Of a DNA stretch of 64,000 nt, positions 1 to 64,000 are shown piece by piece (position 1 is the first letter of the stretch; the number at the start of each line of letters is the position of its first letter). Both the position numbers and the translations under genes were made by a program. The stretch is from Rubrobacter xylanophilus (GTDB taxonomy: Bacteria > Actinomycetota > Rubrobacteria > Rubrobacterales > Rubrobacteraceae). The notes under the pieces are model-generated. The model ran no database searches. It saw only the letters and a program-made list of their open reading frames with translations, and was not told the DNA's origin. The DNA lies in the NCBI RefSeq assembly GCF_007164525.1, contig NZ_AP019791.1, forward strand, positions 310,001 through 374,000, given 5' to 3'.

Positions 1-332
1 ACCGTGGCTACCTTCTCGCTCATCACCTCCCGTACCGGTCGGTCGGCGGCCTCGGCCAGGTAGTGGACCCACTCGTCGTCGGTCTCCCGCACGAACGAGA
101 GGTCCTCCATCATCTTCAGGTACTGCGGCAGCGCGGACTCGAGCAGGTTGCCGTCGGAGATGAAGCCAACGGGCCTTCCCTCCCCGTCCACTACCGGAAG
201 ACCGGGGATCTTGTACTCCAGGAGCAGCTTCAGAGCCTCGCGGGCGGGCGCGTCGGGGCTCACGCTCGCCGAGGGACGTATTAGGTCCCTGAGGTTGAGA
301 TCCTCCCTGCCGGAATTTTCGCGTTCGGCCAC
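1..332 (-). CDS. CBS-domain protein, N-terminal part
   Basis: Reading the minus strand from a GTG at 332 gives an open frame running off the left edge (110 codons seen). It begins VAERENSGREDLNLRDLI and contains a typical CBS repeat: a D/P-rich entry, the segment KLLLEYKIPGLPVVDGEGRP, then GFISDGNLLESALP. A second CBS repeat seems to begin near the edge (RPVREVMSEK). CBS pairs usually bind adenosyl ligands and regulate a partner. An AGGAGG-like ribosome site lies just upstream of the GTG. The gene is divergent from the permease at 433, with about 100 bases between them. The C-terminus and partner are outside the window. Confidence 0.8.
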   Translation of the reverse strand, partial: MAERENSGREDLNLRDLIRPSASVSPDAPAREALKLLLEYKIPGLPVVDGEGRPVGFISDGNLLESALPQYLKMMEDLSFVRETDDEWVHYLAEAADRPVREVMSEKVAT

Positions 333-432
333 ACGCCACCTCCTCTTGCCTTCGCGGCCTCGTCCCGGCGGGCCAATTCTAACGCCGGGGGGCGAGCAAA
401 TCCCGGGCGCACCGTGCTAACCTGTAAAGACC

Positions 433-1716
433 GTGCAAGAGATCGTTGCCGTAGCCGTCTTCGCGGTGGTGCTCGCCCTCATCGGGGCCGAGCGCGTCAA
501 CCGCACCGTGGCCGCCCTGCTCGGGGCGGCCGTCGTGGTCTCCCTGGGGGTAGTGGAGCAGGAGCGGGCCGCGAGCGAGTTCATAGACTGGAATACCATT
601 GGCCTGCTGGCGGGGATGATGATCATCGTGGCCATCCTTGACAAGACGGGCATCTTTGAATATCTGGCCATAAAGAGCGCCCAGTGGGGGCGGGCCCGCC
701 CGGGCAGGATACTCGTCATCCTGGCGCTGGTCACGGCGTTTCTCTCGGCCTTTTTGGACAACGTGACCACCGTGATCCTCATGGTCCCGGTGACCTTCCT
801 GATCGCCGATGCCCTGGGGATGTCGCCGGTGCCCTTTCTGTTGACCCAGGTCTTCGCCTCCAACATTGGGGGGGCCTCCACCCTCATCGGCGACCCGCCG
901 AACATCCTGATCGGGAGCGCGGCGGGCCTCTCTTTCCTGGACTTCGTGGTGAACCTCGCCCCCCTGGTGATTCTTGCGCTCGTCCCGGCGCTGGCCTTCC
1001 TCTACCTGGTGTTCCGCAGGGAGTTTCGCCACGACAAGCGGGCTCGTGAGACCATAGAGCGGATGGACGCGCGGGGCGCCATCCGGGACCCCGTGCTCCT
1101 GCGCAGGTCGCTCATCGTCCTCTCGCTGGTTATAGTGGCCTTCTTCCTGCACGGGCTGCTGCATCTCGAGGCCGCGACCATAGCTCTCTTCGGGGCCGCG
1201 GCGCTGATGCTCTACGGTCGCTCGAACGTCGAGGAGGTGCTGCGGGAGGTCGAATGGCCCACCCTGCTCTTCTTCGTGGGGCTCTTCGTGATGGTCGGGG
1301 CGCTTGAGGTCACCGGGTTCGTGGGCCGGGTGGCGGAGTTGCTGACCGGTCTGTCCGACGGTGCTTCGGTCGCCACGGCGCTGGTGGTGATGTGGGGGAG
1401 CGCCTTCGCTTCGGGGATCGTGGACAACATCCCGTTCACCGCGACCATGATCCCGGTGATTCAGGAACTGGCCCAGGCCGAGAACCTCTCTCCGGAGCAG
1501 TTGGAGGCCTTGTGGTGGTCGCTGGCCATCGGCGCGGACTTCGGGGGGAACGCGACCCTGATCGGAGCCTCGGCCAACGTGGTGGTGGCCGGCATGTCCG
1601 AGCGGGCCGGGCGGAAGATCTCCTTCCTGAAGTTCATGGCCTACGGGATCCCCGTGACGGTCATCTCCCTCGCGGTGGCCACCCCCTACGTGGCGCTCCG
1701 CTATTATATCCTCTGA
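433..1716 (+). CDS. SLC13/ArsB-NhaD type ion permease
   Basis: A 427-residue, strongly hydrophobic integral membrane protein starting at GTG 433. It carries the two glycine-rich re-entrant signatures of the ArsB/NhaD and SLC13 (citrate-transporter) superfamily. The N-terminal half has GGASTLIGDPPNILIG and the C-terminal half has GGNATLIGASANVVVAG; each is preceded by a DN motif (FLDNVTTVILM, VDNIPFTATM). Such proteins export arsenite, exchange Na+/H+ or import anions; substrate cannot be told from sequence. Its last 13 bases overlap the tail of the convergent glycosyltransferase gene. No arsR or arsenate reductase is adjacent, so an arsenic role is not supported. Confidence 0.85.
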   Translation: MQEIVAVAVFAVVLALIGAERVNRTVAALLGAAVVVSLGVVEQERAASEFIDWNTIGLLAGMMIIVAILDKTGIFEYLAIKSAQWGRARPGRILVILALVTAFLSAFLDNVTTVILMVPVTFLIADALGMSPVPFLLTQVFASNIGGASTLIGDPPNILIGSAAGLSFLDFVVNLAPLVILALVPALAFLYLVFRREFRHDKRARETIERMDARGAIRDPVLLRRSLIVLSLVIVAFFLHGLLHLEAATIALFGAAALMLYGRSNVEEVLREVEWPTLLFFVGLFVMVGALEVTGFVGRVAELLTGLSDGASVATALVVMWGSAFASGIVDNIPFTATMIPVIQELAQAENLSPEQLEALWWSLAIGADFGGNATLIGASANVVVAGMSERAGRKISFLKFMAYGIPVTVISLAVATPYVALRYYIL

Positions 1717-3266
1717 GCTTCCCTGGCCAGCTCCACCAGCCGGCCGGCCAGCGTGTCCCAGCCGAGGTGCCGGACGGTGTTCTCCCGGACGATCCTCCGG
1801 TACCGGTTGCGCTCCTTTACTGGCAGCGAGAGGTGGCGGACGAGCGCCCCGGCGAGCCTCTCTTCGAAGCGGTCCATACCCACCGGGAGCCGAAATGGGA
1901 GCCCACGCCCGACGATGGTCCCCGCCTCCCTCAGCCCCGAGTGGTCGGCGACGAAGGGCACCACCCCGCTCGCGGCGAGCTCCGCCGCCACTAGCCCGAA
2001 GGTCTCGGGGAAGATGGAGGGGACCACCCCGGCGTCTGCGGCGGGCAGGAGCTTCGCCAGTTCCTCGTGGTAGAGGGGGCCGACGAACTCCACATCATCG
2101 TGCATCCCCTCCGCCGCACGCAGCAGCTCGTCGGAGACCTCGAAGTGCTCCAGCGGGCCGGCGTGCCCGCCCTCGAGCAGCTTGCCCAGCTCCGCGAGAC
2201 GCTCCAGGTTCGTCTCGTCCCCCGTCCCGAGCGCCACGTTGAGCGCCTCGAGCCCCTCCCGGAAGGTCCCGTAGCCGACGACGAGCAGCCTCGCCCCCGT
2301 CTGCGCGCGCACGCGGGCGAAGGCGGAGAGCAGGCTGTGCACGCCCTTGGAGTGGATGAGCTTGCCGACGTACACCACGAGCGGGCCTTCCGAAGCCAGA
2401 AGCCTGCCTATGCGCTCCCCGGCGTCCCGGTCGTGGACCCTTGCGTCGTAGGAGGCGGCTATGCTGCGGAGGGCGGCGTTCAGCTCCTCCGTCCCCCGAG
2501 CCTCCCGGAGGGCTCGGGCGAGGGCCTCCCGCTGCTCCGGTCCCCTCCCGGCTCCCCCCTTCAGTCCGGCGAGGGCCGCCGGGTCCAGCGCCTCGGGGCG
2601 GAAGAGCTGCGTGTCTACCCCTCCCGGCAGGGAGATGGTGCGGTCGGCGAGCTCCGGGAAGTCCTCGGCTATCGTGCCGGCACTGTGCGAGGAGAGGGCG
2701 AGGATGCGCCCGGCCCCTTCCAGCCCCTCGCGCGCGAGGTCCATGTACCGCTTGCTCCTGCGGGCCACGTACTGCAGGCAGCTGCCGTGCACGATGCTCA
2801 GGTAGGGGACGCCGGTGCCCCGGAGGGCCCTCTGGGCGATGAGGGGGCCGGGGACCGAGTGGTTGGTGACCACCGCCTCCGCCCCCGAGCGCTCCAGCAC
2901 CGCGCGCACGGCCGCGGCGTTGCGCGCCAGGTGGTTCTCCAGCTCCTCCTCGGACAGGTCCAGAAACGTCTTCACGCGCCAGCCGGGGTACTCGTCGTAG
3001 ACGTAGACGGGCAGCAGGCCACCTATCTCGGGGTTGTAGACGACGCAGCGGCCGGGGTAGGGGGTCTTCCGTTCGCCCAGGAGGGAGAACTCCTCCCCGT
3101 CCACCCGGTAGTGGGCGTCGACGAAGTCGTAGGAGAGGGGGGCGGGCTCCTGGCAGAGCAGGTGCACCTCGTGACCCGCTCCGGCGAGCGCCCGGCAGAG
3201 GTTCTGGACGTAGACGTTGCTTCCGGAGCCCGAGAACATATACCCGTGGGTCATGAGCAGCCGCAT
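1704..3266 (-). CDS. GT4-family glycosyltransferase
   Basis: A 520-residue protein with the two Rossmann-like halves of a GT-B fold. The N-terminal donor-lobe hallmark is GSGSNVYVQNLCRALAGAGH, with VHLLCQE after it. The C-terminal nucleotide-sugar-binding half begins at VVYVGKLIHSKGVHSLLSAF and ends with the GT4 E-x7-E signature in SIFPETFGLVAAELAASG. Two inserts (about residues 225-275 and 335-365) make it longer than most GT4 enzymes. It probably transfers a sugar from a nucleotide donor to a cytoplasmic or lipid acceptor; acceptor unknown. It is monocistronic and convergent with the permease gene. The start is ATG at 3266. Confidence 0.8.
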   Translation of the reverse strand: MRLLMTHGYMFSGSGSNVYVQNLCRALAGAGHEVHLLCQEPAPLSYDFVDAHYRVDGEEFSLLGERKTPYPGRCVVYNPEIGGLLPVYVYDEYPGWRVKTFLDLSEEELENHLARNAAAVRAVLERSGAEAVVTNHSVPGPLIAQRALRGTGVPYLSIVHGSCLQYVARRSKRYMDLAREGLEGAGRILALSSHSAGTIAEDFPELADRTISLPGGVDTQLFRPEALDPAALAGLKGGAGRGPEQREALARALREARGTEELNAALRSIAASYDARVHDRDAGERIGRLLASEGPLVVYVGKLIHSKGVHSLLSAFARVRAQTGARLLVVGYGTFREGLEALNVALGTGDETNLERLAELGKLLEGGHAGPLEHFEVSDELLRAAEGMHDDVEFVGPLYHEELAKLLPAADAGVVPSIFPETFGLVAAELAASGVVPFVADHSGLREAGTIVGRGLPFRLPVGMDRFEERLAGALVRHLSLPVKERNRYRRIVRENTVRHLGWDTLAGRLVELAREAQRI

Positions 3267-3397
3267 ACCGACGGGAAAGGATAGCAGAAGAGGATCTCGC
3301 CGCCGGTGTGAGGTATGCTGGGTGCCAACGATGGGTCGAGAAGGATGGGAATTGTTGCGTACCGGCGCGATGGCTCACGCGTTGCCGGGGGAATCCG

Positions 3398-4249
3398 GTG
3401 GGTGAGGCCGGGGAACAAGGCAGCCCCGAGGAGCTCGCCGCCCGGCTCAGGGTGCGGGAGAACCGGCTGCGCGAGCTGCACGAGGAGCTCGCGGCGCTGC
3501 GGCTGGCCTCCGACGAGGCCCGGGCTTCCCGGGAGGCCGGGGAGGAGTGGGTGCGGCGGCTGGAGGAGGAGCGGGGTCGGCTGAAGGAGAGGATCCGCAC
3601 GCTCGAGGAGCGGCTGCGCGAAGGGCGGCGCGATCGAGAGGGGTACGAGCGGCGACTCGGGCGCCTGCAGCGGGAGCTGGAGCGGCGGGAAGCGGAGATC
3701 TCCCGCCGCGACGATGCGCTCCGCCGGAGGGAGGAGGAACTGGAATCGCTCCGGCGGGAGGCGGGGGAGCTGGTGGCCCGCAAGGACCGGGCCCTGCAGG
3801 ACGCCCTGCGGCGGGTGGTCGGGCTGGAGCGGGATCTCGAGGAGCGGGAGGGCGAGATACAGCGTCTCAGGCGGGAGATGGAGGAACTCGGGGAGCGGCT
3901 TGAGCGGGAGCGGGAGCTGCGGCGGCGGCTCGCGGAGCCCGCCAACCGCCTGCGGGCCGGGATAGAGCTCTTCAACGAGTCCGGACACCTGCGGACCGTC
4001 GCCTCCCTCTCCCGCACCCTGGGACCGCCGGAGGTGCACGTGGAGCTGGAGGAGTCCGGAGAGCCCGCGGTGCTGCTCACCTTCACCTGGCAGGGAATAA
4101 GCTGGCAGACCTACACCGCCAACCCCAACCCGGACGTGGAGGAGCCCCGGGTCTACCTCAAGAGCGCCGGCGAGGACCTCTCCGGGGTCGAGACGAAGCC
4201 CCCCAACGCCCGCCTCGGCCCCGGCGGGAAGGTGCTGCTCGGGCTCTAG
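3398..4249 (+). CDS. Coiled-coil protein of unknown function
   Basis: The first about 190 residues are an almost uninterrupted, highly charged coiled coil (Arg/Glu/Leu heptads such as RLKERIRTLEERLREGRRD). A compact C-terminal domain of about 85 residues follows (VHVELEESGEPAVLLTFTWQ ... QTYTANPNPDVEEPRVYL). I chose GTG 3398 because a GGGGGA sequence sits a few bases upstream. An earlier in-frame start at 3308 would add 30 residues of unlike composition. The C-terminal domain is not one I recognise; it may be a beta-rich adaptor. It converges on tatA with a 4-base overlap of the stop codons. A structural or scaffold role is inference. Confidence 0.65.
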   Translation: MGEAGEQGSPEELAARLRVRENRLRELHEELAALRLASDEARASREAGEEWVRRLEEERGRLKERIRTLEERLREGRRDREGYERRLGRLQRELERREAEISRRDDALRRREEELESLRREAGELVARKDRALQDALRRVVGLERDLEEREGEIQRLRREMEELGERLERERELRRRLAEPANRLRAGIELFNESGHLRTVASLSRTLGPPEVHVELEESGEPAVLLTFTWQGISWQTYTANPNPDVEEPRVYLKSAGEDLSGVETKPPNARLGPGGKVLLGL

Positions 4250-4434
4250 GGGCCGCGGCGTCGTTCGTCGTCATTCTTGCCGGGGAGTTCCTTCTCCCGC
4301 TCCTTGCTGAACTCGGCGGTGAAGTCCCTCACGCCCCGTCCGAGGGCCTTGAGCAGGGCGGGGATCCGCTTGGGACCCAACACCAGGAACACCAAAAACA
4401 GCAGGACGAACAGCTCTAGAAACCCGAAGCTCAC
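4246..4434 (-). CDS. tatA: Twin-arginine translocase subunit TatA
   Basis: A 62-residue protein with the TatA/TatE plan: a short hydrophobic N-terminal helix (FLELFVLLFLVFLVLG), the hinge GPKRIP, then an amphipathic helix (ALLKALGRGVRDFTAEFSKE) and a charged tail. TatA oligomerises in the membrane to form the conduit for folded twin-arginine substrates. The gene overlaps the upstream SRPBCC gene by 4 bases, so the two are probably translationally coupled. tatC is not in the window. The size suits TatA better than TatB. Confidence 0.85.
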   Translation of the reverse strand: MSFGFLELFVLLFLVFLVLGPKRIPALLKALGRGVRDFTAEFSKEREKELPGKNDDERRRGP

Positions 4435-4877
4435 CGGTACCTCCCCGCCTCCATGAGGGCCTTGAGCCGCATCAGCGACCGCTCGCCGTTTCTGCGGGCG
4501 AAGCGCTCCATGCCGGCGAGCCGGGCCGCCCGCCGCAGGATGGCCCCTCCGGGGGCGAAGCTGCCCGTGTAGTGGACGGTGCAGCAGCCCTCTCCCTCCG
4601 GGCTCACCTCCACCGCACCTTCGCCCTCCACGGTGGAGGTGTACACCCAGCGGATGCGCCCCTCCGAACGCTCTACCACCCGCGCCTCAGGCTTGAGCAA
4701 CCCCACCGGGCTCTCCAGGTGCAGCCGGTAGGCGTCGCCGCCCAGGTCCTCGATCTGCTCGATCCCCACCATCCAGTTGCGGGCGTTGCGGAAGTCCGAG
4801 ATGTACGAGGCGACCCCCGTGGCCGGGGCCCGGATGCGCTGCCGGATGTCCACCGAGGCCCGCCCGCTCACGCCCAT
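4431..4877 (-). CDS. SRPBCC (START-like) domain protein
   Basis: A 148-residue protein with the polyketide cyclase/SRPBCC layout: an N-terminal strand with IRQRIRAPATGVASYISDF, a mid-region W-containing strand pair, and a long C-terminal helix (ARRNGERSLMRLKALMEAG). Such proteins form a deep hydrophobic pocket that binds lipids or aromatic ligands. It lies between the metallopeptidase and tatA genes, overlapping both (10 bases with the former, 4 with the latter), so the three form one transcription unit. The ligand is not predictable. Confidence 0.7.
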   Translation of the reverse strand: MGVSGRASVDIRQRIRAPATGVASYISDFRNARNWMVGIEQIEDLGGDAYRLHLESPVGLLKPEARVVERSEGRIRWVYTSTVEGEGAVEVSPEGEGCCTVHYTGSFAPGGAILRRAARLAGMERFARRNGERSLMRLKALMEAGRYR

Positions 4878-5236
4878 CCCAGCTCCTCCAGCCGCTCGTC
4901 GTCGATGCCGAAGTGGTGGGCTATCTCGTGCACGACCGTGATCCTGACCTGCTCCTCCAGCTCCTCCGGGGGGAAATCCCGCTCCAGAGGGCCGCGGAAG
5001 ATGGTGATCCTGTCCGGCAGGATGCCGTAGTAGCCAGCACCACGCTCGGTGAGAGGGACGCCCTCGTAGAGCCCGTAGAGCGTGTCCTCGGGACCACCGG
5101 CGACGAGCGGGGTGGAGTAGTCCGGCCAGTCCTCGACCACGATGGCGACGTTGTCCAGCAGCTCCCGGAGCTCGGCGGGGAGCCCCTCGAGCGCCCGTTC
5201 GACCAGTTCATGGAATTCCTCGTTCTCCCGGCTCAC
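4868..5236 (-). CDS. Small zincin-like metallopeptidase family protein
   Basis: A 122-residue protein whose C-terminus carries an HExxH zinc motif with a downstream Asp (VVHEIAHHFGIDDERLEELG), as in the short metallopeptidase family of actinobacteria (PF06262-like). The segment LYGLYEGVPLTERG before it is also characteristic. GTG 5236 is preferred because longer in-frame extensions would run into the upstream GntR gene, which ends 8 bases away. Peptidase activity of this family is rarely shown, so the role is uncertain. First gene of the metallopeptidase-SRPBCC-tatA unit. Confidence 0.75.
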   Translation of the reverse strand: MSRENEEFHELVERALEGLPAELRELLDNVAIVVEDWPDYSTPLVAGGPEDTLYGLYEGVPLTERGAGYYGILPDRITIFRGPLERDFPPEELEEQVRITVVHEIAHHFGIDDERLEELGWA

Positions 5237-5243
5237 GGCAGGA

Positions 5244-5930
5244 TCATTGTACAGCGCCCCGTCGTTCGGGTTCCCAGTGCTGCACCGCCCTCCGGACGTG
5301 CTCGGCCATGAGCCGCTCGGCCTCTTCCGGACGTCGGAGCTCCACGGCGGCCAGTATGTCCCGGTGCTCGGCAACGTCCTCGGCCTGCCAGTTCGAGACC
5401 GCGTAGCGGCGGGAGAGCAGGCGCCGCCCGACCTCGACGATCCAGAGCGACTCCAGCACCCGTACGAGCTCCTCGTTGCCGGTGGCCCGTGCGAGCGCGA
5501 GGTGGAAGTCGCGGCTGGCGTCGTGCGCCTCGATGCCGCTGCGCGCAGCCTCCTCGCGCGCTATCGCGGCCTTTAGGCTGGCGATGTCGCGCTCGCTCCT
5601 CCGCTCCGCGGCGAGCCTGGCGATGCCGGGCTCGAGCAGCGCCCGTACCTCCAGTCGCCTTAGCACGGCGTCGAGGCCGAGGTCGGCGACCCGGAAACCC
5701 CGGTTGGAGATCTGATCCACGAGCCCCTCGCCCGCGAGCCGCCGTAGCGCCTCCCGTACGGGGGTGCGCGAGATCCCGAACCGCTCCGCAAGCTCCACCT
5801 GCCCCAGCCGCGCTCCCGGCGCGAGCTCCCCGCTCAGTACCAGATCCCGGATGCGCCGGTAGGCGAGATCCACCACCGAATCCACCCGGATCCGTTCGTC
5901 TCCCCGCCCCGGGCCCGAAACAGCATCCAT
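5244..5930 (-). CDS. GntR/FadR-family transcriptional regulator (FCD domain)
   Basis: A 228-residue regulator. Residues about 18-80 form the winged helix (LAYRRIRDLVLSGELAPGAR, then FGISRTPVREALRRLAGEGL). Residues 90-220 form an all-helical FCD ligand domain with the usual Asp/His metal-site pattern (DFHLALARATGN, EHRDILAAVE, EHVRRAV). FCD regulators typically sense an acid or metabolite of the pathway they control. The gene is divergent from the ten-gene catabolic operon starting at 6053, and a perfect inverted repeat lies between them, so this is the likely local repressor. The inducer is probably a ring-cleavage or amide intermediate (inference). Confidence 0.88.
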   Translation of the reverse strand: MDAVSGPGRGDERIRVDSVVDLAYRRIRDLVLSGELAPGARLGQVELAERFGISRTPVREALRRLAGEGLVDQISNRGFRVADLGLDAVLRRLEVRALLEPGIARLAAERRSERDIASLKAAIAREEAARSGIEAHDASRDFHLALARATGNEELVRVLESLWIVEVGRRLLSRRYAVSNWQAEDVAEHRDILAAVELRRPEEAERLMAEHVRRAVQHWEPERRGAVQ

Positions 5931-5948
5931 GTGCCGATCATAAGCCGC

Positions 5949-6017
5949 ATGGATACATTATTCAATAAAGCCGCCAGAGCTCTTGACGCGATCTCCCATC
6001 CTGGATAATGTATCCAT
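5949..6017. promoter_or_regulatory. Paired operator and promoter of the catabolic operon
   Basis: Two 13-base arms, ATGGATACATTAT at 5949-5961 and its exact reverse complement ATAATGTATCCAT at 6005-6017, flank a sigma70-like promoter reading right: TTGACG at 5983-5988, a 17-base spacer, and TAATGT at 6006-6011 inside the second arm. Each arm contains TGTATCCA, the kind of half-site FCD-type GntR proteins use. The 56-base centre spacing (about five helical turns) would suit looping between two bound dimers, repressing both gntR and the operon. Confidence 0.65.
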
Positions 6018-6052
6018 TTTAGAGAGGTTAAAGCGTTGCTTGGGGTGATGAT

Positions 6053-6931
6053 ATGGATCTCGTGGAGGCGATAGAGGCCGGGTACGGGGTGAGGGTGTTG
6101 CACGGCGGGGAGCCTGTGTGGGGGCGGCGGGAGGGGGGTGAGATCCTGCTGGAGAGCGGGGAGCGTATCCCGGAGGCGGGGGCGCGCTATCTCGCGCCGG
6201 CGGAGCCGACGAAGATCCTCGCTGTGCACCTCACCTACCGCAGCCGGGTCGAGGAGTACGGGGCGCGCGTACCGCCCGAGCCCTCGTACTTCCTCAAGCC
6301 GCCGACTACGCTCAACGGGCACCGGGGCGTCGTGCGGCGGCCGGCGGGGACCCGCTTCCTCAACTACGAGGGGGAGCTCGCGGTCATCGTCGGGCGGCGG
6401 ATGAAGGGCGTGGGGATCGACGAGGCGCTCTCGTACGTGGCGGGCTACACCTGCGCCAACGACGTGGGGCTGCACGACTTCCGTCACGCCGACCGCGGAT
6501 CGATGCTGCGGGTGAAGGGGCAGGACGGCTTCCTGCCGCTCGGGCCCGAGACGGTGCCCGCCTCGCGGTTCGACCCCGAGGACTTCGTGCTGCGCACCTA
6601 CCTCAACGGCGAGGTCGTGCAGGAGGGCGGGGCGGACGACCTGCTCTTCGGCGTCGCCTACCAGCTCGCCGACCTGTGCCGCTTCATCACGCTCGAGCCC
6701 GGCGACGTCGTCCTCACCGGGACGCCGGCCAACTCCCGGCCCATGCAGCCCGGCGACGTGGTGGAGGTCGAGATAGAGGGCATAGGCCGCCTCTCCAACA
6801 CCGTCGAGGAGTGGGAGGTGGACCTCTCCGGCCCCGGAGAGCGGCCCGAGGTCTCGGCCAACACGCTGCACGTCGCGCTCGCCGTCCCCGAGGACGAGGC
6901 CGAGCGGCTGGCGGCGGAGGAGGCGCGGTGA
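6053..6931 (+). CDS. Fumarylacetoacetate-hydrolase-family enzyme
   Basis: A 292-residue FAH-fold protein. A short N-terminal domain is followed by the catalytic domain with the metal-ligand pattern E-x-E (FLNYEGELAVIVGRR), then an Asp in GYTCANDVGLHDF, and the loop KGQDGFLPLGPETV found in HpaG/FAHD-type enzymes. Known relatives hydrate, decarboxylate, isomerise or hydrolyse 2-oxo-dienoate products of ring cleavage. It is the first gene of the operon and overlaps the next by 4 bases. In this context it most likely works on the product of the extradiol dioxygenase and aldehyde dehydrogenase encoded downstream. The exact reaction is not determined. Confidence 0.85.
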   Translation: MDLVEAIEAGYGVRVLHGGEPVWGRREGGEILLESGERIPEAGARYLAPAEPTKILAVHLTYRSRVEEYGARVPPEPSYFLKPPTTLNGHRGVVRRPAGTRFLNYEGELAVIVGRRMKGVGIDEALSYVAGYTCANDVGLHDFRHADRGSMLRVKGQDGFLPLGPETVPASRFDPEDFVLRTYLNGEVVQEGGADDLLFGVAYQLADLCRFITLEPGDVVLTGTPANSRPMQPGDVVEVEIEGIGRLSNTVEEWEVDLSGPGERPEVSANTLHVALAVPEDEAERLAAEEAR

Positions 6932-7644
6932 GGGACGGGCGGCCCGCGCTGGTGCGGCAGCACGAGAGGATGACCCCGCCGGGGCTGCTCGCCGACTGGC
7001 TGCGCGAGCGGGGCATCCCGTTCGAGGTCGTGCCGTCCTGGGACGGGGCCCCGGCGCCGGACCCCCGGCGCTACCGGTTCGTGGCCTCGCTCGGCTCCCC
7101 GTACGGGCCGAACGACACCCACGAGCCCGCCGTCGCCGAAGAGCTCCGGCTCATCGAGCGGGCGGTGGAGGAGGGGGTGCCGGTGCTGGGGCTCTGCTTC
7201 GGGGGCGAGGCGCTCTCGGTGGTGCTCGGGGGGAGGGTGGAGCGCGCACCGGTGCCCGAGCTGGGCTGGCGCGAGATCGAGACCGACGACCCAGGGAGGA
7301 TCCCGCCCGGCCCGTGGCTGGAGTGGCACTTCGAGCGCTTCACCACGCCGCCCGGGGCCGTCGAGCTGGCGCGCACCCCGGACGCGGTGCAGGCGTTCCG
7401 GTACGGGCCGCATCTCGGCGTGCAGTTCCACCCCGAGAGCACCGTGGAGATCGTCTCGGAGTGGGCCAGGGCCGACACGGAGCGGCTGGCGAGGCTCGGC
7501 GTAGAGGACTGGCGGGCGCTGCTCGAGGCCCCGCCCGAGCAGCAAGAGGCGGCGAGGGCCGCCGCGTTCAGGCTCTTCGACGCGTTCCTGGCAGAAGGGG
7601 AGAGGGAGCCGGCCGGTGGGGCCGGCGGGAAGGAGAGGAAATGA
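6928..7644 (+). CDS. Class I glutamine-amidotransferase-like hydrolase
   Basis: A 238-residue GATase1 domain standing alone. The nucleophile elbow is VLGLCFGGE (Cys90), and the His/Glu pair sits in GVQFHPES (His168, Glu170), so the triad is complete. It begins at GTG 6928, overlapping the FAH gene stop, with GGAGGAGG just before. Adjacent to a glutamine-synthetase homologue, such proteins are gamma-glutamyl amide hydrolases (PuuD in putrescine, AtdA2/TdnT in aniline catabolism) rather than ammonia suppliers. It probably removes or limits a gamma-glutamyl amide intermediate; a guaA-like role is unlikely because no synthetase partner is present. Confidence 0.8.
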   Translation: MRDGRPALVRQHERMTPPGLLADWLRERGIPFEVVPSWDGAPAPDPRRYRFVASLGSPYGPNDTHEPAVAEELRLIERAVEEGVPVLGLCFGGEALSVVLGGRVERAPVPELGWREIETDDPGRIPPGPWLEWHFERFTTPPGAVELARTPDAVQAFRYGPHLGVQFHPESTVEIVSEWARADTERLARLGVEDWRALLEAPPEQQEAARAAAFRLFDAFLAEGEREPAGGAGGKERK

Positions 7645-8975
7645 TCGAGCAGAAGAAGCAGGCGCTGCCGCCCGAGCTCTCCGATGGCTCGGTCACGTCG
7701 GTGCGGGTGCTGTACGCGGACCTGCACGGCGTGGCGCGCGGCAAGGACGTGCCCGTCGGGGAGTTCGAGCGTGCCATCGAGCACGGACTCGCGTTCTGCT
7801 CGGCGATCATGGGCACCGACCTGCGCCACACCCCCGTGGTGGGCGGGGAGGAGGGCTACCCCGACCTCGTGGCCTACCCCGACCTCTCGACCATGACGCT
7901 CGTGCCCTGGGAGCCCGGGGTGGCGTGCTGCCTCGCCGACCTGCGGCCCGTAGGGGATCACGCGCCGCCCGCCGATCCCCGGGGCGCGGTGCGCCGGGCC
8001 GTGGCGGCCTTCGAGGAGCTGGGTCTCTCGCCCGTGGTGGGGCCGGAGCTCGAGTTCTTCCTGTGTGAGCGTGATGGAGCTGGAGGGGTGCGCCGCTACG
8101 TGGACAACCTCAGCATGGTCTACACCGTCGGGCCGCAGGCCGATCCGCGGGGGATAGTGCGCGAGATCGCCGAGATGCTCTCGAAGATGGGCCTCGGGGC
8201 CTTCGCTGCAAACCACGAGTTCATGAACTCGCAGTACGAGATCAACCTGCACCACGCCGACGCCCTCGCCGCGGCCGACCGGGCCTTCCGCCTCAAGTGC
8301 GCGGTGAAGGACGTGGCCGCGATGCGGGGGCTCGTCGCCACCTTCATGGGCAAGCCGTTCAACGACCAGGGGGGCTCCGGCTTCCACATCCACTTCTCGC
8401 TCGAGCGCGACGGAGAGAATGCTTTCGCGGAGACCGCCGGTGAGGATGGAGTCTCCGATCTCATGCGGCACTTCGTGGCGGGCGTGCTCGAGCACGCCTC
8501 CGGGCTCATGGCCTTCCTCAACCCCACGATAAACGCCTACCGGCGCCTGGTGCCCGACTCGCTCGCGCCGACCCACGCCAACTGGGGCTGGGACAACCGC
8601 ACCGCGTTCGTGCGCATCCCGCCCGAGCGGGGCGGGGCCACGCGGGTCGAGGTGCGCGTGGGTGACGGGAGCGCGAACCCGTATCTCGCGACCGCGGCGA
8701 CCCTCTTCGCCGGGCTGCACGGGGTGCGCGAGCGGCTGCCGCTCGGCCCGCCGGTGGGGGGCGACGCCTACGCGCTCGCCGGGGAGAAGGCGGGGCCGCC
8801 GCTCCCGGCCACGCTCGAGGGCGCGCTGGACGCGCTGGAGGCCGACGAGGTGCTGCGCGGGGCGATGGGGGAGCAGATCGTGGGTGCCTTCCTCGCCATA
8901 AAGCGGTACGAGGTAGAGCGGCACCGCACGTGGGTCTCGGACTGGGAGATCTCCGAGTATTTGCACCACCTGTAG
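7641..8975 (+). CDS. Glutamine-synthetase-like gamma-glutamylamide ligase
   Basis: A 444-residue GS-fold protein. It has the beta-grasp N-domain (VRVLYADLHGVARGKDVPV) and the catalytic domain with metal and ATP motifs GPELEFFL, FNDQGGSGFHIHFSL and a terminal ANPYLATAATLFAGL. It belongs with PuuA/IpuC/AtdA1-type enzymes, which condense glutamate with an amine, not with housekeeping GlnA (shorter, and the adenylylation loop is absent). The start ATG overlaps the amidotransferase stop. With that neighbour it suggests the amine substrate is activated as a gamma-glutamyl amide before oxidation. Confidence 0.85.
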   Translation: MIEQKKQALPPELSDGSVTSVRVLYADLHGVARGKDVPVGEFERAIEHGLAFCSAIMGTDLRHTPVVGGEEGYPDLVAYPDLSTMTLVPWEPGVACCLADLRPVGDHAPPADPRGAVRRAVAAFEELGLSPVVGPELEFFLCERDGAGGVRRYVDNLSMVYTVGPQADPRGIVREIAEMLSKMGLGAFAANHEFMNSQYEINLHHADALAAADRAFRLKCAVKDVAAMRGLVATFMGKPFNDQGGSGFHIHFSLERDGENAFAETAGEDGVSDLMRHFVAGVLEHASGLMAFLNPTINAYRRLVPDSLAPTHANWGWDNRTAFVRIPPERGGATRVEVRVGDGSANPYLATAATLFAGLHGVRERLPLGPPVGGDAYALAGEKAGPPLPATLEGALDALEADEVLRGAMGEQIVGAFLAIKRYEVERHRTWVSDWEISEYLHHL

Positions 8976-8985
8976 GAGGAGGACG

Positions 8986-10230
8986 ATGACGCAGATCAGG
9001 GAGACCGTCCCGCTGGAGGAGATAGACCTCTCCGATCCGGACGCCTTCGTCGAGCGGGTCCCGCACGAGTGGTTCCGCACGCTGCGCCGGGAGGCGCCCG
9101 TCTTCTTCAACCCCGAGCCCGACGGGCCCGGCTTCTGGGTCGTGAGCCGCTACGAGGACATCCGGGAGGTACACCGCCGCTGGGAGATCTACTCCTCCGA
9201 GATCGGGGGGACCTCGCTCGAGGATCTGGAGCCCGACCAGATCGAGGCGCGCAAATCCATGATAGACCTCGACCCGCCGCGCCACGACGAGATCCGGCGC
9301 CTCATCAAGGGCCGCTTCTCGCCGCGGTCGGTGAAGGAGTGGGAGGACCAGGTGCGCGAGGTCGCCCGCGAGGTGATCGAGGCGGCGCTGCCCAAGGGCG
9401 AGTTCGACTTCGTGCGCGAGATCTCCTCGGAGATCCCGATGCGCGTCTTCGCGGACATCCTGGGCGTGCCGCAGGAGGAGCGGCGCTACATCATCGAGAT
9501 CGGGGACCACCTCCTCGGCAACCAGGACCCGGAGTTCGCCCGGCCACCGGAGAAGCCCGAGCACCGGCTGCTGCCGTTCTCGAGCCCGGCGGCGCTGGAG
9601 CTCTTCAGGATCGGGCGCGCCCTCGCCGCGGAGCGCCGCAAGAACCCCAAGGACGACATCATCACCCAGATGGCCTTCGGCGGGCTCACCCAGCGCGAGT
9701 TCGACGTGAACTTCGTGCTTTTGGCCACTGCGGGCAACGAGACGACCCGTCACACCATCACCCACGGCCTGCTGGCCCTCATCGAGAACCCCGACCAGCT
9801 CGAGCGGCTCAGGCGCGACCCCTCCCTCTACCCCTCGGCCGCCGAGGAGATGCTGCGCTGGGCGACCCCCGTGCACCACTTCCGCAGGACCACCACGCAG
9901 GAGACGGAGCTCGCCGGGACGAAGATACCGGCCGGGGCGAAGGTGACGACCTGGTTCACCTCCGGCAACCGCGACGAGACGGTCTTCGAGAGGGCGGACG
10001 CCTTCGACGTCGGCCGGGAGCCGAGCCGGCACCGGGGGCACATGACCTTCGGCCCCGGCGGCAAGCACTTCTGCCTCGGGGCGCACCTGGCGCGGATGGA
10101 GGTGCGGGTGACGTTCGAGGAGCTCATCCCGCGCCTGAGGTCCGTCGAGCTCGCCGGGCCGGTGGACCGGCTGCGCTCCAACTTCTTCAACGGCATAAAG
10201 CGGATGCCCGTCAGGGTGGAGGCGGCGTGA
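8986..10230 (+). CDS. Cytochrome P450 monooxygenase
   Basis: A 414-residue class I bacterial P450. The I-helix oxygen-activation motif is LLATAGNETTRHTITHG, the K-helix ExxR is EEMLR, and the haem loop is FGPGGKHFCLGAHLARME with Cys363 as thiolate ligand. A good AGGAGGAGGA site precedes ATG 8986. No ferredoxin or reductase gene is nearby, so it must use a shared redox chain. In the operon it takes the place that a Rieske dioxygenase or flavin hydroxylase holds in aromatic amine pathways and probably hydroxylates the ring or an N-alkyl group; substrate is inferred only. Confidence 0.9.
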   Translation: MTQIRETVPLEEIDLSDPDAFVERVPHEWFRTLRREAPVFFNPEPDGPGFWVVSRYEDIREVHRRWEIYSSEIGGTSLEDLEPDQIEARKSMIDLDPPRHDEIRRLIKGRFSPRSVKEWEDQVREVAREVIEAALPKGEFDFVREISSEIPMRVFADILGVPQEERRYIIEIGDHLLGNQDPEFARPPEKPEHRLLPFSSPAALELFRIGRALAAERRKNPKDDIITQMAFGGLTQREFDVNFVLLATAGNETTRHTITHGLLALIENPDQLERLRRDPSLYPSAAEEMLRWATPVHHFRRTTTQETELAGTKIPAGAKVTTWFTSGNRDETVFERADAFDVGREPSRHRGHMTFGPGGKHFCLGAHLARMEVRVTFEELIPRLRSVELAGPVDRLRSNFFNGIKRMPVRVEAA

Positions 10231-11150
10231 TCTCGCTGCGCCGCATCGACCACGTGAGCCTGCGGACCGCCGACCCCGAAGAGGCCGCCCGCCGCTGGTC
10301 GGCGCAGTTCGGCCTCGCCGTGCGCGAGAGCGGCGGAGACCGCGCCCGCCTCGCCTGCGACGACGAGCCCTTCTCGCTCGAGCTGATCGCCGCCGAAGGA
10401 CCCGGCGTCGAGCACGTCGCCTACGAGCTGCGCCGCTCGTGCACCCTCGAGGACGCGCGGCGGCACTTCGAGGACCGCGGCGTCCCCTACGAAGAGCACG
10501 CGGGCGGCCTGAGGGTCGCCGACCCGGAGGGCAACCGGGTGCTCGTGCTCCCCTACCGGGAGCCCCGGGAGCGGTGGGTTGCGCACGCGCGGGCGGCCAC
10601 GGACCAGATCCTCGGGCACCCCCGCAAGCTCGGGCACGTCAACTTCCTCACCGGCAGGCTCTCCGAGGGCGTCGAGTTCTATACCGGGGTGCTCGGGATG
10701 CGGATCACCGACCGGCTCGGCGACGGGGGCGTCTGGTTCCACATAAACGCCGACCACCACGTCATGGCGCTCGTGGACAAGGGCTACTCCCACTTCCACC
10801 ACCTCGCCTTCGACGTCGTGGACATCGGGCAGATGCGGCTCGCGCTCGACCACCTCGGGCGGCACGGGCGCTGGCTCGGCTGGGGGCCGGTGCGCCACGG
10901 CATCGGGGGCAACATCGCCGCCTACGTGCGCATCGTTGAGGAGGAGTGCTTCGTCGAGCTCTACTGCGACATGGAGCAGCTCGAGGCCGACCACGAGGTG
11001 CGCCGCTGGCCGGACAACCGCTTCTCCTCCAACACCTGGGGCCCCCTGCCGCCCCGCTCCTACTTCCGCTTCGACGAGGCGGCGATCGCCTCCGAGCGCG
11101 AGAGCCTGGAGATGCTGGGTCACCCCCTACCCGAGGAGGTCTCCCCTTGA
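10227..11150 (+). CDS. Type I extradiol ring-cleavage dioxygenase (VOC family)
   Basis: A 307-residue two-domain vicinal-oxygen-chelate protein; the N-domain is degenerate and the C-domain catalytic. The Fe(II)/Mn(II) facial triad is visible: His137 in KLGHVNFLT, a His in SHFHHLAFDV (191 or 192), and Glu244 in CFVELYCD. The second-shell signature PVRHGIGGNIAAYVRI matches the conserved active-site loop of catechol 2,3-dioxygenase and homoprotocatechuate dioxygenase. GTG 10227 overlaps the P450 stop. It indicates a catecholic intermediate that is opened by meta cleavage. Confidence 0.85.
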   Translation: MISLRRIDHVSLRTADPEEAARRWSAQFGLAVRESGGDRARLACDDEPFSLELIAAEGPGVEHVAYELRRSCTLEDARRHFEDRGVPYEEHAGGLRVADPEGNRVLVLPYREPRERWVAHARAATDQILGHPRKLGHVNFLTGRLSEGVEFYTGVLGMRITDRLGDGGVWFHINADHHVMALVDKGYSHFHHLAFDVVDIGQMRLALDHLGRHGRWLGWGPVRHGIGGNIAAYVRIVEEECFVELYCDMEQLEADHEVRRWPDNRFSSNTWGPLPPRSYFRFDEAAIASERESLEMLGHPLPEEVSP

Positions 11151-11947
11151 GCCTGAAAGGTTACACCGTCCCGCGCACCAGCACTGGCAAGGCGAGCCTC
11201 GTCCCGCCGCCGCCGTGGCACTACGTCGGCGACTTCCTCGTCGTGGACTACTGGGCCGACCCCGACGCGGTGCGCGCCGTACTACCGGAGGGGCTCGAGC
11301 CGCACCCCGACCCCGGGAGGTGCGCCGCCGTCTTCGCCGACTGGCAGTCGTGCTCCGAGGGCGGCGAGGAGCTTGTGGACCCGATCCGGTCCCACTACCG
11401 CGAGTTCTTCATCGTGGTGAACGCCCTCTTCGAGGGAGAGGAGGTCACCACCTGCCCGTTCATCTGGGTGGACCAGGACTTCGCGCTGGCGCGCGGCTGG
11501 ATCCAGGGCTTCCCCAAGAAGCTGGGCTCGATCTGGATGACCCGCACCTTCGGCCTCGACGTCCCCGCCGACCCCGGCCTGAGGCCCGGCGGACGGCATG
11601 GCGCGACCTGTTCCGCCCGCGGGCGCCAGATCGCCGAGATGACCCTCACCATCGAGGGCGAGAGCGTCGACGGACCGCGCCACAACGCCCCACCGATCGT
11701 CAACGTGCGCCACTTCCCGCGTCTGGCCGCCGGACGTCACGACGACCCGCAGGTGCACGAGCTGGTGCGCGCCGTGAGCCGCGACCGTGCGATCTCGAAG
11801 GTCTACGCCGGACCGGCCACCCTCACCCTGCACCCGGCCCCCGGCGAGGAGCACTACTCTTTAGCCCCCGTGAAGATCGACCGCGGCTACCGCTTCACCT
11901 TCGGCTACACCGTGGACGACCTGAAGACCGTTAAGGAGCTCGTATGA
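11147..11947 (+). CDS. Acetoacetate-decarboxylase-like enzyme
   Basis: A 266-residue protein starting at TTG 11147, which overlaps the dioxygenase stop; GAGGAGGT lies 6-8 bases upstream. It has the acetoacetate decarboxylase superfamily core, including the Schiff-base lysine pair in WIQGFPKKLGSIW (Lys124-Lys125) and late strands (ISKVYAGPATLTLHPAP, FTFGYTVDDLKTV). Family members decarboxylate beta-keto acids or act as imine-forming aldolases and dehydratases. Within a ring-cleavage operon it may replace 4-oxalocrotonate decarboxylase or act on a later keto acid. This is an unusual partner, and the assignment of its step is inference. Confidence 0.75.
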   Translation: MSLKGYTVPRTSTGKASLVPPPPWHYVGDFLVVDYWADPDAVRAVLPEGLEPHPDPGRCAAVFADWQSCSEGGEELVDPIRSHYREFFIVVNALFEGEEVTTCPFIWVDQDFALARGWIQGFPKKLGSIWMTRTFGLDVPADPGLRPGGRHGATCSARGRQIAEMTLTIEGESVDGPRHNAPPIVNVRHFPRLAAGRHDDPQVHELVRAVSRDRAISKVYAGPATLTLHPAPGEEHYSLAPVKIDRGYRFTFGYTVDDLKTVKELV

Positions 11948-13410
11948 GAACGGCCACCGAACGCATCCGGGTCGCGGGCGTGGAGGTCTCCCCCGACCAC
12001 TTCATCGGGGGGGAGCGGGTCGCGAGCGAGCGGCGCTTCGAGGACATCTCCCCGATCACGGCCGAGCCCATCGCCGAGGTCTCACGCGCCGGAGAGGCCG
12101 AGGTGGACGCCGCGGTGCGCGCCGCCCACGAAGCCTTCCCGGGGTGGGCGGCCTTGGGCCCCGCGGGCCGCGCCCCCTACCTGCACCGGCTCGCCGACCT
12201 CATAGACGCCAACGTCGAGCGGCTCGCGGCCGTCGAGTGCATGGACATGGGGATGCTGTTGCGCTCGCTGCGGGCGCGCGTCATCCGCCGCGGGGCCCGC
12301 AACTACCGCGCCTACGCCGACCTCGCCGCATCCTACGAGGAGCGCGACTGGCGCTCGCAGGGCACCTGGAACCGGGTGCAGAGGATGCCCGCCGGGCCCG
12401 CCGCGGTCATCACGCCCTGGAACGCGCCGTTCATGCTCTCTACCTGGAAGACCGCCCCGACTCTGGCCGCCGGCTGCACCGTAGTCCTCAAGCCCGCCGA
12501 GTGGTCGCCCCTCTCCTGCTCGCTGCTCGTCGACCTCGCCTCCGAGGCCGGCTTCCCGCCCGGCGTCTTCAACGTCGTGCAGGGGATCGGGGAGGAGGCC
12601 GGGGCGGCGCTCGTCTCTCACCCCCTTCTGCGGCGCGTCTCGTTCACCGGCTCGCCGGAGACAGGGCGCTCCATAGGGGTGGCCGCCGCGAAGAACCTCG
12701 TCCCGTTCACCGCCGAGCTCGGGGGCAAGGGACCCCTGATCGTCTTCGAAGACGCCGACCTCGACGCCGCCGCGCGCAGGGCCGCCGGCCAGTACGACGA
12801 CGCCGGGCAGGTCTGCCTCGCCGGGACGCGCCTGCTCGTGCAGGAGTCCGTGGCCGGGGAGTTCCTGGAGCTCTTCCACCGCTACGCCGACGAGCACGTC
12901 CTCGGCGACCCGCGCGACGAGCACACCACCGTCTCGCCCCTCATCCACCCCGACCACCTCAGGCGCGTCGAGGGTTTCGTCGAGCGCGCCCGCGCGGAGG
13001 GTCACAAAGTATTGCGCGGCGGGCGGCGCTCGCCCGCGGGGCCGCTCTTCTACCAGCCCACCCTCATCGAGCCGCTCTCCAACGACGCCGAGATCGTTCA
13101 GCGCGAGGTCTTCGGCCCCGTCCTCACCCTCCAGACCTTCGCCGACGAGGAGGAGGCCATAGCTCTCGCGAACTCCACCGAGTACGGCCTCTCCGGGATC
13201 GTCTACACCTCCTCGATGGGGCGCGCCGAGCGCGTCGGGCGGGCGGTGCGCGCGGGCGTGGTGTGGGTGAACACCTTCCTGGTGCGCGACCTCACCGCCC
13301 CCTTCGGCGGGATGGGCATCTCCGGCATCGGGCGCGAGGGCGGCGACTACGCGCTGGACTTCTACTCCGACCTGAAGACCCTCCAGATCCTGGAGGGCAG
13401 CACCCGATGA
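11944..13410 (+). CDS. NAD-dependent aldehyde dehydrogenase (muconic semialdehyde type)
   Basis: A 488-residue ALDH with all catalytic residues: Asn160 in ITPWNAPFM, Glu258 in TAELGGKGP, Cys291 in DDAGQVCLAGTR, and the cofactor motif FTGSPETGRS. Its N-terminus (HFIGGERV ... FEDISPITAEPIAEV) resembles 5-carboxymethyl-2-hydroxymuconate and 2-hydroxymuconate semialdehyde dehydrogenases. ATG 11944 overlaps the preceding stop. It would oxidise the semialdehyde produced by the extradiol enzyme; a gamma-glutamyl-aminoaldehyde substrate (PuuC-like) is the alternative. Confidence 0.88.
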   Translation: MRTATERIRVAGVEVSPDHFIGGERVASERRFEDISPITAEPIAEVSRAGEAEVDAAVRAAHEAFPGWAALGPAGRAPYLHRLADLIDANVERLAAVECMDMGMLLRSLRARVIRRGARNYRAYADLAASYEERDWRSQGTWNRVQRMPAGPAAVITPWNAPFMLSTWKTAPTLAAGCTVVLKPAEWSPLSCSLLVDLASEAGFPPGVFNVVQGIGEEAGAALVSHPLLRRVSFTGSPETGRSIGVAAAKNLVPFTAELGGKGPLIVFEDADLDAAARRAAGQYDDAGQVCLAGTRLLVQESVAGEFLELFHRYADEHVLGDPRDEHTTVSPLIHPDHLRRVEGFVERARAEGHKVLRGGRRSPAGPLFYQPTLIEPLSNDAEIVQREVFGPVLTLQTFADEEEAIALANSTEYGLSGIVYTSSMGRAERVGRAVRAGVVWVNTFLVRDLTAPFGGMGISGIGREGGDYALDFYSDLKTLQILEGSTR

Positions 13411-14684
13411 ACGACGTGGCCCTCCTCGACGCCGTCGCCGCCGAAGCGGAGTGGATGGAGGAGCTGCTGGCGCGCCTCGTCGAGGCCCCGACCACCCTCG
13501 GAAACGAGGAGGCGGGGCAGCTCATCATGGAGGAGGCCCTCGCCGGCTGCGGCCTGAAGGTCCGCAGCGTCCCGCTCGACGCGGATGCGCTCCGCAGCGC
13601 CGAGGGCGCCTCCCCGTTCTCCTGGGACGTAGAGGGCAAGCGCAACGTCGTCGCAGAATGGCCCGCGGGCGGTTCGGGCGGGCGCTCCCTGATCCTGAAC
13701 GGCCACATCGACGTCGTCCCGCCCGCCGCCGAAGGGTTGTGGACGCACCCTCCCTTCGCGGCGGTGCGCGAGGGAGACTGGCTCTACGGCCGCGGCGCCG
13801 GAGATATGAAGGCCGGGCTCGCCGCGATGGCCGGCGCGGTGCGCGCCCTCGCCCGGGCCGGCTATGCCCCGGCGGCGCCGGTGCAGCTGCAGTCGGTCGT
13901 CGAGGAGGAGTGCACGGGGCACGGGGCACTGCAGTGTCTGCTCCATGGCTCGCGCGCCGACGCCTGCGTCATAGCCGAGCCCCACCCGGACCACCTCACC
14001 GTCGCGCAGGTCGGGGTCTTGTGGTTCCACGTCGACATCGCCGGCGTCCCGGCGCACGCTGCGCGGGCGAGCCGGCTGGGTTTCAACGCCGTCGAGGCCG
14101 CCTGCGCGGTCCTCGCCGCGCTCCGGCGGCTGGAGCGGCAACTCAACGAGGACCCGCCGCCCCCCTTCGACGCCCTCGAGCACCCCATCAACCTGAACCC
14201 CGGCGTGATCTCCGGCGGCGACTGGCCCTCAACGGTGGCGGCGACCTGCACGCTCTCCTGCCGCATCGGGCTCTACCCCGGCCAGAGCCCGGAGGAGATG
14301 CGCGACCTCGTCGAGAGGACGGTCGCCGAAGCCGCCTCCGAGGACCCGCGCCTGGCCGAAAACCCGCCTAAGGTGCGCTACGACGGGTTCGCGTGCGAGG
14401 GGGCCGTGGTTGATAGGGGGGAGCCGGTGGTGCGGACGCTCTCGGCGGCCTACGAGAGGGTGCACGGGGAGAAGCCGGAGCTTGTGGCCACCACCGCCAC
14501 CACCGACGTCCGCCACTTCGTGCGCGCGGGCATCCCCGCGGTCTGCTTCGGGCCGCGGGCCGAGAACATCCACGGCATAGACGAGCGCGTCTCGCTGCGG
14601 TCGGTCGTCGAGAGTGCGCAGGTGCTCGGGCTGTTCATAAAGGACTGGTGCGGCCTCGTGAGGGGCCCGGGAAAGGAGGAGTGA
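13407..14684 (+). CDS. M20-family deacylase/peptidase (ArgE/DapE-like)
   Basis: A 425-residue zinc hydrolase. Metal-site motifs are GHIDVVP (His), YGRGAGDMKAG (bridging Asp), VVEEECTGHG (catalytic Glu and ligand), IAEPH, and the final His in GPRAENIHGIDERV. The lid/dimer domain begins at VGVLWFHVDIAGVPAHAARA. Such enzymes cleave amide bonds of N-acyl amino acids or dipeptides. In this operon it could release a free amino acid or amine from an N-acyl or gamma-glutamyl conjugate, or prepare an imported N-acyl substrate. It overlaps both neighbours. Confidence 0.85.
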   Translation: MNDVALLDAVAAEAEWMEELLARLVEAPTTLGNEEAGQLIMEEALAGCGLKVRSVPLDADALRSAEGASPFSWDVEGKRNVVAEWPAGGSGGRSLILNGHIDVVPPAAEGLWTHPPFAAVREGDWLYGRGAGDMKAGLAAMAGAVRALARAGYAPAAPVQLQSVVEEECTGHGALQCLLHGSRADACVIAEPHPDHLTVAQVGVLWFHVDIAGVPAHAARASRLGFNAVEAACAVLAALRRLERQLNEDPPPPFDALEHPINLNPGVISGGDWPSTVAATCTLSCRIGLYPGQSPEEMRDLVERTVAEAASEDPRLAENPPKVRYDGFACEGAVVDRGEPVVRTLSAAYERVHGEKPELVATTATTDVRHFVRAGIPAVCFGPRAENIHGIDERVSLRSVVESAQVLGLFIKDWCGLVRGPGKEE

Positions 14685-16216
14685 TGTCCAGCATGGAAAC
14701 GCCGACACCCACGCCCGCGGCGAGCGAGAGCGCCAAGCTCCACCGCCGCGCGCTCGGGGTGCCGGACCTCGTGTTCTTCATCGTGGCGGCCTCGGCGCCC
14801 CTGACGGCGGTGGCGGGTGGGCAGGCGGCGACCTACCTGGTCACCGGCAACCGGGGCGTCCCGTTCATGTTTATACCTTTAGGGATCATCCTCGCCCTCT
14901 TCGCCGTGGGGTATGCGGCGATGAGCCGCCACGTGGCCAACGCCGGGGCCTTCTACTCCTACGTCGCCCGGGGGCTGGGCAAGGCGCCTGGGGTGGGGGC
15001 GGCCTTCGTGGCTCTGATTGCGTACAACGCGATGCAGATCGGGATCTACGGCCTCTTCGGCGTGGCGATGGGGGCTTTTATGTCCGGCTACCTCGGCGTG
15101 GAGCTGCCCTGGTGGGCCTGGTGCCTGATCGGCGCGGGGGTGATCGGGGTGCTCGGCGTCTTGCAGATAGACCTCAACGCCCGCGTGCTCGCGGTGGCCC
15201 TCGTCCTCGAGGTGCTCGTCGTCGCGCTCTTCGACCTGGCCGTCTTCGCCGACCCCGGACCACAGGGGCTCTCCCTCGTCGGCTTCGACCCGACGGTCGC
15301 CTTCGGGGCGGCGGCGGGCGCAACGCTCACCTTCTGCGTCGCCTCCTTTGTCGGGTTCGAGTCGGCGGCGATCTACTCCGAGGAGTGCCGCGACCCCCGG
15401 CGCACCGTGGCGCGGGCGACGTTCATCGCGGTCGGCCTGATCGCGGCCTTCTACGCCCTCTCGAGCTGGCTGCTCTCGGTCGCCGCCGGGCCGGACACGA
15501 TCGTGAACCCGGCCCGGCTGGTCGAGTCGGGCTTCGCCACCGCCGGAAACCCCGACCCGACGACGGTGCTCTTCGTCGCGGGGGCCGAGCGCCTCGGTGA
15601 GATCTGGGGCACCGCCGCGGCGCTTTTGTTCGCGACGAGCCTCTTCGCGGCGCTCCTCTCGTTCCACAACGCGGTGGCCCGCTACGCGTTCGCGCTCGGC
15701 CGCGAGGGCGTCCTCCCGCGGGCGTTCGGGACGGTGCACGCGATCACCGGGGCGCCCGTGGTCGCCTCGCTGGCGCAGACCGTCCTCGCGGTCTCGGTCG
15801 TCGGGATCTTCGCCCTCGCCGCCGCGGACCCGGTGCTGACGCTCTTCACCTGGCTGACGAACCTGGGCGCTCTCGGCGTGCTGCTCCTCATGACGGTCAC
15901 CTCCTTCGCCGTCGTGGGGTACTTCCGGCGGCGCCCGGAGGAGGGGCTCGGCCGCTGGACGACCGCCGTAGCCCCGGCGGTCGCGGGTGCGCTCCTGCTC
16001 GTCGTCTTCGTCCTCGGCGTGACGAACTTCAACGTCCTCATCACCGGCTCGACCGAGGCCCCGACGGACCCCATGACGATAGTGCTCCCGGCGATCCTGT
16101 TCGGCGGCGGGGTGCTGGGTCTCCTCGTCGGGGCGATCCTCAAGGCGCGCCGCTCCGAGGTCTACCGCAGGATCGGTGAGGGAGGGGCGGAGCTCGAGCG
16201 CCAGGAGTTGCCGTGA
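14684..16216 (+). CDS. APC-superfamily amino acid/amine permease
   Basis: A 510-residue transporter with about a dozen hydrophobic segments. It has the APC opening motif (VPDLVFFIVAASAPLTAVAGG) and the unwound helix regions of the family (FVGFESAAIYSEECRDPRRT). It begins at ATG 14684, one base into the preceding TGA, with AAAGGAGG upstream. It is probably the uptake system for the operon's substrate, a free or modified amino acid or biogenic amine. An upstream in-frame GTG at 14648 is less likely because it lacks a ribosome site and overlaps further. Confidence 0.85.
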   Translation: MSSMETPTPTPAASESAKLHRRALGVPDLVFFIVAASAPLTAVAGGQAATYLVTGNRGVPFMFIPLGIILALFAVGYAAMSRHVANAGAFYSYVARGLGKAPGVGAAFVALIAYNAMQIGIYGLFGVAMGAFMSGYLGVELPWWAWCLIGAGVIGVLGVLQIDLNARVLAVALVLEVLVVALFDLAVFADPGPQGLSLVGFDPTVAFGAAAGATLTFCVASFVGFESAAIYSEECRDPRRTVARATFIAVGLIAAFYALSSWLLSVAAGPDTIVNPARLVESGFATAGNPDPTTVLFVAGAERLGEIWGTAAALLFATSLFAALLSFHNAVARYAFALGREGVLPRAFGTVHAITGAPVVASLAQTVLAVSVVGIFALAAADPVLTLFTWLTNLGALGVLLLMTVTSFAVVGYFRRRPEEGLGRWTTAVAPAVAGALLLVVFVLGVTNFNVLITGSTEAPTDPMTIVLPAILFGGGVLGLLVGAILKARRSEVYRRIGEGGAELERQELP

Positions 16217-17661
16217 GGCGCCGGGAGGCGCGTAGCCCTTCCACCCCGCAGCACGAGCGGGCCGACCTCCCCGCCCTTGCCGACCGCGAGGGAGTGCTGG
16301 AGGAGCTGGTGCGCGTGATCTGCGAGGCGTGGGCGTCGTTCGACGCCCCGCGCCCCGCCGAGCCGCAGCTCGGGGAGGAGCTGGCCGCGCGCCTCGTCGC
16401 GCCGCTGCCCGAGGAGCCCGGAGACGTGGAGGACGCCCTCTCCGACGCCGCCCGGGTGCTGGACGCGAGCGTCTCGCCCTCACGCCCGCTCAACCTGGGC
16501 TACATCGGCTCGACGGGCCTCGAGATGGGCGTGCTGGGCTCGGCGCTCGCTGCCACCTACGACGTGAACCTCGCCGTCACCGCGGGCGGGGCGGACCTGG
16601 TCGAGGAGCAGGCCCTGCGCTGGCTCGCAGACTTCGTCGGCTTCCCGCTCGCGGAGGGCGCCTTCACGAGCGGCGGCATGACCTCGAACCTCACGGCGCT
16701 GCTGGCGGCGCGTGAGCGGGCGCTCCCCGGCTCGCGCACCGACGGGCTCACGGGCCGCCGGGCGGCCGTGTACTGCTCGGAGGAGGCCCACCACTCGGTG
16801 GTCCGCGCCGTCGAGGTCTGCGGCCTCGGGAGCGCCGCCGTCCGGCGCATCCCGCTCGACGACCGGCGCCGGATGCGCCCGGAAGCTCTCGATGCGGCCG
16901 TCTCCCGCGACGCCGCATCCGGTATAACTCCCGTCGCCGTGGTCGCGACGGCGGGCACGACGCTCACGGGTGCCGTTGACCCGCTGGACGAGATCGCCGA
17001 CGTCTGCGGGCGCCACGGCGTCTGGATGCACGTGGACGGGGCGTACGGCCTCCCGGCCGCGGCCGTCCCGGAGACCGCGCCGCTCTTCGCCGGCCTCGAG
17101 CGGGCCGACTCGACGACCGTGGACGCCCACAAGTGGCTCGGGGTGCAGAAGAGCTGCAGCGCCGTCATGCTGCGGGAGACCGGGCGGCTGCGGGCCGCGT
17201 TCGGTCACGAGGAGCGCTACATGCTGCACGAGGGCGACGTCCCCAACCCGGTGGACCGCACGCTCGAGTATTCCCGCCCTCTGCGCTCCCTGAGGCTGTG
17301 GATGGCCCTCCGCGTCCACGGCGCCGCCCAGTACCGGATCTGGATCAAACGCACCCTCGATAACGCCCGACACCTCACCGGGCTGCTGCGCGAGGCGCCG
17401 GACTTCGAGCTCCTGCACGAGCCGATGCTCTCCACCGTCTGCTTCCGGCACGCGCCATCCGGCCTCCGCGACCCCGACGCGCACAACCTCCGCCTCGCCC
17501 GGGAGATGCAGCGCGACGGGCGCGTCTTTCTCGCTCCGGCCTCCGTGGACGGCCGGGCCTGCCTGCGTGCCTGCTTCGTGAACTTCCGCACCACCGCCCG
17601 TGATGTAGAACGCATCCTCCCCGTCGCCCGCGAGGTCGGCGGCCGGCTGGTCCGCCCCTGA
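16213..17661 (+). CDS. PLP-dependent group II decarboxylase (aromatic amino acid type)
   Basis: A 482-residue fold-type I PLP enzyme. Visible hallmarks are FTSGGMTSNLTALLAARE, the His stacking on the cofactor in SEEAHHSVVRA, the Asp in WMHVDGAYGL, and the Schiff-base lysine in VDAHKWLGVQKSC (Lys307). It groups with aromatic-L-amino-acid/tyrosine/tryptophan/glutamate decarboxylases. It overlaps the permease stop by 4 bases and is the last gene of the operon. It could turn an imported amino acid into the amine on which the gamma-glutamyl ligase acts, linking uptake to the pathway. Confidence 0.85.
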   Translation: MRRREARSPSTPQHERADLPALADREGVLEELVRVICEAWASFDAPRPAEPQLGEELAARLVAPLPEEPGDVEDALSDAARVLDASVSPSRPLNLGYIGSTGLEMGVLGSALAATYDVNLAVTAGGADLVEEQALRWLADFVGFPLAEGAFTSGGMTSNLTALLAARERALPGSRTDGLTGRRAAVYCSEEAHHSVVRAVEVCGLGSAAVRRIPLDDRRRMRPEALDAAVSRDAASGITPVAVVATAGTTLTGAVDPLDEIADVCGRHGVWMHVDGAYGLPAAAVPETAPLFAGLERADSTTVDAHKWLGVQKSCSAVMLRETGRLRAAFGHEERYMLHEGDVPNPVDRTLEYSRPLRSLRLWMALRVHGAAQYRIWIKRTLDNARHLTGLLREAPDFELLHEPMLSTVCFRHAPSGLRDPDAHNLRLAREMQRDGRVFLAPASVDGRACLRACFVNFRTTARDVERILPVAREVGGRLVRP

Positions 17662-17716
17662 TCCGCTACTTTAGAATATCCCGCAGGCAGACGTTCTCTT
17701 GCGGAGGTGTGGCGCT

Positions 17717-17965
17717 TTGAGGTTTCTCGCGGGCTTCCGGCTCGGGCGATGGCTGGTCTGGCTCGTCTGCCGCGTGCTGAACAGGCCGCTGCCCGTCCCG
17801 CACGCGGCGGAGTGGATGAGGATTCCCGAGCACTCCGTGGACCAGGTGCTGGAGACCGGCGCCCTGAAGAGCCTCTACCCCCAGGACGTCCTCGAGGCCG
17901 CCCGCCGCATGGACCGCCAGCGGCGCGAGCACGACGAGCGCCACGCCGCCGGACGCCGCCCGTAG
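17717..17965 (+). CDS. Small hypothetical protein (82 aa)
   Basis: A short open frame from TTG 17717, with GGAGGTG 7 bases upstream, reads LRFLAGFRLGRWLVWLVCRV at its start, then an acidic/charged tail rich in Arg, Glu and His. The N-terminal part is hydrophobic enough for one membrane-proximal helix; the rest looks helical (VDQVLETGALKSLYPQDVLE). I do not recognise the family. It sits between the catabolic operon and rarA and may be co-transcribed with either. Confidence 0.5.
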   Translation: MRFLAGFRLGRWLVWLVCRVLNRPLPVPHAAEWMRIPEHSVDQVLETGALKSLYPQDVLEAARRMDRQRREHDERHAAGRRP

Positions 17966-17998
17966 CCGCCGCGCAAGCCGCAGGTATACTCAAGTCCC

Positions 17999-19309
17999 GT
18001 GGACCTCTTCGACCAGTCTGGGAGGGAGAACCTCGCCGCCCGCGCCCCGCTCGCCGAGCGGCTGCGCCCGAAGACGCTCGACGAGGTCGTGGGGCAGGGG
18101 CACCTCACCGGCGAGGGCGGGCCACTTCGCGCGGCGGTAGAGCGGGGGAGGGTGGGCTCGGTGATCCTCTGGGGACCGCCCGGCACCGGGAAGACCACGC
18201 TCGCCCGCGTGCTCGCCGCCTCGGTCGAGGAGGAGTTCATTCCTTTGAGCGCCGTGACGAGCGGGGTGAAGGACCTGCGCGCCGCGCTCGACGGCGCGCG
18301 CGAGAGATTGAAGTACGAGGGGCGGGGGACGCTCCTCTTCGTGGACGAGGTCCACCGTTTCAACAAGGCCCAGCAGGACGCCCTCCTGCCGGCGCTCGAG
18401 GAGGGGCTCGTGGACTTCATCGGGGCGACGACGGAGAACCCCTCCTTCGAGGTGACGGCGCCGCTCCTCTCCCGCTCGCGCGTGCTGCGCCTCCGCCCGC
18501 TCTCGGAGGGGGACCTGGAGACGCTTCTGGAGCGCGGGCTCTCGGAGCTCGGGGTGGGGATCTCCGGCGACGCACGCGACTACCTGCTCCGGCTGGCGGG
18601 CGGGGACGCGCGCAGGATGCTCAACGCCCTGGAGGTCGCCGCCGCGGGGAAGGGGCGCGTGGAGGTGAAGGATGTGGAGCGGGCGCTCGGGCAGCGGGCG
18701 CTCCGCTACGGGCGCGAGGAGCACTACGACGTCACAAGCGCCTTCATAAAGAGCGTGCGCGGCGGCGACCCGGACGCGGCTTTGCACTACCTGGCGCGCA
18801 TGATCGAGGCGGGGGAGGACCCGATCTTCATCGCCCGCCGCCTCGTGATCCTGGCCTCAGAGGACGTCGGCAACGCAGACCCGCACGCCCTGCCGCTCGC
18901 CGTGGCCGCCGCCCAGGCCGTCCAGCTCATCGGCATGCCCGAGGGGCGCATCCCGCTCGCACAGGCGACCGCCTACCTCGCCTCCGCCCCCAAGTCCAAC
19001 GCCGCCTACGCCGGAATAAATGAGGCGCTCGCCGACGTGCGCCGCGGCGCGACGCCCGAGGTGCCCCTGCACCTGCGCAACGCCCCGACCGGCCTCATGA
19101 GGGAGGAGGGCTACGGCGAGGGCTACCGCTACGCCCACGCCGACGAGCCGGAGGGGATGAACCAGCGCTACCTGCCCGAAGAGCTCGCCGGGCGCGTTTA
19201 CTACGCGCCCAAAGAGAGCGGGGCGGAGGCGGGGATCAAGGCCAGGCTGGACCGGTGGAGGACGGAGAAGAAGCGGCGCGAGGCCGAACGCGACGAAAGC
19301 CCACAGTAG
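17999..19309 (+). CDS. rarA: Replication-associated recombination protein A (MgsA/RarA AAA+ ATPase)
   Basis: A 436-residue AAA+ ATPase starting at GTG 17999. Walker A is GPPGTGKTT (residues 59-67), Walker B LLFVDEVHRFN, sensor 1 FIGATTENPSFEV, and sensor 2 GGDARRMLNALEVA. The C-terminal tetramerisation domain contains the family signature LASAPKSNAAYAGINEA and GYRYAHADEPEGMNQRYLP. RarA acts at stalled replication forks with SSB and RecA. It is a conserved housekeeping gene and marks the left border of the mobile-element island. Confidence 0.95.
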   Translation: MDLFDQSGRENLAARAPLAERLRPKTLDEVVGQGHLTGEGGPLRAAVERGRVGSVILWGPPGTGKTTLARVLAASVEEEFIPLSAVTSGVKDLRAALDGARERLKYEGRGTLLFVDEVHRFNKAQQDALLPALEEGLVDFIGATTENPSFEVTAPLLSRSRVLRLRPLSEGDLETLLERGLSELGVGISGDARDYLLRLAGGDARRMLNALEVAAAGKGRVEVKDVERALGQRALRYGREEHYDVTSAFIKSVRGGDPDAALHYLARMIEAGEDPIFIARRLVILASEDVGNADPHALPLAVAAAQAVQLIGMPEGRIPLAQATAYLASAPKSNAAYAGINEALADVRRGATPEVPLHLRNAPTGLMREEGYGEGYRYAHADEPEGMNQRYLPEELAGRVYYAPKESGAEAGIKARLDRWRTEKKRREAERDESPQ

Positions 19310-19343
19310 CAGAAGACCATAACACCTCTCACCCATGAGCTAG

Positions 19344-19368
19344 GCAGGCCGGTCCCCGGACAGCCTGC
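19344..19368 (+). terminator. Possible rarA terminator hairpin
   Basis: Inverted arms GCAGGC (19344-19349) and GCCTGC (19363-19368) with a further GTCC/GGAC pairing inside lie 35 bases after the rarA stop. No T-run follows, so intrinsic termination is only a possibility. Confidence 0.25.
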
Positions 19369-19440
19369 ATCATAGGGTCCGGCAAACCTATGCTCGCCTC
19401 CCAAGCCTTCCGCATACCGCTTGACACTCTGCTATTTTAA

Positions 19441-20716
19441 TGTTACAGGACTTACGCGGTAGGGTGATTGATCGACCCCAAAACCAAGGGACATCACAAC
19501 CGGATACGATGAGGTTTGCCCAAACCAATCGCAACCGGCGGAGGTTCCTCCATGACGTCCCGACTGTATCGTACCACCCGTCCTCTGGCCGCCCAGGTTG
19601 CCCTCATGCTGTGTCGCCTCGGCATCGGCGAAGTGGGCACCCCGACAACAACCGGGCTGATCACGCTGTACGTGAGCGGCCTTATCCTTTTGGATGGGCG
19701 TCAGACGCATACCCACGCGTGGCGCTCTTTCTGCCTGGCCGAGCTCACGATGCGCTCAACCGGCTTTTGAGGGTGATGCTCCTCTCCACGAGGGCGCTGA
19801 TGGGAGTGCTGATCGCTTGGATCAAGCGCCACGGGGAGGAGGATGGCTACCTCTGCCTGGACGACTGCCTCATCGAGAAGGCTTTCGCCAAAAAGCTTCC
19901 CTGGGCCGGGTGGACCTACTCCTTCGCCAAGAAGCGCAAGGTCTACGGGTTGCACATCGTGGTGCTCTTGTGGTGCACGAGCGACGGTCGCTGGCGCATC
20001 CCCGTGGCCTTCCGCTTGTGGCGCCCCAAACGCTCGTGTGCTCCACACACCTACCGGACCAAGCTCAGGCTGGCGGAGGTTATGATCAAGGAGGTCATCG
20101 GTTCGGGACTCAAAGCTCGCTACATCGTCTTCGACACCCACTACACGGCCGGGTGGTTCACCAAGATGGTGAGAAGGCTCGGGCTCGTCTGGGTGGGCAC
20201 GCTGCCTCCTCGGACGAGCGTCGTCTGGCGCGGCCAAAGGCGATCAGTCGCCGAGTTGGCTCGGAGAGTGCCCCTCAAGTGGCACAAGCGGCTCGGGATG
20301 CGTGCCACAGCCGTGGTAGTCTACGCTCCCAAGTATGGCTCCTTGCGGTTGGTTGTGACCAGAAACCGTCACGGCAACCACGAGTACATCGTCACAAACG
20401 ATCCGGGAGGGGATCTCACCACGGTAGTTTTGCGCAAGATGCGCCGCTGGAGCATCGAGACGCTCTTCCGCGACAGCAAGCAGTTTGCGGGTTTGGAGGC
20501 GTGCCAATGCCGGGTGGACCAAGCGATGGTGCGCCACGTCGGCCTCGTTTTGCTCACCTGCGTCGTTATGCAGATGATGCGCCGGTTCATGGGCGAGAGC
20601 GTGGGTTCGGTCAAGGAGCGCTGGCAGTTGGAGGTGATGCGAGACGGCGAATCTTCCCCTCCACTCCTCAAGGCTTGTCCGCTTCATCTGCGGGCCACCG
20701 CGTAAGTCCTGTAACA
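19441..20716. mobile_element. Insertion sequence, IS4/IS701-like, with perfect 20-bp ends
   Basis: A 1,276-base element bounded by perfect 20-bp terminal inverted repeats: TGTTACAGGACTTACGCGGT at 19441-19460 and its reverse complement at 20697-20716. TAA occurs directly outside both ends (19438-19440 and 20717-20719), consistent with a 3-bp target duplication, though AT-rich chance is possible. It carries one transposase gene. Intact ends suggest recent insertion compared with the other decayed elements of the island. Confidence 0.9.
19552..20705 (+). pseudogene. DDE transposase of the IS4/IS701-like element, frame-broken
   Basis: The reading frame starts at ATG 19552 after GGCGGAGG (MTSRLYRTTRPLAAQVALML ... 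LILLDGRQTHT) and must shift by -1 between about 19700 and 19730 to continue as ALFLPGRAHDALNRLLRVML. The second part holds the catalytic triad: CLDDCLIEK (Asp), YIVFDTHYTAGWF (Asp), and WSIETLFRDSKQFAGLEACQ (Glu within the YREK-like motif). Either a disabling indel or programmed frameshifting would explain it. CTTTTGG at the junction is a weak slippery candidate. Both halves are otherwise well preserved. Confidence 0.75.
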
Positions 20717-20737
20717 TAAATAAATCACTTCAATAAT

Positions 20738-21106
20738 ATGAAGGTTGACAGATTCAGTAGCTGGCTCCAACGATATAAACGGGCGTGGGAGAACCGTGAT
20801 CCTCACGCTGCGCAAGAGTTGTTTACCGAAAATGCCACCTACCAAGAGACGCCCTTCACCGAACCGCTGCGAGGTCGTGAGGCGATCTATGCGTATTGGT
20901 CCGATGTGCCAAACTCGCAAGATCAGGTGAGATTTGAGAGCAACATCATCGCCGTTACCGAGCAACTTTGTGTAGCCTGGTGGCACGCGTCGTTCATCCG
21001 TATCCCTAACAAAGCACGCGTTACATTGGACGGTATATTTGTGTTTTCATTGAATGAAGCAGGTCTATGCACAGAATTTAGAGAATGGTGGCACAGACAG
21101 GAGTAG
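20738..21106 (+). CDS. SnoaL/NTF2-like protein
   Basis: A 122-residue cone-fold protein. It opens with a helix (FSSWLQRYKRAWENRDPHAA), then ELFTENATYQETPFTEPLRG and REAIYAYWSDVP, and ends WWHASFIRIPN ... FSLNEAGLCTEFREWWHRQE, the usual SnoaL-like order. Such domains are small ligand-binding or isomerase-like folds; no function can be set. The base composition is clearly more AT-rich than the core genes, and the insertion sequence lies 21 bases upstream, probably separating it from its original promoter. Confidence 0.75.
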   Translation: MKVDRFSSWLQRYKRAWENRDPHAAQELFTENATYQETPFTEPLRGREAIYAYWSDVPNSQDQVRFESNIIAVTEQLCVAWWHASFIRIPNKARVTLDGIFVFSLNEAGLCTEFREWWHRQE

Positions 21107-21187
21107 CAGTCTTTCTATCTATTTGTGCGTCAAAGAACTGGACCGCAAAAACGCCTGCCCAACAGACAGGAGTAGCGGTCTTTCTAT
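21093..21187. repeat. 26-bp direct repeat pair
   Basis: ACAGACAGGAGTAGCAGTCT plus TTCTAT at 21093-21118 recurs with a single A-to-G change at 21162-21187, 69 bases apart. The first copy includes the stop of the SnoaL-like gene, so the second appears to be a tail duplication. The stretch 21107-21239 holds no other gene that I can support. Confidence 0.7.
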
Positions 21188-21239
21188 ACTATTTGGCGTG
21201 CGTGAAATGCTATCGCATTTATGGGAGGGGCTAACGTAT

Positions 21240-21833
21240 ATGAGAAACAATAACGCCATGGAATTGACCGTTCGCCCGGTCGCTGCCGAGAACCTGAACG
21301 ATTTTGTTGCTTTGTTTGAATCGCGCGGAGCACCGCACTTTTGCTGGTGTACCCTCTATCGCATGCCTGATCAAAGGCTTCTTTCCAATGCGGAGAAGAA
21401 GGAAGCCATGTGCAACATGTTGCACGAAGGTATCCCGGTTGGCGTTCTTGCTTACGATGGTGAAAGACCTATTGGCTGGTGTTCGGTAGCCCCGCGCGAA
21501 ACCTACAAACGGCTGGATCGCTCGCGCACTATGCCTCGTGTAACGCCAGCAGACCTACCCACCTGGACGATTCTTTGTTTTTTCGTTCTTCGCACCTACC
21601 GAAGCAAAGGGGTAGCGAAGCGGCTCCTGGAAGGAGCGGTCGCGTACGCACGTGCACAAGGAGCCCAGGTCATCGAGGCCTATCCGTTCGATACGGCGGG
21701 GCTCTCGTCCACCCATCGCGGGCATTCTTCGCTTTTCAAGAAAGCAGGTTTTCGGCAAGACGGTAAACGGTGGTTTTTGGAAACATTTAATTTTGTCTCT
21801 TTGCCCGAAAAGAAAAACGGAAGTAAAACATGA
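21240..21833 (+). CDS. GNAT-family N-acetyltransferase
   Basis: A 197-residue acetyltransferase. ATG 21240 follows GGGAGGGG. The beta4 strand WTILCFFVLRTYRSKGVAKR gives the acetyl-CoA pyrophosphate loop (R-x-x-G-x-A-K/R), and the final LFKKAGFRQDGKRWFLETF matches the GNAT C-terminus. The N-terminus has CWCTLYRMPDQ, a Cys/Trp-rich entry seen in a GNAT subgroup. The gene overlaps the next frame by 4 bases and is AT-richer than the core genes. Substrate unknown. Confidence 0.8.
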   Translation: MRNNNAMELTVRPVAAENLNDFVALFESRGAPHFCWCTLYRMPDQRLLSNAEKKEAMCNMLHEGIPVGVLAYDGERPIGWCSVAPRETYKRLDRSRTMPRVTPADLPTWTILCFFVLRTYRSKGVAKRLLEGAVAYARAQGAQVIEAYPFDTAGLSSTHRGHSSLFKKAGFRQDGKRWFLETFNFVSLPEKKNGSKT

Positions 21834-22207
21834 ACAGCGATATTCAACAGCTTTTTATCACCTATGAGCATGCGTTCTCCGCGCTGGATGTTGCCCGGCA
21901 GGCGGATCTCTTTGGTGATAGTTTTCTGTCTGCTGGACCGCGTGGCGTAATTGCGGGCAGCAAGGCGCAATTCACGCAGATGGCTGAGCAGATGGCGGCT
22001 TTTTACAAAGGCGTTGGTTTCAGCGGAGCGAGAATTGTCTCCATGGAGGAGAAGCCCATTACGGTTGCCTTTTCTCTGGTTGATGTCCGCTGGGAAGTAC
22101 TCTTTCGGAGACAAGAGGAAAAGTATGTGCAATTCGATGTGTAGATCATTCTTTTCATCACCCATCAGGATGAGCAAGAAGCGATGAAAGATCTGAAGCT
22201 AATATAA
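21830..22207 (+). pseudogene. NTF2/SnoaL-like gene interrupted by a TAG codon
   Basis: The frame from ATG 21830 (MNSDIQQLFITYEHAFSALD) stops at TAG 22142-22144 after YVQFDV. Reading on in the same frame gives IILFITHQDEQEAMKDLKLI and then TAA at 22205-22207. The continuation completes the last strand and helix expected of this fold, so TAG looks like a nonsense change (for example CAG to TAG). The truncated 104-residue product would lack the last strand. It overlaps the GNAT gene by 4 bases. Confidence 0.6.
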
Positions 22208-22304
22208 AAACGAGAACTATATATTTGAAGACTAATCACCAAGGTAAAAAGAAATTCGAAATGAATACAACTCAACAGGATAAAATGTCAATGGAGAACC
22301 TGGA

Positions 22305-23237
22305 ATGAAAAAGAATACGATGAGGGCGATTATCGTCGACCCACGGGCGGAGGAAGGCTTTGCCTTCGCCGAGGTCCCTGCGCCCGAGGCTAGTCCGGGA
22401 CGGGTCCTGGTGCAGGTGCACCACGTCTCGCTGAATCGGGGAGACCTGAACGATGCACGCTCGGGACGCATCGCCCCAGGGGCTGTGCTCGGCTCGGACC
22501 TGGCGGGCGTCGTCGTCGCTCCGGCACCCGATGTGAGGGGTCCTGCGGTGGGGGCCCGTGTCGTGGGCCTTGCCGCAGGCGCCTTCGCCGAATTCGTGGC
22601 TGTCGATGTCGATGCCATTGCGGAAGTGCCACCCACAGTTGATCTTGCCTCGGTGGCGGCTCTGCCCGTGGCCGGTATCGCTGCGCTGCGAGCGCTCAGG
22701 GTTGCCGGGTCGGTCCTTGGGCGTCGGGTGCTTGTGACCGGCGCCTCTGGCGGTGTCGGAAGGTTCGCCGTCGCTCTCGCCGCCCGAGCGGGCGCGAGGG
22801 TCGTTGCCGCGGTCGGATCGGACGAGCACGGCGAAGGCCTCCGGAGCCTTGGCGCCTCTGAGATCGTGGTGGATCTTAGCGACATGGCCGGGCCCGTTGA
22901 TATCGTGCTCGACAACCTCGGTGGGCCTCAGATGGTGCGGGCCTGGGATATTCTCGCGCCAGGCGGAACCCTGGTCAGCATCGGCTGGGCTTCGGGTCAA
23001 CCGGCAACGTTCCAACCTTACGCCACGGTCGCACCGGGCAAGCGGATCGTATCGCTCCTCATCGAGGGGCCGGTCGCGACCGATCTGGCAACCCTTGTGG
23101 CGTTCGTGGCGGAAGGGAGCCTGCCGGTTCCGATCGGCTGGCGGGGGCGCTGGGATCAGATCCACGAGGCCACCGCCGCACTTCGGGCACGGCAAATTCG
23201 GGGAAAGGCGGTGATGGACGTGCAAACTCAAGACTAA
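22305..23237 (+). CDS. Zinc-independent quinone oxidoreductase-like MDR dehydrogenase
   Basis: A 310-residue medium-chain dehydrogenase/reductase. The GroES-like N-domain contains VHHVSLNRGDLNDARSG and GAVLGSDLAGVVVAPAP. The Rossmann domain has VLVTGASGGVGRFAVALAAR, the AxxGxxG-type NADPH motif of quinone oxidoreductases. No structural zinc cysteines are present. It probably reduces an activated alkene or quinone with NADPH. The stretch 22208-22304 before it is AT-rich with no gene seen and may hold the promoter. The ATG overlaps the next, broken gene by one base. Confidence 0.85.
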   Translation: MKKNTMRAIIVDPRAEEGFAFAEVPAPEASPGRVLVQVHHVSLNRGDLNDARSGRIAPGAVLGSDLAGVVVAPAPDVRGPAVGARVVGLAAGAFAEFVAVDVDAIAEVPPTVDLASVAALPVAGIAALRALRVAGSVLGRRVLVTGASGGVGRFAVALAARAGARVVAAVGSDEHGEGLRSLGASEIVVDLSDMAGPVDIVLDNLGGPQMVRAWDILAPGGTLVSIGWASGQPATFQPYATVAPGKRIVSLLIEGPVATDLATLVAFVAEGSLPVPIGWRGRWDQIHEATAALRARQIRGKAVMDVQTQD

Positions 23238-23686
23238 TGAATATAGAAATGGATACGCCCCAACAGGACACGAGGATCAGCAGTAAGGGAAGCAATTCTT
23301 GGATGAGGTCTGGCGATGTCCTCGACCTGCTGGCGGCTCCTGGCCCGTTCTCCGGCTATGCCGAGAGAGCCATGCTCTACGGCCCCAGTTCGTGGGCTCC
23401 TGGGACGTGGAGGCGACTTGGCACGACGCTGCGCTGCTACGACCCGGAGGACGATACCTGGCACATCGCCGGGATGCAGCCGGCGAGCGGCGAGTTCGTC
23501 GATCCAGAGCCGGTCGGCGACGACATCGTGCAGGAGGTTCTCTTCCCTGCAGCCGACGGCCACTGCGAGCGCTGACGGTTCATCGAGATCGCGCCGGACT
23601 CCTTCCGCTGGCTCGGGCAGGTGTCGAAGGACGGCCGGGTGACCTGGGAGCTGGTGCAGGAGATGCGGGCTCGCCGCCGCGGGTAG
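23237..23686 (+). pseudogene. Degraded small DUF1579-like gene with in-frame TGA
   Basis: The frame from 23237 reads DVLDLLAAPGPFSGYAERAM, then LRCYDPEDDTWHIAGMQPAS, and stops at TGA 23573-23575. The same frame continues RFIEIAPDSFRWLGQVSKDG, RVTWELVQEM and ends TAG 23684-23686. These are recognisable blocks of a common uncharacterised family in which a Trp is expected at the TGA. In another frame near 23390 the family block FVGSWDVEATWHD appears, so a short frameshifted or deleted stretch exists too. I judge it a pseudogene. Confidence 0.65.
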
Positions 23687-23768
23687 CTGTGGTTCTCACT
23701 TATGCTGTGTCGTGGAGCGTCACGTGCCCCAGAGTCTCAAGGAATCCTTGGAACTGAGGAGGTGAACA

Positions 23769-24611
23769 ATGGGTCGACCTTTCCAGCTCATCGATGTCTT
23801 CCATGATGGGCCATTTTCCGGTAACCCGCTCGCCGTGATTTTCGATGCCGAGGGGTTCACTACCCAGGAGATGCAACGGATCGCCCGCTGGCTGAACCTC
23901 TCGGAGACAGCCTTCCTCTTGCAGCCGACGACCAGGGATGCGGACTACCGCGTCCGCATCTTCACGTTAGAACGAGAGCTGCCGTTCGCCGGCCATCCGA
24001 CGCTGGGAAGCTGCCACGCCTGGCTCGCAGCCGGCGGCACGCCGCGTAGTGCCGACGAGATCGTCCAGGAGTGCGGAGCGGGGCTCGTGCGTGTCCGCCG
24101 CCGCGAGGGACTCCTGGCGTTTGCTGCGCCGCCGCTCGTTCGCAGCGGGCCGGTCGATGAGCCCACGCTTCGAACGATCGAGACAGTTCTCCAGCTCGAC
24201 CGGTCACGTTTCGTCGATGTCCAGTGGGCCGACAACGGGCCTGGTTGGGTCGCCGTCTTGCTCGAGTCGGCGGAAGCAGTACTGACCCTTGAGCCCCTCA
24301 GGCAGTTCCCGACCCGCGTCGATATCGGCGTGGTCGGCTCCTACCCGCCGGGTAGCCCGGTCGCCTTCGAGCTGCGCGCGTTCTTCAGCGATCACAAGGG
24401 TGGCGTGGTCGAGGATCCGGTCACGGGCAGCCTCAACGCGTCGGCCGCGCAGTGGCTGTTCGCCTCCCGCCGCGCCAGAGCACCGTTCGTCGCCTCCCAG
24501 GGCACGCGTCTCGGCCGCGCCGGTCGCGTCTACATCGACCAAGATCGCGATGGCACCGTCTGGGTCGGCGGCAAGACGACCACGTGCTTTGCCGGCGAGT
24601 ACCTGCTTTAG
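23769..24611 (+). CDS. PhzF-family isomerase-like protein
   Basis: A 280-residue PhzF/DAP-epimerase-fold protein. The N-terminal signature is QLIDVFHDGPFSGNPLAV, the catalytic Glu is in ARWLNLSETAFLL, then the family loop RELPFAGHPTLGSCHAWL, and the C-domain has EDPVTGSLNASAAQWLF. The fold is complete. Family members isomerise hydrophobic amino-acid-like substrates; PhzF itself serves phenazine synthesis, but no phenazine genes are present, so only the family can be named. GGAGG lies just before the ATG. The IS5 remnant begins directly after its stop codon. Confidence 0.85.
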   Translation: MGRPFQLIDVFHDGPFSGNPLAVIFDAEGFTTQEMQRIARWLNLSETAFLLQPTTRDADYRVRIFTLERELPFAGHPTLGSCHAWLAAGGTPRSADEIVQECGAGLVRVRRREGLLAFAAPPLVRSGPVDEPTLRTIETVLQLDRSRFVDVQWADNGPGWVAVLLESAEAVLTLEPLRQFPTRVDIGVVGSYPPGSPVAFELRAFFSDHKGGVVEDPVTGSLNASAAQWLFASRRARAPFVASQGTRLGRAGRVYIDQDRDGTVWVGGKTTTCFAGEYLL

Positions 24612-24614
24612 TGC

Positions 24615-25460
24615 GCCTAACATAACCGCTGCACGTAGCGCCAGCAGATCAGAGCGCACCCGAGATTGAGAAACGCCTGGTGAACATCATCTCGCCTCTC
24701 GTAGCGCACCTTCAGCCGCCGGAAGCGATTCACCCAAGAAAGCGTTCGTTCCACAACCCACCGATACCGTCCCAGCCTCTCGCTGGACTCGATGCCCCGG
24801 CGGGCTATCCGCGGGGTTATACCTCTCTTCCTCAAGGCCTCACGGCAGCGAGGAAAGTCGTATCCTTTGTCGGCGTGCAGTTTCTTGGGACGCTTGCGCG
24901 GCCTGCCACGACGAGGCTTGCGGATCGGAGGTATGGCGTCCACGGCCTCCTCCAGGACCTTCGAATCATGGACATTGGCCGCCGAGTGAATCACCGCCAG
25001 AGGTATGCCCCCTCGATCTACCACAAGATGGCGTTTTGAGCCCGCTTTTCCCTTATCTGTCGGATTCGGGCCAGTCTTTTGGCCCCCCCGGGGGCGGCCA
25101 CACTCGCCGAGTCCAAAGAAGCTCTCTCCCAGTCGATCTGATCCGCTTCCCCTAAACGGTTCAAGAGCTCCCGATGCAGCTGTTCCCACACGCCCGCTTC
25201 TTGCCATTCCTTGAGGCGTCGCTAAAGCAGGTCATCCCAGAGCCGCAGCCCATCTCCTGGGGGAGCATCTCCCAGGGTATGCCGCTTTTGAGGACGAACA
25301 GGATGCCGGTGAGGGCTGCCCGGTCGTCGATGCGGGGCCTGCCGCCCCTGGGCTTGGGTGGCTCTTGGGGCAAAAGCGGCTCGATCACTTCCCATAGTTC
25401 ATCGGTAACGAGTTTCTTAGCCATGATGTCACCTTACCCCAACACCGGGTTTTGTTAGAC
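24615..25460. mobile_element. IS5-family insertion sequence, decayed
   Basis: An element of about 846 bases with short imperfect ends, GCCTAACATAAC at 24615-24626 and the reverse complement GTCTAACAAAAC at 25449-25460. It holds a minus-strand IS5-type transposase in three frames. It lies between the PhzF stop and a kelch-type fragment whose 5' part is missing. No clear target duplication was seen. Confidence 0.75.
24617..25424 (-). pseudogene. IS5-family transposase, two frameshifts
   Basis: The N-terminal part (MAKKLVTDELWEVIEPLLPQ ... SGIPWEMLPQEMGCGSGMTC) starts at 25424. A roughly 2-base insertion near 25228 moves it to a second frame (EWQEAGVWEQLHRELLNRLG, DSASVAAP). A second shift in the C5G7 tract near 25090 gives GGQKTGPNPTDKGKAGSKRH, the catalytic Asp-containing LHADKGYDFPRCREALRKRG, and WVVERTLSWVNRFRRLKVRY (Glu). 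The homopolymer shift might be programmed, as in some IS5 groups, but the first is disabling. Confidence 0.8.
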
Positions 25461-25860
25461 GTACTTAGGCGCCGAGCCGCTTCCGCCGATGGTTGCCAGG
25501 CGCCATAGCCACACCGCTACGCTGCTACCAAATGGAAGGGTGCTCATCGCGGGCGGCACGACCCTGGCAACCACAGAACTCTTCGACCCGGCGACGGGCT
25601 CGTTCGCTCGGACAGGACCGCTGAACGCCGCGCGCGAGCCACATGGCCGTTCCCCTCCTGGAGGCCGAGTGCTCATCTCCAGGGGCGAGGGACCGAACTG
25701 GACGTTTCTCTCGAGCGCTGAGATCTACGACCCTGCTACCGGTTCCTTCTCTTGGACCGGCAGCCCGTCAGCGGCGCTCATCGCCCGGGCCAGGGTGCGG
25801 CTGGCGGACGGTCGGGTGCTGGTCCTCGGCGGACACCGGGGCCGCGGGGCAATTTTTTTA
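25461..25860 (+). pseudogene. Kelch/galactose-oxidase-type repeat fragment
   Basis: An open frame emerging from the IS5 end reads RRHSHTATLLPNGRVLIAGG, TELFDPATGSFARTGPLN, then a second unit EIYDPATGSFSWTG and a third LADGRVLVLGGHRG. These are kelch-like beta-propeller blades. The 5' end is cut by the insertion element, an internal frame slip shows between blades (REPHGRSPPGG), and the 3' end runs into AT-rich DNA. It is the remnant of a larger surface or secreted protein gene. Confidence 0.6.
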
Positions 25861-25889
25861 TTGACATAATCAACAAATTTGTTTATAAT
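25861..25889 (+). promoter_or_regulatory. Consensus promoter with palindromic operator
   Basis: TTGACA (25861-25866), a 17-base spacer and TATAAT (25884-25889) match the sigma70 consensus exactly. The spacer contains the perfect 12-bp palindrome AACAAATTTGTT (25872-25883), well placed for a MarR dimer to block RNA polymerase. An AAGGAGA ribosome site follows, 5 bases before ATG 25926. Confidence 0.8.
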
Positions 25890-25925
25890 ATCAATAAATA
25901 GATCGCCGAATTCAAGGAGAGCGCC

Positions 25926-26861
25926 ATGAATTCAGAATCAGTTGCAGCGCATGTCAACACGGTCCGGCGCTTCAATCGTTTCTATACCCGACAGCTCGGA
26001 CTGCTACGGGATAGTTTTCTGCGGAGTCCTTTCTCTCTGCCTGAAGCTCGTGTGGTCTACGAACTGGCCCAGCACGAAGAGACGACGGCGAGCCATCTTT
26101 GCCAGGAACTGGGCATGGACCCGGGCTACATGAGCCGGATCTTGCGCAGGCTGAAGCGACAGGGCTTCGTCGAAAAACGACCATCCGAGCACGACGCCCG
26201 TCAACACCTGGTTTCCCTGACCGAGAAAGGGCAAAAGGCCTTCGCCAGGCTGAACGCCGCCTCCCGGAGCGACATCGAGCGGTTGTTGAGCAAGCTGTCG
26301 GACGAAGAGCAGCGACGCCTGGTGCAGGCCATGGAGACCATCGAGGCCCTGCTTGGTGCTCCTCCGGAGCATCGGGCGTCCTACATTTTGCGGCCTCCTT
26401 ATTCCGGCGATCTGGGCTGGGTAGTACATCGCCACGGTGTGCTCTATCGCGAGGAGTATGGTTGGAATGAAGAATTCGAAGCACTGGTCGCCGAGATCGT
26501 CGCCCGATTCGTTCAGAACTTCGATCCGGCGCGCGAACGCTGCTGGATCGCTGAGATGAACGGTGAGAACGTAGGTTCGGTCTTTCTCGTGAAAAAGACC
26601 GATACGATGGCCCAGTTGCGATTACTGCTGGTTGAGCCCAAAGCGCGCGGGTTGGGCATCGGCAGGCGTCTGGTACAGGAATGCACACGATTCGCACGAC
26701 AGGCCGGCTACAGCAAGATTGTGCTGTGGACCAACAACGTGCTTACGGCGGCGCGGCACATCTACGAACGGGAAGGCTACCGATTGGTTAAAGAAGAACC
26801 CCACCACAGCTTTGGCCAGGATCTCGTGGGCGAGTACTGGGAGTTGACACTCGAGAAATAA
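25926..26861 (+). CDS. MarR-GNAT fusion regulator/acetyltransferase
   Basis: A 311-residue two-domain protein. Residues 1-150 are a MarR winged helix (ASHLCQELGMDPGYMSRILR, then the wing VEKRPSEHDARQHLVSLTEK). Residues 155-311 are a GNAT domain whose acetyl-CoA loop is LLLVEPKARGLGIGRRLVQE, with a C-terminal NVLTAARHIYEREGYRLVKE. The fusion is known in bacteria but its effectors are mostly unknown. The palindromic operator directly upstream suggests autoregulation. It is followed 38 bases later by the methyltransferase-cupin gene, probably co-transcribed. Confidence 0.88.
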   Translation: MNSESVAAHVNTVRRFNRFYTRQLGLLRDSFLRSPFSLPEARVVYELAQHEETTASHLCQELGMDPGYMSRILRRLKRQGFVEKRPSEHDARQHLVSLTEKGQKAFARLNAASRSDIERLLSKLSDEEQRRLVQAMETIEALLGAPPEHRASYILRPPYSGDLGWVVHRHGVLYREEYGWNEEFEALVAEIVARFVQNFDPARERCWIAEMNGENVGSVFLVKKTDTMAQLRLLLVEPKARGLGIGRRLVQECTRFARQAGYSKIVLWTNNVLTAARHIYEREGYRLVKEEPHHSFGQDLVGEYWELTLEK

Positions 26862-26899
26862 ATGCCTTGAAATGATAATTCCGACAAAAGAGTTGACCA

Positions 26900-27922
26900 A
26901 TGAGTAGCAAGAATCATTTCAACGACGCAGCTCCAGAGTGGGACAGGTTAAGGCAAAGCTACTTCTCGGAAGCGGTTCGGGAAAAAGCCATAGCAATTGC
27001 TCAGGTGCAGCCGGGCAAATTGGCTGCAGATCTCGGCGCGGGCACGGGCTTCATTACGGAAGCGCTCGTGCGTCATGGTTTGCGCGTGATAGCCGTGGAT
27101 CAATCCGAAGCCATGCTCTCCGAGATGCAAAAGAAATTTGCCGGGGTGCAGGGGATCGACTATCGACTGGGCGATGCCGAACAGTTACCCATTGAAGACG
27201 CCAGCGTGGACTATGTCTTTGCCAACATGTATCTGCATCATGTGGACAATCCGGCAAAAGCGATTCTGGAAATGTCTCGTATCTTGAAGCCTGGCGGAAA
27301 AGTAGTTATCACCGACCTAGATGAGCATTCCCACGAGTTTCTCCGCACCGAACAGCACGATCGCTGGCTGGGTTTTCGGCGCGAAGATATACGGCGGTGT
27401 TTTTTTGAGGCAGGATTAGAAGATATACATGTAGATTCTTTAGACGAAAACTGCTGCACGAAATCTCCCTGTGGATGTGAGGAAGTAGCGATCAGTGTTT
27501 TTGTCGCCACAGGAACGAAACGTGATAGAAAAGCAGCCACACCGTATCCCTATGCAACCTATTTGGATATAAAATATCCATCGCTGACGGTCATTGACCT
27601 TCCTGCGCTGATTCAGGCATGCAAAGACCGATGGTATAACCAGACTTTGTGTCAGGTGAACGATTCTGTGGTGCGTCTGGGTATCGTGCAGGGGGAGTAT
27701 CACTGGCACAAACATGACAACGATGATGAATTTTTCTTCGTTCTGGAGGGACGCTTCATCATAGATCTGGAGACGCATTCGGTTGAATTGCGACCTTGGC
27801 AGGGGTTTGTGGTACCCAAAGGTGTTGTGCACCGAACCCGGGCTCCGGAACGTTGTATTATCCTGATGGTCGAAACATCGACTATTATCCCGACTGGAGA
27901 TGACAATGGAGTAGATGTATAA
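26900..27922 (+). CDS. SAM-dependent methyltransferase-cupin fusion
   Basis: A 340-residue fusion. Residues about 1-200 form a class I methyltransferase: motif I LAADLGAGTGFITEAL, post I VIAVDQSEAML, motif IV YVFANMYLHHVDNP and ILKPGGKVVITDLDEH. A Cys-rich segment NCCTKSPCGCEEVAI then links to a cupin at about 225-335 with metal-ligand pattern YHWHKHDNDDEFFFVLEG and the second-motif His in VPKGVVHRTRAP. A metal- or metalloid-related methylation is conceivable from the cysteines, but the substrate is unknown. AT-rich relative to the core. It ends 9 bases before the IS256-type element. Confidence 0.8.
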   Translation: MSSKNHFNDAAPEWDRLRQSYFSEAVREKAIAIAQVQPGKLAADLGAGTGFITEALVRHGLRVIAVDQSEAMLSEMQKKFAGVQGIDYRLGDAEQLPIEDASVDYVFANMYLHHVDNPAKAILEMSRILKPGGKVVITDLDEHSHEFLRTEQHDRWLGFRREDIRRCFFEAGLEDIHVDSLDENCCTKSPCGCEEVAISVFVATGTKRDRKAATPYPYATYLDIKYPSLTVIDLPALIQACKDRWYNQTLCQVNDSVVRLGIVQGEYHWHKHDNDDEFFFVLEGRFIIDLETHSVELRPWQGFVVPKGVVHRTRAPERCIILMVETSTIIPTGDDNGVDV

Positions 27923-27931
27923 GGAGAGTAT

Positions 27932-29315
27932 GTGTCCCGTCAAGTGTGTAATTCACACCGTGTGGCCTCATTTCCAACTCTGCCTCAGCCTCCTATCAGC
28001 GCAGGCTGCTCATGAGCAGCCTGCGCTTCGCCACTCTGCTCGCCCAGCTTCTCCAGCGATCCCGCGCCAAAGTAACGCTTTCCTACCTGCCATTCATCAT
28101 GCTGCTCGTTCAAGATAGCTCCCACCAGCCGGACGACGGCCGCCTCGTTGGGGAAGATGCCCACCACTTCTGTCCTCCTCTTGACCTCCTTGTTCAACCT
28201 CTCCAGGGGGTTGTTCGACCAGATCTTCTGCCAGTGCTCTTTGGGAAACGTCGCGTAGGAAAGTACCTCTTCCTCGGCCTCGTCCATCAGATGCGCCAGC
28301 TTCGCAAAACGGCCCCTGAAACCGTCGGCTACCCTACGCCATTGCTGATGGGCGCTCTCAGAGTCGGGCTGGGCAAAGACGGTGCGGATCGTGGCCCCGA
28401 CCATCTGCTTAAAGCTTCTTTGGGAACCGTGGAAAGGGCGTTCCTCATGAAATGAACTCGACACCTCTGCCAGCCCGCTCCCTGCAATACGGCTTCTATG
28501 GCGCCTTTGAGGTCTTGGTGGGAATCGCTGGTTACCAACCTTACTCCCGAGAGCCCACGGGCCACCAAAGAGCGTAGGAAAGAGAGCCAGAATGCTCCGT
28601 CCTCACTGGGACCCACATCAAGCCCCAGAGAACCTCCCTCTGGCCGCTCTCGGCATTGAGCCCTATGGCGATCACCACCGCAGTGCTCACTACCTGTCCG
28701 TCCTGGCGCGCCTTTACGTAGGTGGCGTCCAGCCACACGTAGGGGTAGGAGCCTTCAAGCGGCCGGCTGCGGAAGCGTTCGACCTCCTCATCGAGTTGCT
28801 CCAAGAGCCTACTGACCTGGCTCTTGGAGACGCCGCTCATGCCAAGAGCCTGCACCAGCTCGTCCACCTTGCGGGTAGAGACCCCATGCACGTAGGCTTC
28901 CTGCACCACCGCGGACAGCGCCCTCTCAGCCTTCCTGCGCGGCTCCAAAAGCGAGGGGAAGTAGCTGCCGTCTCGTACTCTCGGAACCGAAAGTTCCACC
29001 GTACCCACCCTCGTGTCCCACTGCCTGTGGCGGTATCCGTTGCGCACTCCCGACCGCTCGGCGGTACGCTCGTGGCGGGAGGCGCCTATATGCTCCTCCA
29101 CTTCCAACTCCATCAGCGCCTTTCTCTGAGCGTCCTGACGCTCTCGCGAAGGAAATCCGTGTCGTGTTGCATCTGCGCCTTGCGCAGCAACTCCGAAAGT
29201 CCTACCCTCAATTCATCGGCCATCGTGTGCCCCTCCTGTTTCGATTGACTCTCTTTCAGGAACCACACGGTGGCCGTCTTCGTCAACGACCTTTTCTACA
29301 CACTTCCTGGGACAC
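27932..29315. mobile_element. IS256-family insertion sequence, decayed
   Basis: A 1,384-base element with related ends: GTGTCCCGTCAAGTGTGTA at 27932-27950, and GTGTCCCAGGAAGTGTGTA on the minus strand at 29315-29297 (3 differences). It carries one minus-strand Mutator/IS256 transposase pseudogene. The 8 bases outside the two ends do not match, so target duplication is lost or the element has been rearranged. Confidence 0.85.
27985..29223 (-). pseudogene. IS256-family transposase, multiple frameshifts
   Basis: It begins at ATG 29223 (MADELRVGLSELLRKAQMQH), shifts near 29115 into MELEVEEHIGASRHERTAER ... YPYVWLDATYVKARQDG, shifts again near 28620 to GLDVGPSEDGAFWLSFLRSL ... GAGWQRCRVHFMRNALSTVP, and once more near 28430 into HWQKIWSNNPLERLNKEVKR. 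All IS256 DDE landmarks are present across the frames. At least three indels make a functional product implausible. Confidence 0.85.
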
Positions 29316-29357
29316 TACCATGTAGAGTTACATCCTGGTCCAAGGAGGAGAGAGAAA

Positions 29358-29669
29358 TTGGCTACTCCAAGAAGAAACCACACCCGGGAGTTCAAGCTCC
29401 AGTGCTGCCGGCAGGCGGCCACCGGAGAGAAGCGCCCCGCCCAGAGAATCTGCCGCGAGCACAACCTCTCACAGAGCGTGCTGCTGCGGTGGCGCAAGGA
29501 GTACGAGGCTCGTGGTGAGGCGGCCTTTACCGAGAAACAACCCTCCGGCGACGAAGCCCTTGAGGCGAGAATCGCCGAGTTGGAGCGTTTCTGCGGACAG
29601 CTCTCCCTGCAGAATTCGATCCTAAAAAAGTCGCTCGCGAGCATGCAGTCGCACAGAGGCACGCCGTGA
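29358..29669 (+). CDS. IS3-family OrfA (helix-turn-helix)
   Basis: A 103-residue protein starting at TTG 29358 behind AAGGAGGAGAG. It has the IS3 OrfA pattern: TREFKLQCCRQAATGEKRPA, then an HTH (ICREHNLSQSVLLRWRKEYE) and a leucine-zipper region (LEARIAELERFCGQLSLQNS). It overlaps OrfB by 4 bases (GTGA). OrfA itself is open, but its partner is broken, so the element cannot move by itself. Confidence 0.8.
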   Translation: MATPRRNHTREFKLQCCRQAATGEKRPAQRICREHNLSQSVLLRWRKEYEARGEAAFTEKQPSGDEALEARIAELERFCGQLSLQNSILKKSLASMQSHRGTP

Positions 29670-30431
29670 TCGCGCGGGTGCGCGAGGAGCATCCCGGGAT
29701 GTCCATAGAGAGGCTCTGCGATCCGATGGGTGTGAGCCGCTCGTGGTATTACGAACGTCCTTCTGCTACGGAGAAGGCCAAAAAGGACGTGGAACTACGC
29801 GACGCCATAGAGCGGATCGTTCTGGAGTTTCCTGGCTACGGATACCCTCGGGTGAGCGCGGCACTTGAGCGTGAAGGGTGGAGTGTAAACCACAAGCGGG
29901 TCTTGAGGATCATGCGAGAAGAGTCGCTTCTGTGTCAGCCTAAGCGTCGTTTCGTGCCGACCACGGACTCGGCTCACTCCCTCAAGAGATACCCGAACCT
30001 AATCAAGAGATGCCCGCATAGACGCACTCGACCGGGTCTGGATCGCGGACATCACCTACGTCAGGTCGCCCACCACCTTCTGTTACCTGGCCGCTGTGTT
30101 GGACGCCTACTCCCGCAGAGATGTGTGGGCTGGCACCTCTCACGGTTCATAGACACCGGCCTGAGGCTTTCGGCTCTTGAGATGGCGCTCGCCTCTCGCC
30201 GACCCGCTGTAGGGCTGATCCACCACAGCGACCAGGGTGTGCAGTACGCCTCCAGCGAGTACATCCTACGGCTGGAAGAAGCAGGAATCCGGATCAGCAT
30301 GGCAGCAGAGTTGGCAATCCCTACGAGAACGCCCAGAGGTCGAGAGCTTCTTCAGAACGCTGAAGCTAGAGGAGGTCTACATAAAAGACTACCGCGATTT
30401 CGAGGAGGCCCAGGAAAACATCGCCCAGTAG
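29666..30431 (+). pseudogene. IS3-family OrfB (rve integrase), frameshifted
   Basis: The frame from GTG 29666 encodes the N-domain (YGYPRVSAALEREGWSVNHK). The DDE core is split over frames: DALDRVWIADITYVRSPTTF (first Asp) from about 30021, ALASRRPAVGLIHHSDQGVQ (second Asp) from about 30145, and VESFFRTLKLEEVYIKDYRD (Glu) from about 30335, ending at TAG 30431. At least three shifts are needed. Neither end of the element was resolved. Confidence 0.8.
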
Positions 30432-30479
30432 TTCATAGAGGAGCTCTACAACGAAGGTTCACACCACCCACAAACTACC

Positions 30480-30720
30480 AGACACTATCGGACCTTCTCC
30501 AGCCGGCCCTTCGCCCGCTACCAGAGAAACGAGAAGGCGCTGTGTTTGGCCTTGATGGAGATGCACATAGGGGGTCTCCACCAGGAAGGTCAAGGACGTA
30601 ACAGAGAAGCATTGCGGCACCCCCTTCTCAAGGAGCCTCATCTTCTCTCTGGCCAGCTCTCTCTGGACTCGGGGGCCCGAAGCCCGGAGGAACCGCAGGC
30701 TCAAAGCTACAAGCCCGGGA
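30480..30720 (+). pseudogene. Fragment of a second IS256-type transposase
   Basis: In two frames the stretch encodes YRTFSSRPFARYQRNEKALC, LALMEMHIGG, then STRKVKDVTEKHCGTPFSRS and LIFSLASSL. This is the N-terminal half of a Mutator/IS256 transposase of a type different from the one at 28-29 kb. The fragment has no visible ends. Confidence 0.6.
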
Positions 30721-30745
30721 CATAAAGACGCCGAAACGGGAGGCT

Positions 30746-30856
30746 ACAGCTTGGTGTGCAGAGCGCAACAGGGTCGGCGCGAGCGTGGATTGGTGCTTCA
30801 GGACGGAAGATGCACGCACCAAGCTGCGCAGTCTCTACCCGTCAACGGAAGTGTGA
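30746..30856 (+). pseudogene. C-terminal remnant of an IS630-family transposase
   Basis: Thirty-six codons read TAWCAERNRVGASVDWCFRT, EDARTKLRSLYPSTEV and a TGA at 30854-30856. The block ERN, VDW and DARxKLxxLYP is the typical end of IS630-type transposases. Nothing upstream matches the rest of the protein. It marks the right edge of the island. Confidence 0.55.
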
Positions 30857-30898
30857 CGGAGGACTAGGTGTGCTCTCTTAAGGACGAGTCGCCCGGCA

Positions 30899-32776
30899 TC
30901 AGGGTTGGGCTTGGGCCTCGGCTTTCTCCTGATCGCCGATGTTCGGGTGTCGATCGCCGTCCAGGGCCGTCTTCTCGTTGGTGGCCAGCAGGAGCGAGAG
31001 GAAGACGAAGGGCTCGAACCAGGTCACGTAGGGGTAGAACCAGTAGTTGGTTCCGAGCTGCAGGGCTATGATCAGGGCCGCAGAGAGCGCGGCGAGGCGG
31101 CGTACGGTCTTCCTGCGGGGAAAGAAGGCGACGAGCACGGCCAGGGCCGCGGCGAGCGCAACCACCAGCGGCCGCAGGAAGCCGAGCTGCGGCACCTGGG
31201 TGTAGATGCTCCAGGGGGTCACCCGGTCGCCCTGGAAGGCCAGCGTCCGCTCGTAGAAGAGCTTTATGGCCTCCAGAGGTCCGCCGTCCAGGAACAGCAC
31301 CCAGAAGCTCAGCAGGGTGACGGCCGCTCCCCCGAGCAGGAAGTCCACCACCGGGCGGCGCCGGAGACCGTCGTGCGCCATCCACAGCGGGGCCAGGATG
31401 ATCGGGTAGAGCTTGATGGCGAACCCGGCGGCCACGCTCATCCCGCGGGCCAGCGGCGAGGTGGCCAGGGCGAGCCCGATCGCCCCGACGCTGGCGACCA
31501 CGACGTCGTTGGTGTTGTTGTTCGCCGCGTAGAGGGTGTAGGGGAAGACGCACCAGGCGAGCGCGAGCGCCGCCCCCTCCCGCGGCCCGGAGAGCCTCCA
31601 TCCGGAGTACAGCAGCGCGAGCGCCCCGGCGGTGAAGCAGAAGGCGGTGAGGGCGTGTGCGGCGGGGAGGAAGTCCCACTCGCCGGAGAAGCCGAACATC
31701 AGGACGAAGGGGGCGTAGAGCAGATAGTTCAGAGGCCCGTAGGTGTCGCCGGTGCCCACGTCCTCGGGCATGTTCCCGTAGGGTACGGTGCCCTCCAGTA
31801 TCCGGTCGGCGCCCACCACACCGGCGTAGCCCACGTCTATGACCCGGGAGTCGGTGTTGAGCGCGAGCACGAACCCCCCGGCGAGCGCGGCGAGGGCGAA
31901 GAGCGCCGGTGTGGGTAAGTTGGCGGTCTTCTCGACCCTCTCCCCGACGCCGAAGCCCATGAGCAGGGTGCGAACGAGGAGGTAGAGGAGCGGCGGGTAC
32001 CACAGCAGCACCGCCTCGAAGACGATCCCCTCCCGGAAGTAGGCGTGGGAGATCAGGAACCCGAGCAGCGCCAGGACGTCGAGGTTCCTGAGCGAGAGCA
32101 CCCGGTCGTTCCTGAAGAAGACCATGGCGAAGACGAGCGCCATCGGCCCCCACACCCACCAGTAGTTGGCCTGCTTGCCGTAGGCCCCGGGGATACCCCG
32201 GGCCATGTTCCACCCCACCTGGTCCCCGACGTAGACGTAGTTCACCTGCCAGCTGGAGTCGTCTATCCCGACCCGGGCGACCTCCTTGGTGCCGGAGTCT
32301 CCCTGGGGAACCCCGCCGACGGGGTCCTCTCCCGGGACGTAGAAGTGGACGATCCACTCTCCGTTCTCGTACTCGGCGTCCACGGTGTAGGGACCGTGTC
32401 TGGAGAGCTCCTCCCGGACCTCCTCCTGGGCCCGGGCGAGCTTTATCGCCTCTTCTTCCGAGAGCTGGGGATAGGTGAGGGCGTCGGCGCGCGGGGAGAT
32501 CCGGACGTCCCGCACCCGCCCGGTGTCGTCGTCCACGGTGACGGTGGCGACGGTCGTTCCGGAGACCCGCTCCACGAAGACCACTCGCCACCCGTCGCGG
32601 GAGGGGTCGTAGCTGGCCGAGGGTTCGACGGTGGGCTGCTCCACGTAGCGCTCGAGGCTGGGGATGAGCTCCGCCCTCCGGACGGCCTCCTCCCGCCCGG
32701 TCTGCGGCCCGGGGACGAAGGACAGGAGGGCAGGGAGCAGGAGCCCGAGCAGGAGGAGCACGGCCGCGTGCCTCAT
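30899..32776 (-). CDS. GT87-like membrane glycosyltransferase with N-terminal extracytoplasmic domain
   Basis: A 625-residue protein starting at ATG 32776, overlapping the upstream stop. A hydrophobic signal (AAVLLLLGLLLPALLSFVPG) is followed by about 170 polar residues with PepSY-like features (GTTVATVTVDDDTGRVRDVR, EEEAIKLARAQEEV). About ten membrane segments follow, with the first-loop sequence GTVPYGNMPEDVGTGDTYGP and GFAIKLYPIILAPLWMAHDG of GT87 polyprenol-phosphate-mannose mannosyltransferases. It pairs with a second such enzyme; together they may extend a cell-envelope mannan or arabinan. The PepSY-like domain is unusual in this family. Confidence 0.75.
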   Translation of the reverse strand: MRHAAVLLLLGLLLPALLSFVPGPQTGREEAVRRAELIPSLERYVEQPTVEPSASYDPSRDGWRVVFVERVSGTTVATVTVDDDTGRVRDVRISPRADALTYPQLSEEEAIKLARAQEEVREELSRHGPYTVDAEYENGEWIVHFYVPGEDPVGGVPQGDSGTKEVARVGIDDSSWQVNYVYVGDQVGWNMARGIPGAYGKQANYWWVWGPMALVFAMVFFRNDRVLSLRNLDVLALLGFLISHAYFREGIVFEAVLLWYPPLLYLLVRTLLMGFGVGERVEKTANLPTPALFALAALAGGFVLALNTDSRVIDVGYAGVVGADRILEGTVPYGNMPEDVGTGDTYGPLNYLLYAPFVLMFGFSGEWDFLPAAHALTAFCFTAGALALLYSGWRLSGPREGAALALAWCVFPYTLYAANNNTNDVVVASVGAIGLALATSPLARGMSVAAGFAIKLYPIILAPLWMAHDGLRRRPVVDFLLGGAAVTLLSFWVLFLDGGPLEAIKLFYERTLAFQGDRVTPWSIYTQVPQLGFLRPLVVALAAALAVLVAFFPRRKTVRRLAALSAALIIALQLGTNYWFYPYVTWFEPFVFLSLLLATNEKTALDGDRHPNIGDQEKAEAQAQP

Positions 32777-33927
32777 CCCTCTCCCTTCCATCGGGCCGGA
32801 GCGAGCAGGAGGAGGGCCCAGAGGACGGCGAGCAGCGCGTTGCGCGCCAGCAGCAGCTCGGGTCCCGGGGCTCTGCCGGAGAGGAGCTCCTCGTAATGGA
32901 GGGGGAAGACCTGGGTGGTGAGCCAGCAGGCCGCGAGGAGCGTCGCGCACAGCGCTCCTCCCGCGAACCCTCCCGCGGCGAGCGGGACGAGGGGGAGCAG
33001 CCAGATCAGGTACTGCGGCGAGAGCACCTTGGAGCCGAGCATGAACGCCAGCACGAAGGCCGCCGCGTACCTGGCGAACCCCTCGCCGCCGAGCGGCGCC
33101 CGCCGGCGGGCGCGCCACACGCCGAGCGCGGTGAGCCCGAGCAGCGACAGGGCGAGGGGCGTGGTGAGCGCCAGCGCCTCTCCGGTCCATCCCCCCCGCA
33201 GCTCGAAGGCCCCGTACTCGAAGACCACCTCCCGGGCTCCGCCGAGCGCGACCAGCACCGAGGCCGCCACGCTCTCCACCTGCAGACCCCTCTGGGCGTG
33301 GTAGGCCAGGCTCTCCAGAAAATTACCCCCGCCGAGCAGCAGTGCGGGTACGGCGAAGAGCCCGACCGTCGCGGCGAAGACCACCACCTCCCGCGCCGCA
33401 CTGCCCCTCCGGGCGAGGAGGAGCGGCGGGAGGGCCAGGGCGGGGACGAGCTTCGCCGCCGCCCCGAAGCCCAGCGCCCCGCCGGCGAGGAGCGTCCACC
33501 GCCCGCCGAACGCCGCCCCGAGGGCCGCGGCCGCCAGCGCGAGCGCCACCGCCGCGTCGTAGCGGGTCACGGCCACCGGGTAGAGCAGGACCGCGCCGAG
33601 GGCGAACGTGGCGGCGGGGACCGGCCAGCCCGCCGGCCCGTACAGGCGTCGGGCCGCCAGGGCGACGAGGACCAGCGCGGCTGCCAGCGCGAGCGCCATC
33701 TCCGCGGCGAAGGCCGTAATGTAGCCGAACAGGCCGTCGGTGAAGAGCGCCGGGGGGACGAAGACCGGCAGGCTCCCGGGCGGGTACTCGATGAAGAAGT
33801 CCCGGTAGGGGACCTCTCCCCGCAGCAGCGCTTCGGCGGAGCGGTGGTAGAGGGCGAGGTCGTTGGAATCCTCGCGCAACCCCGAGGGCAGCCGCGAGAA
33901 CCCGGCGGCGAGCCCCCAGAGCATCAC
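32773..33927 (-). CDS. GT87-like polyprenyl-phosphate mannosyltransferase
   Basis: A multi-spanning protein (384 residues from GTG 33927). The family hallmark is the loop LALYHRSAEALLRGEVPYRD, FFIEYPPGSLPVFVPPALF; later RYDAAVALALAAAALGAAF, AAAKLVPALALPPLLL and SKVLSPQYLIWLLPLVPLAA. The start is uncertain: the open frame continues upstream through LLSFWVPLAGLGA without an ATG/GTG/TTG until it enters the preceding gene, so GTG 33927 or ATG 33924 would begin inside the first helix. It overlaps the downstream GT87 gene by 4 bases, implying joint function. Confidence 0.7.
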   Translation of the reverse strand: MMLWGLAAGFSRLPSGLREDSNDLALYHRSAEALLRGEVPYRDFFIEYPPGSLPVFVPPALFTDGLFGYITAFAAEMALALAAALVLVALAARRLYGPAGWPVPAATFALGAVLLYPVAVTRYDAAVALALAAAALGAAFGGRWTLLAGGALGFGAAAKLVPALALPPLLLARRGSAAREVVVFAATVGLFAVPALLLGGGNFLESLAYHAQRGLQVESVAASVLVALGGAREVVFEYGAFELRGGWTGEALALTTPLALSLLGLTALGVWRARRRAPLGGEGFARYAAAFVLAFMLGSKVLSPQYLIWLLPLVPLAAGGFAGGALCATLLAACWLTTQVFPLHYEELLSGRAPGPELLLARNALLAVLWALLLLAPARWKGEG

Positions 33928-34004
33928 GGCCCCGAGCCCCGCGAGGGGGACCCAGAACGAAAGGAGACGAGACCCCCGACCGGCCGGGTTTTTGGCCTCC
34001 CCGG

Positions 34005-35204
34005 CTATTCCGCCAGCTCCTCCAGGTCGTGGCCGAAGAGTTCCGCCAGGGGCTCGAGCCCCTCCGGGGCCCCGGTGAAGAGGACGGCGTCGCCGCCCCG
34101 GAGCCTGAAGGTGTCGCGGGGACGGTAGGTCCAGCGTCCCCCGCGGCTCACCGCCAGCGCGAACATCCCGGTCTCGGTCTCCAGGTGCAGGGCCCGCAGC
34201 GTCTCCCCGTCGGCCCGGGAGCCGGGGGCGACCGCGAGCTTGACCACCACCTCGTCGGACTCGCCCACCGCGGCGGAGAGCACGGGGTGTATCTCCTCGC
34301 CCTGCTCCACCATCCACACCATCTCCTTGGCGCAGTCGGCGATGGTCTCGGAGGCGGTGGCCAGGTGCAGTATGCCGCGCAGTCGGGCCGGCTCCTCGAC
34401 GTGGGCGGCGGCCAGCAGCACCCAGCGCTCCAGGCGGTAGCGCATCTCGTCCATCTCGTCCTCGATGGCGACCACCTCGCGGGCCAGCCCGGCGTCCCGG
34501 TAGAGGAGGGCGGAGTAGGCCAGACCGACGGCCACCTCGGAGATGTTCTTCATCTCGATGAAGATGTCAACCGCCCGCTCCAGCTCGGAGAGCGGCCCGG
34601 AGGGGCCCGCAGGCTCCGGACGTCGCAGGGGGGGAGCGCCGGCGAGCTCGCGCAGCTCGGCCACCCCCTCCGGCGGGCCCTGCAGGAAGAGCACGTCCCC
34701 GGCCCGCAGCACCTGCTCCGGGGCGGGGTCGAAGTGCCACTCGTCCCCCGAGCGGATGGCGATGGGGCGCATCCCGGTCTCTACCGGGAGGTCTATCTCC
34801 TCCAGGCTCCGGCCGTCGAGGGCGCTGCCCGCGTGCACCCGGACGCGGGAGGGGATCTCCTCGGCCTCCGGGATGTCGTGCAAAAGCTCGGGCGGGATCC
34901 CGAGCCGCTTGACCACGATCTTGGCGATGTCGTAGGCGGCGTTGCCGATCTTCTCTATGTCCTGCACGACCTGCAGGATGCCAGCCATCTGCTCGGCGTC
35001 GGAGGGGCTGCGGGCCGCGAGGACCGCGAGCGTCCGCATGTCGAAGACGAGCTGGTTGAGCCGCTCCTCGAGGCGGAAGACCTCCTCCGAGATGTCCTCG
35101 GAGTCGTAGAGGATCGCCGCGTACGCCAGATCCACCATGAGCTCGGAGGTGTCCTTGGCCTCGGCGAGCATGTCCTTGAGGTTTCTGGGTTGAGCTTCGC
35201 GCAT
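34005..35204 (-). CDS. Tandem PhoU/TrkA-C domain protein
   Basis: A 399-residue protein built from a duplicated module: PhoU-like helices at about 1-100 (LKDMLAEAKDTSELMVDLAY) and 205-300 (FIEMKNISEVAVGLAYSALL). Each is followed by a TrkA-C (RCK-C) domain at about 110-195 (DGRSLEEIDLPVETGMRPIA) and 310-395 (GETLRALHLETETGMFALAV). TrkA-C domains bind small ligands, in several cases c-di-AMP, and regulate ion channels. It ends 10 bases before an SLC41/MgtE-type transporter is reached upstream, so the two are an operon, and it is probably the cytosolic regulator of that transporter. Confidence 0.85.
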   Translation of the reverse strand: MREAQPRNLKDMLAEAKDTSELMVDLAYAAILYDSEDISEEVFRLEERLNQLVFDMRTLAVLAARSPSDAEQMAGILQVVQDIEKIGNAAYDIAKIVVKRLGIPPELLHDIPEAEEIPSRVRVHAGSALDGRSLEEIDLPVETGMRPIAIRSGDEWHFDPAPEQVLRAGDVLFLQGPPEGVAELRELAGAPPLRRPEPAGPSGPLSELERAVDIFIEMKNISEVAVGLAYSALLYRDAGLAREVVAIEDEMDEMRYRLERWVLLAAAHVEEPARLRGILHLATASETIADCAKEMVWMVEQGEEIHPVLSAAVGESDEVVVKLAVAPGSRADGETLRALHLETETGMFALAVSRGGRWTYRPRDTFRLRGGDAVLFTGAPEGLEPLAELFGHDLEELAE

Positions 35205-35214
35205 GTTCCGTCAA

Positions 35215-36492
35215 CTACCCCGCCAGTCCGAAAACCACCAGGGAGATTATAAGGCTGATGAAACCGAGCAGGTCCACGCTGGCGGTGATGATGGGGATGC
35301 CGTAGGTGTCGGGGTCGAGCCCGAAGCGGTAGCTGAGGGTGGAGCCGTAGTAGGCGGCGAACACCGAGGCGGTGGTGGCCAGGAGCCCGGCCAGCAGGGT
35401 GATACCGGCCATGATCGGCAGCCCGGGGCTGGCCTGCCCCAGCCCGACCGCGAGCAGGTGCGAGGAGCTCCCGATGAACAGAAAGACCCCGCAGGCGAAG
35501 ATGTAGGTGAGGGTGAAGTCCCTTACGGCCGCGAGCTGCGGCATCCCGCGCGGCTCGAGAAGACCGAGGTGCATCTTCGAGGCGAGCCGGCTGGCGAGGA
35601 TGCCGCCCAGAGCCCCGCCGAGCTGCAGAAAGGCCGGCAGCAGGATGAGGAGCGCCGGATACGTGAGGAAGTGCTCGAGCCTATCCTCGAAGGCGAGCCC
35701 CACGAGGGTCATGATGGTCCCGGTGACCGCGAGGATGGGGAGGCTCTCGGCGAGGATCCTCCTGAGCCCCGCCGATCCCCGCCGGAAGCCGTACAGAAGC
35801 GCCGCCGCGGCCAGCACCGTCAGACCGAGCGCCAGAAGCACCGAGAAGACCGGTATCCGGATGAGGTACGAAGCGACGACGAGCGCGGGCAGGGTGAGGA
35901 TGTCCCCGGATGCGGTGAGCATCGGGGCGGCGATGTTGTCCATGTCCCACCCGCGGGAGACGCTGAGCCGGGAGACGACGAGGGTTATCCCGAGCAGGAG
36001 CACCCCGGCCAGCACCCCGCCCACCGCCGAGATGACGACGTAGTCCACCACCGAGAGCTCGGTCCTTACGCCGAGAACCCCGCACAGCAGCCACGCCAGC
36101 ACCGCCAGAAAGATGCCGGAGACCAGCGAGAGCACCGACGCCGCCGCTACGTTCTCTGCCAGTACCCCCCGGCGCAGACTGAAGGAGAACAGACCCGTCT
36201 GGATGGAGGTGGAGATCCTGCTGCCCATCGCCCCGAAGATCGCCCCCCGCATCCCGATCGCCGCCGGAATGAGCACCGCAAGCCCCACCAGCTCCTCCAG
36301 CCTCCCCTCTATCCCGGCCAGCACGATGCCCGCCGCAAGCTCCCCCACCGAAGAGACGAAGAGCGCCGCAAACCCCTGCCGTAGCGTCTCCTTCTCCTCC
36401 GTGAGGTAGCCAAAGACCCGCGGCGTGAGGCGCGGCCTCAGCCGCCGGATGCCAGCTCCGCGCCTAGCCTTCTTTAGCTCCTTCTCCTGCAC
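35215..36492 (-). CDS. SLC41/MgtE-type divalent cation transporter (two membrane repeats)
   Basis: A 425-residue protein with two homologous integral MgtE domains and no cytosolic N or CBS domains. The conserved pore helices are LIPAAIGMRGAIFGAMGSRI in repeat 1 and LLPAFLQLGGALGGILASRL in repeat 2, each followed by a long hydrophobic bundle containing SRLSVSRGWDMDNIAAP-type or FGLDPDTYGIPIITASVDLL stretches. The architecture resembles eukaryotic SLC41 more than classical MgtE. Magnesium is the likely substrate. Regulation by the downstream PhoU/TrkA-C protein replaces the missing CBS domains (inference). Confidence 0.8.
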   Translation of the reverse strand: MQEKELKKARRGAGIRRLRPRLTPRVFGYLTEEKETLRQGFAALFVSSVGELAAGIVLAGIEGRLEELVGLAVLIPAAIGMRGAIFGAMGSRISTSIQTGLFSFSLRRGVLAENVAAASVLSLVSGIFLAVLAWLLCGVLGVRTELSVVDYVVISAVGGVLAGVLLLGITLVVSRLSVSRGWDMDNIAAPMLTASGDILTLPALVVASYLIRIPVFSVLLALGLTVLAAAALLYGFRRGSAGLRRILAESLPILAVTGTIMTLVGLAFEDRLEHFLTYPALLILLPAFLQLGGALGGILASRLASKMHLGLLEPRGMPQLAAVRDFTLTYIFACGVFLFIGSSSHLLAVGLGQASPGLPIMAGITLLAGLLATTASVFAAYYGSTLSYRFGLDPDTYGIPIITASVDLLGFISLIISLVVFGLAG

Positions 36493-36545
36493 CCGGTGTT
36501 GTATAGCCCGCCCATACCCCTTTGTAAAGCAGCGAACCGAGATCT

Positions 36546-36587
36546 GTGTTACGAATTGTGTTATAAAATTGGTGTAAAAAGGTGTTG
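36546..36587 (+). promoter_or_regulatory. Four GTGTTA-type direct repeats
   Basis: GTGTTA at 36546, GTGTTA at 36558, GTGTAA at 36572 and GTGTTG at 36582 lie 10-14 bases apart in an AT-rich stretch, directly before the ribosome site (AAAGGAGG) of the ribbon-helix-helix gene. TATAAA at 36563-36568 may be a -10 box. Repeats spaced about one helical turn apart are typical targets of RHH repressors, so autoregulation is likely. The 36493-36604 interval is also the promoter region of the divergent transporter gene. Confidence 0.55.
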
Positions 36588-36604
36588 CAAAGGAGGCATC
36601 TGGT

Positions 36605-36958
36605 ATGGGGGAAGACGTGGAGCGGCTGGTTGCGGGCTACATCGAGGCGCTGGAGGGGCGTGGGGGGCGTTCTTCGAAGCCGGTGACGTTTTCGGTACGG
36701 TTGAGCGAACGGGATCACGCGCGGCTGGTGTGGCTGGCGGAGGCGCTTGGCACCCAGAAGACCCCGCTGGCGGAAGAGTTGCTGCGGGCGGCGATGCGGG
36801 AGGCGATGGAGCGGTATGCCCGGTGGGCTTCTCCGGAGGATCCGGAGGGGTTTTTGGAGCGGGCCGAGCGGGAGATCGGGAAGCTCGAGCGGGGACCACG
36901 GAGGCCTCCCGGACCCCGGCGGGGCGGTCCGCGGGGAGGCCCCGGGCGTCCGGTCTGA
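36605..36958 (+). CDS. Ribbon-helix-helix DNA-binding protein
   Basis: A 117-residue protein. Residues about 25-65 form an RHH unit: ribbon KPVTFSVRLSERDHARLV, then helices WLAEALGTQKTPLAEELLRA and AMREAMERYARWAS. The C-terminus is a Pro/Gly/Arg-rich tail (PRRPPGPRRGGPRGGPGRPV) likely to be disordered and nucleic-acid binding. Ten bases separate it from the permease gene, and repeats lie upstream, so it is probably an autorepressor that also controls the permease. Confidence 0.75.
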   Translation: MGEDVERLVAGYIEALEGRGGRSSKPVTFSVRLSERDHARLVWLAEALGTQKTPLAEELLRAAMREAMERYARWASPEDPEGFLERAEREIGKLERGPRRPPGPRRGGPRGGPGRPV

Positions 36959-36967
36959 GGGGGATCC

Positions 36968-38218
36968 TTGCTCGCCGGTGGTCTGCTCGCCGCCACGGTG
37001 TTGCTCGTGCTCTTCCGCCCTGGCGGGGTGGGGGAGGCGTGGTGGGCCGTCTCCGGGGGGCTGCTCGCGGTGGCGCTCGGGCTCATCGGGCCCGGCGAGG
37101 CGCTGGAGGCTCTGGGCGGGGCCCGGGAGGCGTTCATGCTGCTCGCGGGGATGATGCTCCTCGGCGGGGTCGCCGAGCGGGCCGGATTCTTCGGGTGGGT
37201 CGCGGCGCTGGCCGCCCGCGCCGGTGGGGGCCGGACCTGGCTGTTGTTCGTCATGGTCTTTCTCGCGGGGTCTGCTGTCACCGCAGGCCTCTCGCTCGAC
37301 GCCACGGCCGCGGTGCTCACCCCCATCGTGTGCGCCATGGTGGCGCGGCTGGGGCTCAGGGCCCTGCCCTTCGCCTTTGCCTGCGTGTATGCGGCAAACA
37401 CCGCCTCGCTCTTTCTCCCCATCTCCAACCTTACCAACCTTCTGGCCTACGACGCCCTGGACCTGGGCTTCGTCCGCTTCGCGGGGGTCATGTTCCTTCC
37501 CGGTTTGCTCGCCGTGGCCGTCAACGCCACCGTGCTCGTGGTCATGTTCCGCTCGGATCTCGCGGGTGGATACGGAGCCTATCGGTTCGAGCCGGGGAAT
37601 CCGGCCTTCTTCCGGCTCTCCGCCGCGACGCTCGCAGCGGTGCTCGCCGCGCTGCCCGCGGCCCCGGTGCTCGGGGTTCCGGCCGGGCCGGTGGCCCTGG
37701 CGGGCGGGCTGGGAGTGGCCGCGGTAGCGGTGGCGAGGGGCTGGCTGGGGATCCGGGAAGCGGCGCGGTGCGTGCCGTGGGGATTGCTCGCGCTCGTCTG
37801 CGGGCTCTTCGTCGTGGTGCGGGCGGCGGCCGACGCCGGTCTCGACCGGCTCCTCCTGGAGGGCCTGTTGTCCGCTCCGGGCGGGGAGTGGGGCTTCGGG
37901 CGGCTCCTCGCGGTGGCCGCATCCGCCGCCCTCGGGGCGAACCTCCTGAACAACCTGCCCCTGCTGACCCTCTCCCTGGGGGTGGCGCGGGAGGCCGGAG
38001 AGCCCGCCGCCTACGCCCTCCTGATCGGGACCAACGTAGGACCCAACCTGACCCTCACGGGTTCGCTCGCCACCCTGATCTGGCTCGGCCTCGTGCGCGA
38101 GCGGGGGGTGGAGGTCGGTGCCGGCAGGTTCCTGGCGGTCGGGCTGGCCGTGACCCCTCCCGTCCTCCTCGCCGCCACCGCGGGGCTGTGGGCTTCGCTG
38201 CGGCTGCTCTCCGGCTAG
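36968..38218 (+). CDS. ArsB/SLC13-type anion permease
   Basis: A 416-residue membrane protein from TTG 36968. It has the ArsB-like pattern: AFMLLAGMMLLGGVAERAGF, LSLDATAAVLTPIVCAMVAR, FLPISNLTNLLAYDALDLGF in the first half, and ANLLNNLPLLTLSLGVAREA, LLIGTNVGPNLTLTGSLATL in the second. The NN and NLTL motifs sit in the re-entrant loops. Export of arsenite or another oxyanion is possible, but no ars genes adjoin. Paired with the RHH regulator upstream. Confidence 0.8.
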   Translation: MLAGGLLAATVLLVLFRPGGVGEAWWAVSGGLLAVALGLIGPGEALEALGGAREAFMLLAGMMLLGGVAERAGFFGWVAALAARAGGGRTWLLFVMVFLAGSAVTAGLSLDATAAVLTPIVCAMVARLGLRALPFAFACVYAANTASLFLPISNLTNLLAYDALDLGFVRFAGVMFLPGLLAVAVNATVLVVMFRSDLAGGYGAYRFEPGNPAFFRLSAATLAAVLAALPAAPVLGVPAGPVALAGGLGVAAVAVARGWLGIREAARCVPWGLLALVCGLFVVVRAAADAGLDRLLLEGLLSAPGGEWGFGRLLAVAASAALGANLLNNLPLLTLSLGVAREAGEPAAYALLIGTNVGPNLTLTGSLATLIWLGLVRERGVEVGAGRFLAVGLAVTPPVLLAATAGLWASLRLLSG

Positions 38219-38226
38219 CGGAGCTG

Positions 38227-38754
38227 CTACTCCTCTTTACCGGCCAGCCCCTCGCGGGACTCCTCCTGCTGCGGGGGCTCCGCCTGCATCCCGTAGCGGT
38301 AGACCGTGGCGGCGATGACCAGGAGCGCCAGCGGGGCCAGCCAGCGTGGGAGCCGGAGGCCGAGGGCCCGGTCGAGCGAGTAACGACCGGGACCGTTCAG
38401 CATGAGGGCGGCCGCAACAGCCATGTTCGTCACCGGCAGTTCCGCCCCGCCCTCGGTGACCCAGATGGGCTTCCCGCGGTGCGCCGTGACGCTCGCCATC
38501 GACATCGCCGCGATTATCCCCAGGGGGCCCAGCGGGTTCAGGAACCCCAGCGCGGTCAGCGTTCCCCCGCCGAACTCCGAGGCTCCTCCGATGGCGGCCC
38601 ACGTGCGGCCCGGACGGAGACCGAGCGATTCCATGAAGCCGCTCGTGCCCTCCATGCCGGGTCCGCCGAACCACCCGAAGAGCTTCTGGGCTCCGTGTCC
38701 CGCGAGCAGCGAGCCCGTCACCAGCCGCAGCAGGAGAGCCGAGAGATCTCTCAT
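38227..38754 (-). CDS. DoxX-family membrane protein
   Basis: A 175-residue four-helix membrane protein with the DoxX signature LLLRLVTGSLLAGHGAQKLF and GWFGGPGMEGTSGFMESLGL, then GGASEFGGGTLTALGFLNPL. ATG 38754 is preferred: AGGCGGAAG lies before it. DoxX proteins are linked with thiol redox or quinone chemistry, but the role is generally unclear. Convergent with the anion permease, with a gap of 8 bases. Confidence 0.85.
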   Translation of the reverse strand: MRDLSALLLRLVTGSLLAGHGAQKLFGWFGGPGMEGTSGFMESLGLRPGRTWAAIGGASEFGGGTLTALGFLNPLGPLGIIAAMSMASVTAHRGKPIWVTEGGAELPVTNMAVAAALMLNGPGRYSLDRALGLRLPRWLAPLALLVIAATVYRYGMQAEPPQQEESREGLAGKEE

Positions 38755-38849
38755 TTCTTCCGCCTCCTTTCCGTTCCGAAGCGCCGCCGTATATATTGCC
38801 ACGCCGCCCGAGACCGAAACACCTCCGGAAAGCCTGTAAACTATGCATT

Positions 38850-39872
38850 ATGGAGGTTGGAACCCACGTCTTCCTGCCCACCCGGCGCGTGCACTTCGGC
38901 GCGGGAAGCCTGCGGAAGCTCTCGGAGGAGGCCCGGTCGGCCGACCGGGCCTTCGTCGTCACCGGGCGCACCCTCAGCGAGGAGACCGGCCTGGTGCGGC
39001 GCGTGGAGGAGCTGCTCGGCGAGCGGCACGCCGGGACCTTCGCTCGGATGGGCCAGCACACTCCGGGGAGCGCCGTGGAGCGGGCGGCGGAGGCGGCGCG
39101 GGGGGCAGATCTGCTGGTGAGCCTCGGCGGGGGGAGCGTGATCGACGGCACCAAGGCCGTCGCCAGGGAGCTCGGTTATCCGCAGCACGTCGCCGTCCCG
39201 ACGACCCTCTCCGGGGCCGAGTGGGCGCACCGGGTCGGGGTCACCGACGAGACGGCGGGGAGGAAGGCCGGCTTCCGGGACGAGCGGGCGGTGCCGCCGG
39301 TGGTGGTGCTCGACCCGGAGGCGACCGTCCACACCCCCGAGAGGCTCTGGCTCTCGACCGGGGTAAGGGCGCTCGACCACGCGGTGGAGGGCGTGCTCTA
39401 CGGCGGGGAGCATCCGGTCACCGACGTGACCGGTCTCGAAGGTGCGCGGCGCTTGATGAGGTACCTGCCGCGCTCGAAGGAGAAGCCCGAGGACCTGGAG
39501 CTGAGGGCGCGGCTGCAGATTGCGGCCTGGCTCGCCTACTTCGGGCCGGCCAACACCCCGATGGGGCTCTCGCACGAGCTGGGGCGCAGGATCGGGGCGA
39601 GCTACGGGGTGCCGCACGGCGTAACCTCGTGCATAACGCTGGCTCCGAGCCTGGACGTGATGCGGGACCGGGTCCCGCCCGTCCGCTGGCAGAAGCTCGC
39701 GGATGCCCTCGGCGGCGATCCGGCCGAACGCGTCGCTGCTCTGGTCGAGGAGCTCGGGTTGCCGGGGCGGCTGCGCGACTTCGGGGTGCCGGAGGGGGAT
39801 CTGGAGGAGATCGCCGCCGAGTACGGCGAGCGCGCAGAGGACGCCCTGGCGATCCTGCGGGCGGCGTACTGA
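38850..39872 (+). CDS. Iron-containing alcohol dehydrogenase / maleylacetate-reductase-like
   Basis: A 340-residue group III dehydrogenase. The NAD(P) motif is LLVSLGGGSVIDGTKAVARE, and metal-binding His residues are seen in VRALDHAVEGVLYG and LSHELGRRIGASYGVPHGVT. The N-terminal LPTRRVHFGAGSLRKLSEEA is typical. The length matches maleylacetate reductases, which end chloroaromatic and hydroxyquinol pathways, so a link to aromatic catabolism is possible, but no hydroxyquinol dioxygenase is near. It is followed 15 bases later by an FMN hydroxyacid oxidase gene. Confidence 0.75.
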   Translation: MEVGTHVFLPTRRVHFGAGSLRKLSEEARSADRAFVVTGRTLSEETGLVRRVEELLGERHAGTFARMGQHTPGSAVERAAEAARGADLLVSLGGGSVIDGTKAVARELGYPQHVAVPTTLSGAEWAHRVGVTDETAGRKAGFRDERAVPPVVVLDPEATVHTPERLWLSTGVRALDHAVEGVLYGGEHPVTDVTGLEGARRLMRYLPRSKEKPEDLELRARLQIAAWLAYFGPANTPMGLSHELGRRIGASYGVPHGVTSCITLAPSLDVMRDRVPPVRWQKLADALGGDPAERVAALVEELGLPGRLRDFGVPEGDLEEIAAEYGERAEDALAILRAAY

Positions 39873-39887
39873 GGAGGCGTCACGAGG

Positions 39888-41186
39888 ATGCGGGAGCGAG
39901 GCTTCGGGGTGCGGCGTCAGACGGAGATCTACACCTCCGGCCTCGCCGGGAGGCGTCCCGCCGTGCCCACCGACCCCGACCGCCTGGAAGGGGCGGCGCG
40001 CAAGAAGATGAGCCGGGAGGCCTTCGCCTACGTCGCCGGCGGAGCCGGCAGCGAGAGCACCGTCCGGGCCAATCGGGTCGCCTTCGAGCGCTGGCGCATC
40101 GTCCCGAGGGTCCTGCGCGGCGTCGCCGGGCGCGAGGTCTCCGTGGAGCTCTTCGGGAGGCGGCTCCCGGCCCCGCTCCTGCTCGCCCCGGTCGGGGTTC
40201 TGGAGGCGGCCCACCGGGAGGCCGACGTCGCCGTGGCCCGGGCGGCGGCCCGGCTCGGGGTGCCGCTCGTCTTCTCCAGCCAGGCCTCCCGGCCGATGGA
40301 GGAGTGCGCCGCAGCGATGGGCGACGCGCCCCGCTGGTTCCAGCTCTACTGGAGCACCTCCGACGAGCTCGTGGAGAGCTTCGTGGCCCGGGCCGAGAGG
40401 TGTGGGTGCGAGGCCATCGTCCTCACCCTCGACACCACCATGCTCGGCTGGCGGCCCCGGGATCTCGACCTCGCGAGCCTCCCCTTCCTGCGCGGGAGGG
40501 GCATCGCCCAGTACACGAGCGATCCCGTCTTCCGGCGGGCTCTGGACCGGCCGCTGCCGCCCTCCGGCGGCCGCCCCGCGGTGAACCTCTCCACGCTGCG
40601 GGCGCTCGTGGGGCTCGCCCGGAGGTACCCGGGGGGTTTTCTGGAGAACCTGCGCTCCGGGGAGCCGCTCGCCGCTGTGCGGCGGTTCATCGCGACCTAC
40701 TCGCGCACCTCGCTGCGGTGGGAGGATCTCGCCTTCCTGTGCGAGCGCACCCGGCTACCGGTGCTTCTCAAGGGCATCCTGCACCCGGAGGACGCCCGGC
40801 TCGCGCTGGAGCACGGGGTGGACGGTGTGATCGTCTCGAACCACGGCGGGCGGCAGGTGGACGGCGCGATAGCCGCCCTGGATGCCCTGCCCGGTGTGGT
40901 AGAGGCGGTGGACGGGCGTGTACCGGTGCTCTTCGACAGCGGCGTCCGCGGCGGGGCCGACATCTTCAAGGCGCTCGCCCTCGGAGCCACCGCCGTCTGC
41001 CTCGGCCGTCCCTACGTCTACGGGCTCGCGCTGGCCGGGGAGAAGGGTGTTGCGGAGGTGGTAGAGAACGTGCTGGCAGAGTTCGACCTCACCATGGGGC
41101 TCGCCGGGTGCCGGTCGGTAGCGGAGATCTCCCGCGACCTTTTGGTGCCCGCGCCCGGGACGCCGGTCTCTTCGCCGGGCGGTTAG
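39888..41186 (+). CDS. FMN-dependent alpha-hydroxy-acid oxidase (lactate 2-monooxygenase-like)
   Basis: A 432-residue TIM-barrel flavoprotein. FMN and catalytic motifs: [85 protein letters not shown], and the active-site base in [17 protein letters not shown]. The extended loop in the middle (about residues 190-230, [20 protein letters not shown]) is typical of lactate 2-monooxygenase rather than glycolate oxidase. It probably oxidises L-lactate or a related hydroxyacid with oxygen. Confidence 0.85.
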
Positions 41187-41195
41187 CTCGCGGCC

Positions 41196-41765
41196 TCAGA
41201 ACGAGGAGCCAGGCGTCTTGAGGAACGCGGTCTCCTCCTCCGTCGTCTTCCGGCCCAGGGCCTCGTTGCGGTGCGGGAAGCGCCCGAAGCGCTCGATGAT
41301 CTCCATGTGTCGCTCGGCGTACTCCAGGGGCTGATCGAGCCCCGTCTCGGCCGCCAGCCTCCCGAAGAGCTCCACCGAGCGGCGCTGGTCCTCGAGGCGT
41401 TCGCTGTGCTCGAAGGGCAGGTAGACGAAGAGGCGCTCGACCGGGGAGAGAGCTCGGTCGAAGCCCGAGCGCAGCGCGGAGTCGGCGGCCTCGCGGGCCT
41501 TCCCGTCGGTGGCGAAAGCCCGCGCCGTACCCCGGAACATGTTGCGGGGGAACTGGTCGAGCAGCAGGATCAGGGCCAGGCAGCTCCGCGGCTCCTCTTT
41601 CCAGCCCTCCAGCTCGCCGCGGGCCGCCCGCTCGTAGAGGCCGCCGAAGCGGTTCCGGATCTCCGCGTCGAAGGCCGGATCCTTGCGGAACCACCTCTCC
41701 CGGAAGACCGGCTCCCCGCCGAACCAGAGATCCAGGACCTCTTCGACGTCGCTACTCTTCCTCAC
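41196..41765 (-). CDS. DUF924-family protein
   Basis: A 189-residue helical protein with the DUF924 signatures DLWFGGEPVFRERWFRKDPA, LALILLLDQFPRNMFRGTAR, LFVYLPFEHSERLEDQRRSV and the C-terminal RFGRFPHRNEALGRKTTEEE. Function is unknown; the fold is TPR-like. It overlaps the diadenylate cyclase gene upstream by 14 bases and is probably translated with it. Confidence 0.85.
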   Translation of the reverse strand: MRKSSDVEEVLDLWFGGEPVFRERWFRKDPAFDAEIRNRFGGLYERAARGELEGWKEEPRSCLALILLLDQFPRNMFRGTARAFATDGKAREAADSALRSGFDRALSPVERLFVYLPFEHSERLEDQRRSVELFGRLAAETGLDQPLEYAERHMEIIERFGRFPHRNEALGRKTTEEETAFLKTPGSSF

Positions 41766-42345
41766 GGGTCACGACCGTGATGTCGTTCTCGGAGCGGGCC
41801 GAGACCCGGCCCTCCACCTTCGTGGTGTAGCCGTCCCACATCCAGAGCTCCGGGATGATCTCCGAGACGATCTCGCCGTCGTCGAACATCCTGACCATCG
41901 AGCTCTCCGAGACGACCACCGCCACCGCGTTCGTCCGGCGCGAGACCGAGGCCGCGGCCATGTGCCGGCTGCCGAGCCCCAGTGGGAGGTCCAGATCCTC
42001 GGAGGTGGTGTCCAGGTAGCGGGCGGCCGAGAGCACGACCCCCTCGTCGGAGACGACGAAGGCCCCGTCGAGCTGGGAGAGCTCCTTTATCGTCTCGCGC
42101 AGGTTGGGGTCGGAGATGCGCTTGCTCTCCTCAGGGTGCCCGGCGAGCGGGTCCAGGATGAGCGGTTTTGACCTCCGCAGCACCTCCTCCGAGTCTCCGA
42201 CCACGAAGAGCGTCCCGATCTTGCGTCCCTCCCGGCCCTCCCGCGCTATCTCGACTGCGAGCTCCACGACCTGCTCGAGAACCGCCGTGTTGACCCCGCC
42301 CCGTCTGGAGCAGATCTCCCTGAATATCCCAGCCGTGTCCTGCAT
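41752..42345 (-). CDS. Diadenylate cyclase (DisA_N domain), soluble stand-alone form
   Basis: A 197-residue DAC domain. The catalytic DGA motif is in SQLDGAFVVSDEGVVLSAAR, and the RHR-equivalent is in LGSRHMAAASVSRRTNAVAV followed by VVSESSMVRMFDDGE. There is no transmembrane segment and no DNA-scanning domain, so it differs from CdaA and DisA. It makes c-di-AMP from two ATP. The second Arg of RHR is replaced by Met, as in some short homologues. Nearby candidate targets include the TrkA-C protein at 34-35 kb. Confidence 0.8.
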   Translation of the reverse strand: MQDTAGIFREICSRRGGVNTAVLEQVVELAVEIAREGREGRKIGTLFVVGDSEEVLRRSKPLILDPLAGHPEESKRISDPNLRETIKELSQLDGAFVVSDEGVVLSAARYLDTTSEDLDLPLGLGSRHMAAASVSRRTNAVAVVVSESSMVRMFDDGEIVSEIIPELWMWDGYTTKVEGRVSARSENDITVVTREEE

Positions 42346-42445
42346 GCGAAAACCTCTCTTCTCCCGGGGCCGCTCCGCCCCCCGGCATCTCCCCGCACCC
42401 CTGAAGAACGCGCCCTCCGATCGGTCACATTGTACACCCCGGGGG

Positions 42446-43081
42446 CTATTGGCGCGTCCTTCGCAGCGCTCCGGAGAGCCAGTCGCGGGCCTCCTCCACC
42501 TCGCCGGGACCGAGGGCGTGCCCGGCCTCGTACCATCGCAGCTCCGCCTCCGCCCCGGCCTCCCGCAGGATGGCCGCGAGCCTCTCCGGGTGGCCGGGCG
42601 GGATGAGCGGGTCGTGCCGCCCGGCGGCGATGAAGACGCCGGTCCCGGAGAGATCCGGCGGATCCTCCGGCTCGAAGGGGACCATCGGCCGGAAGAGCAC
42701 CGCCCCCCGCAGCATCCCCGGGTGCAGGAGCAGGAGGCTCGCCGCGATGTTCGCCCCGTTGGAGTACCCCGCGGCGAAGATCCTCTCGGCGTCGAACCGG
42801 TACTCGCCGGCGGCCCACCGGACGAAACCGGCCAGCTCGTGGGTCCTGCGCACCAGATCTTGGTGGTCGAAGACGCCTTCGGCGAGGCGCCGGAAGAACC
42901 GCGGCATTCCGTTCTCCAGTACCCTGCCCCGGGGGCTCAGCAGAGCCGCGCCCGGGGCAAGCGCCCTCCCGAGGGGCAGGAGATCCTCCTCGTTCCCCCC
43001 GGTCCCGTGCAGCAGCAGGAGGACGGGGGCCTCCGGATTCCTGCCGGGCAGGAAGCGGTGTACGAAGTCCGTCCCTCTCAC
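42446..43081 (-). CDS. MhqD-like alpha/beta-hydrolase
   Basis: A 211-residue serine hydrolase of the phospholipase/carboxylesterase type. The oxyanion region is LLLLHGTGGNEEDLLPLGRA, the nucleophile elbow AAGYSNGANIAAS, the acid Asp in IAAGRHDPLIPP, and the His in WYEAGHALGPGEVEEA. GTG 43081 overlaps the stop of the VOC dioxygenase gene by 4 bases. The pair corresponds to MhqO-MhqD of bacilli, which detoxify hydroquinones. Confidence 0.8.
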   Translation of the reverse strand: MRGTDFVHRFLPGRNPEAPVLLLLHGTGGNEEDLLPLGRALAPGAALLSPRGRVLENGMPRFFRRLAEGVFDHQDLVRRTHELAGFVRWAAGEYRFDAERIFAAGYSNGANIAASLLLLHPGMLRGAVLFRPMVPFEPEDPPDLSGTGVFIAAGRHDPLIPPGHPERLAAILREAGAEAELRWYEAGHALGPGEVEEARDWLSGALRRTRQ

Positions 43082-44025
43082 GCCGGCTCCCCGGCGGGAA
43101 CGGAGACCGGCGGGAGGGAGCGCTCTATCTCCTCCCTGCGCCGCTCCAGCCACGGCGGGAGCTGGAGGCGGCGGCCGAGCTCCGCTTCCGCCTCGTCCAC
43201 CGTGAACCCGGGCCCGTCGGTGGCCAGCTCGAAGAGCACCCCGCCGGGCTCCCGGAAGTACACGCTCCTGAAGTACTTGCGATCGATGACCGGGGTGACG
43301 TTGTAGCCGAGCGCCGCCACCTCCCCCCGCAGCGCGAGCTGGACTTCTTCGTCGGGAACCCGGAAGGCGACGTGGTGTACGGTCCCGACGCCCGTGCTCC
43401 CCGCCGGGAAGCCACCGGCCTCCGAGACGTCCACGAACCTTCCCGGCCCGCCCGGCCCCGCGGCGAACCGCTCGCGGCCCTCCGCCGCACCTTCCCGCCG
43501 GAAGCCCAGGGTCTCGGTCAGAAGCCGCGCCGTCCTCTCCGCCGCCTCCACGGCGAGCGTGACGTGATGGAGGCCGCGCACCGAGTGCCGGGCCGGGACG
43601 GGGCCGCCGTCCCAGCCCTCGCGGCCGTCCTCCGCCGCCACGAGCTCCACCCGCAGGCCGTCCACGTCCTCGAAGGAGAGTACCGTCTCCCCGAAGCGCT
43701 CGCGAGGTCTCTCGAAGCGGACGCCGCTCTCGACCAGACGCTCGGTCCAGTAGCCCAGAGAGCCGGCCGGTACGGAGAACGCGGTAGTGACGACCTGCCC
43801 CGACCCGATGCGTCCTCTGGGCGCATCAGGCCAGGGGAAGAACGTCATTATGGTGCCGGGCTTCCCCCCGGCGTCGCCGTAGTAGAGGTGGTAGGTCGTC
43901 GGGTCGTCGAAGTTCACGGTCTTCTTCACGAGCTGCAGGCCCAGCACGCCGGCGTAGAAGCCCGCGTTGCGCTGCGGGTCGCCCGCTATGGCCGTGACGT
44001 GGTGTATCCCGGTTACGCGCCCCAT
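43078..44025 (-). CDS. MhqO-like ring-cleaving VOC dioxygenase
   Basis: A 315-residue protein with two vicinal-oxygen-chelate halves: GIHHVTAIAGDPQRNAGFYA at the start and GLHHVTLAVEAAERTARLLT in the middle. Later come TVHHVAFRVPDEEVQLALRG, VTPVIDRKYFRSVYFREPGG and LFELATDGPGF, the latter holding the metal Glu. The order and the long C-tail match MhqO/MhqA/MhqE ring-cleaving dioxygenases. It forms a unit with the hydrolase. A second paralogue lies at 44.5 kb. Confidence 0.85.
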   Translation of the reverse strand: MGRVTGIHHVTAIAGDPQRNAGFYAGVLGLQLVKKTVNFDDPTTYHLYYGDAGGKPGTIMTFFPWPDAPRGRIGSGQVVTTAFSVPAGSLGYWTERLVESGVRFERPRERFGETVLSFEDVDGLRVELVAAEDGREGWDGGPVPARHSVRGLHHVTLAVEAAERTARLLTETLGFRREGAAEGRERFAAGPGGPGRFVDVSEAGGFPAGSTGVGTVHHVAFRVPDEEVQLALRGEVAALGYNVTPVIDRKYFRSVYFREPGGVLFELATDGPGFTVDEAEAELGRRLQLPPWLERRREEIERSLPPVSVPAGEPA

Positions 44026-44035
44026 GGAAGGTCCC

Positions 44036-44443
44036 TCAACCCATGTGCGTGGTGTGCTCGGGCCTCACGTGGACGATCACCCGCTCGTCTCCCGGCTGAT
44101 GGTAGGGGTACTCGTCCACCCCGAGGTACTTCTTGGCCATCGCGTTTATGAAGGCGTAGTCGGGGTCGTCCTCTATCTTCTCGACCACGCCCCGGATCTC
44201 CAGGTACCGGTAGGGGTTCTCCGGGTCGACGATGGAGAGGGCCACCCGCGGATCCCGCCGTACGTTGCGGTACTTCTGGCGCGCGGTGGTCTGGCTGAAC
44301 TTGATGTACTCGCCGTCCCAGTCGAACCACACCGGGTTGCATTGCGGCTCGCCCTTGGGACCTATGGTCGCCACGTGGGCGAGGGCCCTGGACTCGAGTA
44401 GATCCCTGTGGCTCTCGGGTATTGCGGTCCTGGTCTCGGTCAT
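44036..44443 (-). CDS. PPOX-class flavin/F420-binding protein
   Basis: A 135-residue split-barrel protein of the pyridoxamine-phosphate-oxidase superfamily: LLESRALAHVATIGPKGEPQ, NPVWFDWDGEYIKFSQT, RNVRRDPRVALSIVDPENPY, RYLEIRGVVEKIEDD. These match PPOX-class F420-dependent enzymes of actinobacteria. It may reduce a quinone or xenobiotic, which fits its place between two MhqO-like genes. ATG 44443 is preceded by AAAGGAG. Confidence 0.8.
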   Translation of the reverse strand: MTETRTAIPESHRDLLESRALAHVATIGPKGEPQCNPVWFDWDGEYIKFSQTTARQKYRNVRRDPRVALSIVDPENPYRYLEIRGVVEKIEDDPDYAFINAMAKKYLGVDEYPYHQPGDERVIVHVRPEHTTHMG

Positions 44444-44547
44444 CGGTCTCCTTTCTCTCAACCTTTGCAACGCCGAAGCCCGTCCGAAGCTTCCCGGGTG
44501 CTCCCCCGCTCGTAAAGAGAGTATAAGAGAGCGCTTGACCGGAGGAA

Positions 44548-45540
44548 CTACTCTCCGGAGCGCGCGAGCCCGGCGGTGGGCAGGGGTCTGAGGCCCCGCT
44601 CTATCTGCTCCCTGTGGGGCTCCAGAAACGGCGGGAGCGCGAGCCGCTCGCCAAGGTGCTCGGGATCCTCGTCGGTGGCGAACCCGGGCCCGTCGGTGGC
44701 CAGCTCGAAGAGCACTCCGCCGGGCTCCCTGAAGTACACGCTCCTGAAGTAATAGCGGTCTATGACGGGCGTCACCCCGAGCCCGGCCCGCGCCAGCCGC
44801 TCGCGCCACGCCCGGTGTTCCTCCTCGTCGGGAACCCGGAAGGCGACGTGGTGCACGCCTCCGGCCCCGACCCGCCGGTGCAGCCGCAGATCCCGGCGCT
44901 CCACCACCACGACCCGCGCCCCCGGTCCCCCAGGGCCAACCTCATATGCCGCAGCCCGCGGAACGCCCTCCCCGCCGGAGCGCTCCCCGACCTTGCGGAA
45001 CCCCATCGCCCCCGTGAGCACCGCCTCCGTCGGCCCGAGCCGCCACACGGAGAGCTCGACCGAGTCGAAGCCCCGCAGAAAGCGCTTCGCAGGAACCGGT
45101 CCTCTCTCCCACGGTCGCACCTCCGGCGCCTCGCCCGCCGCGTCGTACACCAGCCGCAGGCTCTGCCCCTCGGGGTCGGAGAAGTCCAGCACCGCCCGCC
45201 GGCCGCCCTCCTCCTCCCTTACCTCCCCGCGGGAGACCCCGAGCTCGTCCAGCCGCCGGACCCACCATTCCAGAGACTCCCTGTCGGGGACCGCAAAGGC
45301 CGTCGCCGAAACCAGCCCCGCCCCCGCCTCGTGCGGCGGCGCCCACCGCCAGTCGAAGAAGGTCATCTCCGTCCCCGGAGTCCCCGCCGCGTCGGCGTAG
45401 AAGAGATGATACGCCGAAACGTCGTCCTGGTTCACCGTCTTCTTCACCAGCCGGAGCCCCAGGACGCGCGTGTAGAACTCCAGGTTCCCCGGCGCATCGG
45501 CCGTCACCGCCGTGACGTGGTGTATGCCTCCCAGCTCCAT
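44548..45540 (-). CDS. MhqO-like ring-cleaving VOC dioxygenase (second copy)
   Basis: A 330-residue paralogue of the product at 43.1 kb: GIHHVTAVTADAPGNLEFYT, LVKKTVNQDDVSAYHLFYAD, GVHHVAFRVPDEEEHRAWRE, VTPVIDRYYFRSVYFREPGG, LFELATDGPGFATDEDPEHL. ATG 45540 follows GAAGGAGG. It has its own promoter with a palindrome between -10 and the start. With the PPOX protein, first dioxygenase and hydrolase, it forms a run of same-strand genes probably serving quinone or catechol detoxification. Confidence 0.85.
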   Translation of the reverse strand: MELGGIHHVTAVTADAPGNLEFYTRVLGLRLVKKTVNQDDVSAYHLFYADAAGTPGTEMTFFDWRWAPPHEAGAGLVSATAFAVPDRESLEWWVRRLDELGVSRGEVREEEGGRRAVLDFSDPEGQSLRLVYDAAGEAPEVRPWERGPVPAKRFLRGFDSVELSVWRLGPTEAVLTGAMGFRKVGERSGGEGVPRAAAYEVGPGGPGARVVVVERRDLRLHRRVGAGGVHHVAFRVPDEEEHRAWRERLARAGLGVTPVIDRYYFRSVYFREPGGVLFELATDGPGFATDEDPEHLGERLALPPFLEPHREQIERGLRPLPTAGLARSGE

Positions 45541-45554
45541 GCCAACCTCCTTCT

Positions 45555-45600
45555 GGTAAGGATATCTTACCGAGTATAAAAAAGTAATCTGATTATTCAA
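45555..45600 (-). promoter_or_regulatory. Promoter and palindromic operator of the MhqO-like cluster
   Basis: On the minus strand TTGAAT (45600-45595), a 16-base spacer and TATACT (45578-45573) form a promoter. Immediately downstream lies GGTAAG-GATAT-CTTACC (45555-45571 on the plus strand), a 6-bp-armed inverted repeat suited to a MarR-family repressor. The -35 box overlaps the end of the MFS gene. Confidence 0.6.
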
Positions 45601-46999
45601 CCCGCGGGGAGGTATGTGGTTCGTTCCGCAGGGCCAGTGAGGCGCAGAGGGCGAGGAGGAGTGCTGCGCCGATGGCGAGGAAGGCGTCGGAGAAGGGGGC
45701 GGCGTCGAGGGTGTAGAGGGGGTTGAGGGCGGGGCTGTTGCTGCGGGCGGCGATGAGGGCTCCTATGACGGCTGGTCCCGTACCGCCGCCGAGGAAGAAG
45801 GCACCGTTGAAGATACCGAGTCCTGCGCCGACCTGTTCACGGGGGAGGGCGTTGGCGGCGGCGTTGTTGGTGGGGGGGTTGGCGAAGGCGAAGCCGGTAC
45901 CCACGCCGAGCATACCGGCGGCGACGAGGATGGGGGAGCCTCCGGCGCCGAGGGTGGAGAGGAAGAGGGTGGAGGCCAGCATCAGGGAGAGGCCGGCACG
46001 GATGGGGAGTTTCACCCCGATACGGTCGGAGAGGCGGCCGGTGAGGGGGGAGAGGGCGGCGAGGGCGGCGGCGCCCGGGGTGAGCACGAGTCCGGCCTGG
46101 CCGGGGGAGAGGCCGTTTACGGAGGTCACCAGGAGGGGGACGGTGACGAGGGTTGAGACGTTGGCGAACATGGAGAAGAAGCCGACGGCGACCGCGGCGA
46201 CGTAGGGGGGGTTGGCGAAGAGCTTCGGGGAGACGAAGGGGTGGGAGGCGGTGTTTATCCGGCGGACGAACAGGGTGGCGGCGAGGGCGGAGGAGACGAA
46301 GCTTCCCCAGGAGGAGGGGTTGGTGAAGGAGGCCGTCTGTCCCTGGGTTATGCCGAACAGGAAGAGTCCTGCGGAGAGGCCGAGCAGGATCCCTCCGGGG
46401 AGGTCGAAGTTGCGGGCGGTCTTCGGCTCTCCGTCGGGCAGCACCCGCAGGGCGCCGGGGATCAGGAGGAGGGCGAGCAGCAGCGAGCCGTAGAAGAGCA
46501 GGTGCCAGCCGGCCAGCTCTTCGACCAGTCCGCCGAGGATCGGGCCCACGGCGGCTCCCACCCCGACGCTGGAGATGATCAGGCCCAGCGCTCCGCCGCG
46601 CTCGCCCGGTGGGAGGACCCGGGTGACCGCCACGGTTCCGAGGGCGGGGACCGCGGCGCCGCCGGCGGCCTGCAGGATCCTGCCGAGCACCAGCACGGGG
46701 AGGCCGGGGGCGAGGGCGCAGACGAAGCTGCCCGCGGCGAACACCCAGAGGCCCACCGCGAAGACCTTGCGCAGGCTGAAGGCGTCGGAGATCCGGCCGT
46801 AGAGCGGTATGGCCACCGCGTAGGAGAGCAGGAAGCCGGTGATGACCCATCCTATCTGGGCCTCGGAGGCGCGGAAGTCCCGGGCGATCACGGGCACCAC
46901 GACGTTCACCATGGAGCTGTTGAGCACCGAGACGAAGACCGCCGCGGTGAGGACGGCGAGCAGCAGCCGGTGTCCCCGCGTTGAGCCCGAGGAGTTCAA
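45593..46999 (-). CDS. MFS multidrug transporter (DHA2-like)
   Basis: A 468-residue major facilitator protein with about 14 hydrophobic segments. Motifs: FVSVLNSSMVNVVVPVIARD (helix 1, motif D), PLYGRISDAFSLRKVFAVGL (motif A), LGRILQAAGGAAVPALGTVA (motif B), SVGVGAAVGPILGGLVEELA (antiporter motif C). TTG 46999 overlaps the marR stop by 4 bases. It probably exports hydrophobic compounds, perhaps the quinones handled by the adjacent cluster. Confidence 0.88.
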   Translation of the reverse strand: MNSSGSTRGHRLLLAVLTAAVFVSVLNSSMVNVVVPVIARDFRASEAQIGWVITGFLLSYAVAIPLYGRISDAFSLRKVFAVGLWVFAAGSFVCALAPGLPVLVLGRILQAAGGAAVPALGTVAVTRVLPPGERGGALGLIISSVGVGAAVGPILGGLVEELAGWHLLFYGSLLLALLLIPGALRVLPDGEPKTARNFDLPGGILLGLSAGLFLFGITQGQTASFTNPSSWGSFVSSALAATLFVRRINTASHPFVSPKLFANPPYVAAVAVGFFSMFANVSTLVTVPLLVTSVNGLSPGQAGLVLTPGAAALAALSPLTGRLSDRIGVKLPIRAGLSLMLASTLFLSTLGAGGSPILVAAGMLGVGTGFAFANPPTNNAAANALPREQVGAGLGIFNGAFFLGGGTGPAVIGALIAARSNSPALNPLYTLDAAPFSDAFLAIGAALLLALCASLALRNEPHTSPRVE

Positions 47000-47454
47000 C
47001 CGGCCTCCCGCCCGCAGGCGGTCAGGTTCGCGTACACCCGCAGCAGCAGCCGGTGCAGCTCGGCGCGTTCCTGGTCGCTGAGCCCCGCGAAGGCGTCGGA
47101 TTCGGCCCGCTCCCAGCAGCGGGTGACCGGGTCGCGCAGCGAACGCCCCTCGGGGGTGAGGAAGACCCGGAAGCAGCGGGCGTCCTCGGGGTCCGGGCGG
47201 CGGTTCACCAGCCCGCACCCCTCCAGGCGGCGGACGGTTCGCGTGACGGTCGGGGGCTCGACCCGCAGCCTGCGGGCGAGCTCCCCGCCGCGCAGACCGT
47301 CCTCGCGCAGCAGCTCGAGCAGCACCATCTCCTGACCGGGGTGCAGGCCAAGCCCGAGGAGCAGGCCGCCGACGCGGCTGCGGTACTCCCGGCACACCCG
47401 GGCGAGCAGGTGTCCGGTGCCCCGCGGTTTCACGAACCTCTCTTCCTGCCTCAC
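46996..47454 (-). CDS. MarR-family transcriptional regulator
   Basis: A 152-residue MarR protein. The recognition helix is LARRLRVEPPTVTRTVRRLE, and the wing GLVNRRPDPEDARCFRVFLT. Terminal helices form the dimer interface. It precedes the MFS gene with a 4-base overlap. A perfect 14-bp palindrome 16 bases upstream of its ATG is the likely autoregulatory operator. It may also act on the MhqO-like promoter 1.4 kb away, although that palindrome has a different sequence. Confidence 0.88.
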   Translation of the reverse strand: MRQEERFVKPRGTGHLLARVCREYRSRVGGLLLGLGLHPGQEMVLLELLREDGLRGGELARRLRVEPPTVTRTVRRLEGCGLVNRRPDPEDARCFRVFLTPEGRSLRDPVTRCWERAESDAFAGLSDQERAELHRLLLRVYANLTACGREAG

Positions 47455-47469
47455 GAACCCTCGAGTTTG

Positions 47470-47513
47470 CTTAGCCGGCTAAGAAATATTACGGTTGTGG
47501 TGGGGCGTGTCAA
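47470..47513 (-). promoter_or_regulatory. marR promoter and operator
   Basis: On the minus strand TTGACA (47513-47508), a 16-base spacer and TAATAT (47491-47486) precede the perfect 14-bp palindrome CTTAGCCGGCTAAG (47470-47483). Bound dimer would cover the transcription start of marR-MFS. Confidence 0.7.
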
Positions 47514-47520
47514 GCTGGGA

Positions 47521-48684
47521 TCAGGCGGCGGTCTCGGTGCGGTTGCGGCCCCGGGCCTTGGCCCGGTAGAGCCCTTCGTCGGCCCGCCGGAGGAGGTCTT
47601 CGGGGGTGTCGCCGGGCCTGTGGGTGGCCGTACCGAAGCTGGCGGTGAGCGGGGGGAGGTTCGGTGGCTGGTCGAGGGAGATGGCTTCGCGGAGCCGTTC
47701 GGCGAGGAGGGTTGCCTGCTCCAGGTCCGTTTCGGGGGCGAGCACGATGAACTCCTCGCCGCCCCAGCGTCCGAGGTGGTCGGTGGTCCGCAGCAGGCTG
47801 CGGACGGTGTTGGCGATCCAGCGGAGGGCCGCGTCTCCCTGGCTGTGGCCGTAGGTGTCGTTGATGCGCTTGAAGTGGTCGAGGTCGAAGAGGAGCACGG
47901 AGAGGGGCTTGCCGTAGCGCCGGGCGGCCTCCATCTCCCGGCGCAGCGCGGCGTAGACGCTGCGCCGGTTGGAGGTTCCGGTGAGGGGGTCGGTGTGGGC
48001 CAGGCGGTGCATCGCCTCGGCGAGGGTCCGCTGGCGGGCCAGCTGGGCCTTCACGTGGGAGGTGGCGCACACCAGCGCTATGACGGCGGCGAGGAAGGCG
48101 TTCTGCTGAACGATCCAGGCCGCCTGTTCTAGGGAGACGCCCGCCGGGCCCCCTTCCCGCAACAGCGCGCCGGCACCCACCAGCGCCAGCGCCGATCCGA
48201 AGAGCACGAGGGAGAGCCGGAAGGCGGTCCGGGTGTCGAAGATGAGCTGGGCTATGATGCAGAGGATCGCCAGCATCGGGTAGGTGGTCTCGGTGAGTGA
48301 GGTTTGCTCAACCTCCCAGCCGACCCCGATGGAGAGCCGGAAGGCCAGCTGTCCGAGGACGAAGATGGAGAGGGCGGCGAAGACGAGGCGTTCGAGCTTC
48401 CCGAGCGGGACCCTCCGGCTCCAGAGGGCCCACATGCACCACAGGCAGGACGCCATGAGCACCGGCAGCCCCACGCGCAGGAAAAGCTCCTCCGGCCGGG
48501 CGGTGGCCCAGAGCAGGGGCATGGGTGGGAAGCCCACGATGAGCGAGGCCAGGTAGACCCGCCGCTTGATGTCCTCCAGCGGGTCTCGTCGGGAAGGGGG
48601 ATGTTCGCCCGTTCCGGGATCGTCCGGGGGCGCTTCCGCTGGGGACTTTCCGTTCCTGGTCGACGTTTGGGCTGTCTTCTCCAT
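47521..48684 (-). CDS. Membrane-anchored GGDEF diguanylate cyclase
   Basis: A 387-residue protein. After about 35 polar residues come six or so hydrophobic helices (SLIVGFPPMPLLWATA to NAFLAAVIALVCATS), a short coiled linker, and a GGDEF domain from about 228 (AHTDPLTGTSNRRSVYAALR). The active-site loop is RWGGEEFIVLAPE, with substrate residues in LLFDLDHFKRINDTYGHSQG. An RxxD inhibitory site is not obvious. It makes c-di-GMP; the membrane part may sense an unknown signal. Separate from selD by about 90 bases. Confidence 0.9.
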   Translation of the reverse strand: MEKTAQTSTRNGKSPAEAPPDDPGTGEHPPSRRDPLEDIKRRVYLASLIVGFPPMPLLWATARPEELFLRVGLPVLMASCLWCMWALWSRRVPLGKLERLVFAALSIFVLGQLAFRLSIGVGWEVEQTSLTETTYPMLAILCIIAQLIFDTRTAFRLSLVLFGSALALVGAGALLREGGPAGVSLEQAAWIVQQNAFLAAVIALVCATSHVKAQLARQRTLAEAMHRLAHTDPLTGTSNRRSVYAALRREMEAARRYGKPLSVLLFDLDHFKRINDTYGHSQGDAALRWIANTVRSLLRTTDHLGRWGGEEFIVLAPETDLEQATLLAERLREAISLDQPPNLPPLTASFGTATHRPGDTPEDLLRRADEGLYRAKARGRNRTETAA

Positions 48685-48746
48685 CCCCGCTCCGCGTCAG
48701 GCGGGTACATCATATGGTGTGTGCGGACGGGGCACATCCCTCATTT

Positions 48747-48769
48747 GGACTATTTTTTGGTGGTAGTCC
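48747..48769 (-). terminator. Hairpin after selD
   Basis: Directly after the selD stop on the minus strand, GGACTA and TAGTCC (48769-48764 and 48752-48747) pair around an A-rich 11-base loop. The stem is short and has no strong T-run, so its role in termination is only possible. Confidence 0.25.
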
Positions 48770-48770
48770 C

Positions 48771-49796
48771 TCAGGGGAGGATCCGGATGCCCTCGCCAGC
48801 GGTGACCTCGCCTATCCGGGCGGCGTCCCGCACGCCGCGATCCCGCAGCGCCAGGAGGAGGGCGTCGGACCGCTCGGGGGGGATGGAGATCAGGAGACCC
48901 CCGCTCGTCTGGGGGTCGTAGAGGGGGAGCATCTCGGTCTCGTCCACGCCATCCGGGAGGACCGAGCCCCGCAGGTACTCCCGGTTGCTCTTCAGGCCGC
49001 CGGGGTAGCAGCCTTCGGCCGCCAGGTGCTGTGCCCGCTCCCACACCGGCACGGCGCCGCGGCGTACGACGGCCCCGGCCCCGCTCGCCCGCAGCATCTC
49101 CGAGAGGTGGCCCAGCAGGCCGTAGCCGGTCACGTCGGTGGCGGCCGAGGGGCCGGCCTCGAGCATCGCGTCGCGCGCGGCACGGTTGAGCGCCGCGGCG
49201 GTCTTTACGGCGGGCTCTATCTCCTCTTCGGAGAGGAGGTCCCTCTTGAGAGCGGTGGTGAGGATACCGAAGCCCAGGGGCTTGGTGAGGATGAGGGCGT
49301 CGCCGGGGCGCGCTCCGGCGTTGCGGACGAGCTTCTCGCGGGTTGCGAAACCGGTCACCGAGAGGCCGTACTTCGGCTCCCGGTCGTCGACCGAGTGGCC
49401 GCCGCACAGCCGGGCGCCGGACTCCTCGATCTTGGAGAGGCCCCCGGCCAGGATCTCGCGCAGTACCCCCAGGTCCAGCGAGCACGGGAACCCGACCAGG
49501 TTCATCGCGGTCAGGGGCTCTCCGCCCATGGCGTAGATGTCCGAGAGGGCGTTGGCCGCGGCGATCTGGCCGAACCGGTAGGGGTCGTCCACGATGGGGG
49601 GGAAGAAGTCCACCGACTGCAGGAGCAGCCCACCCCCGAACGGCACGTAGCCCGCGTCGTCGCGGGTGTCCATGCCGCTCCCCTCGGGGGCCGCCAGTCC
49701 GGAGAGCGCCTGCTCCAGGTCCCCTGGAGCGAACTTGGACGCTCAACCGGCCTTGGTCGAGTACTTCGTGAGCCGTATGCGTTTGCGTTCGTCCAT
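48771..49796 (-). CDS. selD: Selenophosphate synthetase, itself a selenoprotein (in-frame UGA)
   Basis: Selenide, water dikinase, 341 residues when read from ATG 49796 through TGA 49743-49745. The start is MDERKRIRLTKYSTKAG, then UGA, then ASKFAPGDLEQ. This aligns with the catalytic region of E. coli SelD (RLTQYSHGAGCGCK), with UGA at the active Cys (position 18 here) and the Lys conserved. Further motifs are AANALSDIYAMGGEPLTAMN, RLCGGHSVDDREPKYGLSVT, TDVTGYGLLGHLSEM and LYDPQTSGGLL. A hairpin fitting a bacterial SECIS follows the UGA. A start at 49673 would delete the catalytic residue, so readthrough as selenocysteine is strongly favoured. Confidence 0.88.
49712..49745 (-). promoter_or_regulatory. 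UGA selenocysteine codon and SECIS-like hairpin in selD
   Basis: After UGA (49745-49743) come 12 bases and then the perfect 8-bp stem GCTCCAGG / CCTGGAGC with loop GGA (49730-49712). The loop begins 20 bases after the UGA and opens with G, matching bacterial SECIS rules (apical loop about 16-37 nt downstream, G in the first loop positions). SelB is expected to bind here. Confidence 0.75.
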
Positions 49797-49801
49797 CCTA
49801 T

Positions 49802-49818
49802 GGGGAGTATATATCCCC
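49802..49818. promoter_or_regulatory. Palindrome between selD and glpP
   Basis: GGGGAGTATATATCCCC is a 5-bp-armed inverted repeat around an AT core with TATATAT, lying between the divergent starts of selD and glpP. It may hold overlapping -10 boxes or an operator. No known regulator is implied. Confidence 0.35.
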
Positions 49819-49880
49819 GTCCCCGGCGGAGAGGGGATGGAGGTTGTACAGTCATAGACGTGGGGCGGGAGAGCGTCAGA

Positions 49881-50465
49881 GTGAAGGAGTTCCTCGAGGC
49901 CCTCCGGCGGAGGCCGGTCGTTCCGGCCGTCCGCGGTCCGGAGGGGCTGCTCGAGCGTGCCCTCGCCGGGGATCACGCGGCGATCTTCGCGCTCGGTGGT
50001 GACGTCTTCCAGACGCTGGAGCTTCTTTCGGGGACGAGGAGGCGCCCGCTGGTGTGCGTCAACGTAGACACCGTCGGCGGGATCGCCGCCGACCAGAGCG
50101 GGGTGAAGTTCCTGGCGGGGCGGGTGGAGGGTGTGATCTCCACCCACCGGCACATCGTCGAGCTCGCCCGGGGTGCCGGCCTCATAACCATCCAGCGGCT
50201 CTTCGCCATAGATTCCGGCGCCGTGGAGCGCGGGCTCAAGCTCATCCGGCGCGCCGCTCCCGACTGCGTGGAGATCCTGCCCGGCCTCGCCTACCCCGAG
50301 ATCGCGGACGAATACCACAGGGCGCTCTCCCAGCCGGCGCTCGCGGGCGGCCTGATCCGGGACCCCGAAACCGTCCGCGCCATCCTCGCCGCCGGGGCCA
50401 CCGCCGTCTCCACCAGCGACCCCTCCCTCTGGGAAGCGCTTGACTCTGAGCGCGGCGTTATGTAG
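49881..50465 (+). CDS. glpP: Glycerol-3-phosphate-responsive antiterminator GlpP
   Basis: A TIM-barrel RNA-binding regulator of about 194 residues from GTG 49881 (KEFLEALRRRPVVPAVRGPE). Family blocks are AIFALGGDVFQTLELLSGTR, CVNVDTVGGIAADQSGVKFL, VISTHRHIVELARGAGLITI, QRLFAIDSGAVERGLKLIRR and VEILPGLAYPEI, ending GATAVSTSDPSLWEAL. In Bacillus GlpP binds glycerol-3-P and prevents termination in glp leaders. An in-frame GTG at 49860 would add seven residues; I prefer 49881 for its GGGAG spacing. It precedes the glpK leader, the likely target. Confidence 0.85.
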   Translation: MKEFLEALRRRPVVPAVRGPEGLLERALAGDHAAIFALGGDVFQTLELLSGTRRRPLVCVNVDTVGGIAADQSGVKFLAGRVEGVISTHRHIVELARGAGLITIQRLFAIDSGAVERGLKLIRRAAPDCVEILPGLAYPEIADEYHRALSQPALAGGLIRDPETVRAILAAGATAVSTSDPSLWEALDSERGVM

Positions 50466-50514
50466 AGTGCAAATAATACAAAGCAATGTACGTTGCGGAG
50501 GCGTAGAGAATAGA

Positions 50515-50581
50515 GAGAGCCCCGCACGGAATCCGCCGCCGGGTTCTGGCCCGGGACTTTGGGGTTTCGTGCGGGGCTCTC
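50515..50581 (+). terminator. glpK leader hairpin, likely GlpP-controlled attenuator
   Basis: In the 199-base gap between glpP and glpK, arms GAGAGCCCCGCACG (50515-50528) and CGTGCGGGGCTCTC (50568-50581) form a 14-bp perfect stem. The enclosed 39 bases contain a further CCGGG/CCCGGG pairing. Long inverted repeats of this kind in glp leaders are the sites where GlpP controls transcript extension. A weak promoter (TTGACT at 50440, TAGAGT at 50463) may start the leader. No T-run follows the hairpin. Confidence 0.6.
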
Positions 50582-50631
50582 GCCTTGGAGGAGGTGGTGT
50601 CCGGGAGTTTCGGTGGGGGTACTACCGGTGA

Positions 50632-53183
<2,552 letters not shown>

Positions 53184-53210
53184 AGGGACGGAAGGGAGGA
53201 GGAGTTCGCG

Positions 53211-53966
53211 TTGGAAAACTATATTGCCGAGGTCGTCGGCACGATGATCCTGATCCTGCTCGGCGACGGTGTCGTGGCGAACGTGTTGCTCCGGGAGTCC
53301 AAGGGCGAGAACTCGGGCTGGATCGTCATCACCTTCGGATGGGGGATGGCCGTCGCCATGGCCGTCTACGCCGTCGGCTGGATCAGCGGCGCTCACATAA
53401 ACCCGGCGGTCACGATAGGGCTGGCGTCCATCGGGGCCTTCGACTGGGCGCTCGTCCCAGGCTACATCATCGCCCAATTCATCGGCGCTTTCCTCGGGGC
53501 CGTGCTCGTGTGGCTGGCCTACTCCAACCACTGGGCCGGAACCGCCGACCCGGTGCTCAAGCGGGGGGTCTTCTGCACCATCCCGCAGCTCCGCAACACC
53601 GTCGCCAACTTCGTCACCGAGGTCATCGGCACCGCCATGCTGGTCTTCGGCGTCGTCGCCATCGCCGCGAACGCGCAGCAGATCAGCCAGGCCGGGGAGA
53701 TAGACCTGGCTCCCGTCTGGCAGATCGGCATCTTCCCCCTGATCGTCGGTCTGCTCGTCTTCGCCATCGGGCTCTCCCTCGGCGGCCCCACCGGCTACGC
53801 CATCAACCCCGCCAGGGACCTCGGCCCGAGGATCGCCCACGCCGTCCTGCCGATCCCCGGCAAGGGCGACTCGGACTGGTCGTACAGCTGGATCCCGGTG
53901 GTCGCCCCGATCGTCGGCGGCGTGATCGGTGCCTGGCTGTACAACATCCTCGGCTTCGGTGGATGA
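53211..53966 (+). CDS. glpF: Glycerol uptake facilitator (aquaglyceroporin)
   Basis: A 251-residue MIP-family channel from TTG 53211 with GGAGGAG upstream. The two NPA boxes are GAHINPAVTIGLASIGAF and TGYAINPARDLGPRIAHA, the latter with the D residue after the box that marks glycerol facilitators over water channels. Six membrane helices are apparent. It supplies glycerol, and perhaps dihydroxyacetone, to the kinases on either side. Confidence 0.92.
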   Translation: MENYIAEVVGTMILILLGDGVVANVLLRESKGENSGWIVITFGWGMAVAMAVYAVGWISGAHINPAVTIGLASIGAFDWALVPGYIIAQFIGAFLGAVLVWLAYSNHWAGTADPVLKRGVFCTIPQLRNTVANFVTEVIGTAMLVFGVVAIAANAQQISQAGEIDLAPVWQIGIFPLIVGLLVFAIGLSLGGPTGYAINPARDLGPRIAHAVLPIPGKGDSDWSYSWIPVVAPIVGGVIGAWLYNILGFGG

Positions 53967-54034
53967 AAGGAGCGCTGGCAGGCGCCACGTGTGGGTGAGA
54001 ACGAATAGAGACCGCTACGGATGGAGGACGGACC

Positions 54035-54262
54035 GTGACTGAAGAGCGGGACAACGAGACTTTCGGTTCGGGGGAGGCACCGGCTCCCGAGCGCTACTAC
54101 GCCCAGCTGCTCTCCGGCGCCGACGGGGTGACCGTGGCCCGGCTGCAGGAGGCGATGAACGAGGGTGCCCGGCAGAGCTGGCGGCTGGTCGGGGTGGTGA
54201 ACGAACCGGGAGGACGGGGCATCATCCTGATCTGGGACCAGCAGGGCTTTATATCCGGTTAG
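54035..54262 (+). CDS. Small conserved-looking protein in the glycerol operon (75 aa)
   Basis: From GTG 54035 a frame reads a charged N-terminus, then ERYYAQLLSGADGVTVARLQ, EAMNEGARQSWRLVGVVNEP and GGRGIILIWDQQGFISG. The last strands resemble DUF4177-type small beta proteins (WxLVGV ... IxxIWD). It sits between glpF and dhaL. Function is unknown; a regulatory or scaffolding role in the operon is conceivable. Confidence 0.6.
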   Translation: MTEERDNETFGSGEAPAPERYYAQLLSGADGVTVARLQEAMNEGARQSWRLVGVVNEPGGRGIILIWDQQGFISG

Positions 54263-54290
54263 AAGCCCGGTGGCCCACGGAGAGGAGAAG

Positions 54291-54917
54291 GTGGACGCTA
54301 CGGAGAAGACGCTCGGGGTGGTGCGCGAGATGGCCGCCGCGATGGAGGAGCACCGGGCCGAGCTCACACAGCTGGACTCGGCCATCGGTGACGGAGACCA
54401 CGGTACGAACATGCACCGGGGCTTCCAGGCGGCCCTGGAGCGTCTGGAGACCTCCGAGCCCTCCACCCCGGCCGATGTCCTGAAGGTCGTCTCGATGGCG
54501 CTGGTGAGCAAGGTGGGCGGGGCGGCAGGGCCGCTCTACGGCACGGCCTTCCTGCGGGCTTCCTCCGCTCTCCCCGGTGAGGGGAAGCCCTCCGCGGCCG
54601 ACGTGGCCGCTGCGCTCGAGGCGGCTCTGCAGGGGATAAAGCAGCGCGGCCGGGCGGAGCCGGGAGACAAGACCATGGTCGATGCCCTGGAGCCGGCCGT
54701 GCGGGCGGCGAGGGAGTCCGGGGGCGAGGGGGTCGCGGCCATGCTCCGCGCCGCCGCGAGCGCCGCGGCGGAGGGAGCCGAGGCCACCATCCCCCTCACC
54801 GCCCGCAAGGGCCGGGCGAGCTACCTGGGTGCCCGCTCGGCCGGCCACAAGGACCCCGGGGCCGCCTCGACCGCCTACCTGCTCGCGGCCGCCGCGCGCG
54901 CCCTGGAGGCTTCCTAG
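54291..54917 (+). CDS. dhaL: Dihydroxyacetone kinase subunit DhaL
   Basis: A 208-residue helical-barrel protein that binds ADP/ATP as a coenzyme. Signature residues are in TQLDSAIGDGDHGTNMHRGF (Mg-binding Asp triplet), KVGGAAGPLYGTAFLRASSA, and GDKTMVDALEPAVRAARESG. I chose GTG 54291 because GGAGAGGAG lies immediately before it; GTG 54270 would add seven residues. It sits two bases before dhaM, completing DhaKLM. Confidence 0.92.
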   Translation: MDATEKTLGVVREMAAAMEEHRAELTQLDSAIGDGDHGTNMHRGFQAALERLETSEPSTPADVLKVVSMALVSKVGGAAGPLYGTAFLRASSALPGEGKPSAADVAAALEAALQGIKQRGRAEPGDKTMVDALEPAVRAARESGGEGVAAMLRAAASAAAEGAEATIPLTARKGRASYLGARSAGHKDPGAASTAYLLAAAARALEAS

Positions 54918-54919
54918 CC

Positions 54920-55315
54920 TTGGTCGGTCTGGTGTTGGTCTCGCACAGCCCGGAGGTGGCCCGCGGCACCGCACACATGGTCGCCCAGATGGTCGGGGAG
55001 GTGGAGGTCATCCCCGTGGGCGGCGACCCGGAGGGCGGCCTGGGCACGAACCCTGACGGCATCAGGGCCGCCCTGCAGAGCGCCCGCTCCGAAGAATTGC
55101 TGGTCTTCATGGACATAGGGAGCGCCATCCTCGCCGTGGAATCCGTGGTGGAGGGCCTGCCGGAGAGCCTGCGGTCGCGCGTGAGGCTCGTCGACGCCCC
55201 GTTCGTCGAGGGGGCCTTCGCTGCCGGCGTGCTGGCCTCGACCGGCGCCGGGGCGGAGGAGTGCGTCGCGGCCGCGGTGGAGGCCCGCACCGAGCCCAAG
55301 CTGCACGACGCTTGA
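54920..55315 (+). CDS. dhaM: PTS-type phosphotransferase subunit DhaM (EIIA-only)
   Basis: A 131-residue EIIA(Man)-fold protein from TTG 54920. The active-site His9 is in LVLVSHSPEVARGTAHMVAQ; then IPVGGDPEGGLGTNPDGI and LVFMDIGSAILAVESVVEGL. The HPr and EI domains found in E. coli DhaM are missing, so phosphate must come from general PTS proteins encoded elsewhere. It phosphorylates the ADP on DhaL. Confidence 0.9.
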   Translation: MVGLVLVSHSPEVARGTAHMVAQMVGEVEVIPVGGDPEGGLGTNPDGIRAALQSARSEELLVFMDIGSAILAVESVVEGLPESLRSRVRLVDAPFVEGAFAAGVLASTGAGAEECVAAAVEARTEPKLHDA

Positions 55316-55419
55316 GCTGTGTCGGAGGGTTCACGGATGATGTGGCCGGGCACGGGTAAGAAGGGAGCTGGCCGGAAGAGCGTACGCGCCGGCTTGAATC
55401 GGAACGAGGAGGCAGGACC

Positions 55420-57090
55420 GTGAACCGCAGCATACCGCGGGACATAGGATCGTACCCGTTCGACCTCATCATCGTCGGTGCCGGGATAAACGGAGCGGGG
55501 ATAGCCCGGGACGCCGCCATGCGCGGCCTCAGGGTCCTCCTCCTCGACAAGGGCGACATCTCCGACGGGACCACCCAGTGGTCCACCCGCCTGATCCACG
55601 GCGGCCTGAGGTACCTGGAGTACTACGAGTTCGGCCTGGTGCGGGAGTCGCTGAGGGAGCGTGAGATCCTCCTGCACATCGCCCCGCACCTGGTCCGGCC
55701 GCTGGGCTTCATGGTCCCCGTCTACGAGCGCTCCAAGAGGGGTCCCCGCACGATCCGGCTGGGCATGATCGCCTACGACGCCCTCTCCTTCGACAAGAGC
55801 CTCCCAAACCACCGCATGTTCTCGGCCCGGGAGGCGCTGGAGCGCGAGCCGGGCCTGAACCCGGATGGCCTGCTGGGCGCGGCCTTCTACTACGACGCCC
55901 AGGCCGAGTACGCCGAGCGGCTCGCCGTCGAGAACGCCGTCTCCGCCGCCCGCCACGGCGCCCTCGTTCTCACCTACGCGAAGGTCGAGCGCCTGCTCCA
56001 CGAGAGCGGCGGCGTCGCCGGGGTGGAGTTCACCGACCTGCTCGGCGGCGGAAGATACACCGCCCGCGCCCCCGTGACCGTCAACGTGGCCGGGCCGTGG
56101 GTGGACGAGGTGCTCTCGGGGGCCGGATACCGCGGACCGCGCCTCATCGGCGGCACCAAGGGCAGCCACATCGTCGTGGACCCCTTCCCCGGGGCCCCGC
56201 GCGAGGAGGCCCTCTACGTCGAGGCCCGGCGCGACGGCCGCCCGTACTTCATCGTCCCCTGGAACGGCCGCTACCTCATCGGGACCACCGACCTGCGCTA
56301 CGAGGGGGACCTCGACCGCGTCGAGGCGAGCGAGGAGGAGATAGAGTACCTGCTCGACGAGACGAACCACGTCATCCCCCGGGCCAGCCTCTCCCGCGAG
56401 GACGTCCTGTTCACCTACTCCGGCGTGAGGCCCCTGCCTTACCAGCCGGAGGGGGCGGAGGGCTCCATCACCCGCCGCCACATCATCCACGACCACGCCC
56501 GCGACGAACGGCCGACGGACGGCCTGATCTCGATCGTCGGCGGTAAGCTGACCACCTACCGTAACCTGGCCCGCGAGACGGTGGATCTCGTCTACGAGAA
56601 GCTCCGCCTGCCGGACCCGGGCTGCAAGACCGCCCGTATCCCCCTCCCCGGCGGCCTGACCGACGACTTCGACTCCTTCGCGGCCGCCTTCAAGGCCACG
56701 AGCGGCCTCTCCGAAACCCTCTCGGAGCGCCTGCTCCGGGTCTACGGTACCCGGGCCCCCGAGGTGCTGGCCTACGCCGGAGAAGACCCCTCCCTCCGTA
56801 TGCCGCTCTCCCCCCGCACCAGCCAGCCCACCGGTCTCATCGGGGCCGAAGTCCTCTACGCCTTCGAGCGGGAGATGGCCCAGACCCTCTCCGACCTCCT
56901 GCTGCGCCGCTCCATGGCCGGTATGGGACCCCGGGTCGCCCTCGACGTCGACGAAGCCGCCGCCGAAGTGGCGCAGCGATACCTCGGCTGGTCCCCCGAC
57001 CGGGCGAAGGAAGAGGTCCGGCGCTACCGCGAGTTCGTCCGTCGCTACCACCCCAGGGACTTCAGGCGCCACAAGACCTTGAAGGCCTGA
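55420..57090 (+). CDS. glpD: FAD-dependent glycerol-3-phosphate dehydrogenase
   Basis: A 556-residue flavoprotein from GTG 55420. The FAD dinucleotide fold is FDLIIVGAGINGAGIARDAA with LLLDKGDISDGTTQWSTRLI, HGGLRYLEYYEFGLV; the substrate loop is KGSHIVVDPFPGAPREEALY. The C-terminal GlpD domain begins near LSERLLRVYGTRAPEVLAYA and ends in RRYREFVRRYHPRDFRRHK. It oxidises glycerol-3-phosphate to DHAP at the membrane and passes electrons to quinone. About 100 bases without a gene precede it and might contain another GlpP-responsive leader, though no strong hairpin was seen. Confidence 0.95.
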   Translation: MNRSIPRDIGSYPFDLIIVGAGINGAGIARDAAMRGLRVLLLDKGDISDGTTQWSTRLIHGGLRYLEYYEFGLVRESLREREILLHIAPHLVRPLGFMVPVYERSKRGPRTIRLGMIAYDALSFDKSLPNHRMFSAREALEREPGLNPDGLLGAAFYYDAQAEYAERLAVENAVSAARHGALVLTYAKVERLLHESGGVAGVEFTDLLGGGRYTARAPVTVNVAGPWVDEVLSGAGYRGPRLIGGTKGSHIVVDPFPGAPREEALYVEARRDGRPYFIVPWNGRYLIGTTDLRYEGDLDRVEASEEEIEYLLDETNHVIPRASLSREDVLFTYSGVRPLPYQPEGAEGSITRRHIIHDHARDERPTDGLISIVGGKLTTYRNLARETVDLVYEKLRLPDPGCKTARIPLPGGLTDDFDSFAAAFKATSGLSETLSERLLRVYGTRAPEVLAYAGEDPSLRMPLSPRTSQPTGLIGAEVLYAFEREMAQTLSDLLLRRSMAGMGPRVALDVDEAAAEVAQRYLGWSPDRAKEEVRRYREFVRRYHPRDFRRHKTLKA

Positions 57091-57205
57091 TTTTTCAATA
57101 ATAGTTCTTGGTCGTAGTTTAGAAATCCCCTGCGGGGGGTAGTAACTGTGGGTGGAAGGCAGGCAGTAGTTGAGAGTTCTCGACGGCTGAGGAGGTTTTG
57201 GAGTC

Positions 57206-57715
57206 ATGGAGACCGAGCGCAGAGGCGAGGGGATACTCTCCAGGGACATGACCGAGAAGCGCGAGCAGATCATAGAGCTTCTCAAGAAGGCGTACTGGAT
57301 GGAGATCGAGACGGTGATGAACTACGTCACCAACTCGGTCAACCCGGATGGCGTGCGGGCGCAGGAGATCAAGGAAGCTCTGGAGGAGGACATCCAGGAG
57401 GAGCTCGGCCACGCCCAGCAGTTCGCCCAGAGGATCAAGGAGCTCTATGGCGTGGTGCCGGGCTCGATGGAGTTCAATGCCGAGCAGGCGTTCATGCAGC
57501 CTCCGGAGGAGCAGAACGACGTCGTACACGTCATCCGGGGTGTGATAGCGGCGGAGACCTCGGCCATAGAGCACTACACCCGGATCATCGAGGAGACCGA
57601 GGGAGCGGATCCCGTCACCCAGGACATGGTCATAGACATCCTGCGCGACGAGCAGGGCCACCGGCGTCTCTTCGAGGGCTTCCTGCGCGAGTACGAGGCC
57701 GAGGGGCTGGCCTAG
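57206..57715 (+). CDS. Ferritin-like diiron protein
   Basis: A 169-residue four-helix protein. The diiron ligand pattern is seen in AYWMEIETVMNYV (Glu), LEEDIQEELGHAQQFAQRIK (Glu, ExxH), VIAAETSAIEHYTRIIEETE (Glu, Glu) and ILRDEQGHRRLFEGFLREYE (Glu, His). This is the ferritin-like/bacterioferritin-type set of two ExxH motifs. It may store iron or protect against peroxide. The gap 57091-57205 is AT-rich at its start, with a CCCC-TGC-GGGG hairpin at about 57128-57138, and probably holds its promoter. Confidence 0.85.
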   Translation: METERRGEGILSRDMTEKREQIIELLKKAYWMEIETVMNYVTNSVNPDGVRAQEIKEALEEDIQEELGHAQQFAQRIKELYGVVPGSMEFNAEQAFMQPPEEQNDVVHVIRGVIAAETSAIEHYTRIIEETEGADPVTQDMVIDILRDEQGHRRLFEGFLREYEAEGLA

Positions 57716-57817
57716 GCAGTCCGGAGGCGCGGGTTTCGAGGGGCCGCCCGCCGGGCGGTCCCTCTCTTATTGCGCTATCTTTTCCCCGTGGGCGCAGCGG
57801 GAAGATCGGTGAGACGG

Positions 57818-58732
57818 ATGGGGCGGGATTACCCGGACCCCTCCGCGTTGGGAGGCAGGGTGGGGCTCTGGACCTCCATCCTCAACTACCTGCCGGCCGC
57901 CCGGATGAGGGAGGCTGCGGTGTTGGCCGAGGAGCTCGGCTACGGCGCCTTGTGGTTCGGCGAGGCCACGGGCAGGGAGGTTTTTACCGGCGCCGCCATA
58001 CTGCTGTCGGCGACCGGGAGGATGAAGATAGCGACGGGAATCGCCAACATCTTCGTGCGCGACGCATGGGCGACGAACGCCGCCGCCAGGACGCTGGCCG
58101 AGGCGTATCCGGGGCGGTTCGTGCTCGGCCTTGGCGTGAGCCACCGGCCGCTGGTGGAGATGCGAGGCCACGATTACCGTTCGCCGCTTTCGACGATGCG
58201 TTCCTACCTCGAGGACATGCGCCGGGCGCGGTTCGACGCCGTAGGGCCCGAGCGGGAGGCGCCCCTTCTGCTCGCGGCGCTCGGCCCGAGGATGCTCGAG
58301 CTCTCGCGAGAGCTCGCCGACGGCGCCCACCCCTACCTGGTGACCCCCGAGCACACGGGGTGGGCGCGGGAGATCCTTGGGCGAGGGCCCCTGCTCGCCG
58401 TCGAACAGGGCGTGGTGCTCTGCAGGGACCGGGCGGAGGCGCTGAGGCTCGCCCGCTCGCACCTCAGCCGGTACCTCGGGCTCCCCAACTACCGCAACAG
58501 CTGGCTCAGGCAGGGGTTCACCGAGGGGGATCTCGCGGGGGAGGGAAGCGACCGGTTCGTCGAGGCGCTCGTCGCATGGGGGTCGGAGGAGGACGTCCGC
58601 GAACGGGTGCGGGAGCACCTCGAGGCGGGCGCGGATCACGTCTGCGTGCAGGTCATAACCGACCGTCCCGAGCGCGGCCTCGACCGGGAGTGGGAAGTCC
58701 TCGCCCCGGCCCTTTTGGACCTCGACGGGTAA
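57818..58732 (+). CDS. LLM-class (F420-type) oxidoreductase
   Basis: A 304-residue TIM-barrel protein of the luciferase-like monooxygenase superfamily. Blocks: MREAAVLAEELGYGALWFGE, GRMKIATGIANIFVRDAWAT, RTLAEAYPGRFVLGLGVSHR, MRSYLEDMRRARF, LLLAALGPRMLELSRELADG and HVCVQVITDRP at the end. These match the actinobacterial F420-dependent subgroup. The cofactor (F420 or FMN) and substrate are not determined. The start is ATG 57818; an earlier GTG at 57770 has no support. Confidence 0.85.
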   Translation: MGRDYPDPSALGGRVGLWTSILNYLPAARMREAAVLAEELGYGALWFGEATGREVFTGAAILLSATGRMKIATGIANIFVRDAWATNAAARTLAEAYPGRFVLGLGVSHRPLVEMRGHDYRSPLSTMRSYLEDMRRARFDAVGPEREAPLLLAALGPRMLELSRELADGAHPYLVTPEHTGWAREILGRGPLLAVEQGVVLCRDRAEALRLARSHLSRYLGLPNYRNSWLRQGFTEGDLAGEGSDRFVEALVAWGSEEDVRERVREHLEAGADHVCVQVITDRPERGLDREWEVLAPALLDLDG

Positions 58733-58788
58733 GCGCCGCAGGGCGTCTTCTCGCCGGGGTCGCCCCGCGGTATAATGACGGGTGCATC

Positions 58789-58881
58789 ATGAGCGAGGCA
58801 TCGTTATCCGCTTTCACTGTACCCGAGGAGGCGCCGTTCCGGCGCGGCAGCGTTGGAAGATCCCCTCTTATCCTCGTTTAG
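58789..58881 (+). other. Possible 30-codon upstream ORF
   Basis: ATG 58789 opens a 30-codon frame (MSEASLSAFTVPEEAPFRRG, SVGRSPLILV, TAG) that overlaps the TTG start of the CBS transporter gene by 29 bases. A -10-like TATAAT lies at 58770. It may be a leader peptide that couples translation, or chance. Confidence 0.25.
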
Positions 58882-60181
58882 CCTGGCGCTGGCGCTGCTG
58901 CTCGTCGGCTTCAACGCCTTCTTCGTTGCGGCCGAGTTCGCGCTGGTGCGGGTGCGGGAGTCGCGCATCGTCCAGCTCGAGCGGGAGGGCAGCGTGCGGG
59001 CCGCGGCCGTCCACGAGGCGCTGCGCGACCTGGACGCCTACCTCTCCGTCTGCCAGGTAGGCATCACCATAGCTTCGCTGGGGCTCGGTTGGGTCGGCGA
59101 ACCGGCGGTGGCCCGGCTCATCGCGCCGCTTCTGCACTGGGTGGGGATAACCGACGAGCGGGTGGTGCACGTGGCGGCGTTCGCGCTCGGGTTCTCGGCC
59201 ATCACCTACGCCCACCTCGTCTTCGGGGAGCAGGCGCCGAAGTACTTCTCCATCCAGAAGGCCGAAGGGACCTCGCTTTGGATCAGCCGCCCCCTGAGGC
59301 TGTTCATGTACCTCTTCCGGCCGGTGGTGTGGCTGGTCAACGCCTCCACCAACCTGGTGCTCCGGCCGTGGGGCATAAGGCTCGGGGAGGGGATGGAGGT
59401 GCACTCGGAGGAGGAGCTGAGGATCATGATCTCCTCCTCCGCCGCCTCGGGGGTGCTGGATCCCGAAGAACGCGACTACCTCAACAACGTCTTCGACTTC
59501 GGGGATCGGGTGGTGCGCGAGGTGATGGTCCCGAGACCGGACATCGTGGCCCTCTCCAGCGATCTCTCGCCGCAGGAGATGGTGCAGGAGGCGGCCTTCG
59601 GCCGCTACACCCGCTACCCGGTCTACGAGGGGGATCTCGACCACATCCTGGGCGTCGTGCACGTCAAAGACGTCTTTAGGGCCTCCCTGGAGAACCCCGC
59701 GGGGTTCGACGTGCGCGCCATAGTCCGCGACGCGCTCGTCGTACCCGAGAACAAGCCCATCGAGCAGCTGCTGCGCGAGTTCCAGCGCCGCAAGCTCCAG
59801 ATGGCCATCGTCATCGACGAGTGGGGCAGCGTCGAGGGGCTGGTGACCATCGAAGACGTGCTGGAGGAGCTCGTCGGGGAGATCCAGGACGAGTTCGACG
59901 AGGAAGAGGCCAGGATAGAGGAGCTCGGCGGGGGGCTCTACGCGGTGGACGGCAGGATCCCCATCGTGGAGGTCAACGAGTTCTTCGAACTGGATTTGCC
60001 CCACGAGGATTTCGAGACCATCGGGGGTTACGTGCTCGGCACGCTGGGGCGGCCTCCTCGGCCCGGGGACGTGGTGGAGGCCGACGGAGCCACCCTGCAG
60101 GTCAAGAGCGTAGACGGTCCCCGGGTCTCCATGCTCACCCTGCGCCGCAAGGAGCGCTTGACTCCCTCCTCCCGGCAGTAG
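58853..60181 (+). CDS. CNNM/HlyC-CorC-type CBS membrane transporter
   Basis: A 442-residue protein. The DUF21/CNNM membrane domain covers residues 1-185 (FNAFFVAAEFALVRVRESRI, CQVGITIASLGLGWVGEPAV, ITYAHLVFGEQAPKYFSIQK). A CBS pair lies at about 205-330 (VREVMVPRPDIVALSSDLSP; FQRRKLQMAIVIDEWGSVEG). A CorC/HlyC C-domain lies at 345-430 (GGGLYAVDGRIPIVEVNEFF, ETIGGYVLGTLGRPPRPGDV). Relatives transport Mg2+ or Na+. TTG 58853 is the start by family alignment. It is the second candidate magnesium transporter of the window. Confidence 0.88.
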   Translation: MEDPLLSSFSLALALLLVGFNAFFVAAEFALVRVRESRIVQLEREGSVRAAAVHEALRDLDAYLSVCQVGITIASLGLGWVGEPAVARLIAPLLHWVGITDERVVHVAAFALGFSAITYAHLVFGEQAPKYFSIQKAEGTSLWISRPLRLFMYLFRPVVWLVNASTNLVLRPWGIRLGEGMEVHSEEELRIMISSSAASGVLDPEERDYLNNVFDFGDRVVREVMVPRPDIVALSSDLSPQEMVQEAAFGRYTRYPVYEGDLDHILGVVHVKDVFRASLENPAGFDVRAIVRDALVVPENKPIEQLLREFQRRKLQMAIVIDEWGSVEGLVTIEDVLEELVGEIQDEFDEEEARIEELGGGLYAVDGRIPIVEVNEFFELDLPHEDFETIGGYVLGTLGRPPRPGDVVEADGATLQVKSVDGPRVSMLTLRRKERLTPSSRQ

Positions 60182-60220
60182 GGGCAATCTCTCCCTTCTC
60201 TGGTACCATTGCACGGGCAT

Positions 60221-61048
60221 ATGACCGAAACCAAGCGCGCGCACGGCATCGAGAACCTCACCACCGGGGCGATGGCGGAGGTTTGGAGGCGGGTGCGGGA
60301 GTACATTCCCCCGGAGGGTGTCTTCGACGCCCACGCGCACATCGGCACCGACGTGGACGGCCGGGCCATGAGCGCCGAGGGGATGCGGGAGCGGATGCGG
60401 GCCGCGGGGGTGCGCCGGAGCATCGTCTTTCCGCTCAACGATCCCAACGCCCGCGAGGACTTCTCCGGCCCCAACGACTTGGTCTGGGCTGCCTACGAGG
60501 AACATCCCGGCTTCTTCGTGCCCTTCTTCCGGCTGAACCCCCACCACGCCTACGAGAAGGAGTTCGAACGCTGCGTCGGGCGGGGCTTCGCCGGGCTCAA
60601 GCTGCACCCAGTCTCCCAGGACTTCGAGCTCGACGACCCAAGGGTGGTCCGTCTCTTCGGGATGGCGGTCGCGGCCGGGCTTCCGGTCATAATCCACGCG
60701 GGCTTCGGGATGCGCCGCATCGTGGAGCCCCTGCTCTCCGTCTTCGAGGCCCATCCGGGGCTGCGCCTGATCCTCGGGCACGCCGCCATGCCGGAGGTGC
60801 TGGAGGCGGTGCGGGCCTTCGGGGACAACCCGAACGTGCTCTTCGAGACCTCGGTGGTGCGGGCCCGCGACCTGTACGTGCTCTTCTCGGTGATGGACCC
60901 GGAGCGGATCTGCTACGGCTCGGACATCCCCTACGGGGATCTCCCCTCCACCCTGCACGCCACCGTCGCCGCGGCCTCCCTCGCCGGGCTCTCCGGGGAG
61001 GAGCTCCGTGGGGTTCTCTCCGGCAACATCCGGAGGTGGTTTCCGTGA
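60221..61048 (+). CDS. Amidohydrolase-family (TIM-barrel) metal-dependent hydrolase
   Basis: A 275-residue amidohydrolase. Metal ligands: GVFDAHAHIGTDV (His38, His40), the His in FAGLKLHPVSQDF (Lys and His), VIIHAGFGM, LILGHAAMPEVLEAVRAFG and the Asp in CYGSDIPYGDLPST. The arrangement matches amidohydrolase_2 enzymes, which include decarboxylases and lactonases. The physiological substrate is unknown. It overlaps the next gene by 4 bases. Confidence 0.82.
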   Translation: MTETKRAHGIENLTTGAMAEVWRRVREYIPPEGVFDAHAHIGTDVDGRAMSAEGMRERMRAAGVRRSIVFPLNDPNAREDFSGPNDLVWAAYEEHPGFFVPFFRLNPHHAYEKEFERCVGRGFAGLKLHPVSQDFELDDPRVVRLFGMAVAAGLPVIIHAGFGMRRIVEPLLSVFEAHPGLRLILGHAAMPEVLEAVRAFGDNPNVLFETSVVRARDLYVLFSVMDPERICYGSDIPYGDLPSTLHATVAAASLAGLSGEELRGVLSGNIRRWFP

Positions 61049-61371
61049 GGGGAGCCTCCGGCGAGCCGACCGCCCCGGACGTCCGGGCGGCGCACCTGCT
61101 CCGGATCAGCGGGTATCTGGACATAGCGATCATGGCCATGTGGAGCGCCAACCGGCGGGCCTCCCGGCTCATCGGGATGGCCGAGGCCAGCGTGCGGGGC
61201 ACGGGTCCCGGCGGGGCCGACGAAGAGCTCCTCGGGCTGCTCCGGCGGCTGCTGCGCGAGGCCGCCGAGCACCACGCCGCGGGGGACTACCCGGCGGCGA
61301 TGGCCCGGATGCGGGTGGCCCAGGACGTGACCGACCTGAGGATCGTGGAGATAAAGAAAGGTCTCGCATGA
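61045..61371 (+). CDS. Hypothetical helical protein (108 aa)
   Basis: From GTG 61045, overlapping the amidohydrolase stop, a frame reads APDVRAAHLLRISGYLDIAI, MAMWSANRRASRLIGMAEAS, then LLGLLRRLLREAAEHHAAGD and MRVAQDVTDLRIVEIKKGLA. It is entirely helical by eye and overlaps the asparaginase gene by 4 bases. I do not recognise the family; the operon position suggests a link to the two hydrolases. Confidence 0.6.
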   Translation: MRGASGEPTAPDVRAAHLLRISGYLDIAIMAMWSANRRASRLIGMAEASVRGTGPGGADEELLGLLRRLLREAAEHHAAGDYPAAMARMRVAQDVTDLRIVEIKKGLA

Positions 61372-62363
61372 GGCTACGGGGACGGGCGGAGACCGCCGAC
61401 GACGTTCCGCTCGTGGTGCTCACCCGGGGCGGGCTCGTGGAGGGCGTCCACCGCGGGAGGCTGGTCGTCTGCGACGCCTCCGGCGCTATCCTCGAGGCCG
61501 CAGGGGACCCCGAGTTCCCGGTCTACCTGCGCTCCTCGGCCAAGCCCTTCCAGGCGATGCCGCTCGTCCTCTCGGGGGCGGCCGACGCCCTCGGGCTGGG
61601 CGAGGAGGAGCTCGCCGTCGCCTGCGCGTCGCACAACGGGGAGCAGGAGCACCTCGCGGCGGTCCGCTCCCTCCTCCGGAAGGCGGGGCTCACCGAGGAG
61701 GCGCTGCAGAGCGGCGTTCACCCGCCGCTCCACGCTCCGGTCGCGGAGGAGCTCGCTCGCAGCGGGGAGCGACCCCGGCCGCTGCACGGCAACTGCTCGG
61801 GCAAGCACGCCGGGATGCTCGCCGTGTGCGCCCATCAGGGCTGGGACACGGGTTCCTACCGGGAGCTCACACACCCTCTGCAGCGCTGGGTGCTCGAGAT
61901 AGTGGCCCGGATGTGCGGGGTAGAGCGCGAGAACATCCCTGTCCCTCGCGACGGGTGTGGGGTTCCCACCTTCGCCGTCCCGCTCCGGGGGCTCGCCGCC
62001 GGTTTCGCCCGGCTGGCCACCGGCCGGGAGCTTCCGGACCGGCTGGCGGAGGCCTCGCTGCGCATCCGGGAGGCCATGCGCTCCCGGCCCTTCATGGTCG
62101 CCGGCACCGGACGGCTCGACACCGCCCTCATGCAGAAGACGGAGCTCGTGGTCAAGAGCGGTGCCGAGGCCGTCTTCGCGGCCGGGAGCCCCGAGGGCTG
62201 GGGGGTCGCGCTCAAGATCTCCGACGGCGCCTCCCGCGCCGTGCGCCCTGCGGCGGTGGCCGCGCTGGGGCGGCTCGGAGCGGGGGTTCCGGGGGAGCGG
62301 GGCCTCTCCGAGGTGCGGAACCTGCACGGCGAGCCCGTGGGAAGGCTCATACCCCTCGTCTAG
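61368..62363 (+). CDS. L-asparaginase, AnsA/asparaginase II type
   Basis: A 331-residue protein of the thermolabile/R. etli-type asparaginase family. Blocks: YLRSSAKPFQAMPLVLSGAA (Ser-Ser-x-Lys active-site region), LAVACASHNGEQEHLAAVRS, PLHGNCSGKHAGMLAVCAHQ, IPVPRDGCGVPTFAVPLRGL, and KTELVVKSGAEAVFAAGSPE. SSAK and CSGKH resemble a serine-Lys architecture rather than the classical Thr-type asparaginases. It hydrolyses asparagine or a related amide. ATG 61368 overlaps the previous stop. Confidence 0.85.
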   Translation: MRLRGRAETADDVPLVVLTRGGLVEGVHRGRLVVCDASGAILEAAGDPEFPVYLRSSAKPFQAMPLVLSGAADALGLGEEELAVACASHNGEQEHLAAVRSLLRKAGLTEEALQSGVHPPLHAPVAEELARSGERPRPLHGNCSGKHAGMLAVCAHQGWDTGSYRELTHPLQRWVLEIVARMCGVERENIPVPRDGCGVPTFAVPLRGLAAGFARLATGRELPDRLAEASLRIREAMRSRPFMVAGTGRLDTALMQKTELVVKSGAEAVFAAGSPEGWGVALKISDGASRAVRPAAVAALGRLGAGVPGERGLSEVRNLHGEPVGRLIPLV

Positions 62364-62375
62364 GGGGTTGCCGGC

Positions 62376-62948
62376 GTGCGGCTAACCCCGGAGCTGCTCG
62401 TGGAGTGCTACCGGCGGGGGCTCTTCCCCATGGCCGATTCCGACGGGCGGGTGGGATTCTACCGGGCCGATCCGCGGGCCGTGCTGGAGCTGGATGCCCT
62501 GCACGTCTCCAAGTCCCTGAGGCGCGTGCTGCGCAGGGGCGTCTACGAGGTGCGGGTGGACCGGGATTTCGAGGCCGTCATCCGGGCCTGCGCCGACCGG
62601 CCGGAGACCTGGATCAGCGAGGAGATCATCCAGGCCTTCCTCGGCCTGCACGCGAGGGGGCTTGCGCACAGCGTGGAGGCCTACCGGCAGGGGCAGCTCA
62701 CCGGGGGGCTCTACGGGGTGACCCTTGGGGGAGCCTTCTTCGGGGAGTCCATGTTCAGCCGCGCTCCTGATGCCTCCAAGGTGTGCCTGGTCCGCCTCGT
62801 GGAACGCCTCAGAGAGAGGGGCTACGTGCTGCTGGACTGCCAGGTGCAGAGCGACCACCTGGCGAGGATGGGGGCGGTGGAGATCCCGGAGGCGGAGTTC
62901 ATGCGCCGGCTCGCCGGGGCGCTGCGGCTCTCCCGCTCCTTCGCGTGA
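62376..62948 (+). CDS. aat: Leucyl/phenylalanyl-tRNA-protein transferase
   Basis: A 190-residue enzyme from GTG 62376. Family blocks: ELLVECYRRGLFPMADSDGR, GFYRADPRAVLELDALHVSK, VEAYRQGQLTGGLYGVTLGG, AFFGESMFSRAPDASKVCLV, GYVLLDCQVQSDHLARMGAV. It adds Leu or Phe to N-terminal Arg/Lys of proteins, making N-degrons for ClpS/ClpAP. Slightly short but complete. Confidence 0.92.
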   Translation: MRLTPELLVECYRRGLFPMADSDGRVGFYRADPRAVLELDALHVSKSLRRVLRRGVYEVRVDRDFEAVIRACADRPETWISEEIIQAFLGLHARGLAHSVEAYRQGQLTGGLYGVTLGGAFFGESMFSRAPDASKVCLVRLVERLRERGYVLLDCQVQSDHLARMGAVEIPEAEFMRRLAGALRLSRSFA

Positions 62949-62997
62949 GGTAGAGGGCGGGCGGTTGCCCCGCCGCCCGTGGTAAGCTAGCCCCACT

Positions 62998-63897
62998 ATG
63001 GACGAGAGATATTTGGATCTCGAGTGGAGGCCCGAGCTCGAGCGGCCGGTGCTCGTCTCGGCCTTCACCGGCTGGAACGACGCGGCGGAGGCCGCCAGCA
63101 TGGCCCTCGGCGCGCTCGGCAACGCCTGGGGGGTCAGCCGGTTCGGCCGGTTCGATCCGGAGGAGTTCTTCGACTACCAGTCCACCCGGCCGCAGGTGAA
63201 GCTGGTGGACGGCGTGACCCGGAAGATAGAGTGGCCCGAGAACGCCCTCTACGCCACCCCCTCCGAAGGCGTCGAGGCCCTGGATGGGCGGGGAGCCGTC
63301 CTGCTTTCGGGTCCGGAGCCCAACCTCCGGTGGCGCACCTTCTCCGAGACCGTGGTCGGTCTCGCCCGGGAGCTGGGGGTGGAGATGGTCGTCACGCTCG
63401 GCGCCCTGCTCGCCGACGTCCCCCACTCGCGCCCGGTGCCGGTGGCCGCCAACTCTCAGGACGCCGCTCTTGTGGAGGGGCTGGGGCTCAGCGCCTCGCG
63501 CTACGAGGGCCCCACCGGGATAACCGGCGTGCTGCACACCCTGTGCGCGGAGGCCGGGCTGCCGGCGGTGAGCCTCTGGGCCTCGATGCCGCACTACCTG
63601 CCGGCCGTGCCTTCGGCTCCCGGGGCGCTGGCGCTGGTGGAGAGCCTGGCGAGCCTTCTGGGGGCACGGGTGGACACCGGGGAGCTGGAGCGCGGAGCCG
63701 AGCGCTACCAGGAACAGGTCTCGGCCGCCGTGGCCCGCGACCCGGACCTCTCCTCCTACGTGAAGATGCTCGAGGAGCGCTACGACGCCTCCCAGGAAGA
63801 GGGCGGAGCCCGGATACGGCACCTGCCCTCCGGAGATGAGCTCGCGCGGGAGCTGGAGGACTTTCTGCGCCGGCAGCGCGGCGAGGACGAGCAGTAA
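62998..63897 (+). CDS. PAC2-family protein
   Basis: A 299-residue protein of the PAC2 (proteasome assembly chaperone 2-like) family common in actinobacteria: PVLVSAFTGWNDAAEAASMA, FGRFDPEEFFDYQSTRPQVK, LSGPEPNLRWRTFSETVVGL, MVVTLGALLADVPHSRPVPV, GPTGITGVLHTLCAEAGLPA and SLWASMPHYLPAVPSAPGAL. The C-terminal helix is charged (YVKMLEERYDASQEE). Function in bacteria is unsettled; a link with protein quality control is inferred from the family name only. Confidence 0.85.
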   Translation: MDERYLDLEWRPELERPVLVSAFTGWNDAAEAASMALGALGNAWGVSRFGRFDPEEFFDYQSTRPQVKLVDGVTRKIEWPENALYATPSEGVEALDGRGAVLLSGPEPNLRWRTFSETVVGLARELGVEMVVTLGALLADVPHSRPVPVAANSQDAALVEGLGLSASRYEGPTGITGVLHTLCAEAGLPAVSLWASMPHYLPAVPSAPGALALVESLASLLGARVDTGELERGAERYQEQVSAAVARDPDLSSYVKMLEERYDASQEEGGARIRHLPSGDELARELEDFLRRQRGEDEQ

Positions 63898-63899
63898 CC

Positions 63900-64000
63900 C
63901 TAGACGAGGAGCGCGGCCACGAACACGGCGAGGCTGAGGACCGCGAGCAGCACCTGGGCCACCGCCCCTGCCACGTACCCTACCAGCACCCCGCCCGCCG
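63900..64000 (-). CDS. C-terminal end of a membrane protein (partial)
   Basis: On the minus strand the open frame reads AGGVLVGYVAGAVAQVLLAV, LSLAVFVAALLV and stops at TAG (63902-63900). It is a hydrophobic C-terminal helix, probably the last membrane span of a protein encoded beyond the right edge. It converges on the PAC2 gene, 2 bases after that stop. Confidence 0.55.
   Translation of the reverse strand, partial: AGGVLVGYVAGAVAQVLLAVLSLAVFVAALLV

What the first reader, a model, noticed from the sequence alone, without database searches (positions are those of the whole stretch)
5949..6017. Looping-competent pair of perfect 13-bp inverted sites controlling the operon
The two arms are exact reverse complements 56 bp apart, one on each side of the promoter and one covering the -10 box. 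The helical phasing (about 5 turns) and the divergent GntR/FCD gene make repression by loop or by two bound dimers plausible.
Basis: partly seen in the sequence, partly recalled or inferred. Interest (0 to 1): 0.5.

Follow-up and report, generated by a model that had tools for sequence, protein, structure and literature searches.

The report
Paired operators of a GntR/FCD repressor
Two copies of a short, nearly symmetrical DNA word sit on the two back-to-back promoters of a catabolic operon and of its neighbouring regulator gene in a Rubrobacter-type bacterium, and they are most likely ordinary repressor-binding sites, one per promoter, rather than the feet of a DNA loop.

Summary
The 13-bp arms are real and exact (5949-5961, 6005-6017). 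They are parts of two 15-bp near-palindromes, TGGATA-N3-TATCCA: site 1 (5950-5964, one mismatch) and site 2 (6002-6016, perfect). Each copy reads almost alike on both strands, so the 'inverted pair' follows from each being symmetrical. Both sites occur in 11 of 11 orthologous Rubrobacteraceae loci (degenerate in one) between the same GntR/FCD gene and the same FAA-hydrolase gene. Site 2 lies 19 bases from the operon's TTGAC in 11 of 11; site 1 carries the regulator's own -35 (TTGAAT) in 10 of 11. The distance between the sites varies from 43 to 53 bp, including 48 (4.6 turns), and site 2's central triplet is flipped in 4 of 11. So each site is tied to its own promoter, not to the other site. 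The word recurs before a decarboxylase gene that has left the operon in three genomes. Best explanation: the adjacent regulator represses the operon from site 2 and itself from site 1. A loop is not excluded by the protein (its top Foldseek hit, Atu1419, loops 190 bp), but spacing and orientation speak against it. A double-site divergon, new member of a known kind; binding untested.

The parts
5950..5964 (.). Site 1, TGGATACATTATTCA: operator on the regulator's promoter; its one departure from the palindrome makes the TTGAAT -35 (minus strand)
   Evidence: exact sequence in 7 of 11 loci, TTGAAT in 10 of 11
6002..6016 (.). Site 2, TGGATAATGTATCCA: perfect 15-bp operator covering the operon's -10
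   Evidence: TGGATANNNTATCCA in 10 of 11 loci, 19 bases from TTGAC in 11 of 11
6008..6017 (.). ATGTATCCAT: even dyad inside site 2, 9 of 10 letters of the Atu1419 operator ATGTATACAT
   Evidence: PMC7797058 (passages)
5949..5958 (.). ATGGATACAT: the same even dyad inside site 1 (reverse complement)
5983..5988 (+). -35 of the operon promoter, TTGACG
   Evidence: TTGAC in 11 of 11 loci; consensus match only
6006..6011 (+). -10 of the operon promoter, TAATGT (TANNNT, 17-bp spacer); GATAAT at 6004-6009 with 15 bp is the alternative
   Evidence: TANNNT at 17 bp in 11 of 11 loci; not listed by the promoter scan
5960..5965 (-). -35 of the regulator promoter, TTGAAT, overlapping site 1
5937..5942 (-). 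-10 of the regulator promoter, TATGAT; the start codon follows after 6 bases, so the mRNA is probably leaderless
   Evidence: start codon 6-7 bases after the -10 in 11 of 11 loci, in frame by eye
5244..5930 (-). GntR/FCD regulator, 228 aa, the presumed repressor of both promoters
6053..6931 (+). FAA hydrolase (HpaG-like), first gene of the operon
6928..17661 (+). Rest of the operon: GATase, glutamine-synthetase-like, P450, extradiol-type VOC protein, ADC family, aldehyde dehydrogenase, ArgE/DapE deacylase, APC permease, PLP decarboxylase; closely packed, start codons of the ADC and permease genes not settled
   Evidence: order of the first six genes kept in 5 relatives, L036-L040

Best explanation
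A double-site divergon of a GntR/FCD (VanR-group-like) repressor. A dimer of the protein encoded at 5244-5930 binds site 2 and blocks RNA polymerase at the operon's -10; another dimer binds site 1 and blocks the -35 of the regulator's own, probably leaderless, promoter. An effector, most likely an acid or amine-derived intermediate of the pathway encoded by the operon, lifts both. Shown by sequence: sites, conservation, fixed promoter register, recurrence at other genes. Inferred: binding by this protein, repression, autoregulation, effector, start points of transcription.
For: Both sites lie between the regulator and the FAA gene in 11 of 11 Rubrobacteraceae loci with the orthologue, degenerate in G004. 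In the family, exact TGGATANNNTATYCA occurs in 10 of 39 genomes, the same 10 of 39 that hold the orthologue (E 3.5e-86 or better; next best match 1.5e-25); reversed-pattern control: 2 of 39. TTGAC to site 2 is 19 bases in 11 of 11. Site 1's conserved mismatch gives TTGAAT (10 of 11), 17 bp from TANNAT (11 of 11) and 6-7 bases from the start codon. In the 3 genomes of genus g2 the PLP decarboxylase (78% identical, one match per genome at E 1e-80) lies on another contig and has its own site; the TTGAC distance is again 19 in 2 of 3, 31 in the third. R. taiwanensis (G010) has a further site TGGATAATGTATACA, again 19 bases from TTGAC, before a deacetylase-family gene and an amidase. The recognition segment SRTPVRE is invariant in 15 of 15 orthologues, and the embedded ATGTATCCAT matches 9 of 10 letters of the FCD operator ATGTATACAT, including G3 and C8 (PMC7797058 passages).
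Against: No binding or expression data. The co-occurrence is partly mere synteny, because the sites travel with the locus; independent evidence is the decarboxylase (one lineage) and the R. taiwanensis site. In G004 both sites are degenerate (TGGATACATTGTGCA, TGAATAATTTATACA) and its only exact match lies near another GntR/FCD paralogue (45% identical over 86 aa) and a symporter gene, so related regulators can use the same word. In genus g2 site 1 has lost the central CAT. A third place of the window's genome with one mismatch (589142, TGGATAGCTGATCCA) lies between two divergent open frames that were not identified. The TANNNT -10 is a weak match and the promoter scan did not list the operon promoter.
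Confidence: 0.86

Rival explanations
1. Looping: a tetramer (or two touching dimers) of the regulator holds both sites and closes a loop of about 52 bp around the two -35 elements.
For: The top Foldseek hit by E-value is Atu1419, a tetrameric FCD repressor with ATGTATACAT palindromes seen by electron microscopy to loop 190 bp (PMC7797058, passages). 8 of 11 spacings are within 0.2 turn of a whole number of turns.
Against: Spacing varies 43-53 bp, with 48 bp (4.57 turns) in 3 of 11 loci, all of one genus; the centre of site 2 is flipped in 4 of 11; 5 of 7 more distant orthologous loci show a single site. By TM-score (normalised by the query) the model is nearer to McbR (0.74) than to Atu1419 (0.53-0.59) among the 50 rows listed. 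A 52-bp loop is stiff (general knowledge). If the even dyads are the binding units the spacing in the window is 59 bp, 5.6 turns (counted by hand).
Confidence: 0.07
2. Co-operative pair: two dimers act as one complex site that controls both promoters together.
For: Pairs with near-constant spacing make up 29 of 100 FadR-subfamily double-site divergons with a regulator gene in PMC4494728 (section 16 read). Spacing here varies only over 43-53 bp.
Against: 37 bp separate the site edges in the window, far for direct contact of two ordinary dimers (inference); each site keeps a fixed register to its own promoter while the spacing drifts.
Confidence: 0.1
3. The sites belong to another GntR/FCD protein of the cell, not to the neighbour.
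For: In G004 an exact site lies near a different GntR/FCD gene and a symporter gene; the window's genome has 13 matches to the regulator at E 0.001 or better, itself included.
Against: Exact motif in none of the 29 family genomes without the orthologue, although 25 of these 29 hold weaker matches to the regulator.
Confidence: 0.05
4. Chance or structural repeat (hairpin, mobile-element end) without regulatory role.
For: Exact inverted 13-mers occur at 3 places in the window.
Against: Conserved word in a fixed promoter register in 11 of 11 loci; arms that drift in spacing and orientation speak against a conserved hairpin.
Confidence: 0.01

Closest known systems
Atu1419 of Agrobacterium fabrum (FCD, VanR group; PMC7797058, abstract and passages read)
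   Same: Repressor with two palindromes in the intergenic region beside its gene, one over the neighbour gene's -10 and one between -10 and -35 of its own gene; same core ATGTATnCAT; recognition residues Ser-Arg-Thr-x-x-Arg; three conserved histidines
   Different: Palindromes 190 bp apart and looped there; here 43-53 bp. The operator here has an added TGGATA half-box. 31-32% identity in the structural alignment. The fourth metal ligand (Asn/Asp) is Ser in 15 of 15 orthologues here
Double-site divergons of the FadR subfamily (Suvorova et al. 2015, PMC4494728; abstract, sections 10, 16, 17 and passages read)
   Same: Regulator gene and structural operon back to back with two sites; an extra weaker half-site 7-12 nt from the palindrome centre is a known feature
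   Different: The string TGGATAC was not found at a word start in the text; supplements not read
PmiR of Pseudomonas aeruginosa, McbR of E. coli, TM0439 (FCD structures)
   Same: Best sequence match (PmiR 7xp0), best TM-score among rows listed (McbR 4p9f), second-best sequence match (TM0439 3sxy)
   Different: Other ligands and operators (recalled, not checked)

Membership tests
GntR family, FCD subfamily regulator | N-terminal GntR winged helix-turn-helix and C-terminal FCD domain | tested here: met
   PF00392 65.8 bits (cut-off 27), PF07729 84.1 bits (cut-off 24.3)
VanR group of FCD | Six rather than seven helices in the effector domain | tested here: inconclusive
   The model (mean pLDDT 82.6) shows seven segments from 86 to 226, two of them (153-162, 165-178) in or next to a weak stretch that may be one bent helix; the top Foldseek hits include Atu1419, McbR and others that PMC7797058 puts in the VanR group
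Metal-binding FCD proteins | Three histidines plus Asp/Asn as metal ligands | tested here: not met
   H143, H189, H211 invariant in 15 of 15; the position four before H143, Asp in TM0439 in the alignment, is Ser139 in 15 of 15. A metal could still be held otherwise
FadR/FCD-type operator | A/T-rich palindrome with TKGT/ACMA boxes, 2-3 nt between GT and AC | tested here: inconclusive
   ATGTATCCAT fits but for one letter; the better symmetry is the 15-bp odd dyad (77% of 182 cells against 65% of 130 cells complementary over 26 related sites). L043 (Solirubrobacterales) has a perfect ATGTATACAT
Double-site divergon, separate-site type | Each site near its own gene; spacing grows with intergenic length | tested here: inconclusive
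   Each site keeps its register to its own promoter and spacing varies; the correlation with intergenic length was not computed
DNA-looping repressor (Atu1419-like) | Tetramer, two sites bound at once | not testable with these tools
   Only a single chain was modelled; comparative spacing speaks against

The most novel reading that the evidence does not exclude
Each 15-bp site is a composite of three half-boxes: a canonical even FCD dyad (ATGTATCCAT) overlapped by a wider odd dyad (TGGATA-N3-TATCCA) that arose in Rubrobacteraceae, while more distant orthologues with the same recognition segment use the plain even dyad. The regulator would bind with an unusual half-site spacing or as two overlapping dimers, and the same unit can sit either way round relative to the promoter.
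Probability: 0.2. Interest if true: 0.4.

Novelty: new member of a known kind. Interest (0 to 1): 0.24.

Why it matters
It gives a testable regulon for an uncharacterised aromatic/amine-type catabolic operon in Rubrobacter-type actinobacteria: the conserved word marks the operon, the regulator, a decarboxylase that has left the operon, and in R. taiwanensis a deacetylase-family gene. That narrows the substrate and the effector. It also shows a clean case where an operator's one conserved imperfection is explained by a promoter element it must also serve.

Tried and rejected
Hairpin or transposon-end reading: rejected because spacing and orientation drift while each unit stays. Strict helical phasing: not borne out, 48-bp spacing in genus g2. 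Wider regulon in the window's own genome: only 3 places with at most one mismatch; the list up to two mismatches (25 places against 12 for the reversed pattern) was not followed up. A relaxed match in G021 contig C192 lies inside a long open reading frame (by eye Mur-ligase-like) and was dropped. Distant orthologous loci: L041, L042, L043, L044 and L100 have one site each, L045 two weak ones, L101 none seen by eye in the 311 bases read; L042 and L044 do not have the FAA gene beside the regulator, so they are weak support. Loci not used: L046-L051 (distant, 6 of 17) and L015-L034 (no close regulator beside the gene). Five loci (L036-L040) are the same contigs as loci and were counted once. Paper searches: (7 papers listed; Rubrobacter with GntR: 4 papers, none on this subject by title; motif strings with GntR: 95 papers with two of four terms, 20 listed, only PMC7797058 relevant by title and start of abstract; 2 papers) gave no description of this site in Rubrobacter; supplements were not searched.

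Full report
ATGGATACATTAT (5949-5961) and its exact reverse complement (6005-6017) are present. Each is part of a 15-bp near-palindrome, TGGATA-N3-TATCCA: site 1 TGGATACATTATTCA at 5950-5964 and site 2 TGGATAATGTATCCA at 6002-6016. Since each unit is symmetrical, two copies always look like an inverted pair. With independent bases at the window's composition 3.4e-5 matches with at most one mismatch are expected in 123 bp and two are found; the 3.02-Mb genome has three in all, against 0.84 expected.

The gap separates a GntR/FCD regulator (5244-5930, minus; Pfam GntR 65.8 bits, FCD 84.1 bits) from ten closely packed genes, 6053-17661, taken here as one operon. Reading both strands gives two promoters. 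The operon: TTGACG (5983-5988), 17 bp, TAATGT (6006-6011), with site 2 over the -10. The regulator, minus strand: TTGAAT (5965-5960), 17 bp, TATGAT (5942-5937), then the ATG after 6 bases; this was the only sigma-70-type hit of the scan, which did not list the operon promoter. Site 1 covers that -35. So there is one site per promoter.

Comparison: the regulator has an orthologue in 10 of 39 family genomes, the window's own included, and on one further contig (L035). In these 11 loci the gene pair is the same, and both sites are present, in degenerate form in G004. TGGATANNNTATCCA is intact at site 2 in 10 of 11; site 1 reads TGGATACATTATTCA in 7 of 11, TGGATATTTTATTCA (2) or CGGATATTTTATTCA (1) in the three genomes of genus g2, and TGGATACATTGTGCA in G004. 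The regulator's -35 is TTGAAT in 10 of 11 and its -10 TANNAT in 11 of 11, with a start codon, in frame by eye, 6 bases on in 8 and 7 bases on in 3. The conserved imperfection of site 1 is therefore readily explained: a perfect palindrome would turn the -35 into TTGGAT.

Loop test: TTGAC to site 2 is 19 bases in 11 of 11. The two sites are 52, 51, 51, 44, 53, 52, 43, 53, 48, 48 and 48 bp apart (G000, G001, L035, G010, G011, G009, G021, G004, G014, G022, G002). That is 4.95, 4.86, 4.86, 4.19, 5.05, 4.95, 4.10, 5.05 and three times 4.57 turns of 10.5 bp. Site 2's central triplet is ATG in 6, CAT in 4 and ATT in 1. Register to the promoter is kept, register to the other site is not. Against this, 8 of 11 values are near whole turns, and the loci are related, so the number of independent spacings is smaller than 11.

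Regulon test: the exact motif TGGATANNNTATYCA is found in 10 of 39 family genomes, the same 10 that hold the orthologue. Beyond the divergon it occurs once in each of the three g2 genomes, just upstream of a PLP decarboxylase 78% identical to the one that ends the window's operon. One search finds one such gene in 9 of 10 genomes: on the operon's contig in 6, on another contig in the three g2 genomes, none in G010. At two of the three g2 sites TTGAC is again 19 bases away; in the third it is 31. G010 (Rubrobacter taiwanensis, since its contig has the length and the genes of the named record) has a relaxed match, TGGATAATGTATACA, again 19 bases from TTGAC, before a histone-deacetylase-family gene and an amidase. 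In G004 the exact match lies between another GntR/FCD gene and a sodium:solute symporter gene, in the spacer of TTGACT-17-TATAGT; this may be that paralogue's site.

Operator and protein: inside the 15-mer lies ATGTATCCAT, 9 of 10 letters of ATGTATACAT, the operator in the Atu1419 crystal structures, where Arg45 reads G3 (PMC7797058, passages). The recognition segment SRTPVRE is invariant in 15 of 15 orthologues. The second site and the wider TGGATA dyad thus look like additions of Rubrobacteraceae. Over 26 oriented sites (22 of the divergons, 3 at the decarboxylase, 1 of the paralogue) the odd dyad is 77% and the even dyad 65% complementary, the two best centres (over 7 and 5 pairs); which one the dimer uses is open. 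The AlphaFold model (mean pLDDT 82.6) has Atu1419 as top Foldseek hit by E-value and McbR as best TM-score among the 50 rows listed (0.74).

Known setting: double-site divergons are common for this subfamily: 100 with a regulator gene in PMC4494728, 71 with spacing that grows with intergenic length (taken as separate sites) and 29 with near-constant spacing (section 16). The present case is a new example, more like the separate type by its promoter registers, though I did not compute the correlation with intergenic length.

Noticed in passing
window 6053-17661: The operon joins HpaG-, HpaD- and HpaE-like genes with a glutamine-synthetase-like gene, a GATase, a P450, an MppR-like ADC protein, an ArgE/DapE deacylase, a permease and a PLP decarboxylase; of these ten only the deacylase passes an NCBIfam cut-off. 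It may be an unusual route for aromatic amines.
   Followed up: partly
L084:1501-1515: In G004 the exact operator fills the spacer of a near-consensus promoter (TTGACT-17-TATAGT) before a sodium:solute symporter gene, next to another GntR/FCD gene.
   Followed up: partly
L111:2000-2014: R. taiwanensis has a further site before a histone-deacetylase-family gene and an amidase, with the same 19-base register to TTGAC.
   Followed up: partly
window 5244-5930, residue 139: The FCD metal ligand Asp/Asn is replaced by Ser in 15 of 15 orthologues while the three histidines are invariant.
   Followed up: no
L044:755-3499: In a Solirubrobacterales contig the regulator orthologue lies near a 71% identical PLP decarboxylase, with no FAA gene found on the piece held.
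   Followed up: no
L003:1501-1515 (genome 589142-589156): The third place of the genome with one mismatch, TGGATAGCTGATCCA, lies between two divergent open frames; not identified.
   Followed up: no
window 4868-5374: Zincin-like metallopeptidase (PF06262) just downstream of the regulator.
   Followed up: no
window 19440-20705: Long open frame that looks like a transposase by eye (translation; not searched).
   Followed up: no
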